A stretch of 64,000 nt of DNA from Desulfobacterales bacterium (GTDB lineage: Bacteria; Desulfobacterota; Desulfobacteria; Desulfobacterales; JAEINQ01), in contig JAEINQ010000008.1 of assembly GCA_016342285.1 (NCBI GenBank), forward strand, positions 1 through 64,000, in the 5' to 3' direction. Below, piece by piece: positions 1 through 64,000 of the stretch. Position numbers and translations under genes: made by a program. Numbering within the stretch: the first letter of the stretch is position 1; the number at the start of each line of letters is the position of its first letter. The notes beneath the pieces are model-generated. The model worked only from the letters and a program-made list of their open reading frames with translations, did no database searches and was not told where the DNA came from.

Positions 1-93
1 GCAGAAAGCCATTGCTGACTTCCTCCCGACAGGGACTTTCACCCTGCAAGATACACCGAGCTTTCCTCGGCGCGATAGCGTCAGGTCCAGCCG
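1..93. other. Array-distal flank, unassigned
   Basis: This is DNA beyond the leader-distal end of the CRISPR array. One 61-bp period to the left of the first repeat (33-61) there is no repeat-like sequence, so the array really ends at 94. I do not recognise a gene or element here. Confidence 0.5.
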
Positions 94-3000
94 CGGTTCA
101 TCCCCACGTTCGTGGGGAACTCTCCTTGGTGTCCTTCTCCCGCCGGTCGGGCAGCGGTTCATCCCCACGTTCGTGGGGAACTCGACTCTGCTGGCCGATT
201 GGGCTGACGATTTTTCGGTTCATCCCCACGTTCGTGGGGAACTCTCTCCATCGGCAGTGGCGCTATCCGTTCCGTGCGGTTCATCCCCACGTTCGTGGGG
301 AACTCATTGAGATCGAATGCACCAAGCGGTCCGGGTGCGGTTCATCCCCACGTTCGTGGGGAACTCTTCGGCATATTCGCGCTCGGCCTCATAAAGGGCG
401 GTTCATCCCCACGTTCGTGGGGAACTCTTGGCACCGTTGTGGGTGCTGATGATCCGGATCGGTTCATCCCCACGTTCGTGGGGAACTCGGGGTGGGGCGT
501 TTGATGCCTGGGACCATGGTCGGTTCATCCCCACGTTCGTGGGGAACTCGTGATACTGACCCGCGGCGGCAGCCGGGTACGCGGTTCATCCCCACGTTCG
601 TGGGGAACTCGCTGCGGGCGTCCTAGCGGTCGGCCAGGTACATCGGTTCATCCCCACGTTCGTGGGGAACTCTAAAAGTCTGGAATGAAACCTCACAAGG
701 GAACCGGTTCATCCCCACGTTCGTGGGGAACTCGCAAGGCGCTGCTCCGGGATCGTGCATTTCGGCGGTTCATCCCCACGTTCGTGGGGAACTCTTCAAC
801 CCCTTCAACTGATCGGAAAATTCGGCCGGTTCATCCCCACGTTCGTGGGGAACTCGGCATGGGACATTTTCACCAGTATCTCCGGATCGGTTCATCCCCA
901 CGTTCGTGGGGAACTCTCAAAGAATGTCAGACAACCATGTTTGATATGCGGTTCATCCCCACGTTCGTGGGGAACTCCCGTGGCCACGCAGAACGCGCAA
1001 ACCCTGCCGCGGTTCATCCCCACGTTCGTGGGGAACTCTGACTAAAGGCAAAATCTAAAGCGTAATACGCCGGTTCATCCCCACGTTCGTGGGGAACTCG
1101 CGCGATTGGCACCGCTGCCGGGGTCAATTCCCGGTTCATCCCCACGTTCGTGGGGAACTCGCGCCCAGGTATTGCCCCCCTATGGTCTTGGCCGGTTCAT
1201 CCCCACGTTCGTGGGGAACTCGACCGGAAATTTCCCGGCAGCGGCGAGGGAAACGGTTCATCCCCACGTTCGTGGGGAACTCGGAGGGCCGGCGGATCGT
1301 GGAGCGCACCACGGCGGTTCATCCCCACGTTCGTGGGGAACTCGTTCTCCACGTGCCACTTGTCAGCCGTGGTGGTCGGTTCATCCCCACGTTCGTGGGG
1401 AACTCGCGATGATGGCCCGGCGAAGGGCAGCGGCAATGCGGTTCATCCCCACGTTCGTGGGGAACTCGTCTGGTTCATATCGTCCTCGGTGGAATCAATC
1501 CGGTTCATCCCCACGTTCGTGGGGAACTCGATGGGTTTTTTGCTCGGATTTAGCATGTACGCGGTTCATCCCCACGTTCGTGGGGAACTCTACGCACAGG
1601 CCCTGGCCCAGAACATCGAGGCCGGTTCATCCCCACGTTCGTGGGGAACTCGGATTGACCACCGTTGCCGGGATCATGGGTCGCGGTTCATCCCCACGTT
1701 CGTGGGGAACTCATGACAGGGTGACGGTCCCGGCCTCCGCACGGCGGTTCATCCCCACGTTCGTGGGGAACTCTCACCCATCCAGCCATAAAAACCCCGA
1801 AAGTGCGGTTCATCCCCACGTTCGTGGGGAACTCAAACCGCTCTTGTCGCAACCCTGGGCATGGTCCGGTTCATCCCCACGTTCGTGGGGAACTCTAATA
1901 CGGGGAAGACCTCCGAGGGTTAAAATCTGGTTCATCCCCACGTTCGTGGGGAACTCATCAGGTGCGACAGGGCGTCTGTTTGGTTTTTCGGTTCATCCCC
2001 ACGTTCGTGGGGAACTCGAGAAGGCCCCTGAAAATTGGGTTGATGCCTGCGGTTCATCCCCACGTTCGTGGGGAACTCGGCTTACCATGAGCACCGGCTC
2101 GTTTTCGTGTCCGGTTCATCCCCACGTTCGTGGGGAACTCAGCCCAGAGGCAGAAACCCACTCGTTGACGAGCGGTTCATCCCCACGTTCGTGGGGAACT
2201 CTTGTCAAACCATGTCTCATGGGGTTTGAGACACGGTTCATCCCCACGTTCGTGGGGAACTCTTTGCGCCAATTTGTCAACCCTTGGCATGACTCGGTTC
2301 ATCCCCACGTTCGTGGGGAACTCGCCGGGGGCGGTTCCGACTGTGTTGCTTCTACCCGGTTCATCCCCACGTTCGTGGGGAACTCATGACAGGGTGACGG
2401 TCCCGGCCTCCGCACGGCGGTTCATCCCCACGTTCGTGGGGAACTCATAGACGGACGCTCATGAGCCTACATATCCACCGGTTCATCCCCACGTTCGTGG
2501 GGAACTCTCGGAGTCAGTAAACAAGCGGTCCACCAAGCACGGTTCATCCCCACGTTCGTGGGGAACTCAAGAGACGAACACCGGCTGCTCATCCATGAAG
2601 CGGTTCATCCCCACGTTCGTGGGGAACTCCGACTCGATTTCTTCTTTGTTGGCCTGGTCCGCGGTTCATCCCCACGTTCGTGGGGAACTCGCCCCAGGCG
2701 TTTTTAAAACCTTGACATCCCCCGGTTCATCCCCACGTTCGTGGGGAACTCAGATTCGTTTTAATTGAGCCATAACCACCATCCGGTTCATCCCCACGTT
2801 CGTGGGGAACTCCCAAAACGAACGAACTGGATACCAACTGACGACGGTTCATCCCCACGTTCGTGGGGAACTCTCGTCAACGCCACAAGGTCAACCGTCA
2901 ATGTGCGGTTCATCCCCACGTTCGTGGGGAACTCAGTCCCGACAATATCCGAAGGGGTTCAAATTGCGGTTCATCCCCACGTTCGTGGGGAACTCGTGTC

Positions 3001-5560
3001 AGCCGACCATGTTTCAAATGCTCTAGGCGGTTCATCCCCACGTTCGTGGGGAACTCATCACAGCCGACGCCGCGCAGTTGGTGATCGACGGTTCATCCCC
3101 ACGTTCGTGGGGAACTCTCGTATCCGGGGGGCATCCGGCCGCGCAACCGCGGTTCATCCCCACGTTCGTGGGGAACTCCGGGAATGATGGAATTGACGCA
3201 GTTCAGGAGGCGGTTCATCCCCACGTTCGTGGGGAACTCTTTTTAGACAATGGGCAATGCGCGGCATAGTCCGGTTCATCCCCACGTTCGTGGGGAACTC
3301 CTGTTTACCTGGGCCGCTGTATGGCATTACGTCGGTTCATCCCCACGTTCGTGGGGAACTCTACACAGCCGGGACCATTGCCGCCGCAATGGACCGGTTC
3401 ATCCCCACGTTCGTGGGGAACTCGAACCAGGGAACGGCAAAGCATGGAAACAACACGGTTCATCCCCACGTTCGTGGGGAACTCGTATTTTGAATATCTG
3501 GTTCAACCGGCCCGAACGGTTCATCCCCACGTTCGTGGGGAACTCGCGGTTGTCATTTCCCAGGGGCCGCCCGTTCAGCGGTTCATCCCCACGTTCGTGG
3601 GGAACTCACGGACGGCCGGCACGACGGGCACACGTTTTTCGGTTCATCCCCACGTTCGTGGGGAACTCTTGAGTTTGACGGCAATCCTGGTGATCAGGGC
3701 CGGTTCATCCCCACGTTCGTGGGGAACTCTCCGCCTATGCCGTGAAATCGGCCCCGCAACCCGGTTCATCCCCACGTTCGTGGGGAACTCTTCCCAAATT
3801 TACCCTAACCCCTAAGTTATTCGCGGTTCATCCCCACGTTCGTGGGGAACTCCTGGTTGACAATGTATAGGACAGTTTCCCGGCCGGTTCATCCCCACGT
3901 TCGTGGGGAACTCATGTAGGCCACGGCGACCACGGCCAAAACTCCCGGTTCATCCCCACGTTCGTGGGGAACTCTCTTTTGGCGGCTGGACGTACCCGAT
4001 GCCGTGCGGTTCATCCCCACGTTCGTGGGGAACTCTGCCTCATCGGCCATAGCGGCCAGCCTTGAGGCGGTTCATCCCCACGTTCGTGGGGAACTCGGGC
4101 GGCGGATCATCTAAATCAAGCTCGACGTCGGTTCATCCCCACGTTCGTGGGGAACTCGTGAGGCCACCCGCTCTGCGGGTGGAGACTCACGGTTCATCCC
4201 CACGTTCGTGGGGAACTCCTCCAAAATATAACATCGATGACGCGGCCTAACGGTTCATCCCCACGTTCGTGGGGAACTCGCTTTCAGGTGCCGCTGGAGC
4301 CTGCCTGCAATCGGTTCATCCCCACGTTCGTGGGGAACTCACTGCCCAACGGGTTGCGGCGATTCCGGACGGCGGTTCATCCCCACGTTCGTGGGGAACT
4401 CGGATTCACAGCCTGTACGGCTTTGTCAACGGCCGGTTCATCCCCACGTTCGTGGGGAACTCCACGCCCTGGCCGTTTCCTGGCCGAAAATCGTCGGTTC
4501 ATCCCCACGTTCGTGGGGAACTCTGGTCAACGCCACAAGGTCAACCGTCAACGTGCGGTTCATCCCCACGTTCGTGGGGAACTCTTCAAAGTCAAACCCA
4601 ACGCAATCATAAAGACCGGTTCATCCCCACGTTCGTGGGGAACTCCCCCACTGTCCATCCTGGCGTTGACGTTCCACCGGTTCATCCCCACGTTCGTGGG
4701 GAACTCTCGCGCCCTCAATTCGGTGTTGATCTGCTGTTCGGTTCATCCCCACGTTCGTGGGGAACTCATTCCCGGTGCCTCTGAACTCAACTGTTACGGC
4801 GGTTCATCCCCACGTTCGTGGGGAACTCGTAGAGGAAAAGGCCGAAGGGGTAAAAACAGGCGGTTCATCCCCACGTTCGTGGGGAACTCAGCGAAACGAC
4901 AAAAGGCCGATCCTTTCCGACCGGTTCATCCCCACGTTCGTGGGGAACTCTGACTCTTTGTTATCATGGCACCCGGTCGGGCCGGTTCATCCCCACGTTC
5001 GTGGGGAACTCAAGGCCCTGCGAAGATAAATGGCGCAGTTTAGCGGTTCATCCCCACGTTCGTGGGGAACTCTGGTTCTGACTCCTCAACTGACAGCAAT
5101 ACGTCGGTTCATCCCCACGTTCGTGGGGAACTCCTGACCAAGATGAACCTGAGCGTCGACGTGGTCGGTTCATCCCCACGTTCGTGGGGAACTCGTATAC
5201 GGGACCGGCAGCTCCACATTCCAATACGGTTCATCCCCACGTTCGTGGGGAACTCGGGGATCGGAGCCAGACGTTTGCCACCTCCGACGGTTCATCCCCA
5301 CGTTCGTGGGGAACTCCCAGGTCTCTATCTGGCTGACCTCGGTCGTGGCGGTTCATCCCCACGTTCGTGGGGAACTCCTCTAACAACATCTTCCCATGTA
5401 TGCTCGGAGCGGTTCATCCCCACGTTCGTGGGGAACTCGTTTGTCAGGCGGTTTAGATCGTGGGATATGGCGGTTCATCCCCACGTTCGTGGGGAACTCT
5501 GGTCCGCGTGGTCGGTGATCGTGCCGCCGGACGGTTCATCCCCACGTTCGTGGGGAACTC
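94..5560 (-). CRISPR. Type I-E CRISPR array, 90 repeats and 89 spacers
   Basis: A 29-bp repeat (plus-strand ends CGGTTCATCCCCACG and CGTGGGGAACTC) starts at 94 and recurs every 61 bp, nine times every 62 bp, to 5532-5560. That gives 90 repeats with 32- or 33-nt spacers. On the minus strand the repeat reads GAGTTCCCC...GGGGATGAACCG with a CCCCACG/CGTGGGG hairpin, the form of Escherichia coli type I-E repeats, so crRNA is transcribed on the minus strand like the cas genes. The leader and newest spacers are therefore at the right end, beside cas2. The repeats look uniform. The one at 1928 starts with T, and the leader-distal repeat at 94 is not visibly degenerate. One spacer is present twice (1713-1744 and 2386-2417). 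Two others differ at two positions (2874-2905 and 4524-4555). Confidence 0.99.
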
Positions 5561-5670
5561 TCTTCCTGGAAGTTGCCGAATTCAGGAAGATTTTTTAATG
5601 TTAAGATTTCTACCACGTTTTTTCGTGTCCCCACGGACACAAAAATAGTTATCAAAGAACGATGCCACCA
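5561..5670 (-). promoter_or_regulatory. Probable CRISPR leader
   Basis: This AT-rich stretch lies between the last repeat and the cas2 stop. By array orientation it is where the leader and array promoter should be. It contains A/T runs and a TGTCC-CCAC-GGACA hairpin near 5627-5640. I found no convincing IHF consensus or -35/-10 pair, so the assignment rests on position and base composition. Confidence 0.6.
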
Positions 5671-6910
<1,240 letters not shown>

Positions 6911-6934
6911 GGGTAGAACCTTTTCCGGATAGTG

Positions 6935-7222
6935 TTATCGGTCTAAGGTTTCTTTCTTCTCGCCTGCGAACGAGTGCGATACAACCGCTCTGTAAAACCG
7001 CCTTCCTCCACGAATGCCTTTTTCAAAGACGCGGAGCTGCCGGTCAAGAAGGTAATTGGTCTGGTGGATCAAGCAGACCAGGGTGTTGGCGGCAACTTCA
7101 GGTGGGGCCTTTTCAATATAGGACTTGTAGACGATTTCCGCCATTTGGAAAGATTGGCGGTCCTGATAGCCTCCGTGGGCTGGAATAAGCCTGGGAGGCG
7201 CTTTATCATTAGTCTTGCCAAC
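6935..7222 (-). pseudogene. Internally deleted four-helix-bundle suffix-domain gene
   Basis: One reading frame carries two ends of a known family of roughly 200 residues (four helix bundle / 'suffix domain' proteins). The N-terminal signature (RLIPAHGGYQDRQSFQMAEIVY) is joined directly to the C-terminal suffix (APPEVAANTLVCLIHQTNYL, then LDRQLRVFEKG). The middle bundle helices, more than 100 residues, are missing. The N-terminal part has no clear start codon; a methionine at 7144 falls inside the signature. I read it as a decayed gene carrying an in-frame deletion. It lies in the same direction as cas1 and 24 bp upstream of it. A small expressed relic starting at 7144 (69 residues) cannot be excluded. 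Confidence 0.7.
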
Positions 7223-7273
7223 GTCCTCCTTTCGCTTTCAGTTGCACATGGCGATTATGGCCAAAACGCCATC

Positions 7274-7329
7274 TTGACGACCAGCGGATGAATATATATA
7301 ATTTAATCTCAAATTATATATATCAGGAG
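7274..7329 (+). promoter_or_regulatory. vapBC promoter with palindromic operator and RBS
   Basis: TTGACG (7274-7279) and TATAAT (7297-7302) are separated by 17 bp, a near-ideal sigma-70 promoter. The -10 lies in a perfect 13-bp inverted repeat (7292-7304 and 7311-7323, 6-bp loop). An AGGAG ribosome site follows at 7325-7329. A palindrome over the -10 is the usual place for VapB-VapC autorepression, so the operator role is inferred from position. Confidence 0.8.
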
Positions 7330-7335
7330 CCCCCC

Positions 7336-7551
7336 ATGAAAACCCTCTTGGATATCGATGACGAGTTGATGGCACAATTGCTCCAGGCGGCCGGCACCAC
7401 GGTCAAGAAAAAAGCGGTGGTCACAGCCATTGAATCTTTTCTGGAAATGAAAAAGCACGAAAAACTGGCCGATCTGATCGGAGCCTACGAATTCGCCTAT
7501 ACGCAAAAAGAATTGGAGCAGATGCGGGCAGATGGACAAGGTCATCATTGA
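7336..7551 (+). CDS. vapB: VapB-type antitoxin
   Basis: This 71-residue protein (start MKTLLDIDDELMAQLLQAAG) has the ribbon-helix-helix-like N-terminus of the DUF2191/VapB antitoxins. Its helical C-terminus (LIGAYEFAYTQKELEQMRAD) should occupy the toxin groove. The ATG at 7336 is chosen because AGGAG lies just upstream; a longer frame from 7288 runs through the operator palindrome. The gene overlaps the PIN toxin by 20 nt, typical of co-translated pairs. It stands on the strand opposite to the cas genes, between cas6e and cas1. Confidence 0.88.
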   Translation: MKTLLDIDDELMAQLLQAAGTTVKKKAVVTAIESFLEMKKHEKLADLIGAYEFAYTQKELEQMRADGQGHH

Positions 7552-7936
7552 CACCTCGATCTGGATCGAAGCCTTCCGGCCCCAAGGCGAAAAGGCCACG
7601 GCCGACAGGGTCAAAGGCCTCGTACTCGACAACCGGGTGTTGCTGCCTGGGCTCATCAAGGCCGAACTGCTCCGCAGCGCAAAATCCCAAGCCGAATTCA
7701 ATCAACTAAAAGACCTGCTCAGCGGCCTGAACTACCTGCCGACTCCGGAACCCTTTTGGGACGACCTATCCTCATTTTCCTTCAGCCTGTTTCGAAAAGG
7801 CCTGGCCATCCCCCTGGTCGATACCGCCATCGCCCTTCTCTGCCTAGAAAACAACGCGCCCCTATTTCACCGGGACCATCACTTTGACCTGATCACAAAA
7901 GTAACCGACCTGCAAACCATCGACCTCACCCGCTAA
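7532..7936 (+). CDS. vapC: VapC-type PIN-domain toxin
   Basis: This 134-residue PIN-domain ribonuclease, usually a tRNA or rRNA cleaver, has acidic active-site positions in VIIDTSIWIEAF, in LIKAELL, in PLVDTAIALL and in FHRDHHFD. The order and length fit VapC. It is paired with the upstream antitoxin by a 20-nt overlap. Its TAA (7934-7936) overlaps the oppositely oriented cas6e stop (7933-7935), so the two genes converge with no space for a separate terminator. The cognate RNA target cannot be told from sequence. Confidence 0.9.
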   Translation: MDKVIIDTSIWIEAFRPQGEKATADRVKGLVLDNRVLLPGLIKAELLRSAKSQAEFNQLKDLLSGLNYLPTPEPFWDDLSSFSFSLFRKGLAIPLVDTAIALLCLENNAPLFHRDHHFDLITKVTDLQTIDLTR

Positions 7937-8601
7937 ACCCGTCGAACCAGCATCAGTCCGCAGCCGAAGGCCTTGGAGCGCCCCAACCCGTTGAGAAGGG
8001 GGTTCATGAATGCCTCCGGTTCAGAAACCAAAAGTCGCCCCGAGAAATCCAAGCTCCCAAAATGAATGGGTGCTTGATTGCTACCCCTCCGAAGGGTCAA
8101 AAGCCTATGGTTTTCAACGTTTAGGGAATCAACGCAGAAACCATTGTCTTCCCCTTGCCGGCGAATCCAGTTACCTCCGGCCTCATCGATTAACTGCGCC
8201 TTTCCGGGGAGTTGGATGTCTTCTTTTTTTTTATTGTCGACGAGGGCTTCGACAATATCCCGTCGCCGTCTCTTATTGCTGTGGTCATCGGTTTTTGTTG
8301 TAATGACTGCATTGGCTCTCAGTTTGAAAAAAAAACGATCACCCGGTCTAATTTCCGGGCGGTATGTTTTTGTGGAAATTCGGATTCCTTCCAAAGTGTT
8401 TTCCGGCTTGCGTGCTGAAAGCAGATAATAAAAAGGCCAGTCGTTTCCATCCTCTTTTCGATAGAGAAAGTCACGGGAATGCCCGTCATCTTTCGGGAAT
8501 ATCTTCCACATCCACTGGTGTTCCGTGTAAAGCCCACCCTTAATCAGCCGCAGCACATTTTCGGGTTGATCTGGCAACAGATCAATTTTGCTGAAAAACA
8601 T
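7933..8601 (-). CDS. cas6e: CRISPR pre-crRNA endoribonuclease Cas6e
   Basis: This 222-residue protein (CasE/Cse3 family) cuts within the repeat hairpin and stays bound to the crRNA 3' handle in Cascade. Near the N-terminus H28 in GGLYTEHQWMWKIFP fits the catalytic histidine of the family (H26 in Thermus). The C-terminal glycine-rich loop (NGLGRSKAFGCGLMLVRRV) is characteristic. Its ATG shares one base with the cas5e stop, indicating translational coupling. It is the last gene of the interference operon before the vapBC insertion. Confidence 0.96.
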   Translation of the reverse strand: MFFSKIDLLPDQPENVLRLIKGGLYTEHQWMWKIFPKDDGHSRDFLYRKEDGNDWPFYYLLSARKPENTLEGIRISTKTYRPEIRPGDRFFFKLRANAVITTKTDDHSNKRRRRDIVEALVDNKKKEDIQLPGKAQLIDEAGGNWIRRQGEDNGFCVDSLNVENHRLLTLRRGSNQAPIHFGSLDFSGRLLVSEPEAFMNPLLNGLGRSKAFGCGLMLVRRV

Positions 8602-9320
8602 TAGTTCGGCTCCTCTTGACCAAGATGGGTATATTCAATACGGCTGGCAAATTGCCAGCGGTTACGGCTAATGGGCTGGTCATAACGGGGAACATGAAAA
8701 TGCGCATTCATGCCAATATTTTCAGCCTCTTCCCAAAAATAACGGATCGGCCCAGTTGCCAACCCCATGGCTTCTGTTGCCACCGGGAAACTGTCCAGAG
8801 CGGCCTTAAGGGTATCCGATGGAATGATCACTGGATTCAGCATCATTGCCAGCGGACAGGATTTGCGCCCCAAATAGAGATGGTATGCGGGTTGCCGCAA
8901 AGCGTCCCTTAGCTGTTCCATACCAAACGGGGTTTGCCCTTCCGACAGCCAGAGGGCGATAACAGAAAATGAATCCTGCCGGTACTCACGAGAGGAAAGG
9001 ATGGTGCCAAGCTTGGTTTCAGACAACTCATCCCGGCGCGTGTGTAGATGACAAGAATTTTTACTTTCCGGCGGGACCTGGGTCGTATGGTAATCACGAA
9101 GGATCAGGCCGCCGGAAAACAGTTTGATGCCGAAATGGCAGGCATCGCTCAAACGGCAATGCTGATCTTCATCTTCCCTCGAAATTCCGATTGAGGCGGC
9201 CACCAGGCCCAACAAAGCGGAACGGCTGGGGTGGTCGCTACTTGGCCGCTCCTGGCCCACGGCCTGGTCCCCCCAGGCAGCCATTGGCGCATATAACTGA
9301 AAAACAAGGTAGTCTATCAT
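8601..9320 (-). CDS. cas5e: Cascade subunit Cas5e (CasD)
   Basis: This 239-residue RAMP protein holds the 5' handle of crRNA in Cascade. The N-terminal strand (YLVFQLYAPMAAWGD) and following ERPSSDHPSRSALLGLVAASIG match the CasD family, and the length is usual. A later stretch (PAYHLYLGRKSCPLAMML) is the conserved second family block. It starts 2 nt after the cas7e stop and overlaps cas6e by one base, so all are in one polycistron. Confidence 0.96.
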   Translation of the reverse strand: MIDYLVFQLYAPMAAWGDQAVGQERPSSDHPSRSALLGLVAASIGISREDEDQHCRLSDACHFGIKLFSGGLILRDYHTTQVPPESKNSCHLHTRRDELSETKLGTILSSREYRQDSFSVIALWLSEGQTPFGMEQLRDALRQPAYHLYLGRKSCPLAMMLNPVIIPSDTLKAALDSFPVATEAMGLATGPIRYFWEEAENIGMNAHFHVPRYDQPISRNRWQFASRIEYTHLGQEEPN

Positions 9321-9322
9321 GG

Positions 9323-10372
9323 CTACTCCGTTACGAACCGGATGATTTCCTCCAGTTTCCCCTCGCCGGTCAGGGCATTGAATTTCACGGAAGCATCAGC
9401 GCATTGCCCGTACACCCGGTCAAAATTTTCTTGCTGGGTTTCCAATGCCCGGATCGCCAGGGCGAGATGGTCCTCGCCTCTAACGGGTTTGAGAAAAGCT
9501 GCGGACAAGGTGCGGGGTTGTTGCGCACCCTTTTCAGCCAGCAGGTATGAGGTGTAGGCCCTTGAAGCAAAACTGTTTTGTTTTCCGGTGGGTGCGACTT
9601 TGGTAGCGCATTCCACAAGAGCGGCAAGGGTTTTGTTGGTCAGTTCCAGATCTTTACTCCGATCTTCATTCAGGTTTTTTATCAACAGACTTTTATTGAT
9701 ACACAGGTAGATATAGAAAACACCAGAGCCAAAACCCAGCTCTCCCATATGCGCAGAACCTGAATCTTCAACATGCTTGTTAAGGTCATCCACCGCAGTA
9801 AAGAAATCGTCGTCTATTTTAACCTGATTGACCGTAATCGCATGGGCCACCTGAACAGCGGCCTCCACATTATAATTAGGGCTGGAGGCCAGCATCCTTC
9901 CGAACAATGCAATGTCAACGGATTTCGGACGTTGGCATAAAAACAACAGTTCATCTTCTTCAGGCCCCCGATTTTCAGATACCAGCGTATCCACCAGGGC
10001 CATGACCTTTTGTTTTTCTTCCGGTGCTATATGGGCCAACTGCTCAATTTCAAGTGCGTTCTTTCCCTTGAGTTTTCCGAAATGCGCGGCGATTTTGGAC
10101 GCCCATTCTGCCGCTGATTTCTCGTTCACCCCATTTTCAGTCAATTGTTTGAAAACATCAGTACCCAACAGCTTTGTTCGCTCCCCCTTCCATTCATCCA
10201 GGGCATCCTTGAACAGTTCCGAAGTCCGCCAGGCGCGTTTTAAACTCTGGGAAGAGATCCTTAAGCGTTCAACCCCGCCCATGATAGCGGTTTTCGGGCG
10301 CCCGAGATCGTCCCGATTAAGGTTCGACGGGGGATAAACGGTGAGCAGATGTAATTGAATAAAATGGCTCAT
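9323..10372 (-). CDS. cas7e: Cascade backbone subunit Cas7e (CasC)
   Basis: This 349-residue RAMP protein is expected in six copies along the crRNA spacer. The N-terminus (FIQLHLLTVYPPSNLNRDD, then GRPKTAIMGGVERLRISSQS and KRAWR) is diagnostic for the CasC/Cse4 family. Another conserved block reads VDIALFGRMLASSPNYNVEA. The start codon overlaps the cse2 stop by 4 nt (ATGA). Length agrees with other type I-E Cas7 proteins and no damage is visible. Confidence 0.97.
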   Translation of the reverse strand: MSHFIQLHLLTVYPPSNLNRDDLGRPKTAIMGGVERLRISSQSLKRAWRTSELFKDALDEWKGERTKLLGTDVFKQLTENGVNEKSAAEWASKIAAHFGKLKGKNALEIEQLAHIAPEEKQKVMALVDTLVSENRGPEEDELLFLCQRPKSVDIALFGRMLASSPNYNVEAAVQVAHAITVNQVKIDDDFFTAVDDLNKHVEDSGSAHMGELGFGSGVFYIYLCINKSLLIKNLNEDRSKDLELTNKTLAALVECATKVAPTGKQNSFASRAYTSYLLAEKGAQQPRTLSAAFLKPVRGEDHLALAIRALETQQENFDRVYGQCADASVKFNALTGEGKLEEIIRFVTE

Positions 10373-10947
10373 GATTTTGACTCCTTTTGGTATTTAAAAA
10401 CTTCCTCGTAGTACGCCCGAGCCCAACGAAATTTCCAAGAGCGGTTGGCTGCATACCGTTCCGGCGTTTTGCGTTCAAGATGCCAGTGCAGGATCCCGTC
10501 CGCCAGCAAAATTGGATCGGTTCCGCCGTTTAAAAAGGTTAAAGCCCTGCGAAGATTTCGATAAAGATCGTCTGCAGTTTCACTCGATAACAATTGTTGG
10601 AACCGAAGTTCGCTATAAATGGGACTCTTCCCGCCCTCTTTGGCAGATCCCAACTGGGTAGGTAAATGACTGTTCGTCTTTTGTTCAAGATGGGAAAGTA
10701 GTCCTGCAACCGTCGCCAGTCCCATCAGATGCTGGTTTGTCCAGTAGGGCAAGGATTTGCTCAACCGATGGAATCCCGGTTGTGTGATCACCTCCAAGGG
10801 ACTGTTGCAACGCCTCAGATGCGCCCGATCCCCTCTATTGTCTTTAAGCGCTTCCCACCAATTCAATATCGATTTTCGGTCGTCTTTTTTATCCTTGTGA
10901 AACGCGTAATAATAAGGTTGCCGGCTTCCCTTTTCTGGCTGTTCCAT
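10369..10947 (-). CDS. cse2: Cascade small subunit Cse2 (CasB)
   Basis: This 192-residue, mostly helical small subunit forms a dimer along the Cascade belly and stabilises the R-loop. Conserved pieces are WWEALKDNRGDRAHLRRC near the N-terminus and FRWARAYYEEVF near the C-terminus. It starts 9 bp after the cas8e stop and overlaps cas7e by 4 nt, in the normal I-E gene order. There is nothing unusual in length. Confidence 0.95.
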   Translation of the reverse strand: MEQPEKGSRQPYYYAFHKDKKDDRKSILNWWEALKDNRGDRAHLRRCNSPLEVITQPGFHRLSKSLPYWTNQHLMGLATVAGLLSHLEQKTNSHLPTQLGSAKEGGKSPIYSELRFQQLLSSETADDLYRNLRRALTFLNGGTDPILLADGILHWHLERKTPERYAANRSWKFRWARAYYEEVFKYQKESKS

Positions 10948-10956
10948 GACATTTTC

Positions 10957-12525
10957 CTATGCCGCCTTAAGCGCCTTTATGGAGTTTCTGTTGGTAAGCC
11001 CATTGTTAAGTTCGGATCTGGCCTTGACCAGTCGCTTCATCCCACCGCCTCGTTTTTCACCGCTCAAAGCAAATTTATCGAAGGTCTCCAAGGCAGTGGC
11101 CATGATGGTTGATCGCCATTTGTCCAAAACGGTTTTTTCCGAATCCGCATGTAAAGTTATCGTTTTTAATGCATTGTAAAATTGCATTTCAGTTCCCTGC
11201 CAAAAATTGGCATCAACAAATGAAAGGTCTCCTTTTGCATCCTTCGGCCTGCTAAACCAAGCTTGCTTTATAGAGTATCGAAGCGAAGAAACGGCATCGC
11301 TGGCCGCGCCGATCATCTGATTTACCAAGTGGCTGATGTCATCGATTCTGTCGACGGGCAGGTGAAATACCGGCATGGTCGATTCGTACCAGCAACGGGC
11401 CTTCATGTTGTCCATGTCGTAGCCGAACACCCACAACCGCGCATCCTGATCGCCATCAATCAGGTCCTGGCGGCTGTCCAGGTAGATTTGCACAATCAAT
11501 GCAGGGGACCGATGCCTTTTCCCATCATTGGCCACCAGGCCGAGCCAGTGGCGATAGCCGAGTCCGCCGGGTTGGGCCTTGATGGATATCGGTTCTTTTT
11601 CGGGATCGATCACATAGGGGGTCAGGGGATGAATCCATGCCCCTGCGTAGTTTGTTCCGTGCTTTTTGGTATGAAAGGTTCGTACCTGGGTGTCCGCAAT
11701 TTCTCCTGACAGGCCACAGACAGTTTGAAGGCCACGTTCCCAATGCAGCCGTATCCGGCGGGGCATGGACCAATACATCTGAAGCGGGTGCCCGTGCTGC
11801 GGGTAGGTTTCCATCCCCTTTTTTCCGCTGGTGCGGGTGTTTCCCATCCAAGGGAATATGTCCGACTCCTCGCTCAATTCCATATTGCCGGTCAGGTCCT
11901 CCAACTCTTCCTGGGTGAGCACATTGAGCCAGAGCTGGTGCCATAGTGTATGGTGTTTTGAATCATCCGGGGGCAACACCATGGTGGTGAGGGGCCCGCC
12001 GCCGCGCAGGCTGACCCGTATGCCGGCCCCTCCGGCAGGCGAATTAATCTGCAAGGCAAACAATGCCATTGCAGCCCAATAGGCTGAAATCCTTTCGATT
12101 TGTCCCCGTTTGACAAAATGATCCGTGTTGTGGCTTTCAGCATTCGCACCCGGCGTTTCGATTAACAATACGGAAATAGATTTTTCAATACCTTCGGGTA
12201 GATCAAAATCCTGCATGAATGCCGGGCCATTTTCGGCGTCAATTTCAAAGGCATGGCCCACCGAATGAAATGCTTCGCGAAGTGAATCGGGTGTTGGCGG
12301 GGTTCTCCAGTATTTGAGCCATTCATCTTCATCTTCAGGCAAAAATGCTGTTTGCAGCACACCGACAAGGAATTGATAGATGGCCCCCTTGAGATCTGCC
12401 CTGGGCACCTTGACACCAACGATTGGATTTGGGGTTAAGTTTTCTGTAATATTGGCGGGGGAACTCTTTACAACCGTACCGTCTTGTCGGATTACAGGCA
12501 TCCAGGAATCAGACAGCAGATTCAT
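10957..12525 (-). CDS. cas8e: Cascade large subunit Cas8e (Cse1/CasA)
   Basis: This 522-residue large subunit recognises the PAM and recruits Cas3. The N-terminus MNLLSDSWMPVIRQDG and the block YWAAMALFALQINSPAGGAG, with GIRVSLRGGGPLTTMV following, are typical of CasA. Another family block reads FPWMGNTRTS. An AGAGGAT ribosome site precedes the ATG. It lies 44 bp downstream of the TOPRIM-like gene rather than directly after cas3, which is the usual arrangement, because two extra genes are inserted there. Confidence 0.97.
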   Translation of the reverse strand: MNLLSDSWMPVIRQDGTVVKSSPANITENLTPNPIVGVKVPRADLKGAIYQFLVGVLQTAFLPEDEDEWLKYWRTPPTPDSLREAFHSVGHAFEIDAENGPAFMQDFDLPEGIEKSISVLLIETPGANAESHNTDHFVKRGQIERISAYWAAMALFALQINSPAGGAGIRVSLRGGGPLTTMVLPPDDSKHHTLWHQLWLNVLTQEELEDLTGNMELSEESDIFPWMGNTRTSGKKGMETYPQHGHPLQMYWSMPRRIRLHWERGLQTVCGLSGEIADTQVRTFHTKKHGTNYAGAWIHPLTPYVIDPEKEPISIKAQPGGLGYRHWLGLVANDGKRHRSPALIVQIYLDSRQDLIDGDQDARLWVFGYDMDNMKARCWYESTMPVFHLPVDRIDDISHLVNQMIGAASDAVSSLRYSIKQAWFSRPKDAKGDLSFVDANFWQGTEMQFYNALKTITLHADSEKTVLDKWRSTIMATALETFDKFALSGEKRGGGMKRLVKARSELNNGLTNRNSIKALKAA

Positions 12526-12569
12526 TTTATCCTCTCTTAGGGGGCAGAATAATAATAAGAGAAAAACGA

Positions 12570-13166
12570 TTACACAGTTTCTCCCAATAATTTTAGTTTA
12601 TCCACAAAATAACTGGCACTGGGGCAGTTTTCATGAGTTGCGGCCTCTTGCACCTCAAAACCACACCGGTGAATGAATTTTCTCGCAAAAGGTACTTTTC
12701 TACCGGGTCCACGTTGGCTGGATGAACTTTTTCCCAGCATCCGCAACCGTTCCCATGGCATTCCGTCGGTTTCTTCAGGTAGTTCTTCAAAATAGGAGCC
12801 GTCCCTTAACCATTTGCGCATGGCTTTTGTATCAGCCAAAAACCAGGATTCAAGGGCTTTGCGGGCGATGACGACCAGATCGATATTTTCGGTCCCGATA
12901 ATTTCCTTTCGCACTGATATGCAGGGCGCACACACTTCCGGGTCAAGATCTGCAAGCACAACCAGTTTTTCCGGTTGGGCCTGAATCCTCAATTTATTAA
13001 CGTAACTCGTAATTTTTGTGCTGCACATTTCACCTTTTCCGCCCGTATCGACGACCGGTTCCAATAACTCTAAACGACACGCTTTCTCCAGCCATGTTCT
13101 AAACGACGGGCTCTTGATCAATATGGCTTCCGATGCCCCCTCCACGACGAACCCGACTGTTACCAC
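12570..13166 (-). CDS. TOPRIM-like DUF4276-family protein
   Basis: This 198-residue protein begins VVTVGFVVEGASEAIL, a TOPRIM-like first strand with conserved glutamate. It has a DxD motif in VVLADLDPEV and the family block VIARKALESWFLADTKAM. These features fit the DUF4276 group, predicted metal-dependent phosphotransfer or nuclease proteins usually encoded beside an ABC-type ATPase. The chosen start is GTG at 13166, preceded by GGGGGAGG at good spacing and overlapping the ATPase stop by 7 nt; an ATG at 13199 lies deeper in the ATPase gene. It is co-directional with cas3 and cas8e, so it is probably co-expressed. Catalysis is inferred from family resemblance only. Confidence 0.8.
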   Translation of the reverse strand: MVTVGFVVEGASEAILIKSPSFRTWLEKACRLELLEPVVDTGGKGEMCSTKITSYVNKLRIQAQPEKLVVLADLDPEVCAPCISVRKEIIGTENIDLVVIARKALESWFLADTKAMRKWLRDGSYFEELPEETDGMPWERLRMLGKSSSSQRGPGRKVPFARKFIHRCGFEVQEAATHENCPSASYFVDKLKLLGETV

Positions 13167-14305
13167 GGCAATCCTCCCCCGAGTAAATTGGATAACCACG
13201 CCTCATCCATACCCAATGGGTGCAAATCGTCTTGTTTTAAATTGCCATCGGAGCCCAGCTTCATCTGGGTTCGGCCATTCAATTTATCAACCAGCCAAAA
13301 CTCATCCAAATTTAACTGCCGCACGACAGGCTCACTGTGACTCGTCAGCCATACCATGTTCCGGGTCGATGATTTTTCACGAATCATGTTGATCAGTTCG
13401 CTGATGGCTTTAGGATGGAGCCCCCTTTCAGGCTCCTCAATCATTGCCAGTCCATATTGGCTTGGCGTATCCAACACTGCCACGAGCAGGCATAGTACAA
13501 AAATTGTCCCATCAGAAACCATCCGCGCGGGAAAAGGATCGCCCGTGCCCGTTTCCTTAAACAGGGCTTCGGTATTCCCCGTCAAAGCTTGTTGTTTTGT
13601 GCTAATCTTTTCAAGTCCAGGAACAACGGCCTCCATCCACTCCGAAATCTCCTCGCGAAGTTGTTTATCTTTTTCCAATCGTTTCAGAACACTCGGAAGG
13701 TTTCGGCCGTTGTTTTGTAGTACATAAGAGCTTTGATCGGACCGGTCTTCACTGGAAGCGGTTTTTGGTTCAATCCGGTAGAGTCGAATATTTCTCAGAA
13801 ATTCTACAACGGGGATATTTGAAAAATTTAAGAGGCCGGAATTGTCCGGAGAAAAACTGTCTACTGCTTTTTCTTCATTATCGATAAAAAATGGTCCGTG
13901 CCACCGTCGATCCAATCGGCACTGTCCGTCAACAATTAGTTTTTCCTCTATCGCTGCTTTTTTATTTAGGTCGTGAAGCTTTAATCGGTAGTTATATCGT
14001 TTTGTTAAAGCATCCTTTTTTTCCATTAAAGGAAGCGTGCAGTTGATTTCAAACTCAAATCTTTCTGAATAGCCGGTATATCGTTTCACACAGCGAATCG
14101 TTTCATATCCGCCATGGGCGGCCAGTGCATCTTGGACACCTCTACGGATGAACCGGTTGACAAAATCCAGTGCATCAAAAAAATTGCTTTTTCCGCAACC
14201 GTTGGCGCCGACAAAAGCCGAAAAGCAGCCAACTTTATTTAGTTTCAGGGTGTCGATGCTTTTAAAGTTTGCGATTTTTATATGATGAACAACGGGATCG
14301 CCCAT
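13160..14305 (-). CDS. ABC-type ATPase of the AAA_21/OLD-like class
   Basis: This 381-residue protein starts MGDPVVHHIKIANFKSIDTL, the 'F-K-S' strand of SMC/RecF/OLD-like ATPases. It has a Walker A motif GANGCGKS (33-40), a signature-like block ARMVSDGTIFVLCLL, a Walker B stretch LAMIEEPERGLHP and an H-loop WLTSHSEPVV. No nuclease, CARF or membrane domain is apparent. It is followed with overlap by the TOPRIM-like gene. The arrangement resembles two-gene anti-phage ATPase/TOPRIM systems such as OLD or PARIS in general design, though the partner family is different. AGGTGG lies just before the ATG. The gene lies 60 bp downstream of cas3. Confidence 0.88.
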   Translation of the reverse strand: MGDPVVHHIKIANFKSIDTLKLNKVGCFSAFVGANGCGKSNFFDALDFVNRFIRRGVQDALAAHGGYETIRCVKRYTGYSERFEFEINCTLPLMEKKDALTKRYNYRLKLHDLNKKAAIEEKLIVDGQCRLDRRWHGPFFIDNEEKAVDSFSPDNSGLLNFSNIPVVEFLRNIRLYRIEPKTASSEDRSDQSSYVLQNNGRNLPSVLKRLEKDKQLREEISEWMEAVVPGLEKISTKQQALTGNTEALFKETGTGDPFPARMVSDGTIFVLCLLVAVLDTPSQYGLAMIEEPERGLHPKAISELINMIREKSSTRNMVWLTSHSEPVVRQLNLDEFWLVDKLNGRTQMKLGSDGNLKQDDLHPLGMDEAWLSNLLGGGLPW

Positions 14306-14365
14306 GATGCCACCTGAAATTGTTTGATTAGAGCCACACCTGAAAAAGATAAAAAACCTTGATAT

Positions 14366-17128
14366 TCAACTAATTAAACCTTTTTTGCCGCAATATGCAA
14401 CTTTTATTTCTTTGCTATTTATGTCTTCAACGGTTGCCTGCCACTGCCCGTCTGCGCTTAGGCTCAACGGCAGAATAAAACTGAATTCATTGAATCGCTC
14501 CGTTTGTTCGAGAAGACGCACCAAGGCCTCTGATAAGCCCGGGGCCTTATCGGATGAAAGGCGATTCATTTTTTCTTTGGAAACATTCAGGCTGCTTAAA
14601 TCCCAGGGGTAATCACCGTGCGCCACCCAAGGAAGCAGCCTGTTGCTTTCCCATCGTGCCAGGTAGGCGGTGTGGGTCTCCTCACCCGTCCGGGTGGGAA
14701 AGACGGCATCGTCATGCCATTTTTCGCCCTGAGCATACCCTTTCTTCCATTTCAAAGCATTGAATCTTGCCATATCCGATTTTCCTATTTCCTCGCCTTC
14801 GGCTTCACCGCTCAATGCCTGAAGGGCAACGGGGATCTCCTCCTCACCCCCGTACACATACTCAATCAGCTCACGGGCGTCATCCGGCATTTTCCAGCCC
14901 TGGTTACGATTTAGAATCTGGCTCGTGAGCCATAGAATGCCTGTATGCGGATATACATAACATGCCTTGGGGAATATCGATTTATACCAGTCATCTGCGG
15001 GTTCATCCGTGATTTGCGGAGACAGGACGTATAGGATAGGCGCGCTCCGCTGGTCAGCGGAATCAAAGGGCAACGGATCGCCTTGTGCATTGCGTAGATG
15101 CCGTTTAAGCCTGCCGGCACGTTGAATGAGCAAATCGATGGGGGCCAGGTCGGAAACCAATACATCAAAATCCAGATCCAGGGATTGTTCCACCACCTGG
15201 GTCGCCACCAGAACCCGACTCTGACGAATCGGATGCGTGGATCCGCTGCCAAAAAGACGCATTACTTCTTTTTCGATGGAAAGCCGGTCATGTAAAGCAT
15301 ATCGGCTATGAAACAGATGCAGGCGATCATCGGCCATCCACTTGCAATCCGAGATCAATTGCCAGGCGTCCCGGGCATCCGTCACAGTATTGCGGATCCA
15401 GCAGACGCATTGGCCTTTCTCCACAGCCTCACGGATTTTCTCGACAACCTGGTCCTCGCTGTGGAGGAACCGAGCATGTACCCTGCGTTCGACAGCTGGA
15501 CGGGTCTGTATCGGCATTTCTGATAGATGCCCTGCCATCGTGTGTGTCAGTAAAGGGTAGGCTTCCTTCTCAATAACTTGGGGAGCGCCCGTTAACGGCT
15601 GCAAAAACGCATCAATCAGTTTCTGCCGTTGGGCTTTTGCAAGGGTGGCTGATAACAGAATAACGCTTCCACCCAACCCAGCCTGGAATTCGATAAGCCG
15701 GTTCAGCAACTCTCCGGTGTATGCGTCGTAGGCATGCACCTCATCCAGGATTAAAACCTTATTTGCCAACCCGAATAAGCGCAAAGATTGGTGACGGGCG
15801 GGAAGAACACCCAGTAGCGCCTGATCAATCGTTCCAACCCCCAAATCCGCAAGAAGCGCTTTTTTACGATGGTCGGCCAGCCAACGGTTACACTCGGCTG
15901 AGGTGGTTTCATCCTTCTTTTCATTGTCGGCTTTGTCTGACGGCTGTGCCATCAAAAAAGACTTTTGGAAGATTTCCGATAAATGCCGGGCCCCATGGCT
16001 GAGCACCATGCTAGGGCGGCTGCCTTCTCGGTATAAACAACGGTACGACTCGACCATCCGCTCATACATGGCGTTGGCGGTTGCCATTGTCGGCAGCCCG
16101 AGATAGATTCCCTGGCCCTGCCCGCCGGCCAGCAGGCGATGAGCCAGCATGATGGCGGCCTCTGTTTTACCGGCGCCGGTAACGTCTTCCAAAATCAAAA
16201 GCTGCGGCGTGCCGGCCATTGGCAGTTCACAGCATTTCATTTGCAGAGGGGTCCGGTGTTTGATTTTTGGGAAAAGGCCGTCAAACTTTTTTTCAGGTGC
16301 TGTTTCGGCAGGTAAAATGCCGGATTGAAAAACCGCTTGCCTGGCCCCGGGAATTGCATGGTCTGTCCAATACTGATCAAGCGGCATTCTTTGGGAACAA
16401 GGATGGAAAATCTCTCTGTCTGACCCCAGCCAGTCGCAAAGCACTGAAAACCCGGCCATTAACCAGCTGGCGTGCTTGTAGTTTTTCCGTGGACATTCGC
16501 TCTGGCACTCTCTGAGCATCGAGTCAAAGTCCGGGTTGAAGAAAATAAAACATTCCGTAACAAAAGAAATGGCACTTTCAACATCATGCGCTCTGAAATG
16601 ATCTTTAATCCGGATTTTGCTCGTGCCCACACGCGATTTAGGCGGCTGCCCATGATGACCGGTGACCGTTTGAACCCACGGCTTCAGCACATTACGGAAA
16701 ACGCTTTTTCCTGCTGGTTTATAGCCGGAGGCCAACCCGAATCCTTTGGTTTGGAAATGCTGCTCCAACCCGCCTTTGTTATTCCATAGGACATACCCGA
16801 GGTTATCATGGCGGACGCTATAGTTGGTTTTTAGAATCTTGTCGCCAGGCCATAGCCGGTTTCTCAGAATTGGAACCAATTGTTGAAAGCTTTCGGCAAA
16901 TTTGCCTAAATCATGCAAGGCAAGGAAAAAAATCACAATATTTTTTAATTCCTTTTTTTCGATACCGCTGATATTTTTAAAGCTTTCCACAAGGAAAGGA
17001 TTGTTGTCCAACTGAATTTTCCCCACCGCAGCCACATCCAGGCAATGGTAAGGGAGCAGGTGAAAACTGCCTTCCTTGGAGGTTTTTCCCCAGTATTTGA
17101 AATACGAAGGAACGTTGTCTTCATTCAT
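14366..17128 (-). CDS. cas3: CRISPR-associated helicase-nuclease Cas3
   Basis: This 920-residue effector nicks and degrades target DNA recruited by Cascade. The HD nuclease domain comes first (YHCLDVAAVGK, FLALHDLGKFAESF). The superfamily 2 helicase has Walker A in LEDVTGAGKTEAAIML, a DEVH box in KVLILDEVHAYD, and motif VI in LLIQRAGRLKRH. The start MNEDNVPSYFKYWGKTS matches the usual Cas3 N-terminus, which favours ATG 17128 over the upstream methionine at 17212. A good GGAGG lies about 20 nt upstream and appears to serve a five-codon frame (MSGRL) whose TGA overlaps this ATG. It is the first gene of the minus-strand cas cluster. Confidence 0.97.
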   Translation of the reverse strand: MNEDNVPSYFKYWGKTSKEGSFHLLPYHCLDVAAVGKIQLDNNPFLVESFKNISGIEKKELKNIVIFFLALHDLGKFAESFQQLVPILRNRLWPGDKILKTNYSVRHDNLGYVLWNNKGGLEQHFQTKGFGLASGYKPAGKSVFRNVLKPWVQTVTGHHGQPPKSRVGTSKIRIKDHFRAHDVESAISFVTECFIFFNPDFDSMLRECQSECPRKNYKHASWLMAGFSVLCDWLGSDREIFHPCSQRMPLDQYWTDHAIPGARQAVFQSGILPAETAPEKKFDGLFPKIKHRTPLQMKCCELPMAGTPQLLILEDVTGAGKTEAAIMLAHRLLAGGQGQGIYLGLPTMATANAMYERMVESYRCLYREGSRPSMVLSHGARHLSEIFQKSFLMAQPSDKADNEKKDETTSAECNRWLADHRKKALLADLGVGTIDQALLGVLPARHQSLRLFGLANKVLILDEVHAYDAYTGELLNRLIEFQAGLGGSVILLSATLAKAQRQKLIDAFLQPLTGAPQVIEKEAYPLLTHTMAGHLSEMPIQTRPAVERRVHARFLHSEDQVVEKIREAVEKGQCVCWIRNTVTDARDAWQLISDCKWMADDRLHLFHSRYALHDRLSIEKEVMRLFGSGSTHPIRQSRVLVATQVVEQSLDLDFDVLVSDLAPIDLLIQRAGRLKRHLRNAQGDPLPFDSADQRSAPILYVLSPQITDEPADDWYKSIFPKACYVYPHTGILWLTSQILNRNQGWKMPDDARELIEYVYGGEEEIPVALQALSGEAEGEEIGKSDMARFNALKWKKGYAQGEKWHDDAVFPTRTGEETHTAYLARWESNRLLPWVAHGDYPWDLSSLNVSKEKMNRLSSDKAPGLSEALVRLLEQTERFNEFSFILPLSLSADGQWQATVEDINSKEIKVAYCGKKGLIS

Positions 17129-17269
17129 AAACGACCGCTCATCAGTTTCCTCCGAAAAAGATCCGGCAATTGGTGAATTCGAAAATATCCAATACCAAGT
17201 TTTCCATAACACGCGGCTTTGTCAGATCAGGACAATTCATTAAATTTTTCTTTAAAATTTTATATGGGC

Positions 17270-17304
17270 TTGCAATCGGTTAATGTGTACAATATGGTTG
17301 TACA
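17270..17304 (+). promoter_or_regulatory. Promoter/operator of second TA module
   Basis: A TTGCAA (17270-17275) lies 17 bp from TATGGT (17293-17298). A perfect 7-bp inverted repeat (17286-17292 and 17298-17304, TGTACAA / TTGTACA) covers the -10, as expected for a Phd-family operator. It lies in the divergent region shared with cas3. The repressor role is inferred. Confidence 0.6.
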
Positions 17305-17327
17305 AAAACATTGAGCAGGAGAAGGCC

Positions 17328-17558
17328 ATGGAATCAGTCGGTGTCAGTCAGTTTCGGGAGAAGCTTCCTTTTTTTATCGAAAAGGTCAAAAAGGGGGCCA
17401 CCATTACCATCACTTCCCGGGGCAGAGAGGTCGCACGGCTTGTGCCGGCTGAAGATGAGCGCGCTGCCGCACGCCAGGCCCTGGCGCGTCTGGCGCAGAC
17501 CGCCGAGGTGGGCGATGTGCTGGCGCCCATCAGCGCCGACTGGGACGCCTTGGCATGA
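17328..17558 (+). CDS. Phd/YefM-family antitoxin
   Basis: This 76-residue antitoxin begins MESVGVSQFREKLPFFIEKV, then KKGATITITSRGREVARLVP, the standard Phd fold that binds operator DNA. Its acidic C-terminus (AEVGDVLAPISADWDALA) would block the toxin. ATG 17328 has an AGGAGAAGG ribosome site; a longer frame from 17283 crosses the palindromic operator. It overlaps the toxin by 4 nt and is transcribed away from cas3. Confidence 0.88.
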   Translation: MESVGVSQFREKLPFFIEKVKKGATITITSRGREVARLVPAEDERAAARQALARLAQTAEVGDVLAPISADWDALA

Positions 17559-17950
17559 TTGTGGTAGACACTCACATTGTCGTCTGGGACGCCTTGCTGC
17601 CCGATCGACTTTCGCCCAAGGCCAAAAACGCCCTGGCCCGGGCCAATGAGGGCGAAGGGATCATCCTTTGCGACATAACCCTGTGGGAAATCGCCATGCT
17701 CATGGCGGCCAGACGCCTGAAAGTCGAATCCCCCTATTCGGAATTCATCGCCCATCTGCTCAAGAGCAACACGTACCACCTCCATTCCATCACGCCGGCC
17801 GTTGCTGAATTGTCGGCCCACCTGTTCGGCGATGCCCATAAGGATCCGGCCGACCGCATCATCGCCGCAACCGCCATTATTGCCCGGTGCCCCCTCGTGA
17901 CCGCCGATGCCTTCCTGCGTCGGTCCGACCAGATGCAAACCATTTGGTAG
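17555..17950 (+). CDS. PIN-domain toxin (VapC-like)
   Basis: This 131-residue PIN-domain ribonuclease starts MIVVDTHIVVWDALLPD, with further acidic active-site positions in CDITLWEIAML, in HKDPADRIIAATAI and in PLVTADAFL. It starts within the antitoxin stop (4-nt overlap), so the pair is translationally coupled. The Phd-plus-PIN combination is a common type II toxin-antitoxin pairing. Together with the first module it makes two PIN toxins within 11 kb, both oriented against the cas genes. Confidence 0.9.
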   Translation: MIVVDTHIVVWDALLPDRLSPKAKNALARANEGEGIILCDITLWEIAMLMAARRLKVESPYSEFIAHLLKSNTYHLHSITPAVAELSAHLFGDAHKDPADRIIAATAIIARCPLVTADAFLRRSDQMQTIW

Positions 17951-17998
17951 CCGCCGTCTGGTGACAGATTCCGCATTGCCGCCCCGGCTTCCGGCCGG

Positions 17999-18014
17999 TC
18001 CCGCCATGGCGGGA
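17999..18014. repeat. 16-bp perfect palindrome TCCCGCCATGGCGGGA
   Basis: The palindrome lies downstream of the PIN toxin. The same core recurs near 48803, 51366 and 51431 inside the mosaic intergenic repeats. It has no T-run, so a terminator role is not evident. Confidence 0.6.
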
Positions 18015-18138
18015 TCTACGTCAAACTTCGACAAAAAAATCCTGGGCATCCTTTAAATCCTGTCTAAAACCGCTTTTTTCTTTTTTGCATGTCGCTGATT
18101 AACAGCATTCCGGGGCCGGTGATGATGCGATAGGTTAT

Positions 18139-18198
18139 CCAATTCCTCAATTCGTCAATCCGTAATTCGTAATCGATCACTCGCAATTCGGCAATTCC
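18139..18198 (-). repeat. Degenerate 8-9-bp tandem repeat (CAATTCST-like)
   Basis: The stretch consists of loosely repeated CAATTC/TAATTC units (CCAATTCCTCAATTCGTCAA and on). Read on the other strand it resembles the GAATTGAC/GGATTGGC octamers at 18942 and 41471. It overlaps the 3' end of the decayed WYL gene. Confidence 0.55.
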
Positions 18199-18450
18199 CT
18201 GTCGTACATTTCCTTCATCTTTCGAATCTCATCGGGAATCTCTATTTTCAGGGCCTCGGGTGAAACAACCGTAACGTCGGCGCCAATGGAAAGGATTTTC
18301 ATTTTGATCTCGCATGAAATCGATGGCCCGTTGCGATGTCTTGGGCGACACCTCAAAATGACGGGCCAGGTCGGCAGCGCTGGGGAATCGGCGCCGGCGA
18401 ACCTGATCGTCGAACCAGGCAAAACGCTCGATCTTTAAATAGGCGCTCAT
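18177..18450 (-). pseudogene. Decayed WYL-domain transcriptional regulator
   Basis: Two frames hold the two ends of one regulator. The N-terminal winged-helix part (MSAYLKIERFAWFDDQVRRR, then FPSAADLARHFEVSPKTSQR) begins at 18450. The C-terminal WYL tail (MKILSIGADVTVVSPEALKI, then EIPDEIRKMKEMY) ends at 18177 in another frame. The junction near FMRDQ shows a deletion of most of the WYL domain plus a frameshift. WYL regulators often lie beside CRISPR-cas loci and control them, so loss of this one next to cas3 may bear on regulation. The family call comes from remembered signatures. Confidence 0.7.
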
Positions 18451-18734
18451 AACAGAAAGCAAATCATGGCTAAATCACTTATCCGCGGGACCGCAGCGGA
18501 AATTGGGGAGTCCCCATTACGAGGAGAACGTCAAAATGTAGGGGCAAGATGAGGAGTAAAAGGGAAATCCCTTAGTTGCTTTGGCAGATACTCAATGAAT
18601 TGTCAATATTTTTATCTTTTTCACGCATGCGGCGAGAAAGATGATGGTCAAGATTTATCCAGCCATGTTCTGTATGCGATCGCCTTATCTCTGCATGTCA
18701 ATCCTTCACATACCGAAAACAGACCATATCAACC

Positions 18735-18821
18735 AAACCTCGAATCGGTCAGTTCCTTCAAAAACCCGTCACCGTTCATGATTTGGTTATCAAAATCCGA
18801 GAAGCCATGGCCGATGATTAA
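18735..18821 (+). pseudogene. Remnant of a response-regulator receiver C-terminus
   Basis: A 28-codon frame ends FLQKPVTVHDLVIKIREAMA and then DD-stop. This is the typical last strand and helix of a receiver domain, with the conserved lysine-proline, as at the end of hybrid histidine kinases. Nothing upstream continues the domain, so only the tail survives. Confidence 0.5.
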
Positions 18822-18941
18822 CCTTTCCTCAACCATATAAAGCAAGTTTTCCGTTGACAGGGGATGCCATCCTATCATAAATGAACCAATATACTTTCTG
18901 TTTATTTATACAGTGCTCCCGCAGAAAACAGCAGGATGTAT

Positions 18942-19005
18942 GAATTGACGGATTGGCGAATTGGCGGATTGGTGGATTGACGAATTGACGGATTGGTGGA
19001 TGTGG
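18942..19005 (+). repeat. Eight degenerate tandem octamers (GRATTGRY)
   Basis: Eight consecutive 8-bp units vary between GAATTGAC, GGATTGGC, GAATTGGC and GGATTGGT. The next 70 bp hold a further direct repeat (TTTGAA...TGGAACCTTGAAC twice, about 19028-19086) that runs up to the TetR gene. A similar octamer string occurs at 41471. Confidence 0.8.
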
Positions 19006-19098
19006 GATTTGGCATGAGCACGCCACTTTGAATTTGGAACCTTGAACCCGCCAGTGGCGGACAAGCTTTGAACCTGGAACCTTGAACATGGAGCATCC

Positions 19099-19686
19099 AT
19101 GAAACCCAAAGAATCCATCGATACCATCCATCTGGCGGCCCTGAGGGTCTTTTCCCAGTATGGATTTAAGAAGACCACCCTGGACGACATTGCCGCGGAG
19201 TTGGGCATGACCAAGGGCAACCTTTACCTGTACTCAAAAAACAAGCGGGACCTTTACGAAAACACCGTTCGGTCTGCCATGCTCCGCTGGCAGACACGGG
19301 TGGGCGAAGCCATTGCCGCCGAAACCGATGCCCGGTCCCGATTTTCCGTCATGTGCCGCAAGGCCGTAGACTATCTGTCCGAGGACGACGACTTGCGACG
19401 GTTGCTGATCCGCGATCCGGACATTTTTCCCATGTTTCCCGAAAACGATCCCTACGCCGATATCAACGGCGCCTCGGTAGGGATGATCCGGCAGATCCTT
19501 GAGCAGGGGATGGCGGAGAAAACCTTTCGGGAAATAGACATGGAGACGGTGCCGGAAATCATATTTTCGGTCTACAAGATGATCATCATCCGAATGTACA
19601 TTCTAACCGGCGACCCGTCCCTGCAGAAACGTTTTGATCAGACCATCGAGCTGATTACCCAGGGACTCTTCGTCCAGAGCGCTTAA
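19099..19686 (+). CDS. TetR/AcrR-family transcriptional regulator
   Basis: This 195-residue regulator has an N-terminal helix-turn-helix in FKKTTLDDIAAELGMTKGNL, with YLYSKNKRDLY as the conserved exit helix, followed by an effector-binding helical domain (residues ~60-195). The ligand and target genes are unknown. The next gene downstream, a sterol carrier domain protein, might be a target, but a 446-bp gap with an inserted element lies between. The ATG follows repeated GGAACCTTGAAC sequence with a weak GGAG. Family membership is clear; function is not. Confidence 0.92.
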   Translation: MKPKESIDTIHLAALRVFSQYGFKKTTLDDIAAELGMTKGNLYLYSKNKRDLYENTVRSAMLRWQTRVGEAIAAETDARSRFSVMCRKAVDYLSEDDDLRRLLIRDPDIFPMFPENDPYADINGASVGMIRQILEQGMAEKTFREIDMETVPEIIFSVYKMIIIRMYILTGDPSLQKRFDQTIELITQGLFVQSA

Positions 19687-19756
19687 CTTATTTCAGATTG
19701 TCAGAAATACGATGATGTCAGTTAGCTGAGGTCAGAACATAACCCGGTTTATTATG

Positions 19757-20036
19757 AACCGCAGACGCTCGCAGAACGTCGCAGACCCGGCTTCGCCTGA
19801 AGGCATACGTCTTCGCCTACAGGCTTCGCCGCACAAGACGCCGGGCAGGCTGGAAAAGCTTGTTGGCGATCGACCTGATCGCCAACAAATTCGCATCGCT
19901 TCGCGAAGGGTACGACAGATCCTAAGCAAGAAGGCGTCTCTTTGTACAACGTGCGCCCCGCAGGGCAACCTCTTTGGGCCGGCCAGGTCGGCCGGTTTAA
20001 AAAAAAGTCTGCGGGTGTCGGCGAGTGTCTGCGGTT
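19757..20036. mobile_element. MITE-like element with ~30-bp imperfect terminal inverted repeats
   Basis: The ends 19757-19786 and 20007-20036 are inverted repeats with about 24 of 30 matches, and the outermost AACCGCAGAC/GTCTGCGGTT is perfect. The 280-bp element contains a perfect 12-bp hairpin (19860-19871 and 19877-19888) and no credible gene. It fills the gap between the TetR and SCP2 genes. Mobility is inferred from the architecture only; target duplications were not clear. Confidence 0.55.
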
Positions 20037-20132
20037 AATACTAATGTCGCAGTAATTGTGCTTTCGAGCACTTGGGTTCGTCCAACGGCGATGGACAGAA
20101 TGGATCGCCATAAATAACAAAAGGAGGAAGTC

Positions 20133-20534
20133 ATGACCGAACAGATCCAGTACCTGACCCAGCAATGGCGAGATGAAGCGGAACGGCGACTCAAAAGCGA
20201 ACTCAGCCCGGAGCGGATGAATCACATCACCTCGTCCATGAGTAACATCTACCTCGACTGTCCCAACGGAAAGGACAAGTTTCTCTTTTTCCGTTTCGAA
20301 AACGGCGAATTCGCCGAATTGCTCCTGGGCGAAGACGAACCGCCCAAGGCCGAGTTTCGCATTACCGGCAAATACGAGGTCTTCGCCAAGATCTCCAGGG
20401 CCGAACTCGGCTCCCAGCGGGCGCTGATGACCGGCAAGCTCAAGCTCAAGGGGAACATGGTCAAGGCCCTGAAACTGGCCGCCATCGCCGACCGGCTCAA
20501 CAAGGTGCTCTCCACCATACCGGCGAACTACTGA
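20133..20534 (+). CDS. SCP2 sterol-binding domain protein
   Basis: This 133-residue single-domain protein is of the SCP2 family, which bind lipids or acyl-CoA in a hydrophobic tunnel. Typical pieces are FLFFRFENGEFAELLLGED, AEFRITGKYEVFAKISRA and the C-terminal RALMTGKLKLKGNMVKALKL. It is cytoplasmic, with no signal peptide. An AGGAGGAAG ribosome site lies directly upstream. The bound ligand is unknown. Confidence 0.9.
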   Translation: MTEQIQYLTQQWRDEAERRLKSELSPERMNHITSSMSNIYLDCPNGKDKFLFFRFENGEFAELLLGEDEPPKAEFRITGKYEVFAKISRAELGSQRALMTGKLKLKGNMVKALKLAAIADRLNKVLSTIPANY

Positions 20535-20691
20535 ATGGATTTTCTTGCCGCCGAGGCGGCATGAATATTCATTCGGAGTCATGGAGTATTGGAGTGATGG
20601 ATATGATATCTTACCGGCACCAAATGAAGTCATCACCCCTGGCTGCAAATCCTGTGACACGGGGAACCAAAGGAAAGACCATTTAAAGAAT

Positions 20692-20736
20692 AACGGCAAA
20701 GCCGTTCAACAGGTAAAATTGCCCAGCAATTTTACC
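20692..20736 (+). promoter_or_regulatory. Two hairpins just upstream of the M24 peptidase RBS
   Basis: AACGGC-AAA-GCCGTT (20692-20706) and a perfect 11-bp hairpin GGTAAAATTGC-CCA-GCAATTTTACC (20712-20736) end two bases before AAGGAG. They could act as an operator or as a translational control structure for the gene starting at 20753. There is no T-run, so I do not call a terminator. Confidence 0.5.
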
Positions 20737-20752
20737 TTAAGGAGCGATAATC

Positions 20753-21973
20753 ATGACACATCACAATGAAGATCCGTATTTCATCGATTTCCCCAAACGA
20801 ATAAAAGACATCCAGGCCCGGATGGCCAAAGAGAACATCGACGTCTACCTCGGCTCGCGCCTGCGGACCCTCTCCTGGACCCTGGACGCCTTCTGCCCCT
20901 GGCGAAGCTTCGTGGTAATTCCGGCAGACGGACTGCCCATGGCATTTACCTTTGTTATCGACGCGGCACGCATTGCCGACGATTCCTGGCTGGATGAGGA
21001 TCGGGTTATGGGGTTCGTTCCCATGGGTGGCCAGGACCAGATCGAACTGATCTCGGATTTCATCGAAGAATCGCTGCCCAACGGCCGGGGCCGGGTGGGG
21101 ATTGAAAGCGGCATGAGCAATTATCTGCCCGAGGGGAACCTCACCCTGTATGAATACCAGCGATTTACCGAGGCCCTGCCCGGCTGTGAACTGGTCAATG
21201 CCCACGACATCGTTGACAAACTCTCCCTGATCAAGGACGCCGGCACCATCAACCGGTTCCAGGAGGCGTCTCGCATTGTGGACATCGGCCATCAGGCAGT
21301 CTTTGAGGCCATCGGAAACGGCGGCTGGAAAGGCATGACCGAGACCGAAATCGCCGGACTGGCAGCCTACGCCATGCGAAAGGCCGGCAGCGAATGGGAG
21401 TGGTCTTTTACCGGCGGAAACGAAATCGCCAGCGGATACCGTACCGGGCTGGCCGGTGGGGCCTGCACCCCGGCGTCCCGAAGAGCGCTGCAGGCCGGAG
21501 AGCCGCTCATGGTGGACATTCACGCCATGTTCAAGCTGGGCCTGGGTGACCACGCCCACAACTACCTCATCGGCCCGGTCACCGACCGCCAGCGCTGGCA
21601 CGCTAAAAACTTCACCGACATCGTGGATCTTACCCTAAAAACCTACCGGGCCGGCATCACGCCGGCGGATCTTGCCGAACAGATGATCGGCTTTGCCGAC
21701 GAGCGCGGCTTTGCCGACTACATGGTCCCGGGGTTCGAGCACGGCATCGGGCTCATGGGCGATGAGTGGCGGATCGGGCTCAATGACGGACCGTTCCCCT
21801 ACTGGACCAACCCGGACCACGTCTACCAGGAGGGCGAGCTTCTCATCTGTGCGATGCAGTATGCCTGCCCCGAGGAGGATATCGGGTTCAGGTACGAAAA
21901 CCCCATTGTCATTGCCTCCGACGGTTGCGATTACATGAGCCTATTCCCCCTGGCCGTGGACGAGATCGAGTAA
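20753..21973 (+). CDS. M24-family (Xaa-Pro/creatinase-like) metallopeptidase
   Basis: This 406-residue protein has an N-terminal creatinase-like domain (about 1-165) and a C-terminal pita-bread catalytic domain. Candidate metal ligands are the aspartates in LMVDIHAMFKLGLGDHAHNY, the histidine in FEHGIGLMGDE, and the glutamates in YQEGELLICAMQ and FRYENPIVI. The residue after GLGD differs from the classical S-D-x-T-R pattern, so this is a divergent M24 member and the substrate is uncertain. An AAGGAG site precedes the ATG. It stands alone, preceded by two hairpins and followed by a repeat element. Confidence 0.88.
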   Translation: MTHHNEDPYFIDFPKRIKDIQARMAKENIDVYLGSRLRTLSWTLDAFCPWRSFVVIPADGLPMAFTFVIDAARIADDSWLDEDRVMGFVPMGGQDQIELISDFIEESLPNGRGRVGIESGMSNYLPEGNLTLYEYQRFTEALPGCELVNAHDIVDKLSLIKDAGTINRFQEASRIVDIGHQAVFEAIGNGGWKGMTETEIAGLAAYAMRKAGSEWEWSFTGGNEIASGYRTGLAGGACTPASRRALQAGEPLMVDIHAMFKLGLGDHAHNYLIGPVTDRQRWHAKNFTDIVDLTLKTYRAGITPADLAEQMIGFADERGFADYMVPGFEHGIGLMGDEWRIGLNDGPFPYWTNPDHVYQEGELLICAMQYACPEEDIGFRYENPIVIASDGCDYMSLFPLAVDEIE

Positions 21974-22049
21974 GCTCCGACGGGTTGCCCATGGCGGATG
22001 GTAACTGTTCACGGGGTTGGAACGATACAGCGTTCTGAGCCTTCGCAAG

Positions 22050-22166
22050 GTAAACGTTTACAGGGTGCCGTAGATGCGAGGCGCCGGGCATGCAGACGTA
22101 CTCGTTCGTACTTCAATTGCCCGGGAACAAAGTCACGCCTCGGCGTGATGCCCTGTGAACGCTTAC
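22050..22166. repeat. 117-bp repeat with inverted ends, copy 1
   Basis: The ends are inverted (GTAAACGTTTACAGGG at left; CCCTGTGAACGCTTAC at right) around a core including GCCGTAGATGCGAGGCGCCG. A second copy of equal length lies in the opposite orientation at 51774-51890 and matches over nearly its whole length. It is non-coding and MITE-like. Confidence 0.85.
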
Positions 22167-22208
22167 GGCTGATGGGTAATGAAAGCCCATCCAACGGACC
22201 TATAACGA

Positions 22209-22236
22209 CTCCCCGGCAGGTACGCCTGCCGGGGAG
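22209..22236. repeat. Perfect 12-bp hairpin
   Basis: CTCCCCGGCAGG and CCTGCCGGGGAG flank a TACG loop. No T-run follows on either strand. It could be a bidirectional pause structure or a repetitive palindrome. Confidence 0.5.
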
Positions 22237-22593
22237 AACACGCCTTAATTCCGGATATATTCCCCTTCCGGACAATCTTCTGATATTATATTTTGTTCAT
22301 GGCAATCCCGCCAGATGGAAACGCTGAACAATTCTTTCTGGGACTCAGACTTTGCTGCGGGGATTCTTCACGTAGCCGGTCAACCTCTACTGAATTGCGT
22401 TCGGGCAGGATTGACAGGACTGGCAGGATTATGCCATTTGACCCTGCCGAACATCGGACTGCATGGTGCAGCCTTGAATTCGACAATCCCGAAGGGTTTT
22501 AAATTTCGAAAGACAAAATAGGGTGTTTACATTAATATAACAAATACTTAGGCTTTATTTCGAAATTTAAAGCGCTCAGTTTGGGTTCCATAT
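22237..22593. other. Intergenic, no gene recognised
   Basis: Short frames here show no family resemblance or ribosome sites. The last 90 bp are AT-rich and probably hold the promoter of uup, but I could not settle on a -35/-10 pair. Confidence 0.4.
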
Positions 22594-24471
22594 ATGTCAC
22601 AACTCAGCATCAGAAACGTTTCCATGGGCTTTGGCGGCGCCGATCTTCTCGACGGCGTCGACCTGGAAATCCATGCCGGTGACCGGATCTGCCTGCTGGG
22701 CCGAAACGGCACGGGCAAAACCACGCTGTTGAAGCTGATCAGTGGGGACATCAAGCCCGACAGCGGGGAAATCTTCGCCCACAGCGGGGTCCGTACGGCC
22801 CGTCTGCCCCAGAATGTACCACCGGGCCTGTCCGGCACGGTCTATGATGTGGTGGCTGCCGGCCTCGGGGAAACCGGCCATCTGCTGGCCGAACTCCGCA
22901 TCCTGTCAGAATGTCCGGACGATGCATCGATGCGCAAACGAGCCAAAACCGAATCCCGGCTCGCCGAACTGGAAGGCTGGGGTGCGGCCCAACGCATGGA
23001 CCGGGTCATCACCCGACTCGAGCTCGACGCCGATGCCCCTTTTGCCGATCTGTCCGCCGGGGTCAAACGACGCACCCTGTTGGCCCGGGCCCTGGTCGCC
23101 GAACCGGATTTGCTGTTGCTGGACGAACCGACCAACCACCTGGATATCGCGGCCATCGACCGGCTGGAGGCTGAACTGGAAAAATTCTCCGGCACCCTGG
23201 TGTTCATCACCCACGACCGCGCCTTCCTGCGCCGGTTCGCCCGCCGAATCGTTTCCATCGGCCGCGGCCGCCTGACCGCCTGGGACTGCGATTACGACAC
23301 TTTTTTAATGCGCCAAGCCGACCGGAACGAGGCTGAAAACACTCAAAACGCGGTATTCGACAAAAAACTGGCTGCTGAAGAAACCTGGATCCGATCCGGC
23401 ATCAAGGCACGCCGCACCCGCAACATGGGCCGGGTGCGTGCCTTGGAACAGCTGCGGGAACAGCGCCGTGCCCGCCGGGAGAGGATCGGGTCCGTACGGA
23501 TGCAGATCCAGGAAGCCCAGCGCACCGGTAAACTGGTCATATCCGCTGAAGATGTCGACTATGCATGGGACACCCGCCCCGTGATTCGAGAATTCAGCGC
23601 CACCGTCATGCGCGGCGACAAGGTGGGCATCATCGGCCCCAACGGTGCCGGCAAAACCACCCTGCTTCAACTCCTCTTGGGCGACCTGCCCCCGGACCGC
23701 GGCCACCTGCGCCACGGCACCCGTCTCCAAGTCGCCTATTTCGATCAGCTCCGTGCCCAGCTCGATCCGGACAAAAGCGTGGCCGACAACCTCGCCGACG
23801 GCAAGGACCGGATTGCCGTGGGCGATCAAACCCGCCACGTCATTGGATATCTTCAGGATTTCCTCTTCACGCCGGAGCGTTCCCGCAGTCCGGTGCGCAT
23901 CCTCTCCGGCGGCGAGCGAAACCGGTTGTTACTGGCCCGTCTTTTCGCCCGCCCGTCCAATGTTCTGGTCTTGGACGAACCGACCAATGACCTGGACATG
24001 GAAACCGTCGAGCTGCTGGAAGAGCGCCTCATGGACTACCCCGGCACCCTGCTTCTGGTCAGCCACGACCGGGCTTTTTTAAACAACATGGTCACCTCCA
24101 CCCTGGTGCTGGACGGCAGCGGCACGGTCACCGAATTCATCGGAGGCTACGACGACTGGATCCGCCAGCGTGATACGGTTGGGGACAAGAAATCGCACCC
24201 GGAAAAAGAAACCTCAAAGGAAAAGCCCCGTGCCCCGTCCAACCGGCAGATAAAACTTGGGTTTAACGAAAAGCGCGAACTCGAAGTGCTTCCCGGGCGA
24301 ATCGAAGCCCTGGAGGCCGAACAGAAGCGCCTTTACGAGACCATGACCGATCCGGCTTTTTACCAGCAGGACGGTGGTTCAGTCGCCGCGGCCAGCGACC
24401 GTCTGAAGACCATTGAAAAAGAGCTGGCCGAAGCCTATGAAAGATGGGAGTATCTTGAATCGGTGAAATAA
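22594..24471 (+). CDS. uup: ABC-F ATPase of the Uup type
   Basis: This 625-residue protein has two ABC domains without membrane segments. Walker A motifs are LLGRNGTGKTTLL and IIGPNGAGKTTLL. Walker B motifs are LLLLDEPTNHLD and VLVLDEPTNDLD. The second signature is LSGGERNR and the first a less common LSAGVKRR. The C-terminal ~80 residues form a coiled coil (KRELEVLPGRIEALEAEQKR, AYERWEYLE), the DNA/RNA-binding tail that marks Uup among ABC-F proteins. ABC-F proteins act on ribosomes; Uup also affects precise transposon excision. It is monocistronic or leads to the methyltransferase gene 85 bp downstream. Confidence 0.93.
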   Translation: MSQLSIRNVSMGFGGADLLDGVDLEIHAGDRICLLGRNGTGKTTLLKLISGDIKPDSGEIFAHSGVRTARLPQNVPPGLSGTVYDVVAAGLGETGHLLAELRILSECPDDASMRKRAKTESRLAELEGWGAAQRMDRVITRLELDADAPFADLSAGVKRRTLLARALVAEPDLLLLDEPTNHLDIAAIDRLEAELEKFSGTLVFITHDRAFLRRFARRIVSIGRGRLTAWDCDYDTFLMRQADRNEAENTQNAVFDKKLAAEETWIRSGIKARRTRNMGRVRALEQLREQRRARRERIGSVRMQIQEAQRTGKLVISAEDVDYAWDTRPVIREFSATVMRGDKVGIIGPNGAGKTTLLQLLLGDLPPDRGHLRHGTRLQVAYFDQLRAQLDPDKSVADNLADGKDRIAVGDQTRHVIGYLQDFLFTPERSRSPVRILSGGERNRLLLARLFARPSNVLVLDEPTNDLDMETVELLEERLMDYPGTLLLVSHDRAFLNNMVTSTLVLDGSGTVTEFIGGYDDWIRQRDTVGDKKSHPEKETSKEKPRAPSNRQIKLGFNEKRELEVLPGRIEALEAEQKRLYETMTDPAFYQQDGGSVAAASDRLKTIEKELAEAYERWEYLESVK

Positions 24472-24556
24472 GCTTTTTATTTTCCCGCCTGTGGGATATA
24501 GGCCTCCCCGCCTGCTAAAAACCCGGGCCAGCAAAACAAGGCCTTAAAATCCGAAT

Positions 24557-25705
24557 GTGATGACCATGCTGCTCTACCAGGAAAACCAGCGTTATTTCGC
24601 CCAGTTCCCCAAGGGCTTCGATGCCATGGCGGTCCAGGAACTGACCCAACTCGGTGCCACGGCGATTGAAATCGCCGGCCTCGGCGCCTATTTCACCGCC
24701 GACGCCAAAACACTGTACCGAATCAACTATGCATCCCGGCTACTGATCCGTGTCCTGGCCCCGTTGTTCTCCTTTCCCTGCAAGACCACGGACCAACTCC
24801 ATGCCCAGGCCAAAGCCAAGGATTGGGCCGCTGTCATGGATCCCAGCCGGACCTTTGCCATTTTCGCCAATGTCCAACACAGCGCCATCACCCACAGCCA
24901 GTTTGCCACCCTGCGGCTCAAAGACGCCATCGTGGACCGGTTCCGTGAAACCGGCCGAAAGCGGCCCCAGGTCGAACGCCAGACACCCGATTACCGCTTC
25001 AGCCTCTACATACACCGGGACCAGGCCGTAGTCAGTCTCGACACCTCCGGCGGCTCTCTGCACCGACGGGGATACCGCCAGACCACCGTGCCGGCGCCCT
25101 TGCAGGAAACACTGGCCGCGGCCATCCTCGAAACAGCCGGCTGGGACGGTACCTGTCCGGTCTACGACCCCATGTGCGGCTCGGGCACCCTGCTTTCCGA
25201 GGCCCTCATGCGCCACTGCCGGATTCCCGCAGGCTATCTGCGCCAGCGATTCGGGTTTCAACTCCTGCCCGATTTCAACCCCATCGCCTGGCGCGGCTTG
25301 AAAAATGAAATGGACCGGCAAATCCGTCCCCTGCTGCCGGGACTGGTCGCGGGAAGCGACCTTTCGCCCCAGGCAGTCCAGGCCGCCCGCACCAACATCA
25401 CCACCCTGCCCTACGGCCGACGGGTTCTCATCGAAACGTCCGATTTCCGCCAGATCACAAAATTGAACCGAAAACTGATCGTCGTCAATCCGCCTTACGG
25501 CATTCGACTGGAAAAGGATCGGGACCTGAGCGAGTTTTACAAAACCCTGGGCGATTTTCTCAAGCAGCGCTGCCAGGCGAGCACGGCCTTCGTCTATTTC
25601 GGTGAACGGGAGTACATCAAACACCTGGGGCTCAAAGCAAGCCTCAAACTGCCCCTTGCCAACGCCGATCTGGACGGACGTCTGGTCAAGTACGAACTTT
25701 ACTGA
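24557..25705 (+). CDS. rlmL: THUMP-domain 23S rRNA (guanine-N2) methyltransferase, RlmL-like
   Basis: This 382-residue protein has an N-terminal ferredoxin-like/THUMP region (FPKGFDAMAVQELTQLGATA; THUMP about 60-165). A class I SAM-dependent methyltransferase domain follows with motif I PVYDPMCGSGTLLSEAL, motif II VAGSDLSPQAVQAA and the catalytic VVNPPYGIRL. This resembles the RlmL half of bacterial RlmKL or the YpsC/YcbY group that makes m2G2445. It lacks the RlmK domain of the E. coli fusion. GTG 24557, ATG 24560 and ATG 24566 are all possible starts; the annotation takes the longest. Confidence 0.9.
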   Translation: MMTMLLYQENQRYFAQFPKGFDAMAVQELTQLGATAIEIAGLGAYFTADAKTLYRINYASRLLIRVLAPLFSFPCKTTDQLHAQAKAKDWAAVMDPSRTFAIFANVQHSAITHSQFATLRLKDAIVDRFRETGRKRPQVERQTPDYRFSLYIHRDQAVVSLDTSGGSLHRRGYRQTTVPAPLQETLAAAILETAGWDGTCPVYDPMCGSGTLLSEALMRHCRIPAGYLRQRFGFQLLPDFNPIAWRGLKNEMDRQIRPLLPGLVAGSDLSPQAVQAARTNITTLPYGRRVLIETSDFRQITKLNRKLIVVNPPYGIRLEKDRDLSEFYKTLGDFLKQRCQASTAFVYFGEREYIKHLGLKASLKLPLANADLDGRLVKYELY

Positions 25706-25870
25706 CCCACAGGTGCCGGAAACGGCCATGGGTGCCCATCGCCCCCTTTACTTTCCGACCCGCCTTTTTTATACTCGCCCCTCAATCGGCCAAGCATTCC
25801 CGGCTGCCTCTAACTGGCGCCCGGCCACGAAATGCTTCTTTCTTGAATGGACGCTTATGGATGTTTCCAC

Positions 25871-26353
25871 ATGAAAACCCTGAAACGGGGCGATCGCCTC
25901 ACCATCGGCATCATCTCCGACACCCACGGCACCCTTCCCGAAAAGGCCATTGAGGCCCTGGCCGGGGTCCAGGTGATCCTTCATGCCGGTGACATCGGCT
26001 CCGAAGAGGTCATCGGGCAATTGGAACGTATCGCGCCGGTCATTGCCGTCCGCGGCAACATGGACGGTGGCCCCTGGTGCCAGGATCGCGCCATCACCGA
26101 AGCGGTCGAACTCGGTGGCATCGGCGTCTACCTGCTTCACGATATTCATCATCTGGACTTGGACCCCGCGGCCGGCGGATTTAGTCTGGTGGTCAGCGGG
26201 CACACCCACCGGGCCGTTGCCATTGAACAAAACGGCGTGCTTTTTCTCAATCCGGGCAGTGCCGCTTATCCGCGACATGGGAGCCCCCCCGGCATCGCCC
26301 GGGTAACCATTGAAAACGGCAAGCTGACCCACCGACTGGTTTCCCTTGAATAG
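25871..26353 (+). CDS. YfcE/MJ0936-type phosphodiesterase
   Basis: This 160-residue calcineurin-like metallophosphoesterase contains the dinuclear metal motifs in order: IGIISDTHG, ILHAGDIG, AVRGNMDG and VVSGHTHRAV, followed by FLNPGSAAYPR. Length and layout fit the YfcE family. The natural substrate is usually unknown. ATG 25871 (MKTLKRGDRLTIGI) fits the family start better than the upstream methionine at 25847. It is on the same strand as its neighbours but not tightly spaced. Confidence 0.9.
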   Translation: MKTLKRGDRLTIGIISDTHGTLPEKAIEALAGVQVILHAGDIGSEEVIGQLERIAPVIAVRGNMDGGPWCQDRAITEAVELGGIGVYLLHDIHHLDLDPAAGGFSLVVSGHTHRAVAIEQNGVLFLNPGSAAYPRHGSPPGIARVTIENGKLTHRLVSLE

Positions 26354-26446
26354 GTGAAAAAACGTTGTATGACTGGAAATAAGTAACCGTATTTGTGAAC
26401 TGAAGCACTTGGGAATACATGTGAAGCGACCAAAGGAGGGGAAATA

Positions 26447-27853
26447 ATGGGCGGACTGTTCGGCACGGTATCCACCAGCGACTGCGTCAACGATCTTTTT
26501 TACGGCACCGATTACCACTCGCACCTAGGCACCAAGCGCGGCGGTATGGCCGTGGGCAACGCCTCGGAATTTACCCGCTCCATCCACAGCATCGAAAACA
26601 ACTACTTCCGGTCCAAATTCGAACCGGACCTGAACAAATTTCACGGTAACCGGGGTATCGGGGTCATCAGCGACAGCGACAGCCAACCTCTGATCATCGG
26701 CAGCCACCTGGGTACCTTTGCCATCGTCACCGTGGCCAAAATCAACAACATCGAGGAATTGGCCCAAAAGGCTTTTTCAAAACGGCATCATTTCTCGGAG
26801 ACCACCGGCGGTGTTATCAACCCCACCGAACTCATGGCCATGCTGATCTGTGAAAAAGGGTCCTTTGAGGAAGGGATCGCCCACGCCCAGAGCGTCATTA
26901 AAGGATCCTGCTCCATGCTGCTGATGACCGACAACGGGCTATGGGCCGCCCGGGACAAACTGGGGCGCACCCCCGTCATTCTCGGTAAAAAAGAGGGCGC
27001 CCTTGCCGCCGGTTCCGAGACGGCCGCCTTTGCCAATCTCGGGTTTGACGTGGAACGGGATCTGGGACCGGGAGAAATCGTCTTTATCACACCCGACGGT
27101 TACGAACAGCGCCGCCCACCGGAAGACCGCATGCAGATCTGCTCATTTCTCTGGGTCTACTACGGCTACCCGGCCTCGGGTTACGAGGGGATCAACGTGG
27201 AATCGGTCCGCTACCGTTGCGGGGGGTTTCTGGCCGAAAACGACGACGTGGCCCCCGACTACGTGTCCGGAATTCCCGACTCGGGCATCGGCCATGCCCT
27301 GGGATATGCCAACGCCAAAGGGATCGCCTACAAACGCCCCTATGTCAAATACACCCCCACCTGGCCCCGCAGCTTCATGCCCCAAAACCAGAACCTGCGC
27401 GACCTGGTGGCCCGCATGAAACTGATTCCGGTCAAAAGCCTGATCCAGGGCCAAAGCGTTCTATTCTGCGACGACTCGATCGTCCGGGGCACCCAACTCC
27501 AGGACAACATTCAGGCCCTGTTCGATGCCGGCGCCCGGGAAGTGCATATGCGCATCGCCTGCCCCACCCTGATTCATGCCTGCGACTTTCTCAATTTTTC
27601 CACGTCCCGGTCCACCCTTGATCTGGCCGGACGAAAAGCCATCAGTGAACTGGAAGGCGATAAGGCCGAAGATCTGAAAGCCTACGCCGCGGCCGGATCG
27701 GAGAAAAATCGCGCCATGGTGGAGCGTATCCGCACCCGGCTGCGCCTGACCACCTTAAAATACCAGACCATGGACAACCTGGTGGCGGCCATCGGCATGC
27801 CCAAGGAAAAACTCTGCACCCACTGCTGGGACGGGTCCAGTTACAATCCCTGA
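26447..27853 (+). CDS. PurF-like amidophosphoribosyltransferase without N-terminal cysteine
   Basis: This 468-residue PurF homologue has an N-terminal Ntn glutaminase domain and a C-terminal PRPP transferase domain (PRPP loop VLFCDDSIVRGTQ). The protein begins MGGLFGTVSTSDCVNDLFYG. In true PurF the residue after Met is the catalytic cysteine; here it is glycine, with GGAGGGGAAATA immediately before the ATG supporting this start. The enzyme therefore probably cannot use glutamine in the standard way. Homologues with MGGFFG starts are known to me from Clostridia and Bacteroidetes, so this is a subfamily rather than a mutation. C-terminal cysteines (KEKLCTHCWDG) may be Fe-S ligands. The physiological reaction is uncertain. 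Confidence 0.9.
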   Translation: MGGLFGTVSTSDCVNDLFYGTDYHSHLGTKRGGMAVGNASEFTRSIHSIENNYFRSKFEPDLNKFHGNRGIGVISDSDSQPLIIGSHLGTFAIVTVAKINNIEELAQKAFSKRHHFSETTGGVINPTELMAMLICEKGSFEEGIAHAQSVIKGSCSMLLMTDNGLWAARDKLGRTPVILGKKEGALAAGSETAAFANLGFDVERDLGPGEIVFITPDGYEQRRPPEDRMQICSFLWVYYGYPASGYEGINVESVRYRCGGFLAENDDVAPDYVSGIPDSGIGHALGYANAKGIAYKRPYVKYTPTWPRSFMPQNQNLRDLVARMKLIPVKSLIQGQSVLFCDDSIVRGTQLQDNIQALFDAGAREVHMRIACPTLIHACDFLNFSTSRSTLDLAGRKAISELEGDKAEDLKAYAAAGSEKNRAMVERIRTRLRLTTLKYQTMDNLVAAIGMPKEKLCTHCWDGSSYNP

Positions 27854-27855
27854 GG

Positions 27856-27933
27856 CCGACCGCCGACCGCAGACCGCAGACGGCAGACGGCAGACGGCGG
27901 TCATCCGTCAGTGGTCGACGGTCATCCGTCGTG
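27856..27933. repeat. Degenerate heptamer tandem repeat
   Basis: About six 7-bp units (GCCGACC, GCAGACC, GCAGACG) begin 2 bp after the purF-like stop. A more irregular GGTCATCCGTC repeat follows. I see no coding potential in the rest of the gap to 28072. Confidence 0.75.
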
Positions 27934-28072
27934 AGTATTGAAGATTGGGAATTCGTAATTACCATCTGTTTTTTCCGCCAAAACCCATGAACCTTTTCCG
28001 GTCCACCATTGGGCACGTTGGCTTAACTTTAAGTGTTTGGTGAATTGTCATTGTCACGGATAACGAGGCGCC

Positions 28073-29524
28073 ATGGTCCATGGGAAAAAAAAGATTCGGC
28101 TCGGCCTGATTCTCGGCATGGTTCTCGGCATCCTTTTCGCCTCCCTGATGGCCGTTCGTCTGGGCCTTTTTCACCGGGTGTCAAGGCTCGACCCAGCCGA
28201 CACCGCCGCCGTGGCCCAACGCGAAACCTGGATGGCCATTGACCAAAAGGACCGGCGCATCGGGTACGCCCACCGACGATTGGATCCGACCCAAAACGGA
28301 TTTACCCTCACCGACACCACCACCATGCGCATCAACACCATGGGCATGGTTCAGGACCTGTCCATTGAAACCCGCGCGACCCTCAACAGCGATCTGAGCC
28401 TGAAGGGGTTTGACTTTTCACTGACATCAAGCCTGTTCTCCTTTCAGGCCAGCGGCCAGGTTGAGGGCGACGCCCTCGTGGTGACCATGGACGGCAAGCA
28501 GGTCCCCATTGCCTTAGAAAGTCCGATCTTTCTCAGCGCCGGTATTCTCGACGCTGCCGCCGGTTCGAAAATGACGCCCGGCGACACCCGTACCTTTTCC
28601 GTCTTCGACCCGGCAACCCTGGGCCGCCGGCCGGTCCGAATCACCTTGAGGGGACCGGAAACACTTCAAATCGATGGGAAACACCTCGAAACACGCCGGT
28701 TCGATGTCGATTTCATGGGCAGCGCCCAGAGCGCCTGGGTGGATGGGCAAGGAAACGTGATCCGGGAAAAAGGGTTCATGGACATTACCCTGACCCGGGT
28801 GACCAGGGCCCAGGCATTAGACGGTGCGCCCCTTTCCGCCAGTCAGGACCTGACCCGCCTGGTGGCCGTGGCCGCCGACCGGCACATTGCCGAACCCCAG
28901 CGCCTGACCGTCCTGCGGCTGAAGGTCGACGGCATAACCAATCCGCTATCCCTGGATGGAGACCGGCAGCGCTATCGGGGCGGCGAACTCACCGTTCGCC
29001 GGGAACCGGTCCCTGACCCGGATCAGGTGCCATCGGTCGTGGCCGCGGAATTTCTGATGCCGGCCCCGTTTATCGAATCGGATCATCCCCGGATTCTTGA
29101 GACCGTGGGGAAAATCGTGTCCCCGGACGACCGGCCCCTGGCCCGGGTAGAAAAAATCATGCGCTGGATTCACGACAACATCCAAAGGCGTCCGGTCCTT
29201 TCGGTTCCAGACGCCGTACAAACCCTGATCCATGGCATGGGAGACTGCAACGAGCACGCCGTGCTCTTTGCCGCCATGGCCCGGGCTGCCGGCATTCCGG
29301 CCCGAATCGAGGCCGGTCTGGTTTACCTGAGGGGAAATTTCTACTACCATGCCTGGAACAGTCTTTATCTGGGGCAATGGGTGACGGCCGACGCCCTCAT
29401 GACCCAACTGCCGGCCGATGTCACCCACATCCGATTCGTTCACGGGGCCGCGGACCGCCAGATCGACCTGATGCAGGTCATCGGCAAGGTCCGCTTTTCC
29501 ATTCTGGAGCTGTCTGATGATTGA
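28073..29524 (+). CDS. Membrane-anchored transglutaminase-like protein
   Basis: This 483-residue protein has an N-terminal membrane segment (LGLILGMVLGILFASLMAV, about 9-27), then an extracytoplasmic region of some 330 residues, then a transglutaminase/protease-like core. The putative catalytic cysteine is in HGMGDCNEHAVLFAAM, the histidine in NFYYHAWNSLYL and the aspartate in WVTADALMTQLP. It ends 8 nt inside the next gene, so it forms an operon with the ABC transporter that follows. Proteins of this class act as proteases, amidases or crosslinkers on the cell surface; the substrate here is unknown. Confidence 0.85.
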   Translation: MVHGKKKIRLGLILGMVLGILFASLMAVRLGLFHRVSRLDPADTAAVAQRETWMAIDQKDRRIGYAHRRLDPTQNGFTLTDTTTMRINTMGMVQDLSIETRATLNSDLSLKGFDFSLTSSLFSFQASGQVEGDALVVTMDGKQVPIALESPIFLSAGILDAAAGSKMTPGDTRTFSVFDPATLGRRPVRITLRGPETLQIDGKHLETRRFDVDFMGSAQSAWVDGQGNVIREKGFMDITLTRVTRAQALDGAPLSASQDLTRLVAVAADRHIAEPQRLTVLRLKVDGITNPLSLDGDRQRYRGGELTVRREPVPDPDQVPSVVAAEFLMPAPFIESDHPRILETVGKIVSPDDRPLARVEKIMRWIHDNIQRRPVLSVPDAVQTLIHGMGDCNEHAVLFAAMARAAGIPARIEAGLVYLRGNFYYHAWNSLYLGQWVTADALMTQLPADVTHIRFVHGAADRQIDLMQVIGKVRFSILELSDD

Positions 29525-30251
29525 GTTGCGAGATCTATCCAAAACCTATGGCACCACCCGGGCCGTGGACCGCATCAGCCTGAAAGTACCAAAAGGTGAA
29601 CTCTTCGGGTTCATCGGGCCCAACGGCGCCGGAAAAACCACCACCATCCGGATGATCGGCGGCCTGCTGGCCCCCAGCCACGGAACGGTGGTCATCGACG
29701 GCATCGACATGGCCGCAAACCCCGTGGAAGCCAAACGCCGTATCGGGCTGATCCCTGACCGTCCCTTTCTCTATGAAAAACTCACCGGCATGGAGTTCAT
29801 GCGCTTCACCGCCGACCTCTACGACGTCGCCGAGGAGCGGTTCCACACCCGGACCGAAGAACTCCTGACCCTGTTCGGGCTGCTGGGCCGGGCCCATGAA
29901 CTGATCGAAAGCTATTCCCACGGCATGAAGCAACGGCTCATCATGGCCGCCTCCCTGCTCCACGAGCCGCCCATTCTCATTGTGGACGAGCCCATGGTGG
30001 GCCTGGATCCGAGGGGAATCCGGATGGTCCGCGAACTCTTTGGCGATCTGGCCGCAAACGGGACCACCATCTTCATGTCCACCCACACCCTGAAACTGGC
30101 CGAAGACGTCTGCCACCAAATCGGCATCATCAACCATGGCACCCTGGTTGCCACCGGCACCATCGACGATCTCAAGCTGGCCTCCGGCGTGGCCGAAGCG
30201 GACCTGGAAGGGGCATTTTTGCAGCTCACCAGGGAAGGGACCGACCCATGA
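29517..30251 (+). CDS. ABC transporter ATP-binding protein
   Basis: This 244-residue ABC ATPase has Walker A FIGPNGAGKTTTIRMI, signature YSHGMKQRLIMAASL, Walker B PILIVDEPMVGLDP and H-loop FMSTHTLKLAED. It resembles ATPases of ABC-2 type exporters. It starts before the stop of the transglutaminase-like gene and overlaps the permease gene by 4 nt, so the three proteins are made together. The transported substrate is not known. Confidence 0.95.
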   Translation: MIELRDLSKTYGTTRAVDRISLKVPKGELFGFIGPNGAGKTTTIRMIGGLLAPSHGTVVIDGIDMAANPVEAKRRIGLIPDRPFLYEKLTGMEFMRFTADLYDVAEERFHTRTEELLTLFGLLGRAHELIESYSHGMKQRLIMAASLLHEPPILIVDEPMVGLDPRGIRMVRELFGDLAANGTTIFMSTHTLKLAEDVCHQIGIINHGTLVATGTIDDLKLASGVAEADLEGAFLQLTREGTDP

Positions 30252-31996
30252 GACAGGTCATCACCCTGATCAAGCCGCGTTGGTGGACCTTTCGAAAGAA
30301 CAGCGGGGGGAAGGGCTCGGGCATGCGCCTGGCCCTGTTCGGCGTTCTGGGCGGGGCCTTCTGGGCCGGCATATTCGCCGTCACCTACCGGGTACTGGTC
30401 TATTTTCAAGGCGTGGAGGGGTTCGGCGACGTCCTGGCCCAAAAACTGCTCTCCATGACGATCCTGACCTTCTTTTCCCTGCTGGTCTTCAGTTCCATCC
30501 TCACGGCCCTTTCAAAACTCTACCTGAGCCGGGATCTGAACCTGGTGCACTCCCTGCCGGTGGCCAGTGAAAAAATCTTTCTGGCCCGCTGGATCGAAAG
30601 CACCGTGGACAGTTCCTGGATGGTGGTGGTCTACACCATTCCCATCTTTCTCTCCTACGCCCTGGTCTACCGCACGGGCCCATTGTTCTATCTCGACATC
30701 ATCCTGGTGCTGCTCCCCCTATGCGTGGCCGCTTCGGCCGTCAGCGCCCTGGCCGTTATGCTGGCCGTCATCATTTTACCGGCCTCGCGGGTGCGCAGCA
30801 TATTCGTATTTCTCGGCCTGTCCGTGCTCATCGGACTCTACGTCACCTTTCGCATGCTGCGGCCCGAACGCCTGGTGAACCCCGAGTCCTTTTCCACGGT
30901 GCTGGCCTACCTTCAAACCCTGAGCACCCCATCACCGCCGTGGCTGCCCAGCACCTGGGCCTACGACAGCCTTCTGGCCGCCCTGGACGGACGTACCGGC
31001 GACGCCCTGTTTCACGCAGCCCTGGCCTGGAGCTTTGCCGGCTTTGCGGCCGTGGTCAATTTCCAACTGGCCCGGCTGATTTATTTCAAGGGATTTTCCA
31101 AAACCCAGGCAGCCCTGATCCGGTTGTTCCAATCTCCCAAAAGCCGCCTCTACCAGATGCTCAAGCCCCTTTCCGGGCCTGCCCGCGCCTTTGTCTACAA
31201 AGAAATCCGATCCTTCTGGCGGGACCAGGCCCAGTGGTCCCAGATTTTTCTGGTGGCGGCACTGGTGGCCATTTACCTGTACAACTTTTCGGTGCTCCCC
31301 CTGGACAAGTCGCCCATCCGCACCGTCTATCTCCAAAATCTTTTCAGCTTTCTCAACATGGCCCTGGCCGCCTTCGTGCTCACCGCGATCACCGCCCGAT
31401 TCGCCTTTCCATCGGTGAGTATCGAGGGGCACAGCTTCTGGATCGTTCGATCCGGTCCCATTTCCATCCGGACCTTTCTGTGGATCAAGTTCTTCATCTA
31501 CCTCTTCCCGTTGCTGGTACTGAGTCAGATCCTCATCGTGGCCACCAACCTGCTGTTAAACGTCACCCCTTTCATGATGGTCCTGTCCGTGATCACCATG
31601 TTCTTCCTCACCCCGGGGGTCATCGCCATGGGAGTCGGCCTGGGGGCCGCCTACCCGGACTTCGGTTCAGAAAACCCGGCCCAGACGGTCACCAGTTTCG
31701 GTGGGCTCGTCTTCATGATCATGTCGGCGACCTTCATCGCCGTGGTGACCATTCTTCAGGCCGGCCCGGTCTACACCCTCTTCATGTCAGGCATTCATGG
31801 CCGGGCCGTATCCGCGCTCCAGTGGACCTGGATCATCGGCTCTTTTGCCGTTGCCCTCCTCCTGAGCGTCCTCGCCCTGATCCTTCCCATGCGTTTCGGT
31901 ATCCGTCGGCTCTCGCTTCACGCCGTCGGTGTCAATCCGGTCCATTCCAAGTCGCATCGCCACAAGGCGGCGGTCGAACCGGGGTTGATCATATAA
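30248..31996 (+). CDS. ABC transporter permease, ABC-2-like
   Basis: This 582-residue polytopic membrane protein has many hydrophobic segments: near 30-50 (ALFGVLGGAFWAGIFAV), 75-95, 130-200, and a cluster between 370 and 560. The permease is large for an ABC-2 half-transporter and likely carries about 12 segments in one chain. It pairs with the preceding ATPase through a 4-nt ATGA overlap. The upstream transglutaminase-like protein suggests a shared role in the envelope. Confidence 0.85.
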   Translation: MRQVITLIKPRWWTFRKNSGGKGSGMRLALFGVLGGAFWAGIFAVTYRVLVYFQGVEGFGDVLAQKLLSMTILTFFSLLVFSSILTALSKLYLSRDLNLVHSLPVASEKIFLARWIESTVDSSWMVVVYTIPIFLSYALVYRTGPLFYLDIILVLLPLCVAASAVSALAVMLAVIILPASRVRSIFVFLGLSVLIGLYVTFRMLRPERLVNPESFSTVLAYLQTLSTPSPPWLPSTWAYDSLLAALDGRTGDALFHAALAWSFAGFAAVVNFQLARLIYFKGFSKTQAALIRLFQSPKSRLYQMLKPLSGPARAFVYKEIRSFWRDQAQWSQIFLVAALVAIYLYNFSVLPLDKSPIRTVYLQNLFSFLNMALAAFVLTAITARFAFPSVSIEGHSFWIVRSGPISIRTFLWIKFFIYLFPLLVLSQILIVATNLLLNVTPFMMVLSVITMFFLTPGVIAMGVGLGAAYPDFGSENPAQTVTSFGGLVFMIMSATFIAVVTILQAGPVYTLFMSGIHGRAVSALQWTWIIGSFAVALLLSVLALILPMRFGIRRLSLHAVGVNPVHSKSHRHKAAVEPGLII

Positions 31997-32082
31997 GGCC
32001 GTTGTCCCGCCCATATCTTGGCTGAAAAGAGCTGGCGCGAAGCAACGCCTCAAAACTTTGATACATTTCAAACTTTAGCCGG

Positions 32083-33282
32083 TTAAAGCAGGGTATACCC
32101 CTTTTCCTTCATGGCTGCGATAACGTCAGCAACATGTTCAGGGCCTCGGGTTTCCAGTTCCAGCTCCACCCGGGTCATGTAGATGGGCAGGTTTCCCGCG
32201 CCGCGGTCGTGGTGGATGTGCAGGACGTTGGCCTTGAGGGCAGCCACTGCTGCAAGGAGCCGGGACAGGGAACCGGGAACATCCTCCAACTGAACCCCTA
32301 TGCGCATGACGCGCCCCTTTTTGATCAACCCCTGACGGATCACCCTACCGAGCAGGGGGCTGTCCACGTTGCCGCCGCTGATCACCAGCACCACCCGGGC
32401 GTCGTTGGGCGGGACAACAAGGCCACTGATCAATGCCGCCAAGGGTGCCGCGCCGGCCCCTTCGGCCAGAATCTTCTTTCGTTCCAGGAGCAGTAAAATG
32501 GCCGCGGCAATCTGTTCTTCTTCCACGGCAACCATGTTTTCAACGGTCCGGGAGATGATATCGAAGCATTGCTGTCCGGGCTTTTTCACGGTAATGCCGT
32601 CGGCAATGGAAGTGGCGGACGACGCTTCCACCATATGCCCGGCGGCAAGGGAAAAACAGACAGCTGCGCAGACGGCAGCCTGGACCCCGATGATACGCAA
32701 ATCCGGCCGTTTGGCCTTAACGGCAGAGGCAATGCCGGAAATCAATCCGCCACCGCCCACAGGGCAAAGGATCATATCGGCGTCGGGCAGGTCCTGGAGG
32801 ATTTCCAACCCCACGGTTCCCTGACCGGCCATGATGTCAACGTCATCAAAGGGGTGAATGAAGGTCATTCCCGTTCGGCTCAATTCTTCGGCTCGTGCCA
32901 GGCACTCGCCGATACTCTGTCCATGGATCACCACATGGCCACCGTAAGCCCGGGTGGCCTCCTGCTTGGTAATGGAAACCCATTCGGGCATGACAATGGT
33001 CGCCCTGACCCCGGCCCGGCGGGCAGCCAGGGCCACCCCCTGAGCATGGTTTCCAGCAGAGGCCGCAACCACCCCTTGGGGGCCGATTGTCCCGCCACCG
33101 GAAAGCAGGCGGTAGCTGGCCCCTCGAATTTTAAAGGAGCCGGTCTTCTGAAGATTTTCCAGCTTCAGATAGACCTGGGCCCCGAACATACGACTGAAGG
33201 CGGGCGAATGGACCAGCGGTGTTTTGATGATGTGTGGGGCCAGGGTCTTTGCGGCTTTTTCGATTTCTTGAAGGGGAATCAT
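32083..33282 (-). CDS. ilvA: Threonine dehydratase (threonine ammonia-lyase) with ACT domain
   Basis: This 399-residue PLP enzyme converts threonine to 2-oxobutanoate and ammonia. The PLP lysine is in ENLQKTGSFKIRGASYRL. SAGNHAQGVALAARR and the glycine loop CPVGGGGLISGIAS bind cofactor and phosphate. A C-terminal ACT domain (VMRIGVQLEDVPGSLSRLLA, about 325-399) suggests allosteric control. Length matches the short TdcB/IlvA-like form with one ACT domain. The start MIPLQEIEKAAKTL at 33282 is preferred; a longer frame enters repeat DNA. Whether it serves isoleucine synthesis or threonine breakdown cannot be told. Confidence 0.93.
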   Translation of the reverse strand: MIPLQEIEKAAKTLAPHIIKTPLVHSPAFSRMFGAQVYLKLENLQKTGSFKIRGASYRLLSGGGTIGPQGVVAASAGNHAQGVALAARRAGVRATIVMPEWVSITKQEATRAYGGHVVIHGQSIGECLARAEELSRTGMTFIHPFDDVDIMAGQGTVGLEILQDLPDADMILCPVGGGGLISGIASAVKAKRPDLRIIGVQAAVCAAVCFSLAAGHMVEASSATSIADGITVKKPGQQCFDIISRTVENMVAVEEEQIAAAILLLLERKKILAEGAGAAPLAALISGLVVPPNDARVVLVISGGNVDSPLLGRVIRQGLIKKGRVMRIGVQLEDVPGSLSRLLAAVAALKANVLHIHHDRGAGNLPIYMTRVELELETRGPEHVADVIAAMKEKGYTLL

Positions 33283-33320
33283 GGCTCGACCTCGGCTGTT
33301 GGGGGTTCGATGCATCTTGG

Positions 33321-33365
33321 AAATCCATGTCCTCAGGGCATGGTCAGTGTCAATTGGCGATGCCG
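33321..33365 (-). repeat. Intergenic repeat module B, copy 1
   Basis: The core (AATCCATG...GGGCATGGTC...GTCAATTGGCGATGCCG on this strand) recurs at 51272-51320 in the same sense and, inverted, at 48851-48904 and 49691-49744. Confidence 0.75.
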
Positions 33366-33385
33366 TTTTCATTCGTCGGCCAATG

Positions 33386-33597
33386 CCTTAGGAGGGCTTA
33401 ATATCCAATTTTCAATTCTCAATGTTCAAGAAAGGCAATCTGCCATTATGGCCTTTTAAAAAACTGGCAGAGCGCAGCGATTCCACACTTGAGCATTGGA
33501 AATTGAGTATTGGACATTGGAAATTCACGATAGTCGTTCTCGCCGGAACGGTAGAACCTCTTCCGGTCCACCACTTGAAGTGGTGGTTTAATGCCAG
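33386..33597. repeat. ~212-bp dispersed repeat, copy 1
   Basis: It starts CCTTAGGAGGGCTTAAT and ends with the perfect hairpin CCACCACTT-G-AAGTGGTGG plus TTTAATGCCAG. A second copy at 40975-41193 aligns across the full length with scattered differences, including the shared CTGCCATT...GCCTTTTAAAAAA core. No gene is evident in it. Confidence 0.85.
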
Positions 33598-33806
33598 AGT
33601 GACTATAGTGTCTCTATTTCGAAGACTTTTCAACTGCAAAACATGTCGTTGTAGAAAGGGTTGTACCGCTTATGAATGGAAACGAAACCTGTTAGCGGTT
33701 GACGGCGCATTGACAGGTATGCTTTTCTATATGGGTCGGATCGGCGGCATCACCACATGAGCTTTTCACAAGACGGCCGAAATTTATCCGATTCACGACC
33801 AAGGAG

Positions 33807-33840
33807 TGCCCGTCCACGAATCGGTTTTTGAGTGGATGGG
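33807..33840 (+). repeat. 34-bp repeat, copy 1
   Basis: The sequence GTGCCCGTCCACGAATCGG...GAGTGGATGG occurs again, inverted and with one mismatch, at 56374-56407. It lies in a gene-free stretch (33598-34040) where I see nothing else I can assign. Confidence 0.7.
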
Positions 33841-34040
33841 CACCGATGAACGTTTCCAATTCATAAATGTGAATTTTTGTCCAAGGTCAAGGCAATCAAG
33901 CCATTGCGCGGAGGCGTAGCGTGCTACGCCGCACAAGCGATGGCGCCGATTGACGCCGAGACTTGTCCGCCTCTGGCGGGTTGGGCAAAAAGGCCATTTA
34001 TGGATGGAAAATAAGGGGTTCCTAGCTATTTCGTGTGGGA

Positions 34041-34238
34041 GGCCAGGAGGGTGCTTTCTCGCGGCCCGAAAAACTCGTCGCCAAGCGCCCGTAACCCCGG
34101 ACAGCGCCTTCTTTCAACAGAAAAGATTGATATTCTGGTTTGTTAAGAAGCATTTGCGGCCGGGCTGGGTTCTGTCCGGGGCAACGGGCCCTAAGCGGCT
34201 CAGACAGTTCCGAGCCGCGATAAAGCACCCTCCTGGCC
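34041..34238. repeat. 198-bp nested inverted-repeat element
   Basis: Outer arms of 25 bp (34041-34065 and 34214-34238) pair with one mismatch. Inside them CCCCGGACAG (34095-34104) pairs perfectly with CTGTCCGGGG (34172-34181), extended by CCCG/CGGG. Further in, CTTCTT/AAGAAG and CAGAA/TTCTG are arranged in order. The whole region could fold as one long branched stem. It may be a structured RNA or a fold-back MITE; it ends 60 bp before the YqeY gene. Confidence 0.6.
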
Positions 34239-34297
34239 CTGACCTGCACCGTTTTACCCATATGAAACAGCGAAGAGCCAAATAAGGAGAGATCCCA

Positions 34298-34798
34298 ATG
34301 ACAGACGAAACGGCAGTGGCTTACGGATGGCATGCCGGTATGCCCACGACCCTCATGGAAAAGCTCAAGATCGACCTGCGCTCGGCAATGATGTCAAAAG
34401 ACGCGGTGGGCCGGGACGCCGTCAGGCAGGTGATGTCGGAATTCCCCGGGCTCACGGTTCCCATCACATTGGAGAGCGGCAAGAACACCACGCGGCACAA
34501 GAAGCCGGAAGAAATCACGGACGACGACATTCTCAATATCATCCGAAAGCTGGTCAAGTCGGAAAAGACCGTTCTGGAAATCAATAAAGAGGCTGGTTCT
34601 CCCTACCTGATGATCCTCGAGATGTACCTTCCCAAAATGGCCGACAGGGAAGAAATCGCTCAGTGGATTGAGGCCAACGTCGATTTTTCATCCCTGAAGA
34701 GCCCCATGCAGGCCATGGGCCAGGTCATGAAGCATTTCGGCAAACTGGCCGACGGCAATCAGGTCAAATCCATTTTACAGGAAAAGGACCGTGCCTGA
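34298..34798 (+). CDS. YqeY/GatB-like domain protein
   Basis: This 166-residue YqeY-family protein is related to the C-terminal tRNA-binding domain of the GatB amidotransferase subunit. Characteristic parts are LMEKLKIDLRSAMMSKDAVG, DDDILNIIRKLVKSEKT and MILEMYLPKMADREEIAQWI. The role in bacteria is not firmly established. AAGGAGAGA precedes the ATG at good spacing. It stands alone between repeat elements. Confidence 0.88.
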   Translation: MTDETAVAYGWHAGMPTTLMEKLKIDLRSAMMSKDAVGRDAVRQVMSEFPGLTVPITLESGKNTTRHKKPEEITDDDILNIIRKLVKSEKTVLEINKEAGSPYLMILEMYLPKMADREEIAQWIEANVDFSSLKSPMQAMGQVMKHFGKLADGNQVKSILQEKDRA

Positions 34799-34810
34799 TC
34801 AATTCCCATC

Positions 34811-34866
34811 CAGTAAAGAATCTGGCATAGAGGACCAGGCTTTGGTTTGCCCCTTGAAGGGCCTGT
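34811..34866 (+). repeat. Intergenic repeat module A, copy 1
   Basis: The sequence CAGTAAAGAATCTGGC...GAGGACCAGGCTTTGG and GTTTGCCCC belongs to a family with copies near 35990, 40843, 48720 and 49638. A CTGG...CCAG pairing lies in its centre. It begins 13 bp after the YqeY stop. Confidence 0.8.
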
Positions 34867-35055
34867 CCTGTATGCTTGAAGTTCGAAGTGCCTAAAATGC
34901 CTAAAGGACGTGGATTCCGACTTCAAATTGAAGGGCAATATCCGTTTGACTGAATTCCGGTTATTCTATATGTTGTCATAAATTCTTTGAACATTCCGTT
35001 GCCAAACAGCACCGCCATGTCCATAGAGGATGCACCTGCTACGCGGAGGCCCGCC

Positions 35056-35991
35056 ATGACAGGGATCCGGCCGGCTTATCTGAACGCACTGGAAGCCGGC
35101 ACGTTACGTAAAAGAACGGCCGAGGCAGTCGAAGCCCTGAGCGACTGTCGGCTCTGTCCCCGTCAGTGCGGGGTTGATCGGCTCGGCGATGAAAAAGGAT
35201 TCTGCCAGACCGGTCGATCCGCCATGGTTTCCAGCTTCAACGCGCACTTCGGCGAAGAGTCCCCGCTGGTCGGAACCGGCGGATCCGGAACCATTTTCTT
35301 TACCCATTGCAACCTGCTGTGCAATTTTTGCCAGAACGACGACATCAGCCATGGGGGAGATGGTGAAGCGGTAACCGCCCGGCACCTGGCGGCCATGATG
35401 CTGACCCTGCAAAAAAGAGGCTGCCATAACATCAATTTCGTCACCCCGTCCCATGTGGTACCTCAGATCCTCGAAGCCATTGAGGTTGCGTCTGAAAATG
35501 GATTGTGCGTGCCCCTGGTCTTCAACACCAGCGCCTACGACCGGGTATCGACCCTGAAATATCTGGAAGGGATTGTCGACATCTATATGCCCGACTTCAA
35601 GTTCTGGAGCGCCGAGGTGGCCGAAACAACCTGCGGGGCGCGTGACTATCCGGAAACAGCCCGCGGGGCGATTGGAGAGATGCATCGACAGGTCGGCGAC
35701 CTGACCGTGGACCCGGCCGGCATCGCCGTGCGGGGCTTGCTGGTGCGTCATCTGGTCATGCCCCACGGCTGGGCCGGAACCGGCGATGTCATGACCCACG
35801 TTGCCGAGCGGATTTCCAAAGAGACCTATGTCAACATCATGCCACAATACCGACCCTGTGGCAGGGCGGCTGAGGTCGAACAACTCCGGCGCCCCATTAC
35901 CACCGAGGAGTTCAAAACAGCCATCGAAGTGGCCCTGAAAGCAGGGATCACACGCCTGGACAGCCGGTCAAGGCGGTTTGGATCGGGGTAA
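35056..35991 (+). CDS. PflX-like radical SAM protein
   Basis: This 311-residue protein carries the radical SAM cluster motif in FFTHCNLLCNFCQNDD (CxxxCxxC). An upstream cysteine set (CRLCPRQCGVDR, KGFCQTG) is typical of the YgkA/PflX group of pyruvate formate-lyase activase homologues. The start MTGIRPAYLNAL at 35056 follows GCGGAGG at good spacing; 34987 is an alternative. The substrate is unknown for most family members. No glycyl-radical enzyme gene lies nearby. Confidence 0.88.
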   Translation: MTGIRPAYLNALEAGTLRKRTAEAVEALSDCRLCPRQCGVDRLGDEKGFCQTGRSAMVSSFNAHFGEESPLVGTGGSGTIFFTHCNLLCNFCQNDDISHGGDGEAVTARHLAAMMLTLQKRGCHNINFVTPSHVVPQILEAIEVASENGLCVPLVFNTSAYDRVSTLKYLEGIVDIYMPDFKFWSAEVAETTCGARDYPETARGAIGEMHRQVGDLTVDPAGIAVRGLLVRHLVMPHGWAGTGDVMTHVAERISKETYVNIMPQYRPCGRAAEVEQLRRPITTEEFKTAIEVALKAGITRLDSRSRRFGSG

Positions 35992-36085
35992 AAAATCCAG
36001 GTCCAAAGCACCAGACTTTGATTTGCCCCTGGAAGGGGCTGGGTTGTCGCCATCATTGTGGATTCGTACTTCGAATTGAACAGGG
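35990..36085 (+). repeat. Intergenic repeat module A, copy 2
   Basis: This is a diverged copy: AAATCCAGGTCCAAAGCACC, then AGACTTTGATTTGCCCC, followed by GTGGATTCGTACTTCGAATT, which also follows copies 1 and 4. It fills the space before the HD hydrolase gene. Confidence 0.6.
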
Positions 36086-36110
36086 ACGCCAATCGCAAGA
36101 GAGAAAACCC

Positions 36111-37085
36111 ATGACCGCCTCCAGACAACACTCGAAAAACAAGGTCAACGCCACCGCCGTCATCGACACCCGATCGGCCTTGCTCTCTGACCTCGTCCGC
36201 ATGAATGATCCCGATGCCGTGCTGGCGGAGGTGCGCTGTATTCTGTCGGTGATCGATGATCGTTTTGACGACGACCTGGTGGATCGAGCCTTTGAACTGA
36301 CGATCAATCTGTTCCGGGGGCACTATCCCGGATACCGTGAATGCAACACCGAATACCACAATCTGCGCCACACCACGGACACTTTTCTGACCACGGCCCG
36401 CCTGGCCCACGGTGCCATCATCGACGGCGAGCGATTCACGAACCGCCGGGTCTCGTTGGCGCTTACCGCGGCCCTGCTCCACGACGCCGGTTATATTCAG
36501 GAAATCGACGACATCGAGGGTACCGGCGCCAAGCACACCCTGGACCATGTTCAGCGCAGCATGCAGTTCATGGAAAAGGCGGCCGGAGACCTCGGCCTGT
36601 CCGAGGATGAGGTCTCCGACGGTGCCGCCATGATCTTCTGCACGGAAATCGCCGAGGAACTGACGGATTTCGATTCGGAAGATCCCCAGATTCTCCTGTT
36701 GGGCAAAATTCTCGGGGCCGCCGACCTGCTGGCCCAGTTGGCCGACCGCACCTACCTGGAAAAACTGCTGTTTCTTTACCGGGAATTCAAGGAGGCCAAT
36801 GTAGGCGGTTACGAAAACGAACGCGATCTGCTGCGGCGCACCGTCGGGTTCTACGACGCCATCGTCATTCGCCTGGACAAAACCCTGAGTGGTGCCGACC
36901 GATTCGTCAATTCCCATTTTTCCCAGCGATGGGGAATTGACCGCAATCTATACAAAGAGGCCATTGAGAACCAAAAGTTGTACCTGAAAAAAATCCTGGC
37001 GATCCCCGATACCGATCATCGGGATTTCCTGAAACGAAACGGCATTGTGGAAAAGGTCCGCAAAAAGTACAGGACCCCCCACTGA
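36111..37085 (+). CDS. HD-domain phosphohydrolase
   Basis: This 324-residue protein has an HD metal site: histidine in YHNLRHTTDTFL, the HD pair in ALLHDAGYIQEI and a later conserved block HTLDHVQRSMQF. HD enzymes hydrolyse nucleotides, cyclic nucleotides or phosphoesters; this subfamily, related to PDE-like metal phosphohydrolases, has no second domain to suggest a signal. Start ATG 36111 is chosen over 36018, which lies in repeat DNA. It is likely monocistronic. Confidence 0.82.
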   Translation: MTASRQHSKNKVNATAVIDTRSALLSDLVRMNDPDAVLAEVRCILSVIDDRFDDDLVDRAFELTINLFRGHYPGYRECNTEYHNLRHTTDTFLTTARLAHGAIIDGERFTNRRVSLALTAALLHDAGYIQEIDDIEGTGAKHTLDHVQRSMQFMEKAAGDLGLSEDEVSDGAAMIFCTEIAEELTDFDSEDPQILLLGKILGAADLLAQLADRTYLEKLLFLYREFKEANVGGYENERDLLRRTVGFYDAIVIRLDKTLSGADRFVNSHFSQRWGIDRNLYKEAIENQKLYLKKILAIPDTDHRDFLKRNGIVEKVRKKYRTPH

Positions 37086-37210
37086 CACCGCCGGAAACAG
37101 ACCGGACCCTGCCCGCCGCCCTCTGGAACCCAAGGCCGAGCCGCCCCCCCATGGACAGGACCGGCAAAGCCGGATCGCAGAGAGTAAAGCCACCCCACTG
37201 GAGAATGTCG

Positions 37211-38017
37211 ATGATTGATCTTTCCAAGATAGACCATTCGAGTCTGGACCGCCCCGAAGTCCTCATGTTCCTCTTCCATCCCCGCCCTGAATGGGGTAGC
37301 CCCGATTCCGACACCACCAACCTGATGATCCCCGTTGAAGACGGTGTCTCCCTGGGCGCCCGGTTTCACATGGCCGATCAGAGCAGCACCAATCTGCTTT
37401 TCTTTCACGGAAATGGTGAAATCGTGGCAGACTACGACGACTTGGCCCCCTACTTCAACCGTCTGGGCATCAACTTTCTACCGGTGGATTACCGCGGCTA
37501 CGGCCGGTCGGGGGGCACCCCCACCATTACAGCCATGATGCGCGATTGCCACAAGGTCTTCAACTTCACACGCAAATGGTTCAAGGAGAATGGGTTCTGG
37601 GGTCCGGTGGTGGTCATGGGCAGATCCCTGGGAAGCGCTCCAGCCCTTGAAATCGCCGCCAATTATGGTGATCAGATCCGCGGCCTCATAATCGAAAGCG
37701 GCTTTGCCCGGACCGAGCCCCTGCTCCGCCTGTTGGGTATCGACACCGTCGCCCTCGGCATTAAAGAGGGCAAAACATTTCAAAATATCGACAAGATTCG
37801 TCACTTCTCCACCGGACCGACACTGGTCATCCATGGGGAAAAAGACCACATCATCCCCTTTGCCGATGGTCAGGCCCTTTACGACGCCTGCGGCTCGCCG
37901 GACAAGACCCTGCTGAGAATCGATGGCGCCAATCACAACAATCTCTTTGAATTGGGCCTCGATTCTTACCTGAAGGCCATGGGGAACCTCAACGACAAAA
38001 TCGGCCTGCCTGACTGA
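37211..38017 (+). CDS. Alpha/beta hydrolase
   Basis: This 268-residue cytoplasmic alpha/beta hydrolase fold protein has LLFFHGNGEIVADYDDLA as the oxyanion-hole strand, nucleophile elbow VVMGRSLGSAPAL, and acid and histidine in IHGEKDHIIPFADG and DGANHNNLFEL. It is similar to uncharacterised 'alpha/beta hydrolase' genes of the BAAT/esterase type. ATG 37211 is best placed after GGAG (37199-37202), although ATG 37205 also fits. No operon partner is evident. Confidence 0.87.
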   Translation: MIDLSKIDHSSLDRPEVLMFLFHPRPEWGSPDSDTTNLMIPVEDGVSLGARFHMADQSSTNLLFFHGNGEIVADYDDLAPYFNRLGINFLPVDYRGYGRSGGTPTITAMMRDCHKVFNFTRKWFKENGFWGPVVVMGRSLGSAPALEIAANYGDQIRGLIIESGFARTEPLLRLLGIDTVALGIKEGKTFQNIDKIRHFSTGPTLVIHGEKDHIIPFADGQALYDACGSPDKTLLRIDGANHNNLFELGLDSYLKAMGNLNDKIGLPD

Positions 38018-38147
38018 TGCGGTAACCCATCGCCGCCCTTCTGTTGATGGAAACGACCTTTTGCCAAACGCACGGTGTTGCCATGCGCCACGCCGAACCG
38101 CACGTCCCGTCGCATGTCGACCTCAATGCACCGCGGTCGAACCATGG

Positions 38148-38174
38148 TTGACACGGACCCTTCTTTGGTATAAT
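38148..38174 (+). promoter_or_regulatory. Possible sigma-70 promoter for prfC
   Basis: TTGACA (38148-38153) and TATAAT (38169-38174) are perfect hexamers, although the spacer is only 15 bp. The 5' leader to prfC would be about 165 nt. I see nothing else in 38018-38345. Confidence 0.5.
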
Positions 38175-38345
38175 CGCCGATCCCCAAACGCCTTTAACAA
38201 CAGACACAATCATTTTTTCCAGCCAACGGGGCCGGATATGTGTACAATACCGAAACGTTTGTTGCACCATCGAAACCCACAACCCATATTCAACGGCACG
38301 CATCCATCAACCCCGAATCAGTGTTAGTAAACGATAAAGGCACCA

Positions 38346-39932
38346 ATGAAGCGCCATTTTGAAAAAGAGGTCAATCGACGCCGAACCTTCGGTATCATCA
38401 GCCACCCGGACGCCGGCAAGACCACCCTGACGGAAAAACTCCTGCTCTTCGGTGGTGCCATCAACATGGCCGGCGCGGTCAAGGCCCGAAAGGCCGCCCG
38501 ACACGCCACCAGCGACTGGATGCGCGTCGAGCAGGAGCGCGGCATCTCGGTCACCACATCGGTGATGAAGTTCAACTACCGCGACTTTGAGATCAATCTG
38601 CTGGACACCCCCGGTCACGAGGACTTTTCCGAGGACACCTACCGGGTACTGACCGCCGTAGACAGCGCCCTGATGGTTATCGACAGCGCCAAAGGGGTCG
38701 AACCTCAGACCGAAAAGCTCATGACGGTCTGCCGCATGCGAAACACCCCCATCATGACCTTCATCAACAAACTTGACCGAGAGGGGATGGCCCCCCTGGA
38801 CCTGCTGGCTGAAATCGAAGACCGGCTTCAAATCGAATGCGCCCCTCTCTCCTGGCCCATCGGGTCCGGCAAACGTTTCAAAGGGGTCTATAATCTCTAC
38901 CGCGGGCAGCTCCACCTCTTCACGCCGGGAAGTGACACCCGGGACGAATCGGGCATGGTCATCAAAGACCTCGCCGATGCCCGGCTAAAAGACCTGCTCG
39001 GCCCCCAGGTCGACGAACTTCGCGAAGAAATCGCCCTGATTGAAGGCGCGGCCCCGGTCTTTTCCATGGAAGACTATCTCAAGGCCAGTCAGACGCCGGT
39101 ATTTTTCGGCAGTGCCATCAACAATTTCGGCGTCCGGGAACTCCTTGACGCCTTTGTGGAAATGGCGCCGCCACCCAAACCCCGAAACGCTTTATCCCGC
39201 ACGGTATCCCCCTATGAAGAGGCCTTTTCCGGCTTTGTTTTCAAGATCCAGGCCAATATGGACCCGGCCCACCGGGACCGCATCGCCTTTCTGCGGATCT
39301 GCTCGGGTCGCTTTGCAAAGGGCATGAAAGCCGTTCACCAACGCATCGGTAAAACCGTGACCATGGCCAATGCCACCATCTTCATGGCCCAGGACCGCGC
39401 CAATGTGGAAGAGGCTTATCCGGGGGATATCATTGGTCTTCACAACCACGGCACCATTCAGATCGGCGACACCTTCACCGAAAAAGAGGATCTCAAATTC
39501 ACCGGCGTTCCCAACTTCGCCCCGGAGCATTTCCGCCGGGTGAGGCTGAGAAACCCTTTAAAGAGCAAGCAGCTGCATAAGGGGTTGACCCAGTTGGCCG
39601 AAGAGGGCGCGGTGCAGGTGTTCCGGCCCAGGCTGGACAACAGTTATGTGCTTGGCGCCGTGGGCGTGCTCCAGTTCGAGGTGACCATGGCCCGGCTTGA
39701 AGCCGAGTACAGTGTGGACGCCGTCTATGAGTCAGCCAATTATGCCGCCAGCCGATGGATCGATGCCGACGATCCCAAGCTTCTGGAACAATTCGAAAAG
39801 GAAAAATCCGCCAACATGGCCACGGATGCCGCCGGCCGGCTGGCTTACCTGGCCCGCAGTGAATGGCTCATGGACTACGATATCAAGGAATGGCCCGGAA
39901 TTCGGTTTCTCAAAACCCTTGAGCACGCCTAA
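38346..39932 (+). CDS. prfC: Peptide chain release factor 3
   Basis: This 528-residue translational GTPase recycles RF1/RF2 after termination. G1 is in [21 protein letters not shown]3 in [18 protein letters not shown] and G4 in [11 protein letters not shown]. The effector region [11 protein letters not shown] is as in RF3, followed by the RF3 domain 2-3 blocks ([36 protein letters not shown]). Full length. The next gene starts 17 nt downstream and is probably co-transcribed. Confidence 0.97.
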
Positions 39933-39948
39933 TGGAAGTAGAGTTTTC

Positions 39949-40809
39949 ATGCCGGCAACCCGCATACGCTCACAGAAATTCATCGCCGACGACGGCACTC
40001 CGATCTTCTACCAACGGCGCCTGCCCTTGAGTTCGCCGCCCAGGGCGATCATTCTCCTGGTACACGGTCTGGGAGAGCACAGCAACCGCTACACCTACCT
40101 CTTCCAGCGGCTCGTTGCCGAAGGATATGCCTTCTATGCGCCGGATCATCGCGGTTTTGGCCGCTCCGGCGGCCCACGCGGCCATGTTCGACGATTCGAC
40201 CGGTACGTCCGTGACCTCAAACAGCTCAAAGGCGTCATCGATGAGGATTTTCCCGCCACCCCCAAGGTGATCTACGGACACTCCATGGGCGGCCTCATCA
40301 CCTTGTCATATGCCATGGCCCACCCAGCGGATTTCGCCACCCTCGTTGCCGCCTCCCCGGGCCTGGCCAATCCACCCCGGGCAGGCCGCTTACTGCTGGC
40401 CGCACTCCGCGTGATTTCGCTGATTCACCCCACCTATTCCCTGGACGGCCGGGGCGATCATGCCGGGCTCTCCCGGGATCCGGCCGAGGTCCAGCGTGCC
40501 ATGGACGATGCCCTGTGTCACGGCCGTATCACGGCTCGCTGGGTCACGGAATTTTTAAAGGCCCAGCGCCGGGCCAGGCGAAGGCCCGAACGACTCACCA
40601 CGCCATCGGTGCTGATAATCCAGGGAACCGGCGACACCAAGGTCATTCCCAGAGTCTCCCGCGACTTTTTCAAGCGTCTTGAAATCGAAGATAAGACCTA
40701 TCGTTCTTACCCGGGCTTTTATCACGAATTGCACAATGACCTGTACCGCGAGCAGGTCCTGGACGACATCGCTGCCTGGCTAAACCATCGGCACCCCGTA
40801 GTAGGTTGA
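39949..40809 (+). CDS. Monoacylglycerol lipase-like alpha/beta hydrolase
   Basis: This 286-residue protein is of the Hydrolase_4/lysophospholipase family. It has the oxyanion loop LLVHGLGEHSNRYTYLF, the block YAPDHRGFGRSGGPRGHV, nucleophile VIYGHSMGGLITLSYA, and the acid and histidine near IQGTGDTKVIP and YPGFYHELHND. Start ATG 39949 is 17 nt after prfC, suggesting an operon by proximity rather than function. Likely substrates are monoacylglycerols or lysophospholipids. Confidence 0.9.
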   Translation: MPATRIRSQKFIADDGTPIFYQRRLPLSSPPRAIILLVHGLGEHSNRYTYLFQRLVAEGYAFYAPDHRGFGRSGGPRGHVRRFDRYVRDLKQLKGVIDEDFPATPKVIYGHSMGGLITLSYAMAHPADFATLVAASPGLANPPRAGRLLLAALRVISLIHPTYSLDGRGDHAGLSRDPAEVQRAMDDALCHGRITARWVTEFLKAQRRARRRPERLTTPSVLIIQGTGDTKVIPRVSRDFFKRLEIEDKTYRSYPGFYHELHNDLYREQVLDDIAAWLNHRHPVVG

Positions 40810-40842
40810 CGCCTTCGGCCCCTTGGGGTATCAGCAGTCATT

Positions 40843-40900
40843 GGCACGTAAAGAATCGTGGCCCAGAGGACCATGTTTTGATTTGCCTTTGAAAGGGAAT
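40843..40900 (+). repeat. Intergenic repeat module A, copy 3
   Basis: The sequence GGCACGTAAAGAATCGTGGC, then CCAGAGGACCATGTTTTGAT belongs to the module A family. It lies 33 bp after the lipase-like gene. Confidence 0.75.
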
Positions 40901-40941
40901 GCAATACTTCGCGTCCGGTTCGAAATGCGTTAAGTAAGCCG

Positions 40942-40965
40942 CCACCCACAGAACGGGTGGCCTCA
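40942..40965. repeat. Hairpin CCACCC...CGGGTGG resembling spacer 4158-4189
   Basis: The 24 bases from CCACCCACAGAACGGGTGG to CCTCA match the reverse complement of part of the spacer at 4158-4189 with two differences. It lies directly upstream of the second copy of the ~212-bp repeat. Confidence 0.8.
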
Positions 40966-40974
40966 GGAGGCCCT

Positions 40975-41193
40975 CCTTAGGAGGGTTTAATGTCCAATAT
41001 CCAATTTCCAATGACCAATTTCCAAGTAAGGTACTCTGCCATTTTAGCCTTTTAAAAAATTGGCAGAGCTTAGCAATTCCACACTTGAGCATTGCATGTT
41101 GAGTATTGGATATTGAAAATTCGCGGTAGTCGTTCCCGCCGGGACGGTAAAACCGCTTCCGGTCCACCACTTGAAGTGGTGGTTTAATACCAG
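40975..41193. repeat. ~212-bp dispersed repeat, copy 2
   Basis: It is homologous to 33386-33597 over its entire length, in the same orientation, with CCTTAGGAGGG at the left and CCACCACTTGAAGTGGTGG at the right. It ends 20 bp before the small 41213 gene, whose promoter or RBS region could therefore be repeat-derived. Confidence 0.85.
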
Positions 41194-41212
41194 AATTAAG
41201 GAATCTCTTCCC

Positions 41213-41470
41213 ATGAAAGAAGTTCATACCCACACCTTTGTCGATACCTACGACGGTCTGGTCGGGTTCGGCGCCGACCGCCCCACAGACGAGGCCACCG
41301 TCCAGGTCTATCTTCAGAAATTTTCCGACGACGCCTTCATGAAGGCCCTTCTTCCCCGACTCGAGGATGGCGAACTGGAAGAGGTTTTTGACCTGATCAA
41401 CCGGCTGCTCGTGCGTCATCTCAAGGAAAGCGAGTATCACCGGATCTTTCTCAAAGACGGGACGCACTAG
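41213..41470 (+). CDS. Small conserved 'cytoplasmic protein'
   Basis: This 85-residue protein (MKEVHTHTFVDTYDGLVGFG, RHLKESEYHRIFLKD) resembles a small uncharacterised family that I associate with sulfate-reducing Desulfobacterota. It has no signal or membrane segment and no catalytic motif that I recognise. ATG 41213 is chosen because the upstream extension lies in repeat DNA. It precedes the M29 peptidase by 125 bp on the same strand. Confidence 0.75.
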   Translation: MKEVHTHTFVDTYDGLVGFGADRPTDEATVQVYLQKFSDDAFMKALLPRLEDGELEEVFDLINRLLVRHLKESEYHRIFLKDGTH

Positions 41471-41515
41471 GGGATTGCGAATTGAGGGATTGATGGATTA
41501 GTGAATTTGCGAAGG
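41471..41515 (+). repeat. Degenerate octamer tandem repeat
   Basis: Units such as GATTGCGA, ATTGAGGG and ATTGATGG follow the stop of the 85-residue gene. They are similar in kind to the 18942-19005 array. Confidence 0.6.
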
Positions 41516-41595
41516 ATAAGATTCATTCTCACCTTTGTGCCCTCTGTGTCTTTGTGGTTTAAAAAGCTTCAAACAAAAAAAGTGAGGGGGAAAAA

Positions 41596-42795
41596 ATGTT
41601 TACCGCCAAACAGATTGATCGCTACGCCGACATCCTTATCTGGGGGCTGACCACAGCCCGGAAGAAAAAGTTCAAGAAGAACGACCTGGTCCTGATCCGG
41701 TTCCACCATCCGGCCCTGCTTCTGGCCGAAGTGCTCTATGACAAGCTCCTGCGCATGGGACTGACCCCGGTCCATCGCATGGAGACAACCCCGGCCATGG
41801 AGCACAGCTACTACCAGAACGCCACGCCGGCCCAGCTCACCGTCCGGTTTCCCGGTGACAAGGAACTCTTTGAAAACCTCAACGGCTATATCTTCCTTCA
41901 CGCCCCCGAATCCATCACCCACCTTCGCGACATCGATCCGGCCCGCATCGGCAAGGTGGCGGTGGCAAGAAAATACCTTCGCGACATTCTTGATGCCCGG
42001 GAGGAAAAAGGGCTTTTCGGCTGGACCCTGTGCAGCCTTCCCACCGAAGAACAGGCCCGTCACGCCCGCCTTCCGCTAAAAGACTACACCCGGCAGATCG
42101 TCTCAGCCTGCTTTCTCAACAAAAAATCTCCGGTTGCACAGTGGCAGCAGATATACCGAGATGCCATCGCCATCAAAAAATGGCTCAAAAGTCTTCGCAT
42201 TCAATCCCTTCGTGTCGAGTCGGCCAGCATGGACCTGGAAGTCAGCCTGGGCGAGAAACGAAAATGGGTCGGCCTCTCCGGCCACAACCTGCCAAGTTTT
42301 GAACTGTTCACCTCCCCGGACTGGCGCGGCACCCAAGGTGTCTACTTTGCCGACCAGCCGTCCTTTCGCAGCGGCAATTACGTGGAAGGGGTGCGCCTGG
42401 AATTCAAAAACGGCTCGGTGGTAAAAGCGACAGCCCAAACGGGCGAAGCATTCGTCAAAAAGCAGCTCGCCATGGACCCCGGCGCCCGGCGCCTGGGCGA
42501 GTTCTCTCTTACCGACAAGCGTTTTTCCAAGATCAACGCCTTCATGGCCAACACCCTCTACGACGAAAACTACGGCGGCAGATTCGGCAACTGCCACGTG
42601 GCCGTGGGATCCTCCTATTCGGACGCCTTTGACGGCGACCCGGCCAAACTAACCCCGGAGATCAAGAAATCCCTGGGCTTTAACAGCTCGGCCCTTCACT
42701 GGGACTTGGTCAACACCGAAAAAAAACGTGTCACAGCCACTGCAACCGGCGGCAAACCGGTGGTAATCTACGAAAACGGGAAGTTTTTATACTAA
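41596..42795 (+). CDS. M29-family aminopeptidase
   Basis: This 399-residue metallopeptidase is of the thermophilic aminopeptidase T (M29) family. The core metal-site blocks appear as NYVEGVRLEFKNGSVV, GARRLGEFSLTDKR, NTLYDENYGGRFGNCHVAVG and SALHWDLVNT, where the glutamates, histidines and aspartate of the dinuclear site lie. It is cytoplasmic and full length. A GAGGGGG site precedes the ATG. Substrate specificity is unknown. Confidence 0.9.
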   Translation: MFTAKQIDRYADILIWGLTTARKKKFKKNDLVLIRFHHPALLLAEVLYDKLLRMGLTPVHRMETTPAMEHSYYQNATPAQLTVRFPGDKELFENLNGYIFLHAPESITHLRDIDPARIGKVAVARKYLRDILDAREEKGLFGWTLCSLPTEEQARHARLPLKDYTRQIVSACFLNKKSPVAQWQQIYRDAIAIKKWLKSLRIQSLRVESASMDLEVSLGEKRKWVGLSGHNLPSFELFTSPDWRGTQGVYFADQPSFRSGNYVEGVRLEFKNGSVVKATAQTGEAFVKKQLAMDPGARRLGEFSLTDKRFSKINAFMANTLYDENYGGRFGNCHVAVGSSYSDAFDGDPAKLTPEIKKSLGFNSSALHWDLVNTEKKRVTATATGGKPVVIYENGKFLY

Positions 42796-42880
42796 TTCCA
42801 ATTTACGGCCAGTACATCTCCAAAAGACTGCCCAAGCTGAAAAAGACCATGCAAAATTGGAATTATCGTGGTCGCCTTGT

Positions 42881-44383
42881 TCAGCCCCCATTCAAAGGCC
42901 CGGATGCCGGACGTCTATCCAGGTAATCCGTCACAGCCTCATAGGCCATGGCGAATTCAAGCACGTTTCGGTCGTGTCCCATGGGGCCCATGAACTGAAT
43001 GCCCATGGGCCGGCCCTGGTGGTCGAATCCCGCGGGCAGGTTGACAATGGGCAATCCGGCCAGCGTACCGCCCACAACAACCTCCATCCATCGATGGTAG
43101 GTGTCCATGGCCCTGCCGTTGACAGAGGCCGGCCAGTGGATATCGGCCGGGAACGGAAAGACCTGTGCGGTGGGCAGGGCCAGCAGGTCGTAGCGCTCAA
43201 ACAGCGCGTGAAGCGCCCGGTACCAGTCGGTCCTGGCAATGGCCGCCTCCGAGACCCGAGATGCCGGCATGCCAAAGCTCCCCTCAATCTCCCAAACCAG
43301 TTCCGGCTTTAACAGCTTTTTCTTCTCCGGATCATCGTAAAGCGATTTCTGGTTGCCGACAATCCAGTGGCGAAGGGTCAGCCAGGTTTGCCAAAGCCGG
43401 GCCATGTCATAGGCGGGTTGGCAGCGTTCGACAACCACGCCGTGCTGCGAAATCCCGTCGAGGCTTTGTTCGCAAAGGTCGAGCAGTCCCTCCTCCGTTG
43501 CCAGATACCCCTCAAAGTCGCCCATCCACCCGATGCGAAAACCCTTTAAATCGGCTTTTCGGAACATGTCATGGGCCGGGAGGTTATCTCTCAGGCTCAG
43601 GGGCGCACGGGCGTCATAGCCGGCCATGGTGACAAGAAGGCGGATGGTGTCTTCCACATTCCTCCCCATGGGACCGTCGGTTAACAATTGCTGGTAGTAA
43701 ATATCAAGGCCCGGCACGCCGGGAACGCCCGGAACCCTCCCCTGGCTTGGCCGAAAGCCGATAATATTGTTATAGCCTGCGGGGTTTCGCAGCGAGCCCA
43801 TCATATCGCTGCCGTCGGCAACAGGCAGCATCTGCAGGGCCAGGCCGACGGCCGCCCCCCCGCTGCTCCCCCCGGCAGTCAAATTCGGATCGTAGGCGTT
43901 TCGGGTCGTACCGTGCACATTGTTGTAACTCTGGGAGCCCAGCCCGAATTCCGGAATATTGGTTTTGCCGATAAAGATGGCGCCCTAGGATCGGATTCGG
44001 GCAATGTGAAGATCGTCCGCACCGGCGATGGTGCCGGCAAAGACCCTCGACCCGAAGCTCGTTTCCAGACCCTTGGCGCTGGCCAGGTCCTTGACCGCAT
44101 GGGGCATGCCGTGCATCCACCCCCAGTATTCGTCCTTGTCCAGGGCCCGGTCGGCGCTTTTGGCCAACCCAATGAGTTCATCGTCTTCGGCCATGCTGAC
44201 AATGGCATTGTAGACCGGGTTGTAACGATGGATCCTTTCCAGGTAGGCCTGCATCACCTCAACGCAACTGACCCGCCGTTCACGAATCGCCGCGGACAAC
44301 TGCGATGCGCTCATCCCGGTGATGCCGCCATAGGGGATTTCTAAATCCGATCCTTTGTTCAGTTTGGGTTCAAAAACGCTCAT
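42881..44383 (-). pseudogene. Amidase interrupted by an in-frame amber codon
   Basis: A 500-codon amidase-signature gene is open except for one TAG at 43985-43987 (minus strand). The first 132 codons carry the catalytic lysine (GMPHAVKDLASAKG). After the TAG the same frame resumes with GAIFIGKTNIPEFGLGSQSY and the serine block NLTAGGSSGGAAVGLALQML. The TAG sits just before the highly conserved GAIFIGKTN strand. A GGAGGG site precedes ATG 44383. It is either a recent nonsense mutation, a sequencing error or, less likely, amber read-through. A C-terminal product from ATG 43918 would lack the lysine and be inactive. Confidence 0.85.
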
Positions 44384-44541
44384 TTGCCCTCCTCTTTTTC
44401 AGTGTCATTTCGATCATCATCTACTATCACGGTTATCTGGAAAGCCCAAGTTTTTGGATACAGGGTGCGGAGGATTATGCGACCACCATGGCTCATCTGT
44501 CCGAATCTATGTAATCTGCGAATTATGCGAAATCTGCGGAT

Positions 44542-47500
44542 TCAATTTCGCCGTGGCCGGAAGGCTCCGGCAGCATCGACTTCCAGATGCCCGGTCTTGA
44601 CCAGCAGCAGGGTGCCGTAGAGGTTTCGAAGGGAAAAGGGACTTTCTCCCCATTTACCGGCAAAGGACGTCTCGGTCATGCGCAGGGAATCGCCAATCAC
44701 CGCATCCGGGCCGCCGGCGCTGGCCATCCGGCCCCAAAACGCCATCTCTCGGCGATGGCTGTCCCTGGCCAGGGCAAGGATCCACTCCGGCAGGGTTTCG
44801 GGCAGGGCGCTCTGTCGCAGCAGTTTTTCAAAGAGGTAGACCCGCCGCATGTCACAAGCATCGCTTTGGGCCATGCCCCTGAAAAACGTTCGAGTTTCAC
44901 CGAGGCGCGTTGCCCGATCGGCAGACAGGGGGCGCGCGGAGAGTGCCCGCAGCAGGTCCTGTTCCTTGCCAAAGGCGGCAGCCACCTGCTCCGGGGGATT
45001 GTCCGGGTCGAGCAGGCTGGTGAAATAGGCCCCGGCGGGAGTAAACGCGATGTTTTCCGGCGTGCTGCGGCTGTTGATGGCCCGGTGGCTCGGTCCGCAA
45101 TCGGCCTGGTAGTCGCCCACCAGTTGAATGAACGGGGCGTGGTTGAGATCGAAACCACCGGGTTTTTTAAGCGCTGTAGAGAAAAATCCGGCCATTTCCA
45201 CGGCCCGCTGGATCGCCTCGTGGTTTAAGACCCGGTTTCGTTCCAGGGCCGGGGCGGCCCCGTAGCGCGTTTCAAATCCCTTGTCGAACTCGTCCAGGGA
45301 AAAGAGCCGCTCAAGAAGGGCGCGCTGGTGCCGGTAGGCTTCGTTTCTGAGACCGTCCTGAAAAGCAAGGGTCGAAAGAAATGTGATCCGGGCGGCACTG
45401 TCGCGGATACCGACCAGGGCCGCGGCATAGGACGTCCACCCGCCACCGGACCGAAGCGCATCGGGATCATCGCGCAGTCGCACAAGATCTTTTATCCCGG
45501 CGGCAAGCCTTGCCTTTTCCTGGGCCAGGCCCGCGGCCACGGCTTGGCGAAAGCGCTCCGGGCCGATCCATCGGCCCACCGGTTCACCCATGAAAAGCGC
45601 CTCGGGGGATTGGGCGCCGAAGGCGACGAATCGTGCAAAGACCCCCGGGGCTGCGCCGCTCCGGTCTCCGGCCAGATAGGAGAGGGAATTGAGGACCCCG
45701 CTGGTCTTTCCATCGCCTGGATTGACCGAACGGATCGCCGAATCGAAAAACGTCAGCACAAAGGCCTCGTGTTTGGCGGCGATCTGCCCCGGGACTGCCG
45801 GGTCGCCCATCACCCGGGCAATGCGTCCCAGGGCGTCCAGCCGCTCATGGGCACCGTTGGCGGAAAGGTCCAGCCCCTCAATTTGCGATGCGAAATGGGC
45901 AGCGGCCCGGGACCGGTCGAGCCCGGTGGCAAGCAGGGAGGCGACAGTGGCCGCATCGGCCGGAACGGTTTCAAGGTATGGGAGAAAGGCCGCATTGGCC
46001 TGTTCGGCGGATATGGCACCGGCCTTTACAAGATACTGGGCCGCGGCGGCCTTCATGGCCGGATCGCCCGACCGGGAGATCCGATCCAGGGCGATCGTCG
46101 CCAGTCGCTTTCGGCTCTTATCCAGCAGCAAATACCGGTCCAGGTAGGCGAACATCTCCAGCCCGGCGGCCCTGTCCACACGGAGTCCGGGCCATGCCAG
46201 ATAACGATCAAAGGCAGCCAGGGCCTCCCCTTCGCCCATCAGTTCGACCATGTCCTTGACAAAGCCCGGCGACAACCCGGTTCTCCCCTGTTGCCGGATC
46301 GTTTCCCCATAAGAGATTGCCCCGGGGATCTCATGGGCTTCGCGTACCCGGACATTTTCGACATGCATCTCGCCATGATTCAAAACGGCCCGCAGTTGCC
46401 TCACACGCGTTTCCAGCGCAGACCGGACCATGCGGTCGTCTCCGGCCAGCCCGGCTTTTAAAATGGCAATCCGGCGCGAAGAGGTGTTGTTGTTCCGTCT
46501 CGCCGTTTCGTTTGCCATAAACGGCGACAGGTCATAGCGGTCGTTGACGAGATCGCCCACCAGCGGCCCGGGATCAAATGCCGGCGGCCGGATCAGGGTC
46601 GTTCCCCGGCCATGGGAGAAGAGAAGAAACCGGGCGATCTCTGCGGGCAGGGGCTCTTTTTCGGGCAGGGTCCGCTTTTCCCCGGTCAAGGCTTCAATGG
46701 CTCGGTTGTGGGCCTCGATATAGGCCTTGTGGAGAAGATAGGATTCGGTGGCGACCACGGTACCTGGCAGGATTTCGATCTGCGGATCCCTTGATTCGGA
46801 AAACAGGGTACGCACCAGATCCTGATACCCGGGCAGGGCGGCGGGGATACGCAAGGGCCGCTTGGCATCTGCCGGGGCGCTGTCCACACGGTTTTTCAGG
46901 TAGAGATGGACCAGGTCCCTGCGGTCGGCCGGCAATGCCGCCTGCAGGTGGAAGAGAAAATCGAGATAGGGGGCGTCCGCGTGAAGCAGGTTTTTTCCGC
47001 CGGTAAAACCACGATACCGGCCGGCCATCTCGGCAAAGAGGCGCTCCTCCCGGCTGATCATGGGAAAGGTCTCCGGCTGGGGGACGGATTCCCGAAGCAG
47101 GACAATCCGGGAGTCGTCATGGGTGACGATGAGAGGATGGAGATTGTCGCCGGGGGTATTCAAGCGGTCGTCGAGTTCTTCACCGTTACGGGCCAGGGGG
47201 CGGTTGAGGCGACAGGCAGGGGCGTCCCAACCCGGCAGGTAATCGAGAACGAGTTTTTCGATGGGAAAGAGTTCGCCGATCTCGTAAGGCGCCACCGCTT
47301 CGGTATCCCGGGATACGGTCTTAAAAACCGTCCAGCGTCCGCCGATGCGCACCGCCGGATCCACATGCCCGATCAGGGTGCCGTCGAATTTGACGATGCT
47401 TCCCCGGTTGAACCCCAGGGGAAGATCCGGGTGGAAAAGGCTGAAATACATGGCCAGTTCCTCGGTTCCGGTCCGGCAGTTGTAAATGTCGTAGAAAATG

Positions 47501-48267
47501 GCGTTGAGCAGGGAGTGGCCGCGTTTTTCCTCGTAGATCTTGCCTTTGCGGTAGTGGAACAACAGCCGGTCAAAGTACTCTGCGGCCGGCACGCCGGCAA
47601 GGGACCGACGGATCCGGTCAAGCTTTTCCATGAAACGCTCGCGCAGGTCGTTGTAGGAAAAATCCGGCTCCAGCCCTTTTTCGAATAAAAGCATCTGAAG
47701 CCTTAGATATCGAGACCGGAGAATGACCTCGTCAAGGGGGATCTCATCGAGCCGGCAGTCTCTCAGGTCGGCCTCGATGGCCTGTTTCAGTTCCGACGCC
47801 GCCCGTTCCAGATAGGCCCGGGTGTAGGTCACCGGCCGGGTACGGGTTAAAACGTCCTGGCCGGGGTCCGGCAGGGGCTCTTGAATCGTCGGCGGGGTAT
47901 AGGGCCGCAGCAGCGGCTTTTTCAGGACCGGGGCCTGGTCCGGGTCGATCGTCAAGATCCGCCCGGCCCGGACATCGATTCTCGGGCCGAAGTCATTGGC
48001 GGCAAAGGCGGGGCGAAGCCATTGAAGGGGGCCTTCATAAAGGCGGGCAATGGAGGGGCGCGGGTCGGGGGCCGGATCGGCTGGGCCCGTCGCATCCATT
48101 CTCGCCGATGTTGCCGGGTTTTTTTCGGAAACGGCCCCAGGGGCGTCCGGGCGCTTTCCTCCCCTGCCCGGCCCCGGGGCATCCAGGGTCTGCCACAGCC
48201 CCAGCATGACGGCCAGGTGAAGAGCGATGCTCAAGGCCAGCCCCAGGACGAGTTCCGATGGTTTCAT
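44542..48267 (-). CDS. Large membrane-anchored protein of unknown function
   Basis: This 1241-residue protein starts MKPSELVLGLALSIALHLAV, one N-terminal membrane anchor, followed by a ~100-residue proline-rich linker (GPADPAPDPRPS). The rest is predicted extracytoplasmic and mostly helical. Around residues 265-330 the blocks IFYDIYNCRTGTEELAMYF and GTLIGHVDPAVRIGGRW recall a transglutaminase-like Cys-His core, but I am not certain. The C-terminal ~600 residues are rich in alanine and leucine, with helix pairs suggestive of HEAT/TPR-like repeats. ATG 48267 is preferred to 48375 because it gives an immediate anchor. No neighbour clarifies its role. Confidence 0.75.
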   Translation of the reverse strand: MKPSELVLGLALSIALHLAVMLGLWQTLDAPGPGRGGKRPDAPGAVSEKNPATSARMDATGPADPAPDPRPSIARLYEGPLQWLRPAFAANDFGPRIDVRAGRILTIDPDQAPVLKKPLLRPYTPPTIQEPLPDPGQDVLTRTRPVTYTRAYLERAASELKQAIEADLRDCRLDEIPLDEVILRSRYLRLQMLLFEKGLEPDFSYNDLRERFMEKLDRIRRSLAGVPAAEYFDRLLFHYRKGKIYEEKRGHSLLNAIFYDIYNCRTGTEELAMYFSLFHPDLPLGFNRGSIVKFDGTLIGHVDPAVRIGGRWTVFKTVSRDTEAVAPYEIGELFPIEKLVLDYLPGWDAPACRLNRPLARNGEELDDRLNTPGDNLHPLIVTHDDSRIVLLRESVPQPETFPMISREERLFAEMAGRYRGFTGGKNLLHADAPYLDFLFHLQAALPADRRDLVHLYLKNRVDSAPADAKRPLRIPAALPGYQDLVRTLFSESRDPQIEILPGTVVATESYLLHKAYIEAHNRAIEALTGEKRTLPEKEPLPAEIARFLLFSHGRGTTLIRPPAFDPGPLVGDLVNDRYDLSPFMANETARRNNNTSSRRIAILKAGLAGDDRMVRSALETRVRQLRAVLNHGEMHVENVRVREAHEIPGAISYGETIRQQGRTGLSPGFVKDMVELMGEGEALAAFDRYLAWPGLRVDRAAGLEMFAYLDRYLLLDKSRKRLATIALDRISRSGDPAMKAAAAQYLVKAGAISAEQANAAFLPYLETVPADAATVASLLATGLDRSRAAAHFASQIEGLDLSANGAHERLDALGRIARVMGDPAVPGQIAAKHEAFVLTFFDSAIRSVNPGDGKTSGVLNSLSYLAGDRSGAAPGVFARFVAFGAQSPEALFMGEPVGRWIGPERFRQAVAAGLAQEKARLAAGIKDLVRLRDDPDALRSGGGWTSYAAALVGIRDSAARITFLSTLAFQDGLRNEAYRHQRALLERLFSLDEFDKGFETRYGAAPALERNRVLNHEAIQRAVEMAGFFSTALKKPGGFDLNHAPFIQLVGDYQADCGPSHRAINSRSTPENIAFTPAGAYFTSLLDPDNPPEQVAAAFGKEQDLLRALSARPLSADRATRLGETRTFFRGMAQSDACDMRRVYLFEKLLRQSALPETLPEWILALARDSHRREMAFWGRMASAGGPDAVIGDSLRMTETSFAGKWGESPFSLRNLYGTLLLVKTGHLEVDAAGAFRPRRN

Positions 48268-48719
48268 GTGATGGGTCCGGTTATCGAAGGTGGCTTCCCC
48301 TGTCAGATTTGTGAAACCTGAAAATATCATTTGATATTGTACAGTTATGGCTAACCACAGAGACACTGAGCGCACAGAGGGTTTCTAATTTTTCAAAGAT
48401 CGGGAGACGACGATCTGTGAAAAGCAAACTCTGTCAGGGCATTCTCATTCACGGCCGCCGTCTCCCGGCCGGGAATGAACCGAAAAAGTTCCGTGCCCTC
48501 TGTGGCTGTGGTGAAATAATTGTTTGGTTGCGGCTATGCCGCGCTAAGTCCTTCGTGGTGAAAAACCGACTTCTTACGGGGCCACCAACGTTGTGCCCTT
48601 GGTGCCTTCGCGGTAAATTTGCATTCTTTGCGCTTTCATTGGCCAAACCTAGGCACCGCGGCAGGCTTGGTCAAGCGACGGCAGGGATCGAAAACCCAAA
48701 CTAGCTTCCATCCACAAGT
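48268..48719. other. Intergenic, low-complexity GTGC/CTCTGTG-type sequence
   Basis: The stretch contains degenerate CACAGAG / CCCTCTGTGG runs similar to 41528-41550 and no gene I can support. Confidence 0.4.
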
Positions 48720-48925
48720 GGCATGTAAAGAATCCTGGCCCAGAGGACCAGGCTTTGGTTTGCCCCCAGATCAGTTTGGAGTGCCTAAAGTGAGTCCCGC
48801 CAAGGCGGGACTCACTCCAAACTTTAGTTCACTTTAGGCACTGGCAACATCGGTGTCTCGGCATAGCCAATTGACTCTGACCACGCCCACAGGACGTGGA
48901 TTCCAAATTCGAATTGAAAGTAGCA
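48720..48925 (+). repeat. Composite intergenic repeat (modules A and B)
   Basis: Module A (AAGAATCCTGGCCCAGAGG, ACCAGGCTTTGGTTTGCCCC) is followed by a GTCCCGCC-AA-GGCGGGAC palindrome, an AACTTTAGTTCACTTTAGG stretch and module B (CGGTGTCTCGGCATAGCC...GACGTGGATTCC). The order shows how the modules join. Confidence 0.8.
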
Positions 48926-49035
48926 TCGCCATTTTTTTCTGACAGAATCGACAAGATGGTCAGTTTTTTTTGCCTGCCGGTCTGAAGCCGGACAGTCAAT
49001 ATGCCATCGCCTTCGGCGAGGAGGGCAAAGCGAGA

Positions 49036-49075
49036 AAAACAAAAAAGGGCCGTCGCCCGATGGCAACGGCCCTTT
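49036..49075 (-). terminator. Rho-independent terminator of the bifunctional nuclease gene
   Basis: On the minus strand AAAGGGCCGT (49075-49066) pairs with ACGGCCCTTT (49053-49044), followed by a run of T. It lies 28 bp after the stop of the nuclease gene. Confidence 0.85.
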
Positions 49076-49102
49076 GACTGCCTGGGGCAAAAGAGGATGG
49101 GA

Positions 49103-49597
49103 TCAGACCTTGCCGAAATCGTCCGGGTCGAGGTTTTCCAGATATTCGGCCCACTTTTTCCCTTCTTCGCTCTGGTCAGCCGCCTCGGCCGGCACTCCCT
49201 GTCCGGATTTGGATTTGTCCAAAACGAGCTGGTTGACGAAAATAGGGGCGCCAAACCGAAGGGCCATGGCAATGGCGTCGCTGGGCCGTGCGTCCATGGT
49301 GAAGGACTCACTGCCGGAGGAAAACGTAATCAGGGCGTAGTAGGTGTTTTCCCGAATGTCGCAGACTTCGACCTTGACAATGGCCATCTTCATTTGAACG
49401 GCAAAATTTTTAAACAGGTCGTGGGTCATGGGTCGGTCAAAGTTAACGTTGCGCAGGACCGAAGCGATGGCGGTCGCCTCCATCAGTCCGATCCAGATGG
49501 GGATTACCTGCTCGCCCAAGTCGGTCTTGAGCAGCACGATGGGGGTATTGGAAGCCGGATCCATGGCCATCCCTGCAATGCTCACCTTATGTTCCAT
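49103..49597 (-). CDS. Bifunctional nuclease family protein (DUF151)
   Basis: This 164-residue BFN-domain protein has blocks SNTPIVLLKTDLGEQVIPIW, IGLMEATAIASVLRN, RPMTHDLFKNF and ARPSDAIAMALRFGAPIFVN. The last is a strongly conserved family motif. Members are described as nucleases with RNase and DNase activity, though roles vary. The C-terminal 35 residues are charged and variable. It lies downstream of miaB on the same strand, separated by a repeat, and ends in a clear terminator. Confidence 0.92.
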   Translation of the reverse strand: MEHKVSIAGMAMDPASNTPIVLLKTDLGEQVIPIWIGLMEATAIASVLRNVNFDRPMTHDLFKNFAVQMKMAIVKVEVCDIRENTYYALITFSSGSESFTMDARPSDAIAMALRFGAPIFVNQLVLDKSKSGQGVPAEAADQSEEGKKWAEYLENLDPDDFGKV

Positions 49598-49637
49598 TGT
49601 CCTGCCTCCTGTCAGCGGTCCGCAATCAGACCCATAT

Positions 49638-49765
49638 ATAAAATCCTGGCCCAGAGGACCAGGCTTTAGTTCACTTTAGTCACGTTAGCATAGGTGTCTC
49701 GGCATCGCCAATGGACTCTGACAATGCCATGAGGGCATGGATTCACATTTAGCAGCGCTTCGAAT
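49638..49765 (+). repeat. Composite intergenic repeat (modules A and B)
   Basis: It carries module A (AAATCCTGGCCCAGAGGACC), an AGTTCACTTTAGT stretch, and module B (GGTGTCTCGGCATCGCCAAT...GGGCATGGATTC). It lies between miaB and the nuclease gene, so the operon message, if any, would carry it. Confidence 0.8.
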
Positions 49766-49792
49766 TCGATGCGGTAAAATACGCACGAGCCT

Positions 49793-51214
49793 CTATCCGG
49801 CCATCTTCTGCGCAAAAGATCCGCAGGCCGCATCGACTTCGCCCGGCGCTGTCGATTCCGTCCCGGTCACGGGCATTCCCCAGAGGCTGTGGGCCAACGC
49901 CCGCTGGATGGTCACATCCACCAGCCGACCGGGGGCCGGTTCGGTTCCCGCCCCCCCGCGGACATCCCAGATGAAATTGACGACCTTGTTGCCCGAGGTG
50001 CGTCCGGTCCAGGGGTCGCCTTCGCCTTCTAGGGCCGGCAACCTTCTGCCCCGCCTCTCAACGAGAACGGTCTGGACCGTGCCGACCAGATCGCCGTTGC
50101 GGCGGAAGGTGTTCTTTTCCTGAAGCGCCAGCAATTGGCCCAGGCGGTCCTTTTTCACCGCTTCGGAAACTTTCTCCGGAAACTTGGCGGCCGGCGCAAG
50201 GGGTCGGTCCGAATACTTAAAAGCAAAGAGCCCGTCATAGCCCACCGTACGGATCAGGTCCAGGGTCTGCTGGAAATCGTCGTCGGTTTCCCCCGGAAAA
50301 CCGACGATGAAATCCGAGGTGACGGCAATGCCCGGGCAGGCCGCGCGTATCCGTCGGATGCGCTCCAGGTAAGCATCCCGGGTATATTTGCGGTTCATGC
50401 GCCGGAGTACCGTGTCCGAGCCTGCCTGAACCGGCAGGTGAATGTGATGGCAAAGCTTTTCCAGATCGGCAAAGGTGGTGATGAGGCGGTCGGAAAGGTC
50501 CTTGGGGTGTGAGGTGGTGAACCGGATGCGGCATATCCCGTCGATATGGGATACGCGCTCCAAAAGTTCGGCAAAGTCGCAAAACCCTTCCTTTTTGCCG
50601 TAACTGTTGACGTTCTGACCCAGCAGGGTCACTTCGCGAACGCCGGCGTTGGCCAACCCCTGGATCTCGTCGATGATCGTCTGGGGTGCCCGGCTGGTTT
50701 CCGCCCCTCTTACATAAGGGACCACACAATAGTTGCAGTAGTTGTCGCAGCCTCGCATCACGGTCACGAACCGGCAGATACCGGCCTGGGCGGATTCCGG
50801 AATGGCCGCTGCAAGCCCGCCCAGGGTATCGGTCATGTCCACGTCCACCACAGGCCCTTTGCCGGCCTGGACCGTATGGATGAGGGCCGGCAACCGGTCC
50901 AGGGAGCGCGTGCCGAAAACCAGGTCCACAAAGGGAACCCGGGACAGGATCTTTCGTCCCTCCTGCTGGGCCACGCACCCGCCCACGCCGATGATCAGCG
51001 ACGGTTTCTGGGCCTTGAGTTCGGCCAGCCGCCCGAGATAGCTGAAGACCTTCTGCTCAGCCTTGTCCCGAATGGCACAGGTGTTTAACAGAATCAGGTC
51101 GGCATTGCCCTGGCGATCGGTCTGTTGATACCCCATGGCCTGTAGGCGCAGGGCGATCTGCTCAGAGTCGTAGACATTCATCTGGCAGCCGATAGTATGT
51201 ATATATAGATTCAT
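49793..51214 (-). CDS. miaB: tRNA-2-methylthio-N6-dimethylallyladenosine synthase
   Basis: This 473-residue radical SAM methylthiotransferase modifies A37 of tRNAs that read U-starting codons. The N-terminal MTTase domain has three cysteines (HTIGCQMNVYD, LLNTCAIRDKA, GVGGCVAQQEG). The radical SAM cluster is in MRGCDNYCNYCVVPYVRG, and a TRAM domain ends the protein. Full length. The DUF4911 gene lies upstream on the same strand, a link I know from other Desulfobacterota. Confidence 0.97.
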   Translation of the reverse strand: MNLYIHTIGCQMNVYDSEQIALRLQAMGYQQTDRQGNADLILLNTCAIRDKAEQKVFSYLGRLAELKAQKPSLIIGVGGCVAQQEGRKILSRVPFVDLVFGTRSLDRLPALIHTVQAGKGPVVDVDMTDTLGGLAAAIPESAQAGICRFVTVMRGCDNYCNYCVVPYVRGAETSRAPQTIIDEIQGLANAGVREVTLLGQNVNSYGKKEGFCDFAELLERVSHIDGICRIRFTTSHPKDLSDRLITTFADLEKLCHHIHLPVQAGSDTVLRRMNRKYTRDAYLERIRRIRAACPGIAVTSDFIVGFPGETDDDFQQTLDLIRTVGYDGLFAFKYSDRPLAPAAKFPEKVSEAVKKDRLGQLLALQEKNTFRRNGDLVGTVQTVLVERRGRRLPALEGEGDPWTGRTSGNKVVNFIWDVRGGAGTEPAPGRLVDVTIQRALAHSLWGMPVTGTESTAPGEVDAACGSFAQKMAG

Positions 51215-51271
51215 GGGTATCTTCCGCGGCTTCGGGGCCGTTCTGTTTTTGAAAGTTTCATACGTCTTGAT

Positions 51272-51475
51272 AATCCATGCCCCAGGGCATGGTCATTGTC
51301 AATTGGCTATGCCGAGCCACCTGTGTTTCAAGTGACTAAAGTGAACTAAAGTTTGGAGTGAGTCCCGCCATGGCGGGATTAAGGACTTCTGTCCATTATA
51401 AAAAACCGTTGGAGCAAAGCGACTCCTCAATCCCGCCTTGGCGGGACTCACTTTAGGCACTCCACACTGATATGG
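51272..51475 (-). repeat. Composite intergenic repeat, inverted orientation
   Basis: Module B (AATCCATGCCCCAGGGCATG...GGCTATGCCG) is followed by AAGTGAACTAAAGTTTGGAG, the palindrome GTCCCGCCATGGCGGGA, a related CCCGCCTTGGCGGG and CACTTTAGGCACTCC. These are the same parts as at 48720-48925, reversed. Confidence 0.75.
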
Positions 51476-51496
51476 GGGCCGGCATCCAAGCGCACT

Positions 51497-51748
51497 TCAG
51501 GGGCCTTCTCTAGTCCGGCCCTCATCGGGTCCAATGGCATCCACCGACTCAATGAGAATATCCCGAGCCAGGTCGGCCAGCACAGCGTCGACTTCGGCTT
51601 CGCATCCCGGCGCAACGTGCAGAGAGATCCTCCCGGCCAGGGGGTCTTCCGTTGTTACCACGGCGATGCCGTCGTAAGCCTCGAAAATAAATCGCAGAAA
51701 ACCGATTTCCCGCCGGTCGACGCGATACTGTCTCGAAATGGTCCTCAC
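51497..51748 (-). CDS. DUF4911 family protein
   Basis: This 83-residue protein (RQYRVDRREIGFLRFIFEAY, DGIAVVTTEDPLAGRISLHV) matches the DUF4911 pattern. It probably forms a small alpha/beta fold related to ACT-like or ferredoxin-like domains; its function is unknown. The family is frequently encoded upstream of miaB. A repeat element of about 200 bp lies between them here. Confidence 0.85.
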   Translation of the reverse strand: MRTISRQYRVDRREIGFLRFIFEAYDGIAVVTTEDPLAGRISLHVAPGCEAEVDAVLADLARDILIESVDAIGPDEGRTREGP

Positions 51749-51773
51749 AACCCTCCACCGGTGCTCTTTTTTG

Positions 51774-51890
51774 GTAAGCGTTCACAGGGCATCACGCCGA
51801 GGCGTGACTTTGTTCCCGGGCATTTGAAGTACGCTAAAGTACGTCTGCATGACCGGCGCCTCGCATCTACGGCACCCTGTAAACGCTTAC
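51774..51890. repeat. 117-bp repeat with inverted ends, copy 2
   Basis: This is a reverse-complement copy of 22050-22166, of equal length, with ends GTAAGCGTTCACAGGG and CCCTGTAAACGCTTAC. It lies directly upstream of the DUF4911 start. The remaining 230 bp to recJ show no gene. Confidence 0.85.
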
Positions 51891-52121
51891 CGTGCGATGG
51901 TTTGGCATTCCTTGTGCGTTTTAACCCCGTGAACAGGTATCTTTTTGGGGCCGTCATTTCATGCGTTGATGCATCTGGCACTTGGCTGATATCATAACAC
52001 CGCCCCCCGTATTGTACAAGGTTCAGGGGGCGGTTCAAGGGGCGGCCGCGGCAGCCGCCTGAGCGTGAAACATCATCAAACCGGTTGAGCTTGTCAGCGG
52101 TTTGCGTTATAGCCGGCAGCC

Positions 52122-53849
52122 ATGAAACCCCTCCTGCAAATGCGCCACCCCGAACCGGCCGTGGTAGAAGACCTGGCAAAACACCTCGATTGTCAGCCGG
52201 TCATCGCTACCGTTCTGGCCAATCGGGGAATCCGCACCCATGACGAGGCCCAGCGCTTTTTATTCCCGAAACTCGGCGACCTGCGCCCCCCCTTTGCCAT
52301 GGCTGGCATGACGCCGGCCGTGAAACGGATCGTCTCGGCCATCACCAACAAGGAAAAAATCCTTATTTTCGGCGATTATGATGCCGATGGCGTTACCGCC
52401 GCCCTTTTGCTGCAATCGTTTCTCCGCGATGCCGGCAACCCGGCCGAGGTATACCTCCCCCACCGCATCAAAGAAGGCTATGGTCTGAAATCTGACCAGG
52501 TCCTCAAAGTGGCTGTCCCGGCCGGCATCGGGCTCATTGTCACTGTGGACTGCGGCGCCTCCAACCATGAGGCTGTGGATGCTGCCTCCGATCACGGCAT
52601 TGATGTGGTGGTCACCGATCACCATCGGCAACCCATGCCCCTGCCCCGGTCCCTGGCCCTGATCAATCCCCAGCGCTCGGACTGTGACACCGGATTCGAA
52701 TCCCTGGCCGGCGTGGGTGTCGCCTTTCAACTGGCCGTCTGCCTCCGCAGCCACCTGCGCAACATCGGTTTCTGGCGTTCCAGACCCGAGCCCGACCTCA
52801 GGCGCCTGTGCGATCTGGTGGCCCTGGGGACCGTGGCCGACATCTGCCCCATGACCGGCGACAACCGAATTCTGACCCGCGCCGGCCTTACGGTCTTAAA
52901 CCAGGGGATACGCCCGGGCCTTGCGGCACTGACCGCAGCCAGCGGGCTGCGCCTGGGCCAGGTGACGGCCACGGACATCGCCTTTCGCCTGGCGCCGCGA
53001 ATCAACGCCGCCGGCCGCATCGGACATGCCGGGCTGGCCTTTGAACTGCTTTCCGAAACCGATCCCGTCAAGGCCGACACGATCTGCCGGCGGCTCAATC
53101 AGATGAACAGCCAACGCCAGGATCTGGAAACCGAGATTTTAGAACAGATTCAGCGTCAAATCGAACAGCGCCCGGAACTGCTCTCCGCCCCTGCCCTGGT
53201 CCTGGCCCAAGACGACTGGCATCCGGGCGTACTGGGTATTGTAGCGGCCCGCCTGGCACGTGCCCACAGCCGACCGGCGGTGCTGATGACCACGGCCGAC
53301 GGAATGGCAAAGGGATCGGCTCGCAGCATTCCCGGGGTCAACCTTCACGCCTGCCTTCAGGCATGTGAATCGCTCCTGGAAGGTTTTGGCGGCCATGCCC
53401 AGGCAGCCGGCCTCAGTCTTTGCACCGATCGTCTGGATGACTTCTCCCGGCGGTTCATGGAGACGGTGGTCGAACACAGCCACCCGGAGGATTTTATCTC
53501 CCGCCTCCAGGTGGATTGCCAGCTCGACCTGGCCCTTGTCACCGCTGACCTCATCGAGGCCATCGAAGGGCTCGGCCCTTTCGGCACGGACAACCCGGAA
53601 CCGGTCTTTCTGGCCACGGACCTGACTGTGGTCACCTCAAAAATCGTTGGCAGCCGGCATCTGAAAATGACCCTTCGTCAGAAGGATCAGCCCGCCGGCC
53701 GCCCCGTCGAATCGATTCAGTTCAACGCCGATTCGACAGACACCCCGATACCGCGGTTTTTCAAGCAGGTCGCCTTTCGACTCGGTTTGAACCGCTGGAA
53801 CGGCAACCGGACCCCCCAGATGATCGTTGAAGCGGTCTGGACGTCGTAA
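52122..53849 (+). CDS. recJ: Single-stranded-DNA-specific exonuclease RecJ
   Basis: This 575-residue 5'-3' exonuclease acts in recombination and repair. DHH-domain motifs are present: ILIFGDYDADGVTAALLL, IVTVDCGASNHEAVDAA, DVVVTDHHRQ and VALGTVADICPM. The DHHA1 domain follows with IAFRLAPRINAAGRIGHAGL and EGFGGHAQAAGLSL, then an OB-like domain (HLKMTLRQ). It looks intact. It reads divergently from the DUF4911/miaB group. Confidence 0.97.
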   Translation: MKPLLQMRHPEPAVVEDLAKHLDCQPVIATVLANRGIRTHDEAQRFLFPKLGDLRPPFAMAGMTPAVKRIVSAITNKEKILIFGDYDADGVTAALLLQSFLRDAGNPAEVYLPHRIKEGYGLKSDQVLKVAVPAGIGLIVTVDCGASNHEAVDAASDHGIDVVVTDHHRQPMPLPRSLALINPQRSDCDTGFESLAGVGVAFQLAVCLRSHLRNIGFWRSRPEPDLRRLCDLVALGTVADICPMTGDNRILTRAGLTVLNQGIRPGLAALTAASGLRLGQVTATDIAFRLAPRINAAGRIGHAGLAFELLSETDPVKADTICRRLNQMNSQRQDLETEILEQIQRQIEQRPELLSAPALVLAQDDWHPGVLGIVAARLARAHSRPAVLMTTADGMAKGSARSIPGVNLHACLQACESLLEGFGGHAQAAGLSLCTDRLDDFSRRFMETVVEHSHPEDFISRLQVDCQLDLALVTADLIEAIEGLGPFGTDNPEPVFLATDLTVVTSKIVGSRHLKMTLRQKDQPAGRPVESIQFNADSTDTPIPRFFKQVAFRLGLNRWNGNRTPQMIVEAVWTS

Positions 53850-53890
53850 CGAAACGGAATTATAGAGAAGATGAACGGGGAAATTTCCGA

Positions 53891-54220
53891 TTAATGGATA
53901 AATCTTTTCAGTAGAATATCTTCAACATTTTGCCGAGAATCGAATAATGACAAGACGTATATTTCCTTTTCCGCGATCCTGTAAATCAATCGCCATGGGG
54001 AAATTATCAGCTCTCTATATTGCGATATTCCCTGTTCCTGAAGCTCTGGTACAACACGGCCTTTTTCGGGAAGGGTGTATAGACTGGAGGCTTTTGACTT
54101 GATTTTTTGAAGTATCTTTTTTGCATTGGATGGGTTCCGAATCGAAATATATTCAATGATTTCTTTTAGATCGTTTTCAGCAACATCCGTCCAAAGAACT
54201 TGACGTGTTGAATTCATCAC
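53891..54220 (-). CDS. RelE/ParE-family toxin
   Basis: This 109-residue RelE/ParE fold protein has a core of WTDVAENDLKEIIEYISIRN, GRVVPELQEQGISQYRELII and YRIAEKEIYVLSLFDSRQ. RelE members cleave mRNA on ribosomes and ParE members poison gyrase; the sequence alone does not decide. It overlaps the antitoxin gene by 4 nt. Both genes are visibly more AT-rich than neighbours, suggesting acquisition by transfer. Confidence 0.9.
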   Translation of the reverse strand: MMNSTRQVLWTDVAENDLKEIIEYISIRNPSNAKKILQKIKSKASSLYTLPEKGRVVPELQEQGISQYRELIISPWRLIYRIAEKEIYVLSLFDSRQNVEDILLKRFIH

Positions 54221-54495
54221 AAATTATCTTTCAATGAATTCTCAAGGTTTGTAAAAACGTCTTCCTGTGATCTGACCTTTCCATCTCGAACGTCATTTTC
54301 ACCCTGAGATATCAGCTTTAACAGACCAATTGCATTCCGCATATTTTCATAACTTTCAGGGTCTTGCAGAACGGCTCGGGGTTCACCATTTTGGGTAATA
54401 ATTACAGGTCGGTGAGTTTCGTTGATCTGATTTAGTAAGAGGGCCGCTTTTGATTTGAGATAAGTCACAGGTTTTATATCATTCGTTATATTCAT
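54217..54495 (-). CDS. Phd/YefM-family antitoxin
   Basis: This 92-residue antitoxin (MNITNDIKPVTYLKSKAALL, RPVIITQNGEPRAVLQDPES) is a Phd-like DNA-binding repressor with a toxin-neutralising C-terminus. It stands before the RelE-like toxin in the usual order. An AGGTTATT stretch precedes the ATG. A promoter probably lies in the AT-rich stretch near 54515-54535 but I could not pin it down. Confidence 0.9.
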   Translation of the reverse strand: MNITNDIKPVTYLKSKAALLLNQINETHRPVIITQNGEPRAVLQDPESYENMRNAIGLLKLISQGENDVRDGKVRSQEDVFTNLENSLKDNL

Positions 54496-54943
54496 TGTAA
54501 TAACCTCCGGTCTGTATATAGTACCAAATTAAGTCCGGATGTCAAGGCATCTTTTTGGCGGTGACTTGGGGTCGGTCCGACGAAATAACCCGATGAATTC
54601 TAATGAATAATGTCCTCCAAGACCAGTTTGGTTTTCGCCGGTCACTTTCGCACGGTTCGTCGAAACGGCCGCCAGCGACGAAAAAGGGCATTCCCCTCTT
54701 TCGGCAGTTTCCAGGTCCGACCGGCTGACGTGACATTTTTTCCTCAACAGGTCTATTTGATTGTTTTTTGCTTGAATTCCACCAAAGGCCTGGTGTATGG
54801 CTCAATGAATCGGTTCCATTGTCCTCACCGGCGCCCTTTCTCCCCTTCACCAAAGCCCTTCTCCGGTTTCCAGCGCCTCTTCTTCTCTTTCTCCTGGCAT
54901 TGACGGGCGTCTCACCCCCATCTTGATCCATGCGGAGGAGATC
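54496..54943. other. Intergenic, no gene recognised
   Basis: Frames on both strands look like shadows, with no family match or ribosome site. From 54935 a GGAGGAG site serves the small gene that follows. Confidence 0.4.
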
Positions 54944-55129
54944 ATGGCTTCTGCCGCCGAAAATTCGAATGCCCGGGAAGATTCGCCGACCCCGGCCCCG
55001 GCCGGTTGCGCCGATACGGCCGAGTCCGCCGAAACCTCTCGTAAATTCAAAGCCCTGACGCGCACCCACTGGACGGCCGGGTTCAGTTGCGCCATCCTGG
55101 TGCTGCTCGGCATGACCATGCTCTCCTGA
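54944..55129 (+). CDS. Small single-pass membrane protein
   Basis: This 61-residue protein has a polar alanine-rich N-terminus (MASAAENSNAREDSPTPAPA) and one C-terminal hydrophobic segment (HWTAGFSCAILVLLGMTMLS), so it is probably tail-anchored. A strong GCGGAGGAG ribosome site supports ATG 54944. It lies 27 bp before the larger membrane protein gene and is probably its operon partner. I do not recognise a family. Confidence 0.6.
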   Translation: MASAAENSNAREDSPTPAPAGCADTAESAETSRKFKALTRTHWTAGFSCAILVLLGMTMLS

Positions 55130-55156
55130 AGTGGCGACAAACTGGGCGAGTGGTCT

Positions 55157-56212
55157 ATGGCCTTTCGCTTCCCCTTTTTTTTCTACGTCGGCGGCCTGCT
55201 GTTGATACCGGCCGTTTACGGCATGTTCTGGCTGATATACAACTTCAACAATGATATGGATACGTTGGAAGGGATCGATGATATCGAACAGCGCAATTCG
55301 ATCTTTTACGGCCGATTCATCTCCATGCTCGGCGCCGGCATCATCTTCCTCAGCCTGACCAACGCCGTCATCCTGGGAGGCTTCATCTACAACGACGTTT
55401 TGAGCATACCATTTTCCGGTATCACCGATAAAATAGATAAAAACGCTGGAAAAGAGGGGGCAAAACCGACGGACGAGTCTTCCCCGGCCACAACCACCGA
55501 TAAAGAATCCACGAACAGCGGAACGAAAACAAATGGGGCACTGTCCGATCCCCAAACGACGCAGCCGGAAAGGCTCGACGCCGGGGGTCACCTTCTCCTG
55601 GTTTCCATGCTCATGGCGATTCTGGGCTCGCTCTTTTTCACAGCCAACACCCTCATCGCGGCGCGAAACGAGGGAAAGTCCGACTTCAGCCGGGCAAAGT
55701 TCTGGAGCGGCCTCTGGTTCCGCATGGGCGAAAGCGTTCTTTTCGTCCTGGTCTTCTTCCTTCTGGGCTGTTCCAGCAAAAGCAACTACAACGCCTTTAT
55801 CAACTGGTTTCCGGCCCTGTCCCTTTTTCTCGGCATGTTTGTCAAAAGCGGCGAACGCGTGGTCTTTGGCCTTGCCGAAAGACTCTTTGAAATGACCCGG
55901 GGCCTGCTGCCTGCCACGGCCCCGTCGGCCCAGGCCCTTGCGCCGGGGCCACCGCGCAACCTCACCCTGGCCAAAACAGGCAACCAGACCGTGGCTCTGG
56001 CTTGGGACGAACCGGTCCTTGGCGGCCCGGTGACCTCCTACCGGATCTACCGCGCCGAACCGGCGGGAAAGACGCCCAAACTCGTCGGCGAAACGCCGCC
56101 GGGTAGCCGCACGGCCTCCCAGCCTTTCAGCCTGAACGAAACGGCTTGTTTTCACATCACCGCCTTGAACAACGAGGCCGAAAGCAAGCCAAGCAACACG
56201 GTCGAGCCCTAA
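55157..56212 (+). CDS. Multi-pass membrane protein with C-terminal fibronectin type III domain
   Basis: This 351-residue protein has at least four hydrophobic segments (FFFYVGGLLLIPAVYGMFWL at 7-26; GAGIIFLSLTNAVILGGFIY near 60-79; LLLVSMLMAILGSLFFTAN near 150; VLFVLVFFLLGC near 197). A polar, low-complexity Ser/Thr/Lys loop lies between the second and third. The C-terminal ~85 residues form a fibronectin III-like domain (PPRNLTLAKTGNQTVALAWD, SYRIYRAEPAGKT, TACFHITALNNEAESKPS). I know no named family with this order. The small tail-anchored protein upstream is likely co-expressed. Confidence 0.75.
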   Translation: MAFRFPFFFYVGGLLLIPAVYGMFWLIYNFNNDMDTLEGIDDIEQRNSIFYGRFISMLGAGIIFLSLTNAVILGGFIYNDVLSIPFSGITDKIDKNAGKEGAKPTDESSPATTTDKESTNSGTKTNGALSDPQTTQPERLDAGGHLLLVSMLMAILGSLFFTANTLIAARNEGKSDFSRAKFWSGLWFRMGESVLFVLVFFLLGCSSKSNYNAFINWFPALSLFLGMFVKSGERVVFGLAERLFEMTRGLLPATAPSAQALAPGPPRNLTLAKTGNQTVALAWDEPVLGGPVTSYRIYRAEPAGKTPKLVGETPPGSRTASQPFSLNETACFHITALNNEAESKPSNTVEP

Positions 56213-56373
56213 CAGGGTGTTGAAAATGAATAACCTTCCCCGCGTTCTTTGCGTCTGAGTGAGGAAAGCGAACAGGTGATGAAGGATTGATTGCAGCCAC
56301 GGTAATACGTTTCAGTATTTGTGAATCGAATCACTCAGGTGGCCCTTTGTGCGGCCGCATGTTCAGATAGTTT

Positions 56374-56407
56374 CCATCCACTCAAAAACCGATTCGTGAA
56401 CGGGCAC
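56374..56407 (-). repeat. 34-bp repeat, copy 2
   Basis: This is a reverse-complement copy of 33807-33840 with a single difference. It lies 37 bp beyond the stop of the methyltransferase gene, close to the place where a cassette-end attC would be expected. Confidence 0.7.
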
Positions 56408-56444
56408 TATATAGGTTTCTTCAATTGGTCGGAAACCGATTGAT

Positions 56445-56996
56445 TCAGTGTTTTCTGGGCTTCAATGAGCATTTTATATTTCGTTTTATTACTCGTGGTA
56501 TAAGCATAGGTGTTTCCAGTTTATATTTCTCGTAATCTTGCCCATATGTCTCGAGAAGCAATTTTTCTTCATGCTTGCATAGGCAAAAGTAAAATATTAT
56601 AACAGCTGCCCAGACTATTGTGGCGGATAGCGAAAATGAGAGAATAAGTAGAGAGGGGTAAAACAGAATAGCGCCAAGATAGATTGGATGCCGCACAATA
56701 CTAAAGACACTTTTTTGAATAACTATTGGTTTTTCTCTTACTTCAGCGAAGACGATTGTTAATCCTTGTTTAGCTAAATATATGGCGATAATTAAGACAA
56801 TCATCGCTAAAGAAATTCTGATGTAAATTGAAAAATAGTCGGAAGTCAAAATTGAGAACTTAATAAAAAAGGAATCTGTTATCCATACTGTCAGAAATAT
56901 CGCTAATAAGATAATCTGACCAATATCACCAAAAGCATGTTCCCCCGCAAGATCCTTTCTGCCTTCGTGTTTTTTAAATATTTTCTCTTTTTCCAT
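56445..56996 (-). CDS. Isoprenylcysteine carboxyl methyltransferase-like membrane protein
   Basis: This 183-residue ICMT/PEMT-like membrane methyltransferase has four or five hydrophobic segments. The SAM/active-site block near the C-terminus is FSIVRHPIYLGAILFYPS followed by KHEEKLLLETYGQDYEKYK. Start ATG 56996 (MEKEKIFKKHEG) lies 22 bp after an attC-like site. The gene is clearly more AT-rich than its surroundings. The combination suggests a captured integron gene cassette. The substrate is unknown; bacterial members are often of unclear function. Confidence 0.85.
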   Translation of the reverse strand: MEKEKIFKKHEGRKDLAGEHAFGDIGQIILLAIFLTVWITDSFFIKFSILTSDYFSIYIRISLAMIVLIIAIYLAKQGLTIVFAEVREKPIVIQKSVFSIVRHPIYLGAILFYPSLLILSFSLSATIVWAAVIIFYFCLCKHEEKLLLETYGQDYEKYKLETPMLIPRVIKRNIKCSLKPRKH

Positions 56997-57017
56997 TTGA
57001 TTCCATGTATTTGTGTT

Positions 57018-57073
57018 GTCTAACGAACAAGAGTTTTTGCGGCGCGAAGCCGATGCCAATACTCTTGTTGGAC
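57018..57073 (-). other. attC-like integron recombination site
   Basis: On the minus strand it begins GTCCAAC and ends GTTAGAC, matching the RYYYAAC and GTTRRRY core sites of attC. The arms are complementary (ACAAGAGT/ACTCTTGT) around a GCGGCGCGAAGCCG centre. At 56 bp it is near the lower length limit. GTTAGAC is followed after 21 nt by the methyltransferase start, as in gene cassettes. No integrase or second attC was found. Confidence 0.6.
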
Positions 57074-57649
57074 TGAACCGCACGCACAGCGTTTGTTTGG
57101 AATTATTAAGGCATAATGCCGTATTTATAGGATTTTGTACAACGAGCAGGTCTTTTGATCAAGGCAAAAATATGGCCGCATGGCTTTGCTGCCCTTTCAA
57201 TTTCATTCGGATTTAGGGCTGCTTGGGGCATTAAGGGGCAGTTCGGGCGCACCGATCCTTTTCGGCATGGCCGGTAAGGATACTGGTGTGGGTTCATACT
57301 TCCTCCCTTGGCGGTGAACGGTTTTTGGTGTCCGGCTCTGGGGCAAACACCCTGTTCATGCCCCCCTTGTCGCAGTTTGGGCGCAGCCAAATTGGTTTGT
57401 CTGCGATTTTTCCGGCCGTCTCGGCAACTGCCAGTAAAAAATCCAGTTTCTCTTTCTCCGTTAACAGCAACTGACGTCTGAGTTCCTGCAAAAACCGCCG
57501 GTTTGATGAGGCAAAACGCCCGTAGCGGCGGAAATGCATACAAGACTTGTCTTTCCGGCTTCCTGTCGGTAGAAAGAAATCCTGACCATCCTGTTGACCA
57601 TGGCTGAACAAAAAACATCTCAACTTCGAAAGTCTCTGTTCGGGTGCAT
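57074..57649. other. Intergenic, no confident gene
   Basis: A minus-strand 109-codon frame starting with TTG at 57623 (RFLQELRRQLLLTEKEKLDF) looks helical but has no family I recognise and a weak start. It could be a remnant. Nothing else is supported. Confidence 0.35.
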
Positions 57650-58270
57650 ATGACGACCTACCTGATATTCGGCATCACCTATGCCTTTGCCGCCGCCGCA
57701 CAACCCGGCCCTTTTCAGACCTACATCATCTCTCAGACCTTGAGCCGGGGGTGGAAACACACGCTGCCGGCGGCCTTTGCGCCCTTGTTGAGCGATGTTC
57801 CGATCATTGCCCTGACGTTGATTGTATTGAGCCAGGTGCGGGTCGAATTCTTCCGCTTCCTCCACTGTGGCGGGGGTATTTTCCTGTTGTATCTGGCAAT
57901 CCGTTCATTTGCTGCATGGCGGCATTTTGATGCTGAAACGGAAATGGATGTCCAGTCCGGCCATCAGACGTTGTTCAATGCTGCCATTGTCAATCTGTTG
58001 AATCCAAATCCGTACGTGGGCTGGAGCCTGATCATGGGGCCGATGTTTTTGAGGGGTTGGAGGGAGGCGCCCGTCAACGGCCTTTCACTGCTCGTTTCTT
58101 TTTACGCCACAATGATCATCTGCACGGTCGGCATCATCATGTTGTTTGCCTTTGCAAGGAAGCTCGGTCCCCGAGTGAATCGGTTTTCATTGGGCCTTTC
58201 AACCGCTGGGCTGGCCGGTTTTGGAATCTACCAATTGTGGTTGGGAATCACTTTGTTTTTGGCAGGATAA
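57650..58270 (+). CDS. LysE/RhtB-family amino acid exporter
   Basis: This protein of about 206 residues has six hydrophobic segments and the LysE hallmark FAAAAQPGPFQTYIISQTLS near the N-terminus. LNPNPYVGWSLIMGP follows in the middle. Members export amino acids or related metabolites using the proton gradient. GTG 57644 in the same frame is an alternative start. It stands alone. Confidence 0.87.
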   Translation: MTTYLIFGITYAFAAAAQPGPFQTYIISQTLSRGWKHTLPAAFAPLLSDVPIIALTLIVLSQVRVEFFRFLHCGGGIFLLYLAIRSFAAWRHFDAETEMDVQSGHQTLFNAAIVNLLNPNPYVGWSLIMGPMFLRGWREAPVNGLSLLVSFYATMIICTVGIIMLFAFARKLGPRVNRFSLGLSTAGLAGFGIYQLWLGITLFLAG

Positions 58271-58407
58271 ACCGGGCGGGCGGATTTTTTTCTGCCCTCC
58301 GGTCAAAAAACATCGCCCGTGTCTTGAAGTGCGGAGATAACGTATAATGTTTTCATGATATCTTTATTCGGTAAGGTAAAAACCATAAAACGTTTTTCGG
58401 AAAGCGC

Positions 58408-58974
58408 ATGGTTATGAATATGGGAAAAATACCGAAGGGTTTTATCCTGATTTTATTGATACTGGCGGGGTGTTCTTCGGGCAAAGACTGGCGCACGGCC
58501 AGTCGCGAATCGGCGGGAATCGCACCCGATCCCGCCGTCACCCATGAGGCGGTTCTGCAGGTCTACGCCGCCAAAGCCTGGAACTGGCGCGGGTGGTTTG
58601 CCGTTCACACCTGGATCGCGGCCAAACGAACCGGCGAAACCTTTTACACAGTCTACGACGTGGTCGGCTGGCGTGGATATCGCGGCCAGCCGGTCCTGAA
58701 GATTGCCCGGGATCTGCCCGACCGTCACTGGTTTGGTGCAAAGCCTGAAATCCTCAAAACCCACAGGGGCGCGGGCGTCGACGCCCTGATTGATGCCGTG
58801 GACGAGGCGGCCCGGGCCTACCCCTGGAAAACGACCTACAAGGCGTTGCCCGGCCCCAACAGCAACACCTTCACCGCCTGGATCGCCAAACAGGTGCCCC
58901 GATTGGAACTGGATCTCCCGTGGTCTGCCATCGGCAGCGGTTATGCCTGCACAAACGTATCAGGAGCGTCTTAG
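58408..58974 (+). CDS. DUF3750 lipoprotein, C-terminally truncated
   Basis: This 188-residue protein has a signal peptide and lipobox (FILILLILAGCSS). The DUF3750 core follows: DWRTASRESAGIAPDPAVTH, WRGWFAVHTWIAAKRTGE, LPDRHWFGAKPEIL and PGPNSNTFTAWIAKQVP. Family members usually continue some 60-70 residues past LPWSAIG; here the frame ends soon after (GSGYACTNVSGAS). Its stop lies 15 bp inside the convergent deacetylase gene, so a deletion probably fused the two. Whether the shortened lipoprotein is functional is unclear. Confidence 0.8.
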   Translation: MVMNMGKIPKGFILILLILAGCSSGKDWRTASRESAGIAPDPAVTHEAVLQVYAAKAWNWRGWFAVHTWIAAKRTGETFYTVYDVVGWRGYRGQPVLKIARDLPDRHWFGAKPEILKTHRGAGVDALIDAVDEAARAYPWKTTYKALPGPNSNTFTAWIAKQVPRLELDLPWSAIGSGYACTNVSGAS

Positions 58975-59724
58975 AAGGCGGGAGACATAGACGAGATCCA
59001 CCCGGCCAGCCACCTGTTTCAGCCACAGGGATATGGCGGCGGCGGTCTCGGGAAAGGGGTGGCCGATGGCAACGGCGCTACCGAAAGCCAGTGCCCGGCG
59101 CTCCAGCCGTCGAAGCTGCGTGGTGACCGCCCGTACCTGCCTGACGTTGTCCAGAAACACATGGCGCCGGGCCGACGGCATTTGAAGGCTCCGGGCGGTC
59201 TCAAAGGCGATGGATTGGCCCGAGGTCCGGCTGTCGACGAAAAATAGCCCGTTGTCCTGAACCACCCCCAGGGCCTGGGTAATTTTGTCACAACAGGCGG
59301 TAAACCGGGACCCCATGTGGTTGTTGACCCCCACGGCATGGGGGATGCTGTCGATATTGTCCTGAAGGATGCGGTGGATCTGGAACGGATCGCTATGGAC
59401 CCACAAAGCACCGGGACCGGGATCGAACTGGTCGCTGACAGGCTCCATGGGTTGGTGCAACATGATCTCGTGACCCGCTCCGTGTATCTGATGGGCCAGC
59501 ACCTCGGAAAGGGGGCGGTGGGGCAGGATGGAGAAGGTAACGGGCGCTCCAAGGGCCAGGAACAGTTCGGTCCGCTGTTGGCTGAAACCGATGTCGTCCA
59601 CGATCAGGGCAATTTTCGGCCGGGGCGCTGCCATGGTCATGGCGGCCGCCCGGCGCGACAGACCCATGACCCCGACCAAACCAGTGATCCAGACCGCGCT
59701 CTTGAGAAACCGCCTTCGGTTCAT
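58960..59724 (-). CDS. Divergent polysaccharide deacetylase (YibQ-like), Tat-exported
   Basis: This 254-residue protein is of the DUF610/divergent polysaccharide deacetylase family. The twin-arginine signal is MNRRRFLKSAVW followed by a hydrophobic stretch. Active-site blocks are PKIALIVDDIGFSQ, HEIMLHQPMEP, GVNNHMGSRFT and AIGHPFPETAA. Start ATG 59724 gives the signal sequence; the frame continues upstream without function. It would act on a cell-wall or exopolysaccharide substrate. Its stop overlaps the DUF3750 gene by 15 bp. Confidence 0.88.
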   Translation of the reverse strand: MNRRRFLKSAVWITGLVGVMGLSRRAAAMTMAAPRPKIALIVDDIGFSQQRTELFLALGAPVTFSILPHRPLSEVLAHQIHGAGHEIMLHQPMEPVSDQFDPGPGALWVHSDPFQIHRILQDNIDSIPHAVGVNNHMGSRFTACCDKITQALGVVQDNGLFFVDSRTSGQSIAFETARSLQMPSARRHVFLDNVRQVRAVTTQLRRLERRALAFGSAVAIGHPFPETAAAISLWLKQVAGRVDLVYVSRLLRRS

Positions 59725-60019
59725 TGTCACATCGCCTTCGTTCTGAAACACCGGTTTACCGCTTTTAAACAATTTTGATACTACATACAATCTGTAGTGG
59801 GTCGCCGTCAAGAACAATACTACATAAAGGGATTTTTTCCTCACCGAAATGGAACATTTTGCTTGCATTTCAGACGGTCTGCCATTATGATGCCCAACAA
59901 AAAAACATAGAGATGACGCTGCCTTTGTCAGCTGTCATCCAAGACCGCCCATCCTTTACCGGCGTCCTGATGGCGGCACTCATTTATAATAGATCCGGTA
60001 TTGAAAAAGGTGAAAAGGC

Positions 60020-60442
60020 ATGGCCAAGGTATTCAGACCCAGCACCAGAGAAGCAAGCATCCTGTCCAAGATTGAATCGTCCAAGGAACATGCCCGGCGC
60101 CGTGCCCTTTCCGGCATCCGGGACAGCGTCGATCTGTTGTCCAACGGCATCGCCATGAAACTGGTGGAAAATGAACTGGTCGAGACCACCAGCAAGAATA
60201 TCCTGGAAGAGCAGATCAAGACTTGCCTGGAGACCCTGAGTCACGCTGAGGACTTTGATGTCGATTATCAGGTCGCCCCGTTTCGCCAGTTGGTTCCCAA
60301 CCCCCATGTAGTCAGCCTCTACGTCACTGCCTTTGTCCTCGAAAAGCTCATCAATCACAAGGTGGTGGTGGATATCTACGGCAGCGACGAAGATATCTAC
60401 CAGTGCATCAACAAGCAAGTCGCCAAGTACCTGCCCTCCTGA
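60020..60442 (+). CDS. Conserved hypothetical protein
   Basis: This 140-residue protein (MAKVFRPSTREASILSKIES, DVDYQVAPFRQLVPNPHVVS, INHKVVVDIYGSDEDIYQCI) has no signal, membrane segment or known catalytic motif. It resembles an uncharacterised Desulfobacterota family as far as I recall. It lies 3 nt upstream of the MBL hydrolase gene and should be co-translated with it, so a shared RNA-related role is possible but unproven. Confidence 0.7.
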   Translation: MAKVFRPSTREASILSKIESSKEHARRRALSGIRDSVDLLSNGIAMKLVENELVETTSKNILEEQIKTCLETLSHAEDFDVDYQVAPFRQLVPNPHVVSLYVTAFVLEKLINHKVVVDIYGSDEDIYQCINKQVAKYLPS

Positions 60443-60445
60443 CCC

Positions 60446-61459
60446 ATGCGCCCCTCTTTTCATCCCCGGTTGGTCAACAGCCCCCTGGACGACCCGGGTC
60501 TTGTGGTTGGCTTTTCCTTTGAAAACCGCTCCCTGATGTTCGATGCCGGTGATACCGCCCCCCTTTCCTCGCGGGAACTGCTCAAGGTCAGTCACCTCTT
60601 TATCAGCCACACCCACATGGACCATTTCATCGGATTCGACCGGATTTTGAGACTTTTCCTCGGCCGGCCGGCCAAACTCCACGTCTTCGGTCCGGCGGGA
60701 TTCCTGGCCAACCTGGAAGGAAAACTCGCCGCCTACACCTGGAACCTGGTTTCCACCTACACGGGCAAACTCACCCTCGGCGCCACCGAAGTGCGGGCGG
60801 ACCGGACCCTGACCCGTCATTATGACTGCCGGTCCCGATTCAGGCCGGACCATGCGCCCAAGGAGGCCCCCTTTACCGGCGTATTACTGGAAGAACCGGG
60901 CCTCACGGTCACTGCGGCAATCCTGGACCACGGGGACATCCCCTGCCTCGCCTTTTGCCTGACCGAACGGTTTCACGTGAACATTCGAAAAACAGCCCTG
61001 GAATCCATGGGGCTTTCCGTGGGCCCCTGGCTGGCTGACTTCAAACAGGCCCTCTTTGAAGGGCGCCCGCCGGATACACCCATAGAGGTTCCCATGGCCG
61101 ACGACCGGCCTCCCGACCGTTACCTGCTGGGCGAATTGTCCGACCGGATCGCACACACCTCGCCGGGTCAGAAGATTGCCTACGTGGTGGACGCGGATTA
61201 CACCCCGGCCAATGAGGCAGCCATCGTTGCCATGGCCCAAACCTGCGACCACCTGTTCATTGAAGCGGCTTTTCTCGATCGGGATGCGGATCAGGCCGCG
61301 GCCAAGCACCACCTGACAGCGCACCAGGCCGGCACCATTGCCCGAAAGGCTCGGGCCGGCGGGCTCACCGTCTGCCATTTTTCTCCACGCTATGCCGATC
61401 AGCCTCATCTTCTCACCGAAGAGGCCCTGGTCGCGTTCAGGGGCGACTCCCCGCTTTGA
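60446..61459 (+). CDS. RNase Z-like MBL-fold hydrolase
   Basis: This 337-residue metallo-beta-lactamase fold protein has the metal motif SHTHMDHFIGFD (H55, H57, D59, H60), an aspartate in AYVVDADYTPAN and later histidines in AILDHGDIPCLAFCLTE and CHFSPRYAD, the order typical of the RNase Z/arylsulfatase-like group. True tRNase Z would cut tRNA 3' ends; divergence in the middle region leaves the substrate open. It forms a two-gene operon with the preceding hypothetical gene. Confidence 0.87.
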   Translation: MRPSFHPRLVNSPLDDPGLVVGFSFENRSLMFDAGDTAPLSSRELLKVSHLFISHTHMDHFIGFDRILRLFLGRPAKLHVFGPAGFLANLEGKLAAYTWNLVSTYTGKLTLGATEVRADRTLTRHYDCRSRFRPDHAPKEAPFTGVLLEEPGLTVTAAILDHGDIPCLAFCLTERFHVNIRKTALESMGLSVGPWLADFKQALFEGRPPDTPIEVPMADDRPPDRYLLGELSDRIAHTSPGQKIAYVVDADYTPANEAAIVAMAQTCDHLFIEAAFLDRDADQAAAKHHLTAHQAGTIARKARAGGLTVCHFSPRYADQPHLLTEEALVAFRGDSPL

Positions 61460-61580
61460 TTTTCCTATACCGGTCCAGAGAGCCCTTTTTTTCTTTGTAT
61501 GCATCAGAGTTATTGTCTGTGATTTTATCGAAACCATCAATTGACCATGCCGTTTCCGAAACGCAAAACCAGAGGAAATC

Positions 61581-63845
61581 ATGAACAACGCCCACATTAC
61601 CAGAATCACAAGCGAAACCGGCTACCACGCCGCCCAGGTGACGGCGGTGGCCGCCCTGCTTCTTGAAGGCGCCACCATTCCCTTTATCTCCCGATACCGG
61701 AAAGAGGTCACCGGAAGCCTGGACGAAGTTGCCGTGACCACGATCCGTGACCGGCTCAGTCAGATGGCCGAATTGGATTCGCGTCGGGAAGCCGTTTTAA
61801 AATCCCTGGATCAGCACGGCCACCTCAACGATGAGCTGCGCGACCGGGTTCAGGCTGCCGAGACCCTGTCCGAACTGGAAGACATCTACCTGCCATACCG
61901 ACCCAAGCGTCGCACCAAAGCCACCATGGCCCGGGAAAAAGGGCTCGAACCATTGGCGGAAGCGCTCTTTTCACAATCGGGCGCAGACCCGGAGAAGATC
62001 GCTGCCAGCTTTGTCGATCCCGAAAAAGGGGTCGATTCCGTTGACGACGCCCTTGCCGGCGCGCGGGACATCATGGCCGAGTGGGTCAGCGAAAACGCCC
62101 AAGCCCGCGCCGCCCTGCGCCGTCTTTTTGAAAATCGAGGGGTATTTCGCTGCACCGTGGCAACGGGAAAGGAGGCCGAGGCAGCCAAATACAAGGATTA
62201 CTTTGACTGGCAGGAACCCGTGGCCACGGCACCATCCCACCGAATTCTGGCCATGCGCCGGGGGGAAAAAGAGGATCTGCTCAACCTGACCATCGCCCCG
62301 GCCGAAGAAGAGGCCGTGACCCTGTTGCAGGAAATGTTTTTGACCGGCGATGGCCCCGACACCGATCAGGTCCGCCTGGCCGTCACCGACAGCTACAAAC
62401 GCCTGCTCTCGCGGTCCATGGAGACCGAAATCCGTCTGACCACCAAGGAGCGGGCCGATACCGAAGCCATTCGTGTTTTTGCCGACAACTTAAGACAACT
62501 CCTCCTGGCGCCGCCCCTGGGTGCCAAGCGGATCATGGCCATCGACCCCGGGTTTCGCACGGGATGCAAACTGGTCTGTCTGGACCGTCAGGGAAAGCTG
62601 CTGCACAACGGCACCATCTACCCCCATACATCGTCGGGCAGCGATAACCGTGCCGCGGAAACGGTCCGCGATCTGGCCGATCGATACGACATCGAAGCCG
62701 TTGCCGTTGGAAACGGTACCGCCGGCAGGGAAACCGAAACCTTCCTTCGCGCAATCGACTTTTCCCGGCCGATTCCCATCGTCATGGTCAACGAAAGTGG
62801 TGCATCCATCTACTCGGCATCGGAGGCGGCCCGCAAAGAATTCCCCGACCACGATCTCACGGTACGCGGCTCAATCTCCATCGGACGTCGGCTCATGGAC
62901 CCCCTGTCCGAACTGGTGAAAATCGATCCCAAATCCATCGGTGTGGGCCAGTACCAGCACGACGTGGACCCCATCGCCCTGAAGCAGTCGTTAGACGATG
63001 TGGTGGCAAGTTGCGTCAACGGCGTAGGGGTCGACGTCAACCGGGCCAGCGTTCAACTGCTCACCTATGTGTCGGGCCTCGGTCCCCGTCTGGCCGCCAA
63101 TATCGTGGCCTTTCGAGACGAAAACGGACCCTTTGAAAGCCGCCTGGCCCTGAAGCAGGTCCCCCGCCTCGGCCCCAAGGCCTTTGAGCAGGCAGCCGGT
63201 TTTCTTCGTATTCACAACGGCCCCCACCCCCTGGATGCCAGCGCCGTGCATCCGGAAAGCTACCACATCGTGGACGCCATGGCTGCCGACCTGTCCTGCA
63301 CCGTTGGGGAACTGATGACATCGGCCGAGCAGAGGAAAAAAATCGAACCGAACCGATACGTCACCGACACCGTGGGCCTTCCGACCCTGCGCGATATTCT
63401 GGCGGAACTGGCCAAACCGGGACGAGACCCCAGAAAAGAATTCGAGGCCTTTTCCTTTGCCAGCGGCATCGAAAAACCGGCCGATCTGAGAGAGGGAATG
63501 CGACTGCCGGGCATTGTCACCAACATCACCGCTTTTGGCGCCTTTGTTGACATCGGGGTTCATCAGGACGGCCTGGTTCACGTCAGCCAGATGGCCGACC
63601 GGTTTGTCCGCAACCCCTCAGACGTGGTAAAGGTGGCACAGAAAGTCGACGTGACGGTTTTGGAGGTGGATCTGGAGCGAAAACGCATTTCCCTTTCCAT
63701 GAAATCGGCGCCGGAAACCGGCGGCCGCGGTGCCCCTGCCGCCGCTAAAAAGAACAGTGGGAAAAAGAAACAACAGGCGCCGGCAGCATCCAAGCCGACC
63801 CCGTTCAACAACCCCTTTGCCGATGCTTTCGGTAAAAAACATTAA
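61581..63845 (+). CDS. tex: Tex family RNA-binding transcription accessory protein
   Basis: This 754-residue protein has an N-terminal helical region with [20 protein letters not shown], a YqgF/RNase H-like domain ([18 protein letters not shown]), a helix-hairpin-helix region ([29 protein letters not shown]) and a C-terminal S1 RNA-binding domain ([20 protein letters not shown]). A lysine/alanine-rich tail ends the protein. Family members act in transcription and RNA decay. It is complete and precedes dtd with 11 bp between stop and start. Confidence 0.96.
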
Positions 63846-63856
63846 AAGGAGGGGAC

Positions 63857-64000
63857 ATGCGCGCCGTGATCCAGCGCGTCAGCCGGGGAGAGGTTAGCGT
63901 GGAAGGCGAAACCGTCGGCCGCATCGATGCCGGTCTGGTGGTGCTTCTCGGCGTGGCCGACGGCGACACCCCTGCCGACGCTGACTATCTGGCCGACAAG
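63857..64000 (+). CDS. dtd: D-aminoacyl-tRNA deacylase, 5' part
   Basis: The first 48 codons ([40 protein letters not shown]) match the start of Dtd, which removes D-amino acids from mischarged tRNA. AAAGGAGGGG precedes the ATG. The gene runs off the right edge of the window. Confidence 0.95.

Follow-up and report, generated by a model that had tools for sequence, protein, structure and literature searches.

Small defence modules embedded in larger defence operons have already been described for BREX and Hma. The HECs are a named set discovered via guilt-by-embedding, of which HEC-06 was named as validated whereas HEC-01 was not so named (PMC12988326). Modules composed of an OLD-ABC protein and a TOPRIM protein within BREX have been described as backup effectors (PMC12839542). 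PARIS (AriA/AriB) also occurs embedded; its AriA protein detects the phage anti-restriction protein Ocr, and then activates AriB to cleave tRNA (PMC12839542). For the PARIS embedded in BREX of Salmonella, no measurable defence was observed in the published test (PMC11341690), and therefore embedding is no guarantee of activity. A killing module may also be tied to a cas operon, as in CreTA, an RNA toxin that Cascade keeps silent by way of an ectopic repeat (PMC10097628, PMC9458426).

Here we describe a two-gene module of this kind hosted by a type I-E CRISPR-Cas operon. The window analysed is a stretch of 64,000 nucleotides from a Desulfobacterales bacterium. In the literature searched, with preprints outside that search, no published type I-E operon carrying this pair was found, and no mention of DUF4276 was found. 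One Vibrio case (PMC6360697) was set aside as a precedent, because the system concerned is type I-F and not I-E.

Organization of the type I-E operon

A complete type I-E operon is located on the minus strand of the window, and its cas3, cas8e, cse2, cas7, cas5, cas6e, cas1, and cas2 genes were all confirmed by profile. A sequence-only reading of this DNA had placed two genes between cas3 and cas8e on the cas strand, and both were found there, in the order of cas3, ABC-type ATPase gene, DUF4276-like gene, and cas8e. The gaps of 60 nt between cas3 and the ATPase gene and of 44 nt between the DUF4276-like gene and cas8e were also as described. The features of the locus are as follows.

94..5560, no strand given: CRISPR array of 89 perfect 29-nt type I-E repeats (CGGTTCATCCCCACGTTCGTGGGGAACTC)
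5671..10947, minus strand: remaining type I-E genes cse2, cas7e, cas5e, cas6e, cas1, and cas2 (profiles)
10957..12525, minus strand: cas8e/cse1, downstream neighbour (Pfam CRISPR_Cse1, 391 bits)
12570..13166, minus strand: putative TOPRIM-like nuclease, a DUF4276-like protein of HEC-01B type, 198 aa with GTG 13166 as start (PADLOC, Shine-Dalgarno sequence, AF2)
13160..13166, minus strand: GTGGTAA start/stop overlap (sequence; the E. coli homologues overlap too, 8010 vs 8016 in L006)
13160..14305, minus strand: HEC-01A-type ABC ATPase of 381 aa, AAA_21 (Pfam, PADLOC, AF2/Foldseek)
14366..17212, minus strand: cas3 (longest ORF), upstream neighbour (PADLOC Cas3e, 675 bits)

The longest open reading frame of the DUF4276-like gene begins at 13199. 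The gene start is most likely GTG 13166 instead, because this codon is preceded at 6 nt by a Shine-Dalgarno sequence, GGGGAGG, corresponds to the start of the E. coli homologue, and overlaps with the stop codon of the ATPase gene within GTGGTAA. The two genes thus overlap as proposed, but by 7 nt rather than about 40 nt. This arrangement of the ATPase stop and the partner start suggests translational coupling.

No terminator-like site was found in the cas3/ATPase gap or in the DUF4276/cas8e gap, and the frequency of promoter-like sites in both gaps was no higher than in shuffled sequences. The common strand, the spacing, and the terminator-free gaps are consistent with transcription of the pair together with cas3 and cas8e. 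The GC content was 45–48% for the inserted pair, 50–52% for cas3 and cas8e, and 56% for the whole window.

Toxin–antitoxin genes were also observed at this locus. A VapB-like/PIN (VapC) pair on the strand opposite to the cas genes interrupts this operon between cas6e and cas1 (7288–7936, plus strand), and a second antitoxin/PIN-like pair, recognized by eye, is divergent from cas3 (17283–17950, plus strand). The operon is therefore both flanked and interrupted by toxin–antitoxin modules. The same genome carries a second, divergent type I-E operon (contig C36, L084), in which cas3 and cas8e are 23 nt apart with no insert.

Identification of the pair as HEC-01

The ATPase gene product matched Pfam AAA_21 with 100 bits and the PADLOC model HEC-01A (PDLC04176) with 422 bits, the latter covering positions 3–371 of 371. 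All the motifs of an ABC-type ATPase were located, in support of the initial description: Walker A GANGCGKS (33–40), the signature SDGT (264–267), Walker B IEEPE (289–293), and the switch histidine His323. Each is conserved in all or nearly all of the 23–26 homologues aligned. The AF2 model (pLDDT 89) gave Foldseek matches to PtuA of retrons and Septu, SMC/Rad50 heads, and GajA. The protein is an ABC ATPase of the AAA_21/OLD-like type.

The partner protein matched the PADLOC model HEC-01B (PDLC04191) with 233 bits. The DUF4276-like block recognized from the sequence falls below threshold for the window protein itself (23.5 bits against the Pfam cut-off of 30.2), while some relatives score above the cut-off. 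Almost no variation was seen at E9 (in VEG) and D73, and little at E13 inside the close subfamily. The window protein has D at position 75, where most relatives have E, their motif thus being mostly D-x-E. In the AF2 model (pLDDT 92.9), the elements are ordered as b1-E9-a-b2-a-b3-D73xD75-a-b4, with E9 at the end of b1 and D73xD75 at the end of b3, which is the TOPRIM order in a Rossmann-like arrangement. The TOPRIM-like Glu and DxD of the sequence-only reading are thus borne out in motif order and topology. Searches for structural similarity did not add a significant TOPRIM match. By Foldseek, no match below E 0.001 was obtained for the partner model against PDB and viral models, and the match to OLD nuclease 6p74 had E 0.36, above this significance line. 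Alignment with DUF3226 by hhalign gave E 5e-4, yet with a probability of 31%; the OLD-like_TOPRIM profile was matched by one relative at a sub-threshold level, and the PDB sequence search with the partner gave nothing or chance matches only. Motif order and topology together make a TOPRIM-like nuclease plausible for the partner.

For both genes, the HEC-01 models of PADLOC exceeded every other family by a wide margin, and the relatives that were tested likewise assigned to HEC-01. Both models of HEC-01 (Hma-embedded candidate 1, PADLOC-DB) were matched at full length by adjacent genes in the same order. By these profile matches, the two genes are the HEC-01 pair, a candidate anti-phage family. 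Unlike HEC-01 as catalogued, the window pair has the cas genes of a type I-E system as its host operon. The literature searched contained no antiviral test of this subfamily.

Several other systems resemble the pair. PARIS shares the two-gene composition of an ABC ATPase and a putative TOPRIM nuclease, but was rejected because the partner is of DUF4276/HEC-01B type with no AriB or DUF4435 match, and the ATPase scored 422 bits with HEC-01A against 104 with AriA. In Gabija and OLD, the ABC ATPase domain is related (profile E about 2e-14 to GajA) but is fused with TOPRIM in one chain, accompanied by a helicase in Gabija; the window contains neither arrangement, its two genes being separate and neighboured by cas3 and cas8e. 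The similarity of the ATPase to MAD3 of MADS reached 101.5 bits against a cut-off of 420 bits, and the neighbours are cas genes with no MAD genes. One distantly related locus (L004) additionally gave a match to mad4. AbiL was rejected with only 98 bits for AbiLi and no match for AbiLii. The OLD-ABC/TOPRIM backup effectors noted above have the same architecture and the same embedding logic; their hosts are BREX and BREX-related systems, whereas the host here is CRISPR-Cas I-E. The window pair also differs from CreTA in having no ectopic CRISPR repeat nearby, since the best match was 17/29, within the range of 16–20 for shuffled sequences.

Distribution of the pair

By one-pass scanning of 84,980 prokaryote species genomes, we identified 26 close genomic relatives, of which the full-length ones share 32–57% identity. 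The pairing is constant, with the ATPase partner present in all 26, and none of the 26 is located in a cas operon. Four were found inside BREX, between pglX and pglZ (L019, L021), between brxC and pglX (L026), or directly upstream of pglZ (L018). Three others (L015–L017) are in type I restriction–modification loci, where their neighbours are hsdS or hsdR-like and RhuM/hsdM-like genes. A further two lie next to jetC-type genes of Wadjet, recognized by profile for L025 and by resemblance for L027. The remaining relatives include standalone pairs. In E. coli, the pair was detected in 26 of 5,426 complete genomes, always between pglX and pglZ of BREX. The cas8e gene was present in only three of 25 pair-bearing genomes, and in those three the pair is located elsewhere. 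As to the placement pattern that the sequence-only reading had named as pointing to a chance insertion, the relatives are indeed unrelated in position to cas genes, but their placement is not random overall, since the pair favours the interior of other defence operons.

In the tree of ATPase sequences, BREX and restriction–modification contexts were intermixed, and the window sequence was nearest to that of a Thiotrichales MAG, from another phylum, without firm support. This pattern, together with the lower GC content of the pair, fits horizontal acquisition. A profile search of the phylum of the window gave only distant DUF4276 relatives; in genomes that have these as well as type I-E loci, the two are on separate contigs or no less than about 100 kb apart. 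An ATPase gene with a truncated DUF4276 partner was found on a viral contig (L033, 6544–8114) by using a two-sequence alignment as query, while a single-protein query of viral contigs gave nothing. In a Thiomargarita MAG (L014, 5034–15028), tandem pairs of ATPase and DUF3226 (TOPRIM-like) genes surround an HEC-01 pair.

The cas3–cas8e junction in other type I-E operons

The distance between cas3 and cas8e was measured for 57 other operons in which cas8e follows cas3, taken from 395 genomes of the phylum of the window (38 with cas8e), the pair-bearing genomes, and a sample of 398 Pseudomonadota genomes. The HEC-01 pair was found at this junction in none of the 57. The distance was 42 nt or less in 45 operons and more than 180 nt in 12. 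In the closest type I-E operons (L085, L087), cas3 and cas8e abut within 6 nt, and therefore the pair in the window is an insertion. Among the 12 operons with the wider spacing, four had toxin or Abi modules at the junction, which is four of all 57 (about 7%), or five of 58 (9%) with the window included. The four are as follows.

L090, 8394–10135: AbiEi/AbiEii
L131, 6617–8387: Fic protein
L138, 4144–6984: HigB/HTH pair (HigBA) and two further genes
L142, 1787–2339: BrnT/CopG pair

In one more of the 12 (L137), a DUF29 protein is encoded at the junction. The window is one case of a junction that occasionally receives killing modules. An apparent CRISPR array, judged by repeat-like peptides in the open reading frames, was observed between cas3 and cas8e of L147, likewise one of the 12.

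Discussion

What is new at this locus is the host operon; the embedded module is of a known kind, and the locus is not a new CRISPR subtype, because relatives of the pair sit inside BREX and type I restriction operons. The idea that the pair defines a type I-E variant as a fixed accessory was rejected, since the pair recurs neither in the 57 other type I-E operons nor in the cas context of any of the 26 relatives.

We consider it probable that an HEC-01 module was acquired horizontally, entered the operon at the cas3–cas8e junction, and is transcribed with the cas genes, acting as a stand-alone abortive-infection layer. The locus is a single case in which a portable defence pair has become embedded, and the pair is most likely an abortive-infection layer co-expressed with the cas genes. 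After clean insertion, the pair would be expressed from the cas operon. By analogy with PARIS, the ABC ATPase may serve as both sensor and scaffold that holds or activates the TOPRIM-like partner; sensing is likely the role of the ATPase, and the small protein is likely the effector. The signal sensed could be a phage DNA structure or an anti-defence protein, upon which the partner would cut nucleic acid and the cell would stop. The pair might thus form a PARIS-like abortive-infection layer behind CRISPR, independent of Cascade, for which the main contribution of the operon would be that the genes are expressed and inherited together. The trigger is unlikely to be tied to Cascade, because close relatives either serve BREX and restriction–modification loci or are found alone; a trigger common to these settings, for instance an inhibitor that mimics DNA, is possible. 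The sequence-only reading of an ATPase/TOPRIM-type defence pair holds as far as the HEC-01 assignment and the relatives in defence operons are concerned, with its TOPRIM part being plausible.

Among the alternatives, a neutral chance insertion, tolerated because transcription is unbroken and without joint function, would account for the single instance and for the absence of the pair from all other type I-E operons sampled. Relatives of the pair are, however, repeatedly located within other defence operons, the cas3–cas8e junction repeatedly gains toxin or Abi genes, and both genes of the window are intact with all motifs conserved, and we regard such a passenger as unlikely. Another explanation, raised in outline by the sequence-only reading, is a guard dedicated to type I-E. 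Such a guard would respond when Cascade or Cas3 is lost or is inhibited, an anti-CRISPR being one example of an inhibitor, and would then kill the cell or arrest it. The position of the pair inside the operon, the precedents of CRISPR-Cas guards (CreTA; PMC10097628, PMC9458426), the response of PARIS to an anti-restriction protein (PMC12839542), and the toxin or Abi modules at the same junction of four other type I-E operons are in its favour. The BREX, restriction–modification, and standalone settings of relatives argue against a Cascade-specific trigger, and the dedicated link proposed is not supported, given the lack of the pair in all 57 other type I-E operons and of cas operons around all 26 relatives, as well as the lack of a CreTA-like repeat; this explanation is quite unlikely. 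No more probable is its broader form, in which a protein guard fired by inhibition of Cascade or Cas3 is one of several alternative modules (AbiE, Fic, HigBA, BrnT/CopG, and HEC-01) recruited to the cas3–cas8e junction.

The pair might instead be an accessory part of the type I-E effector, its nuclease acting as an extra interference enzyme on DNA opened by Cascade and Cas3. The same operon and strand as the cas genes, and two proteins that look intact and well folded in the models, agree with this idea, but the pair does not co-occur with type I-E operons elsewhere and the same pair is found in unrelated systems, which leaves it very improbable. If the modules at the cas3–cas8e junction were triggered by inhibition of CRISPR, type I systems would have a general backup based on proteins. 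Otherwise, the preferred one-off embedding of HEC-01 still illustrates how portable defence cassettes can use a large defence operon for expression.

Cargo genes were also observed at the cas6e–cas1 junction of other type I-E operons. They encode RhuM/Fic (L096), Fic (L068), Bro-N (L065, L085, L098), an addiction-module antidote (L092), and a 23S rRNA-IVP protein (L070).
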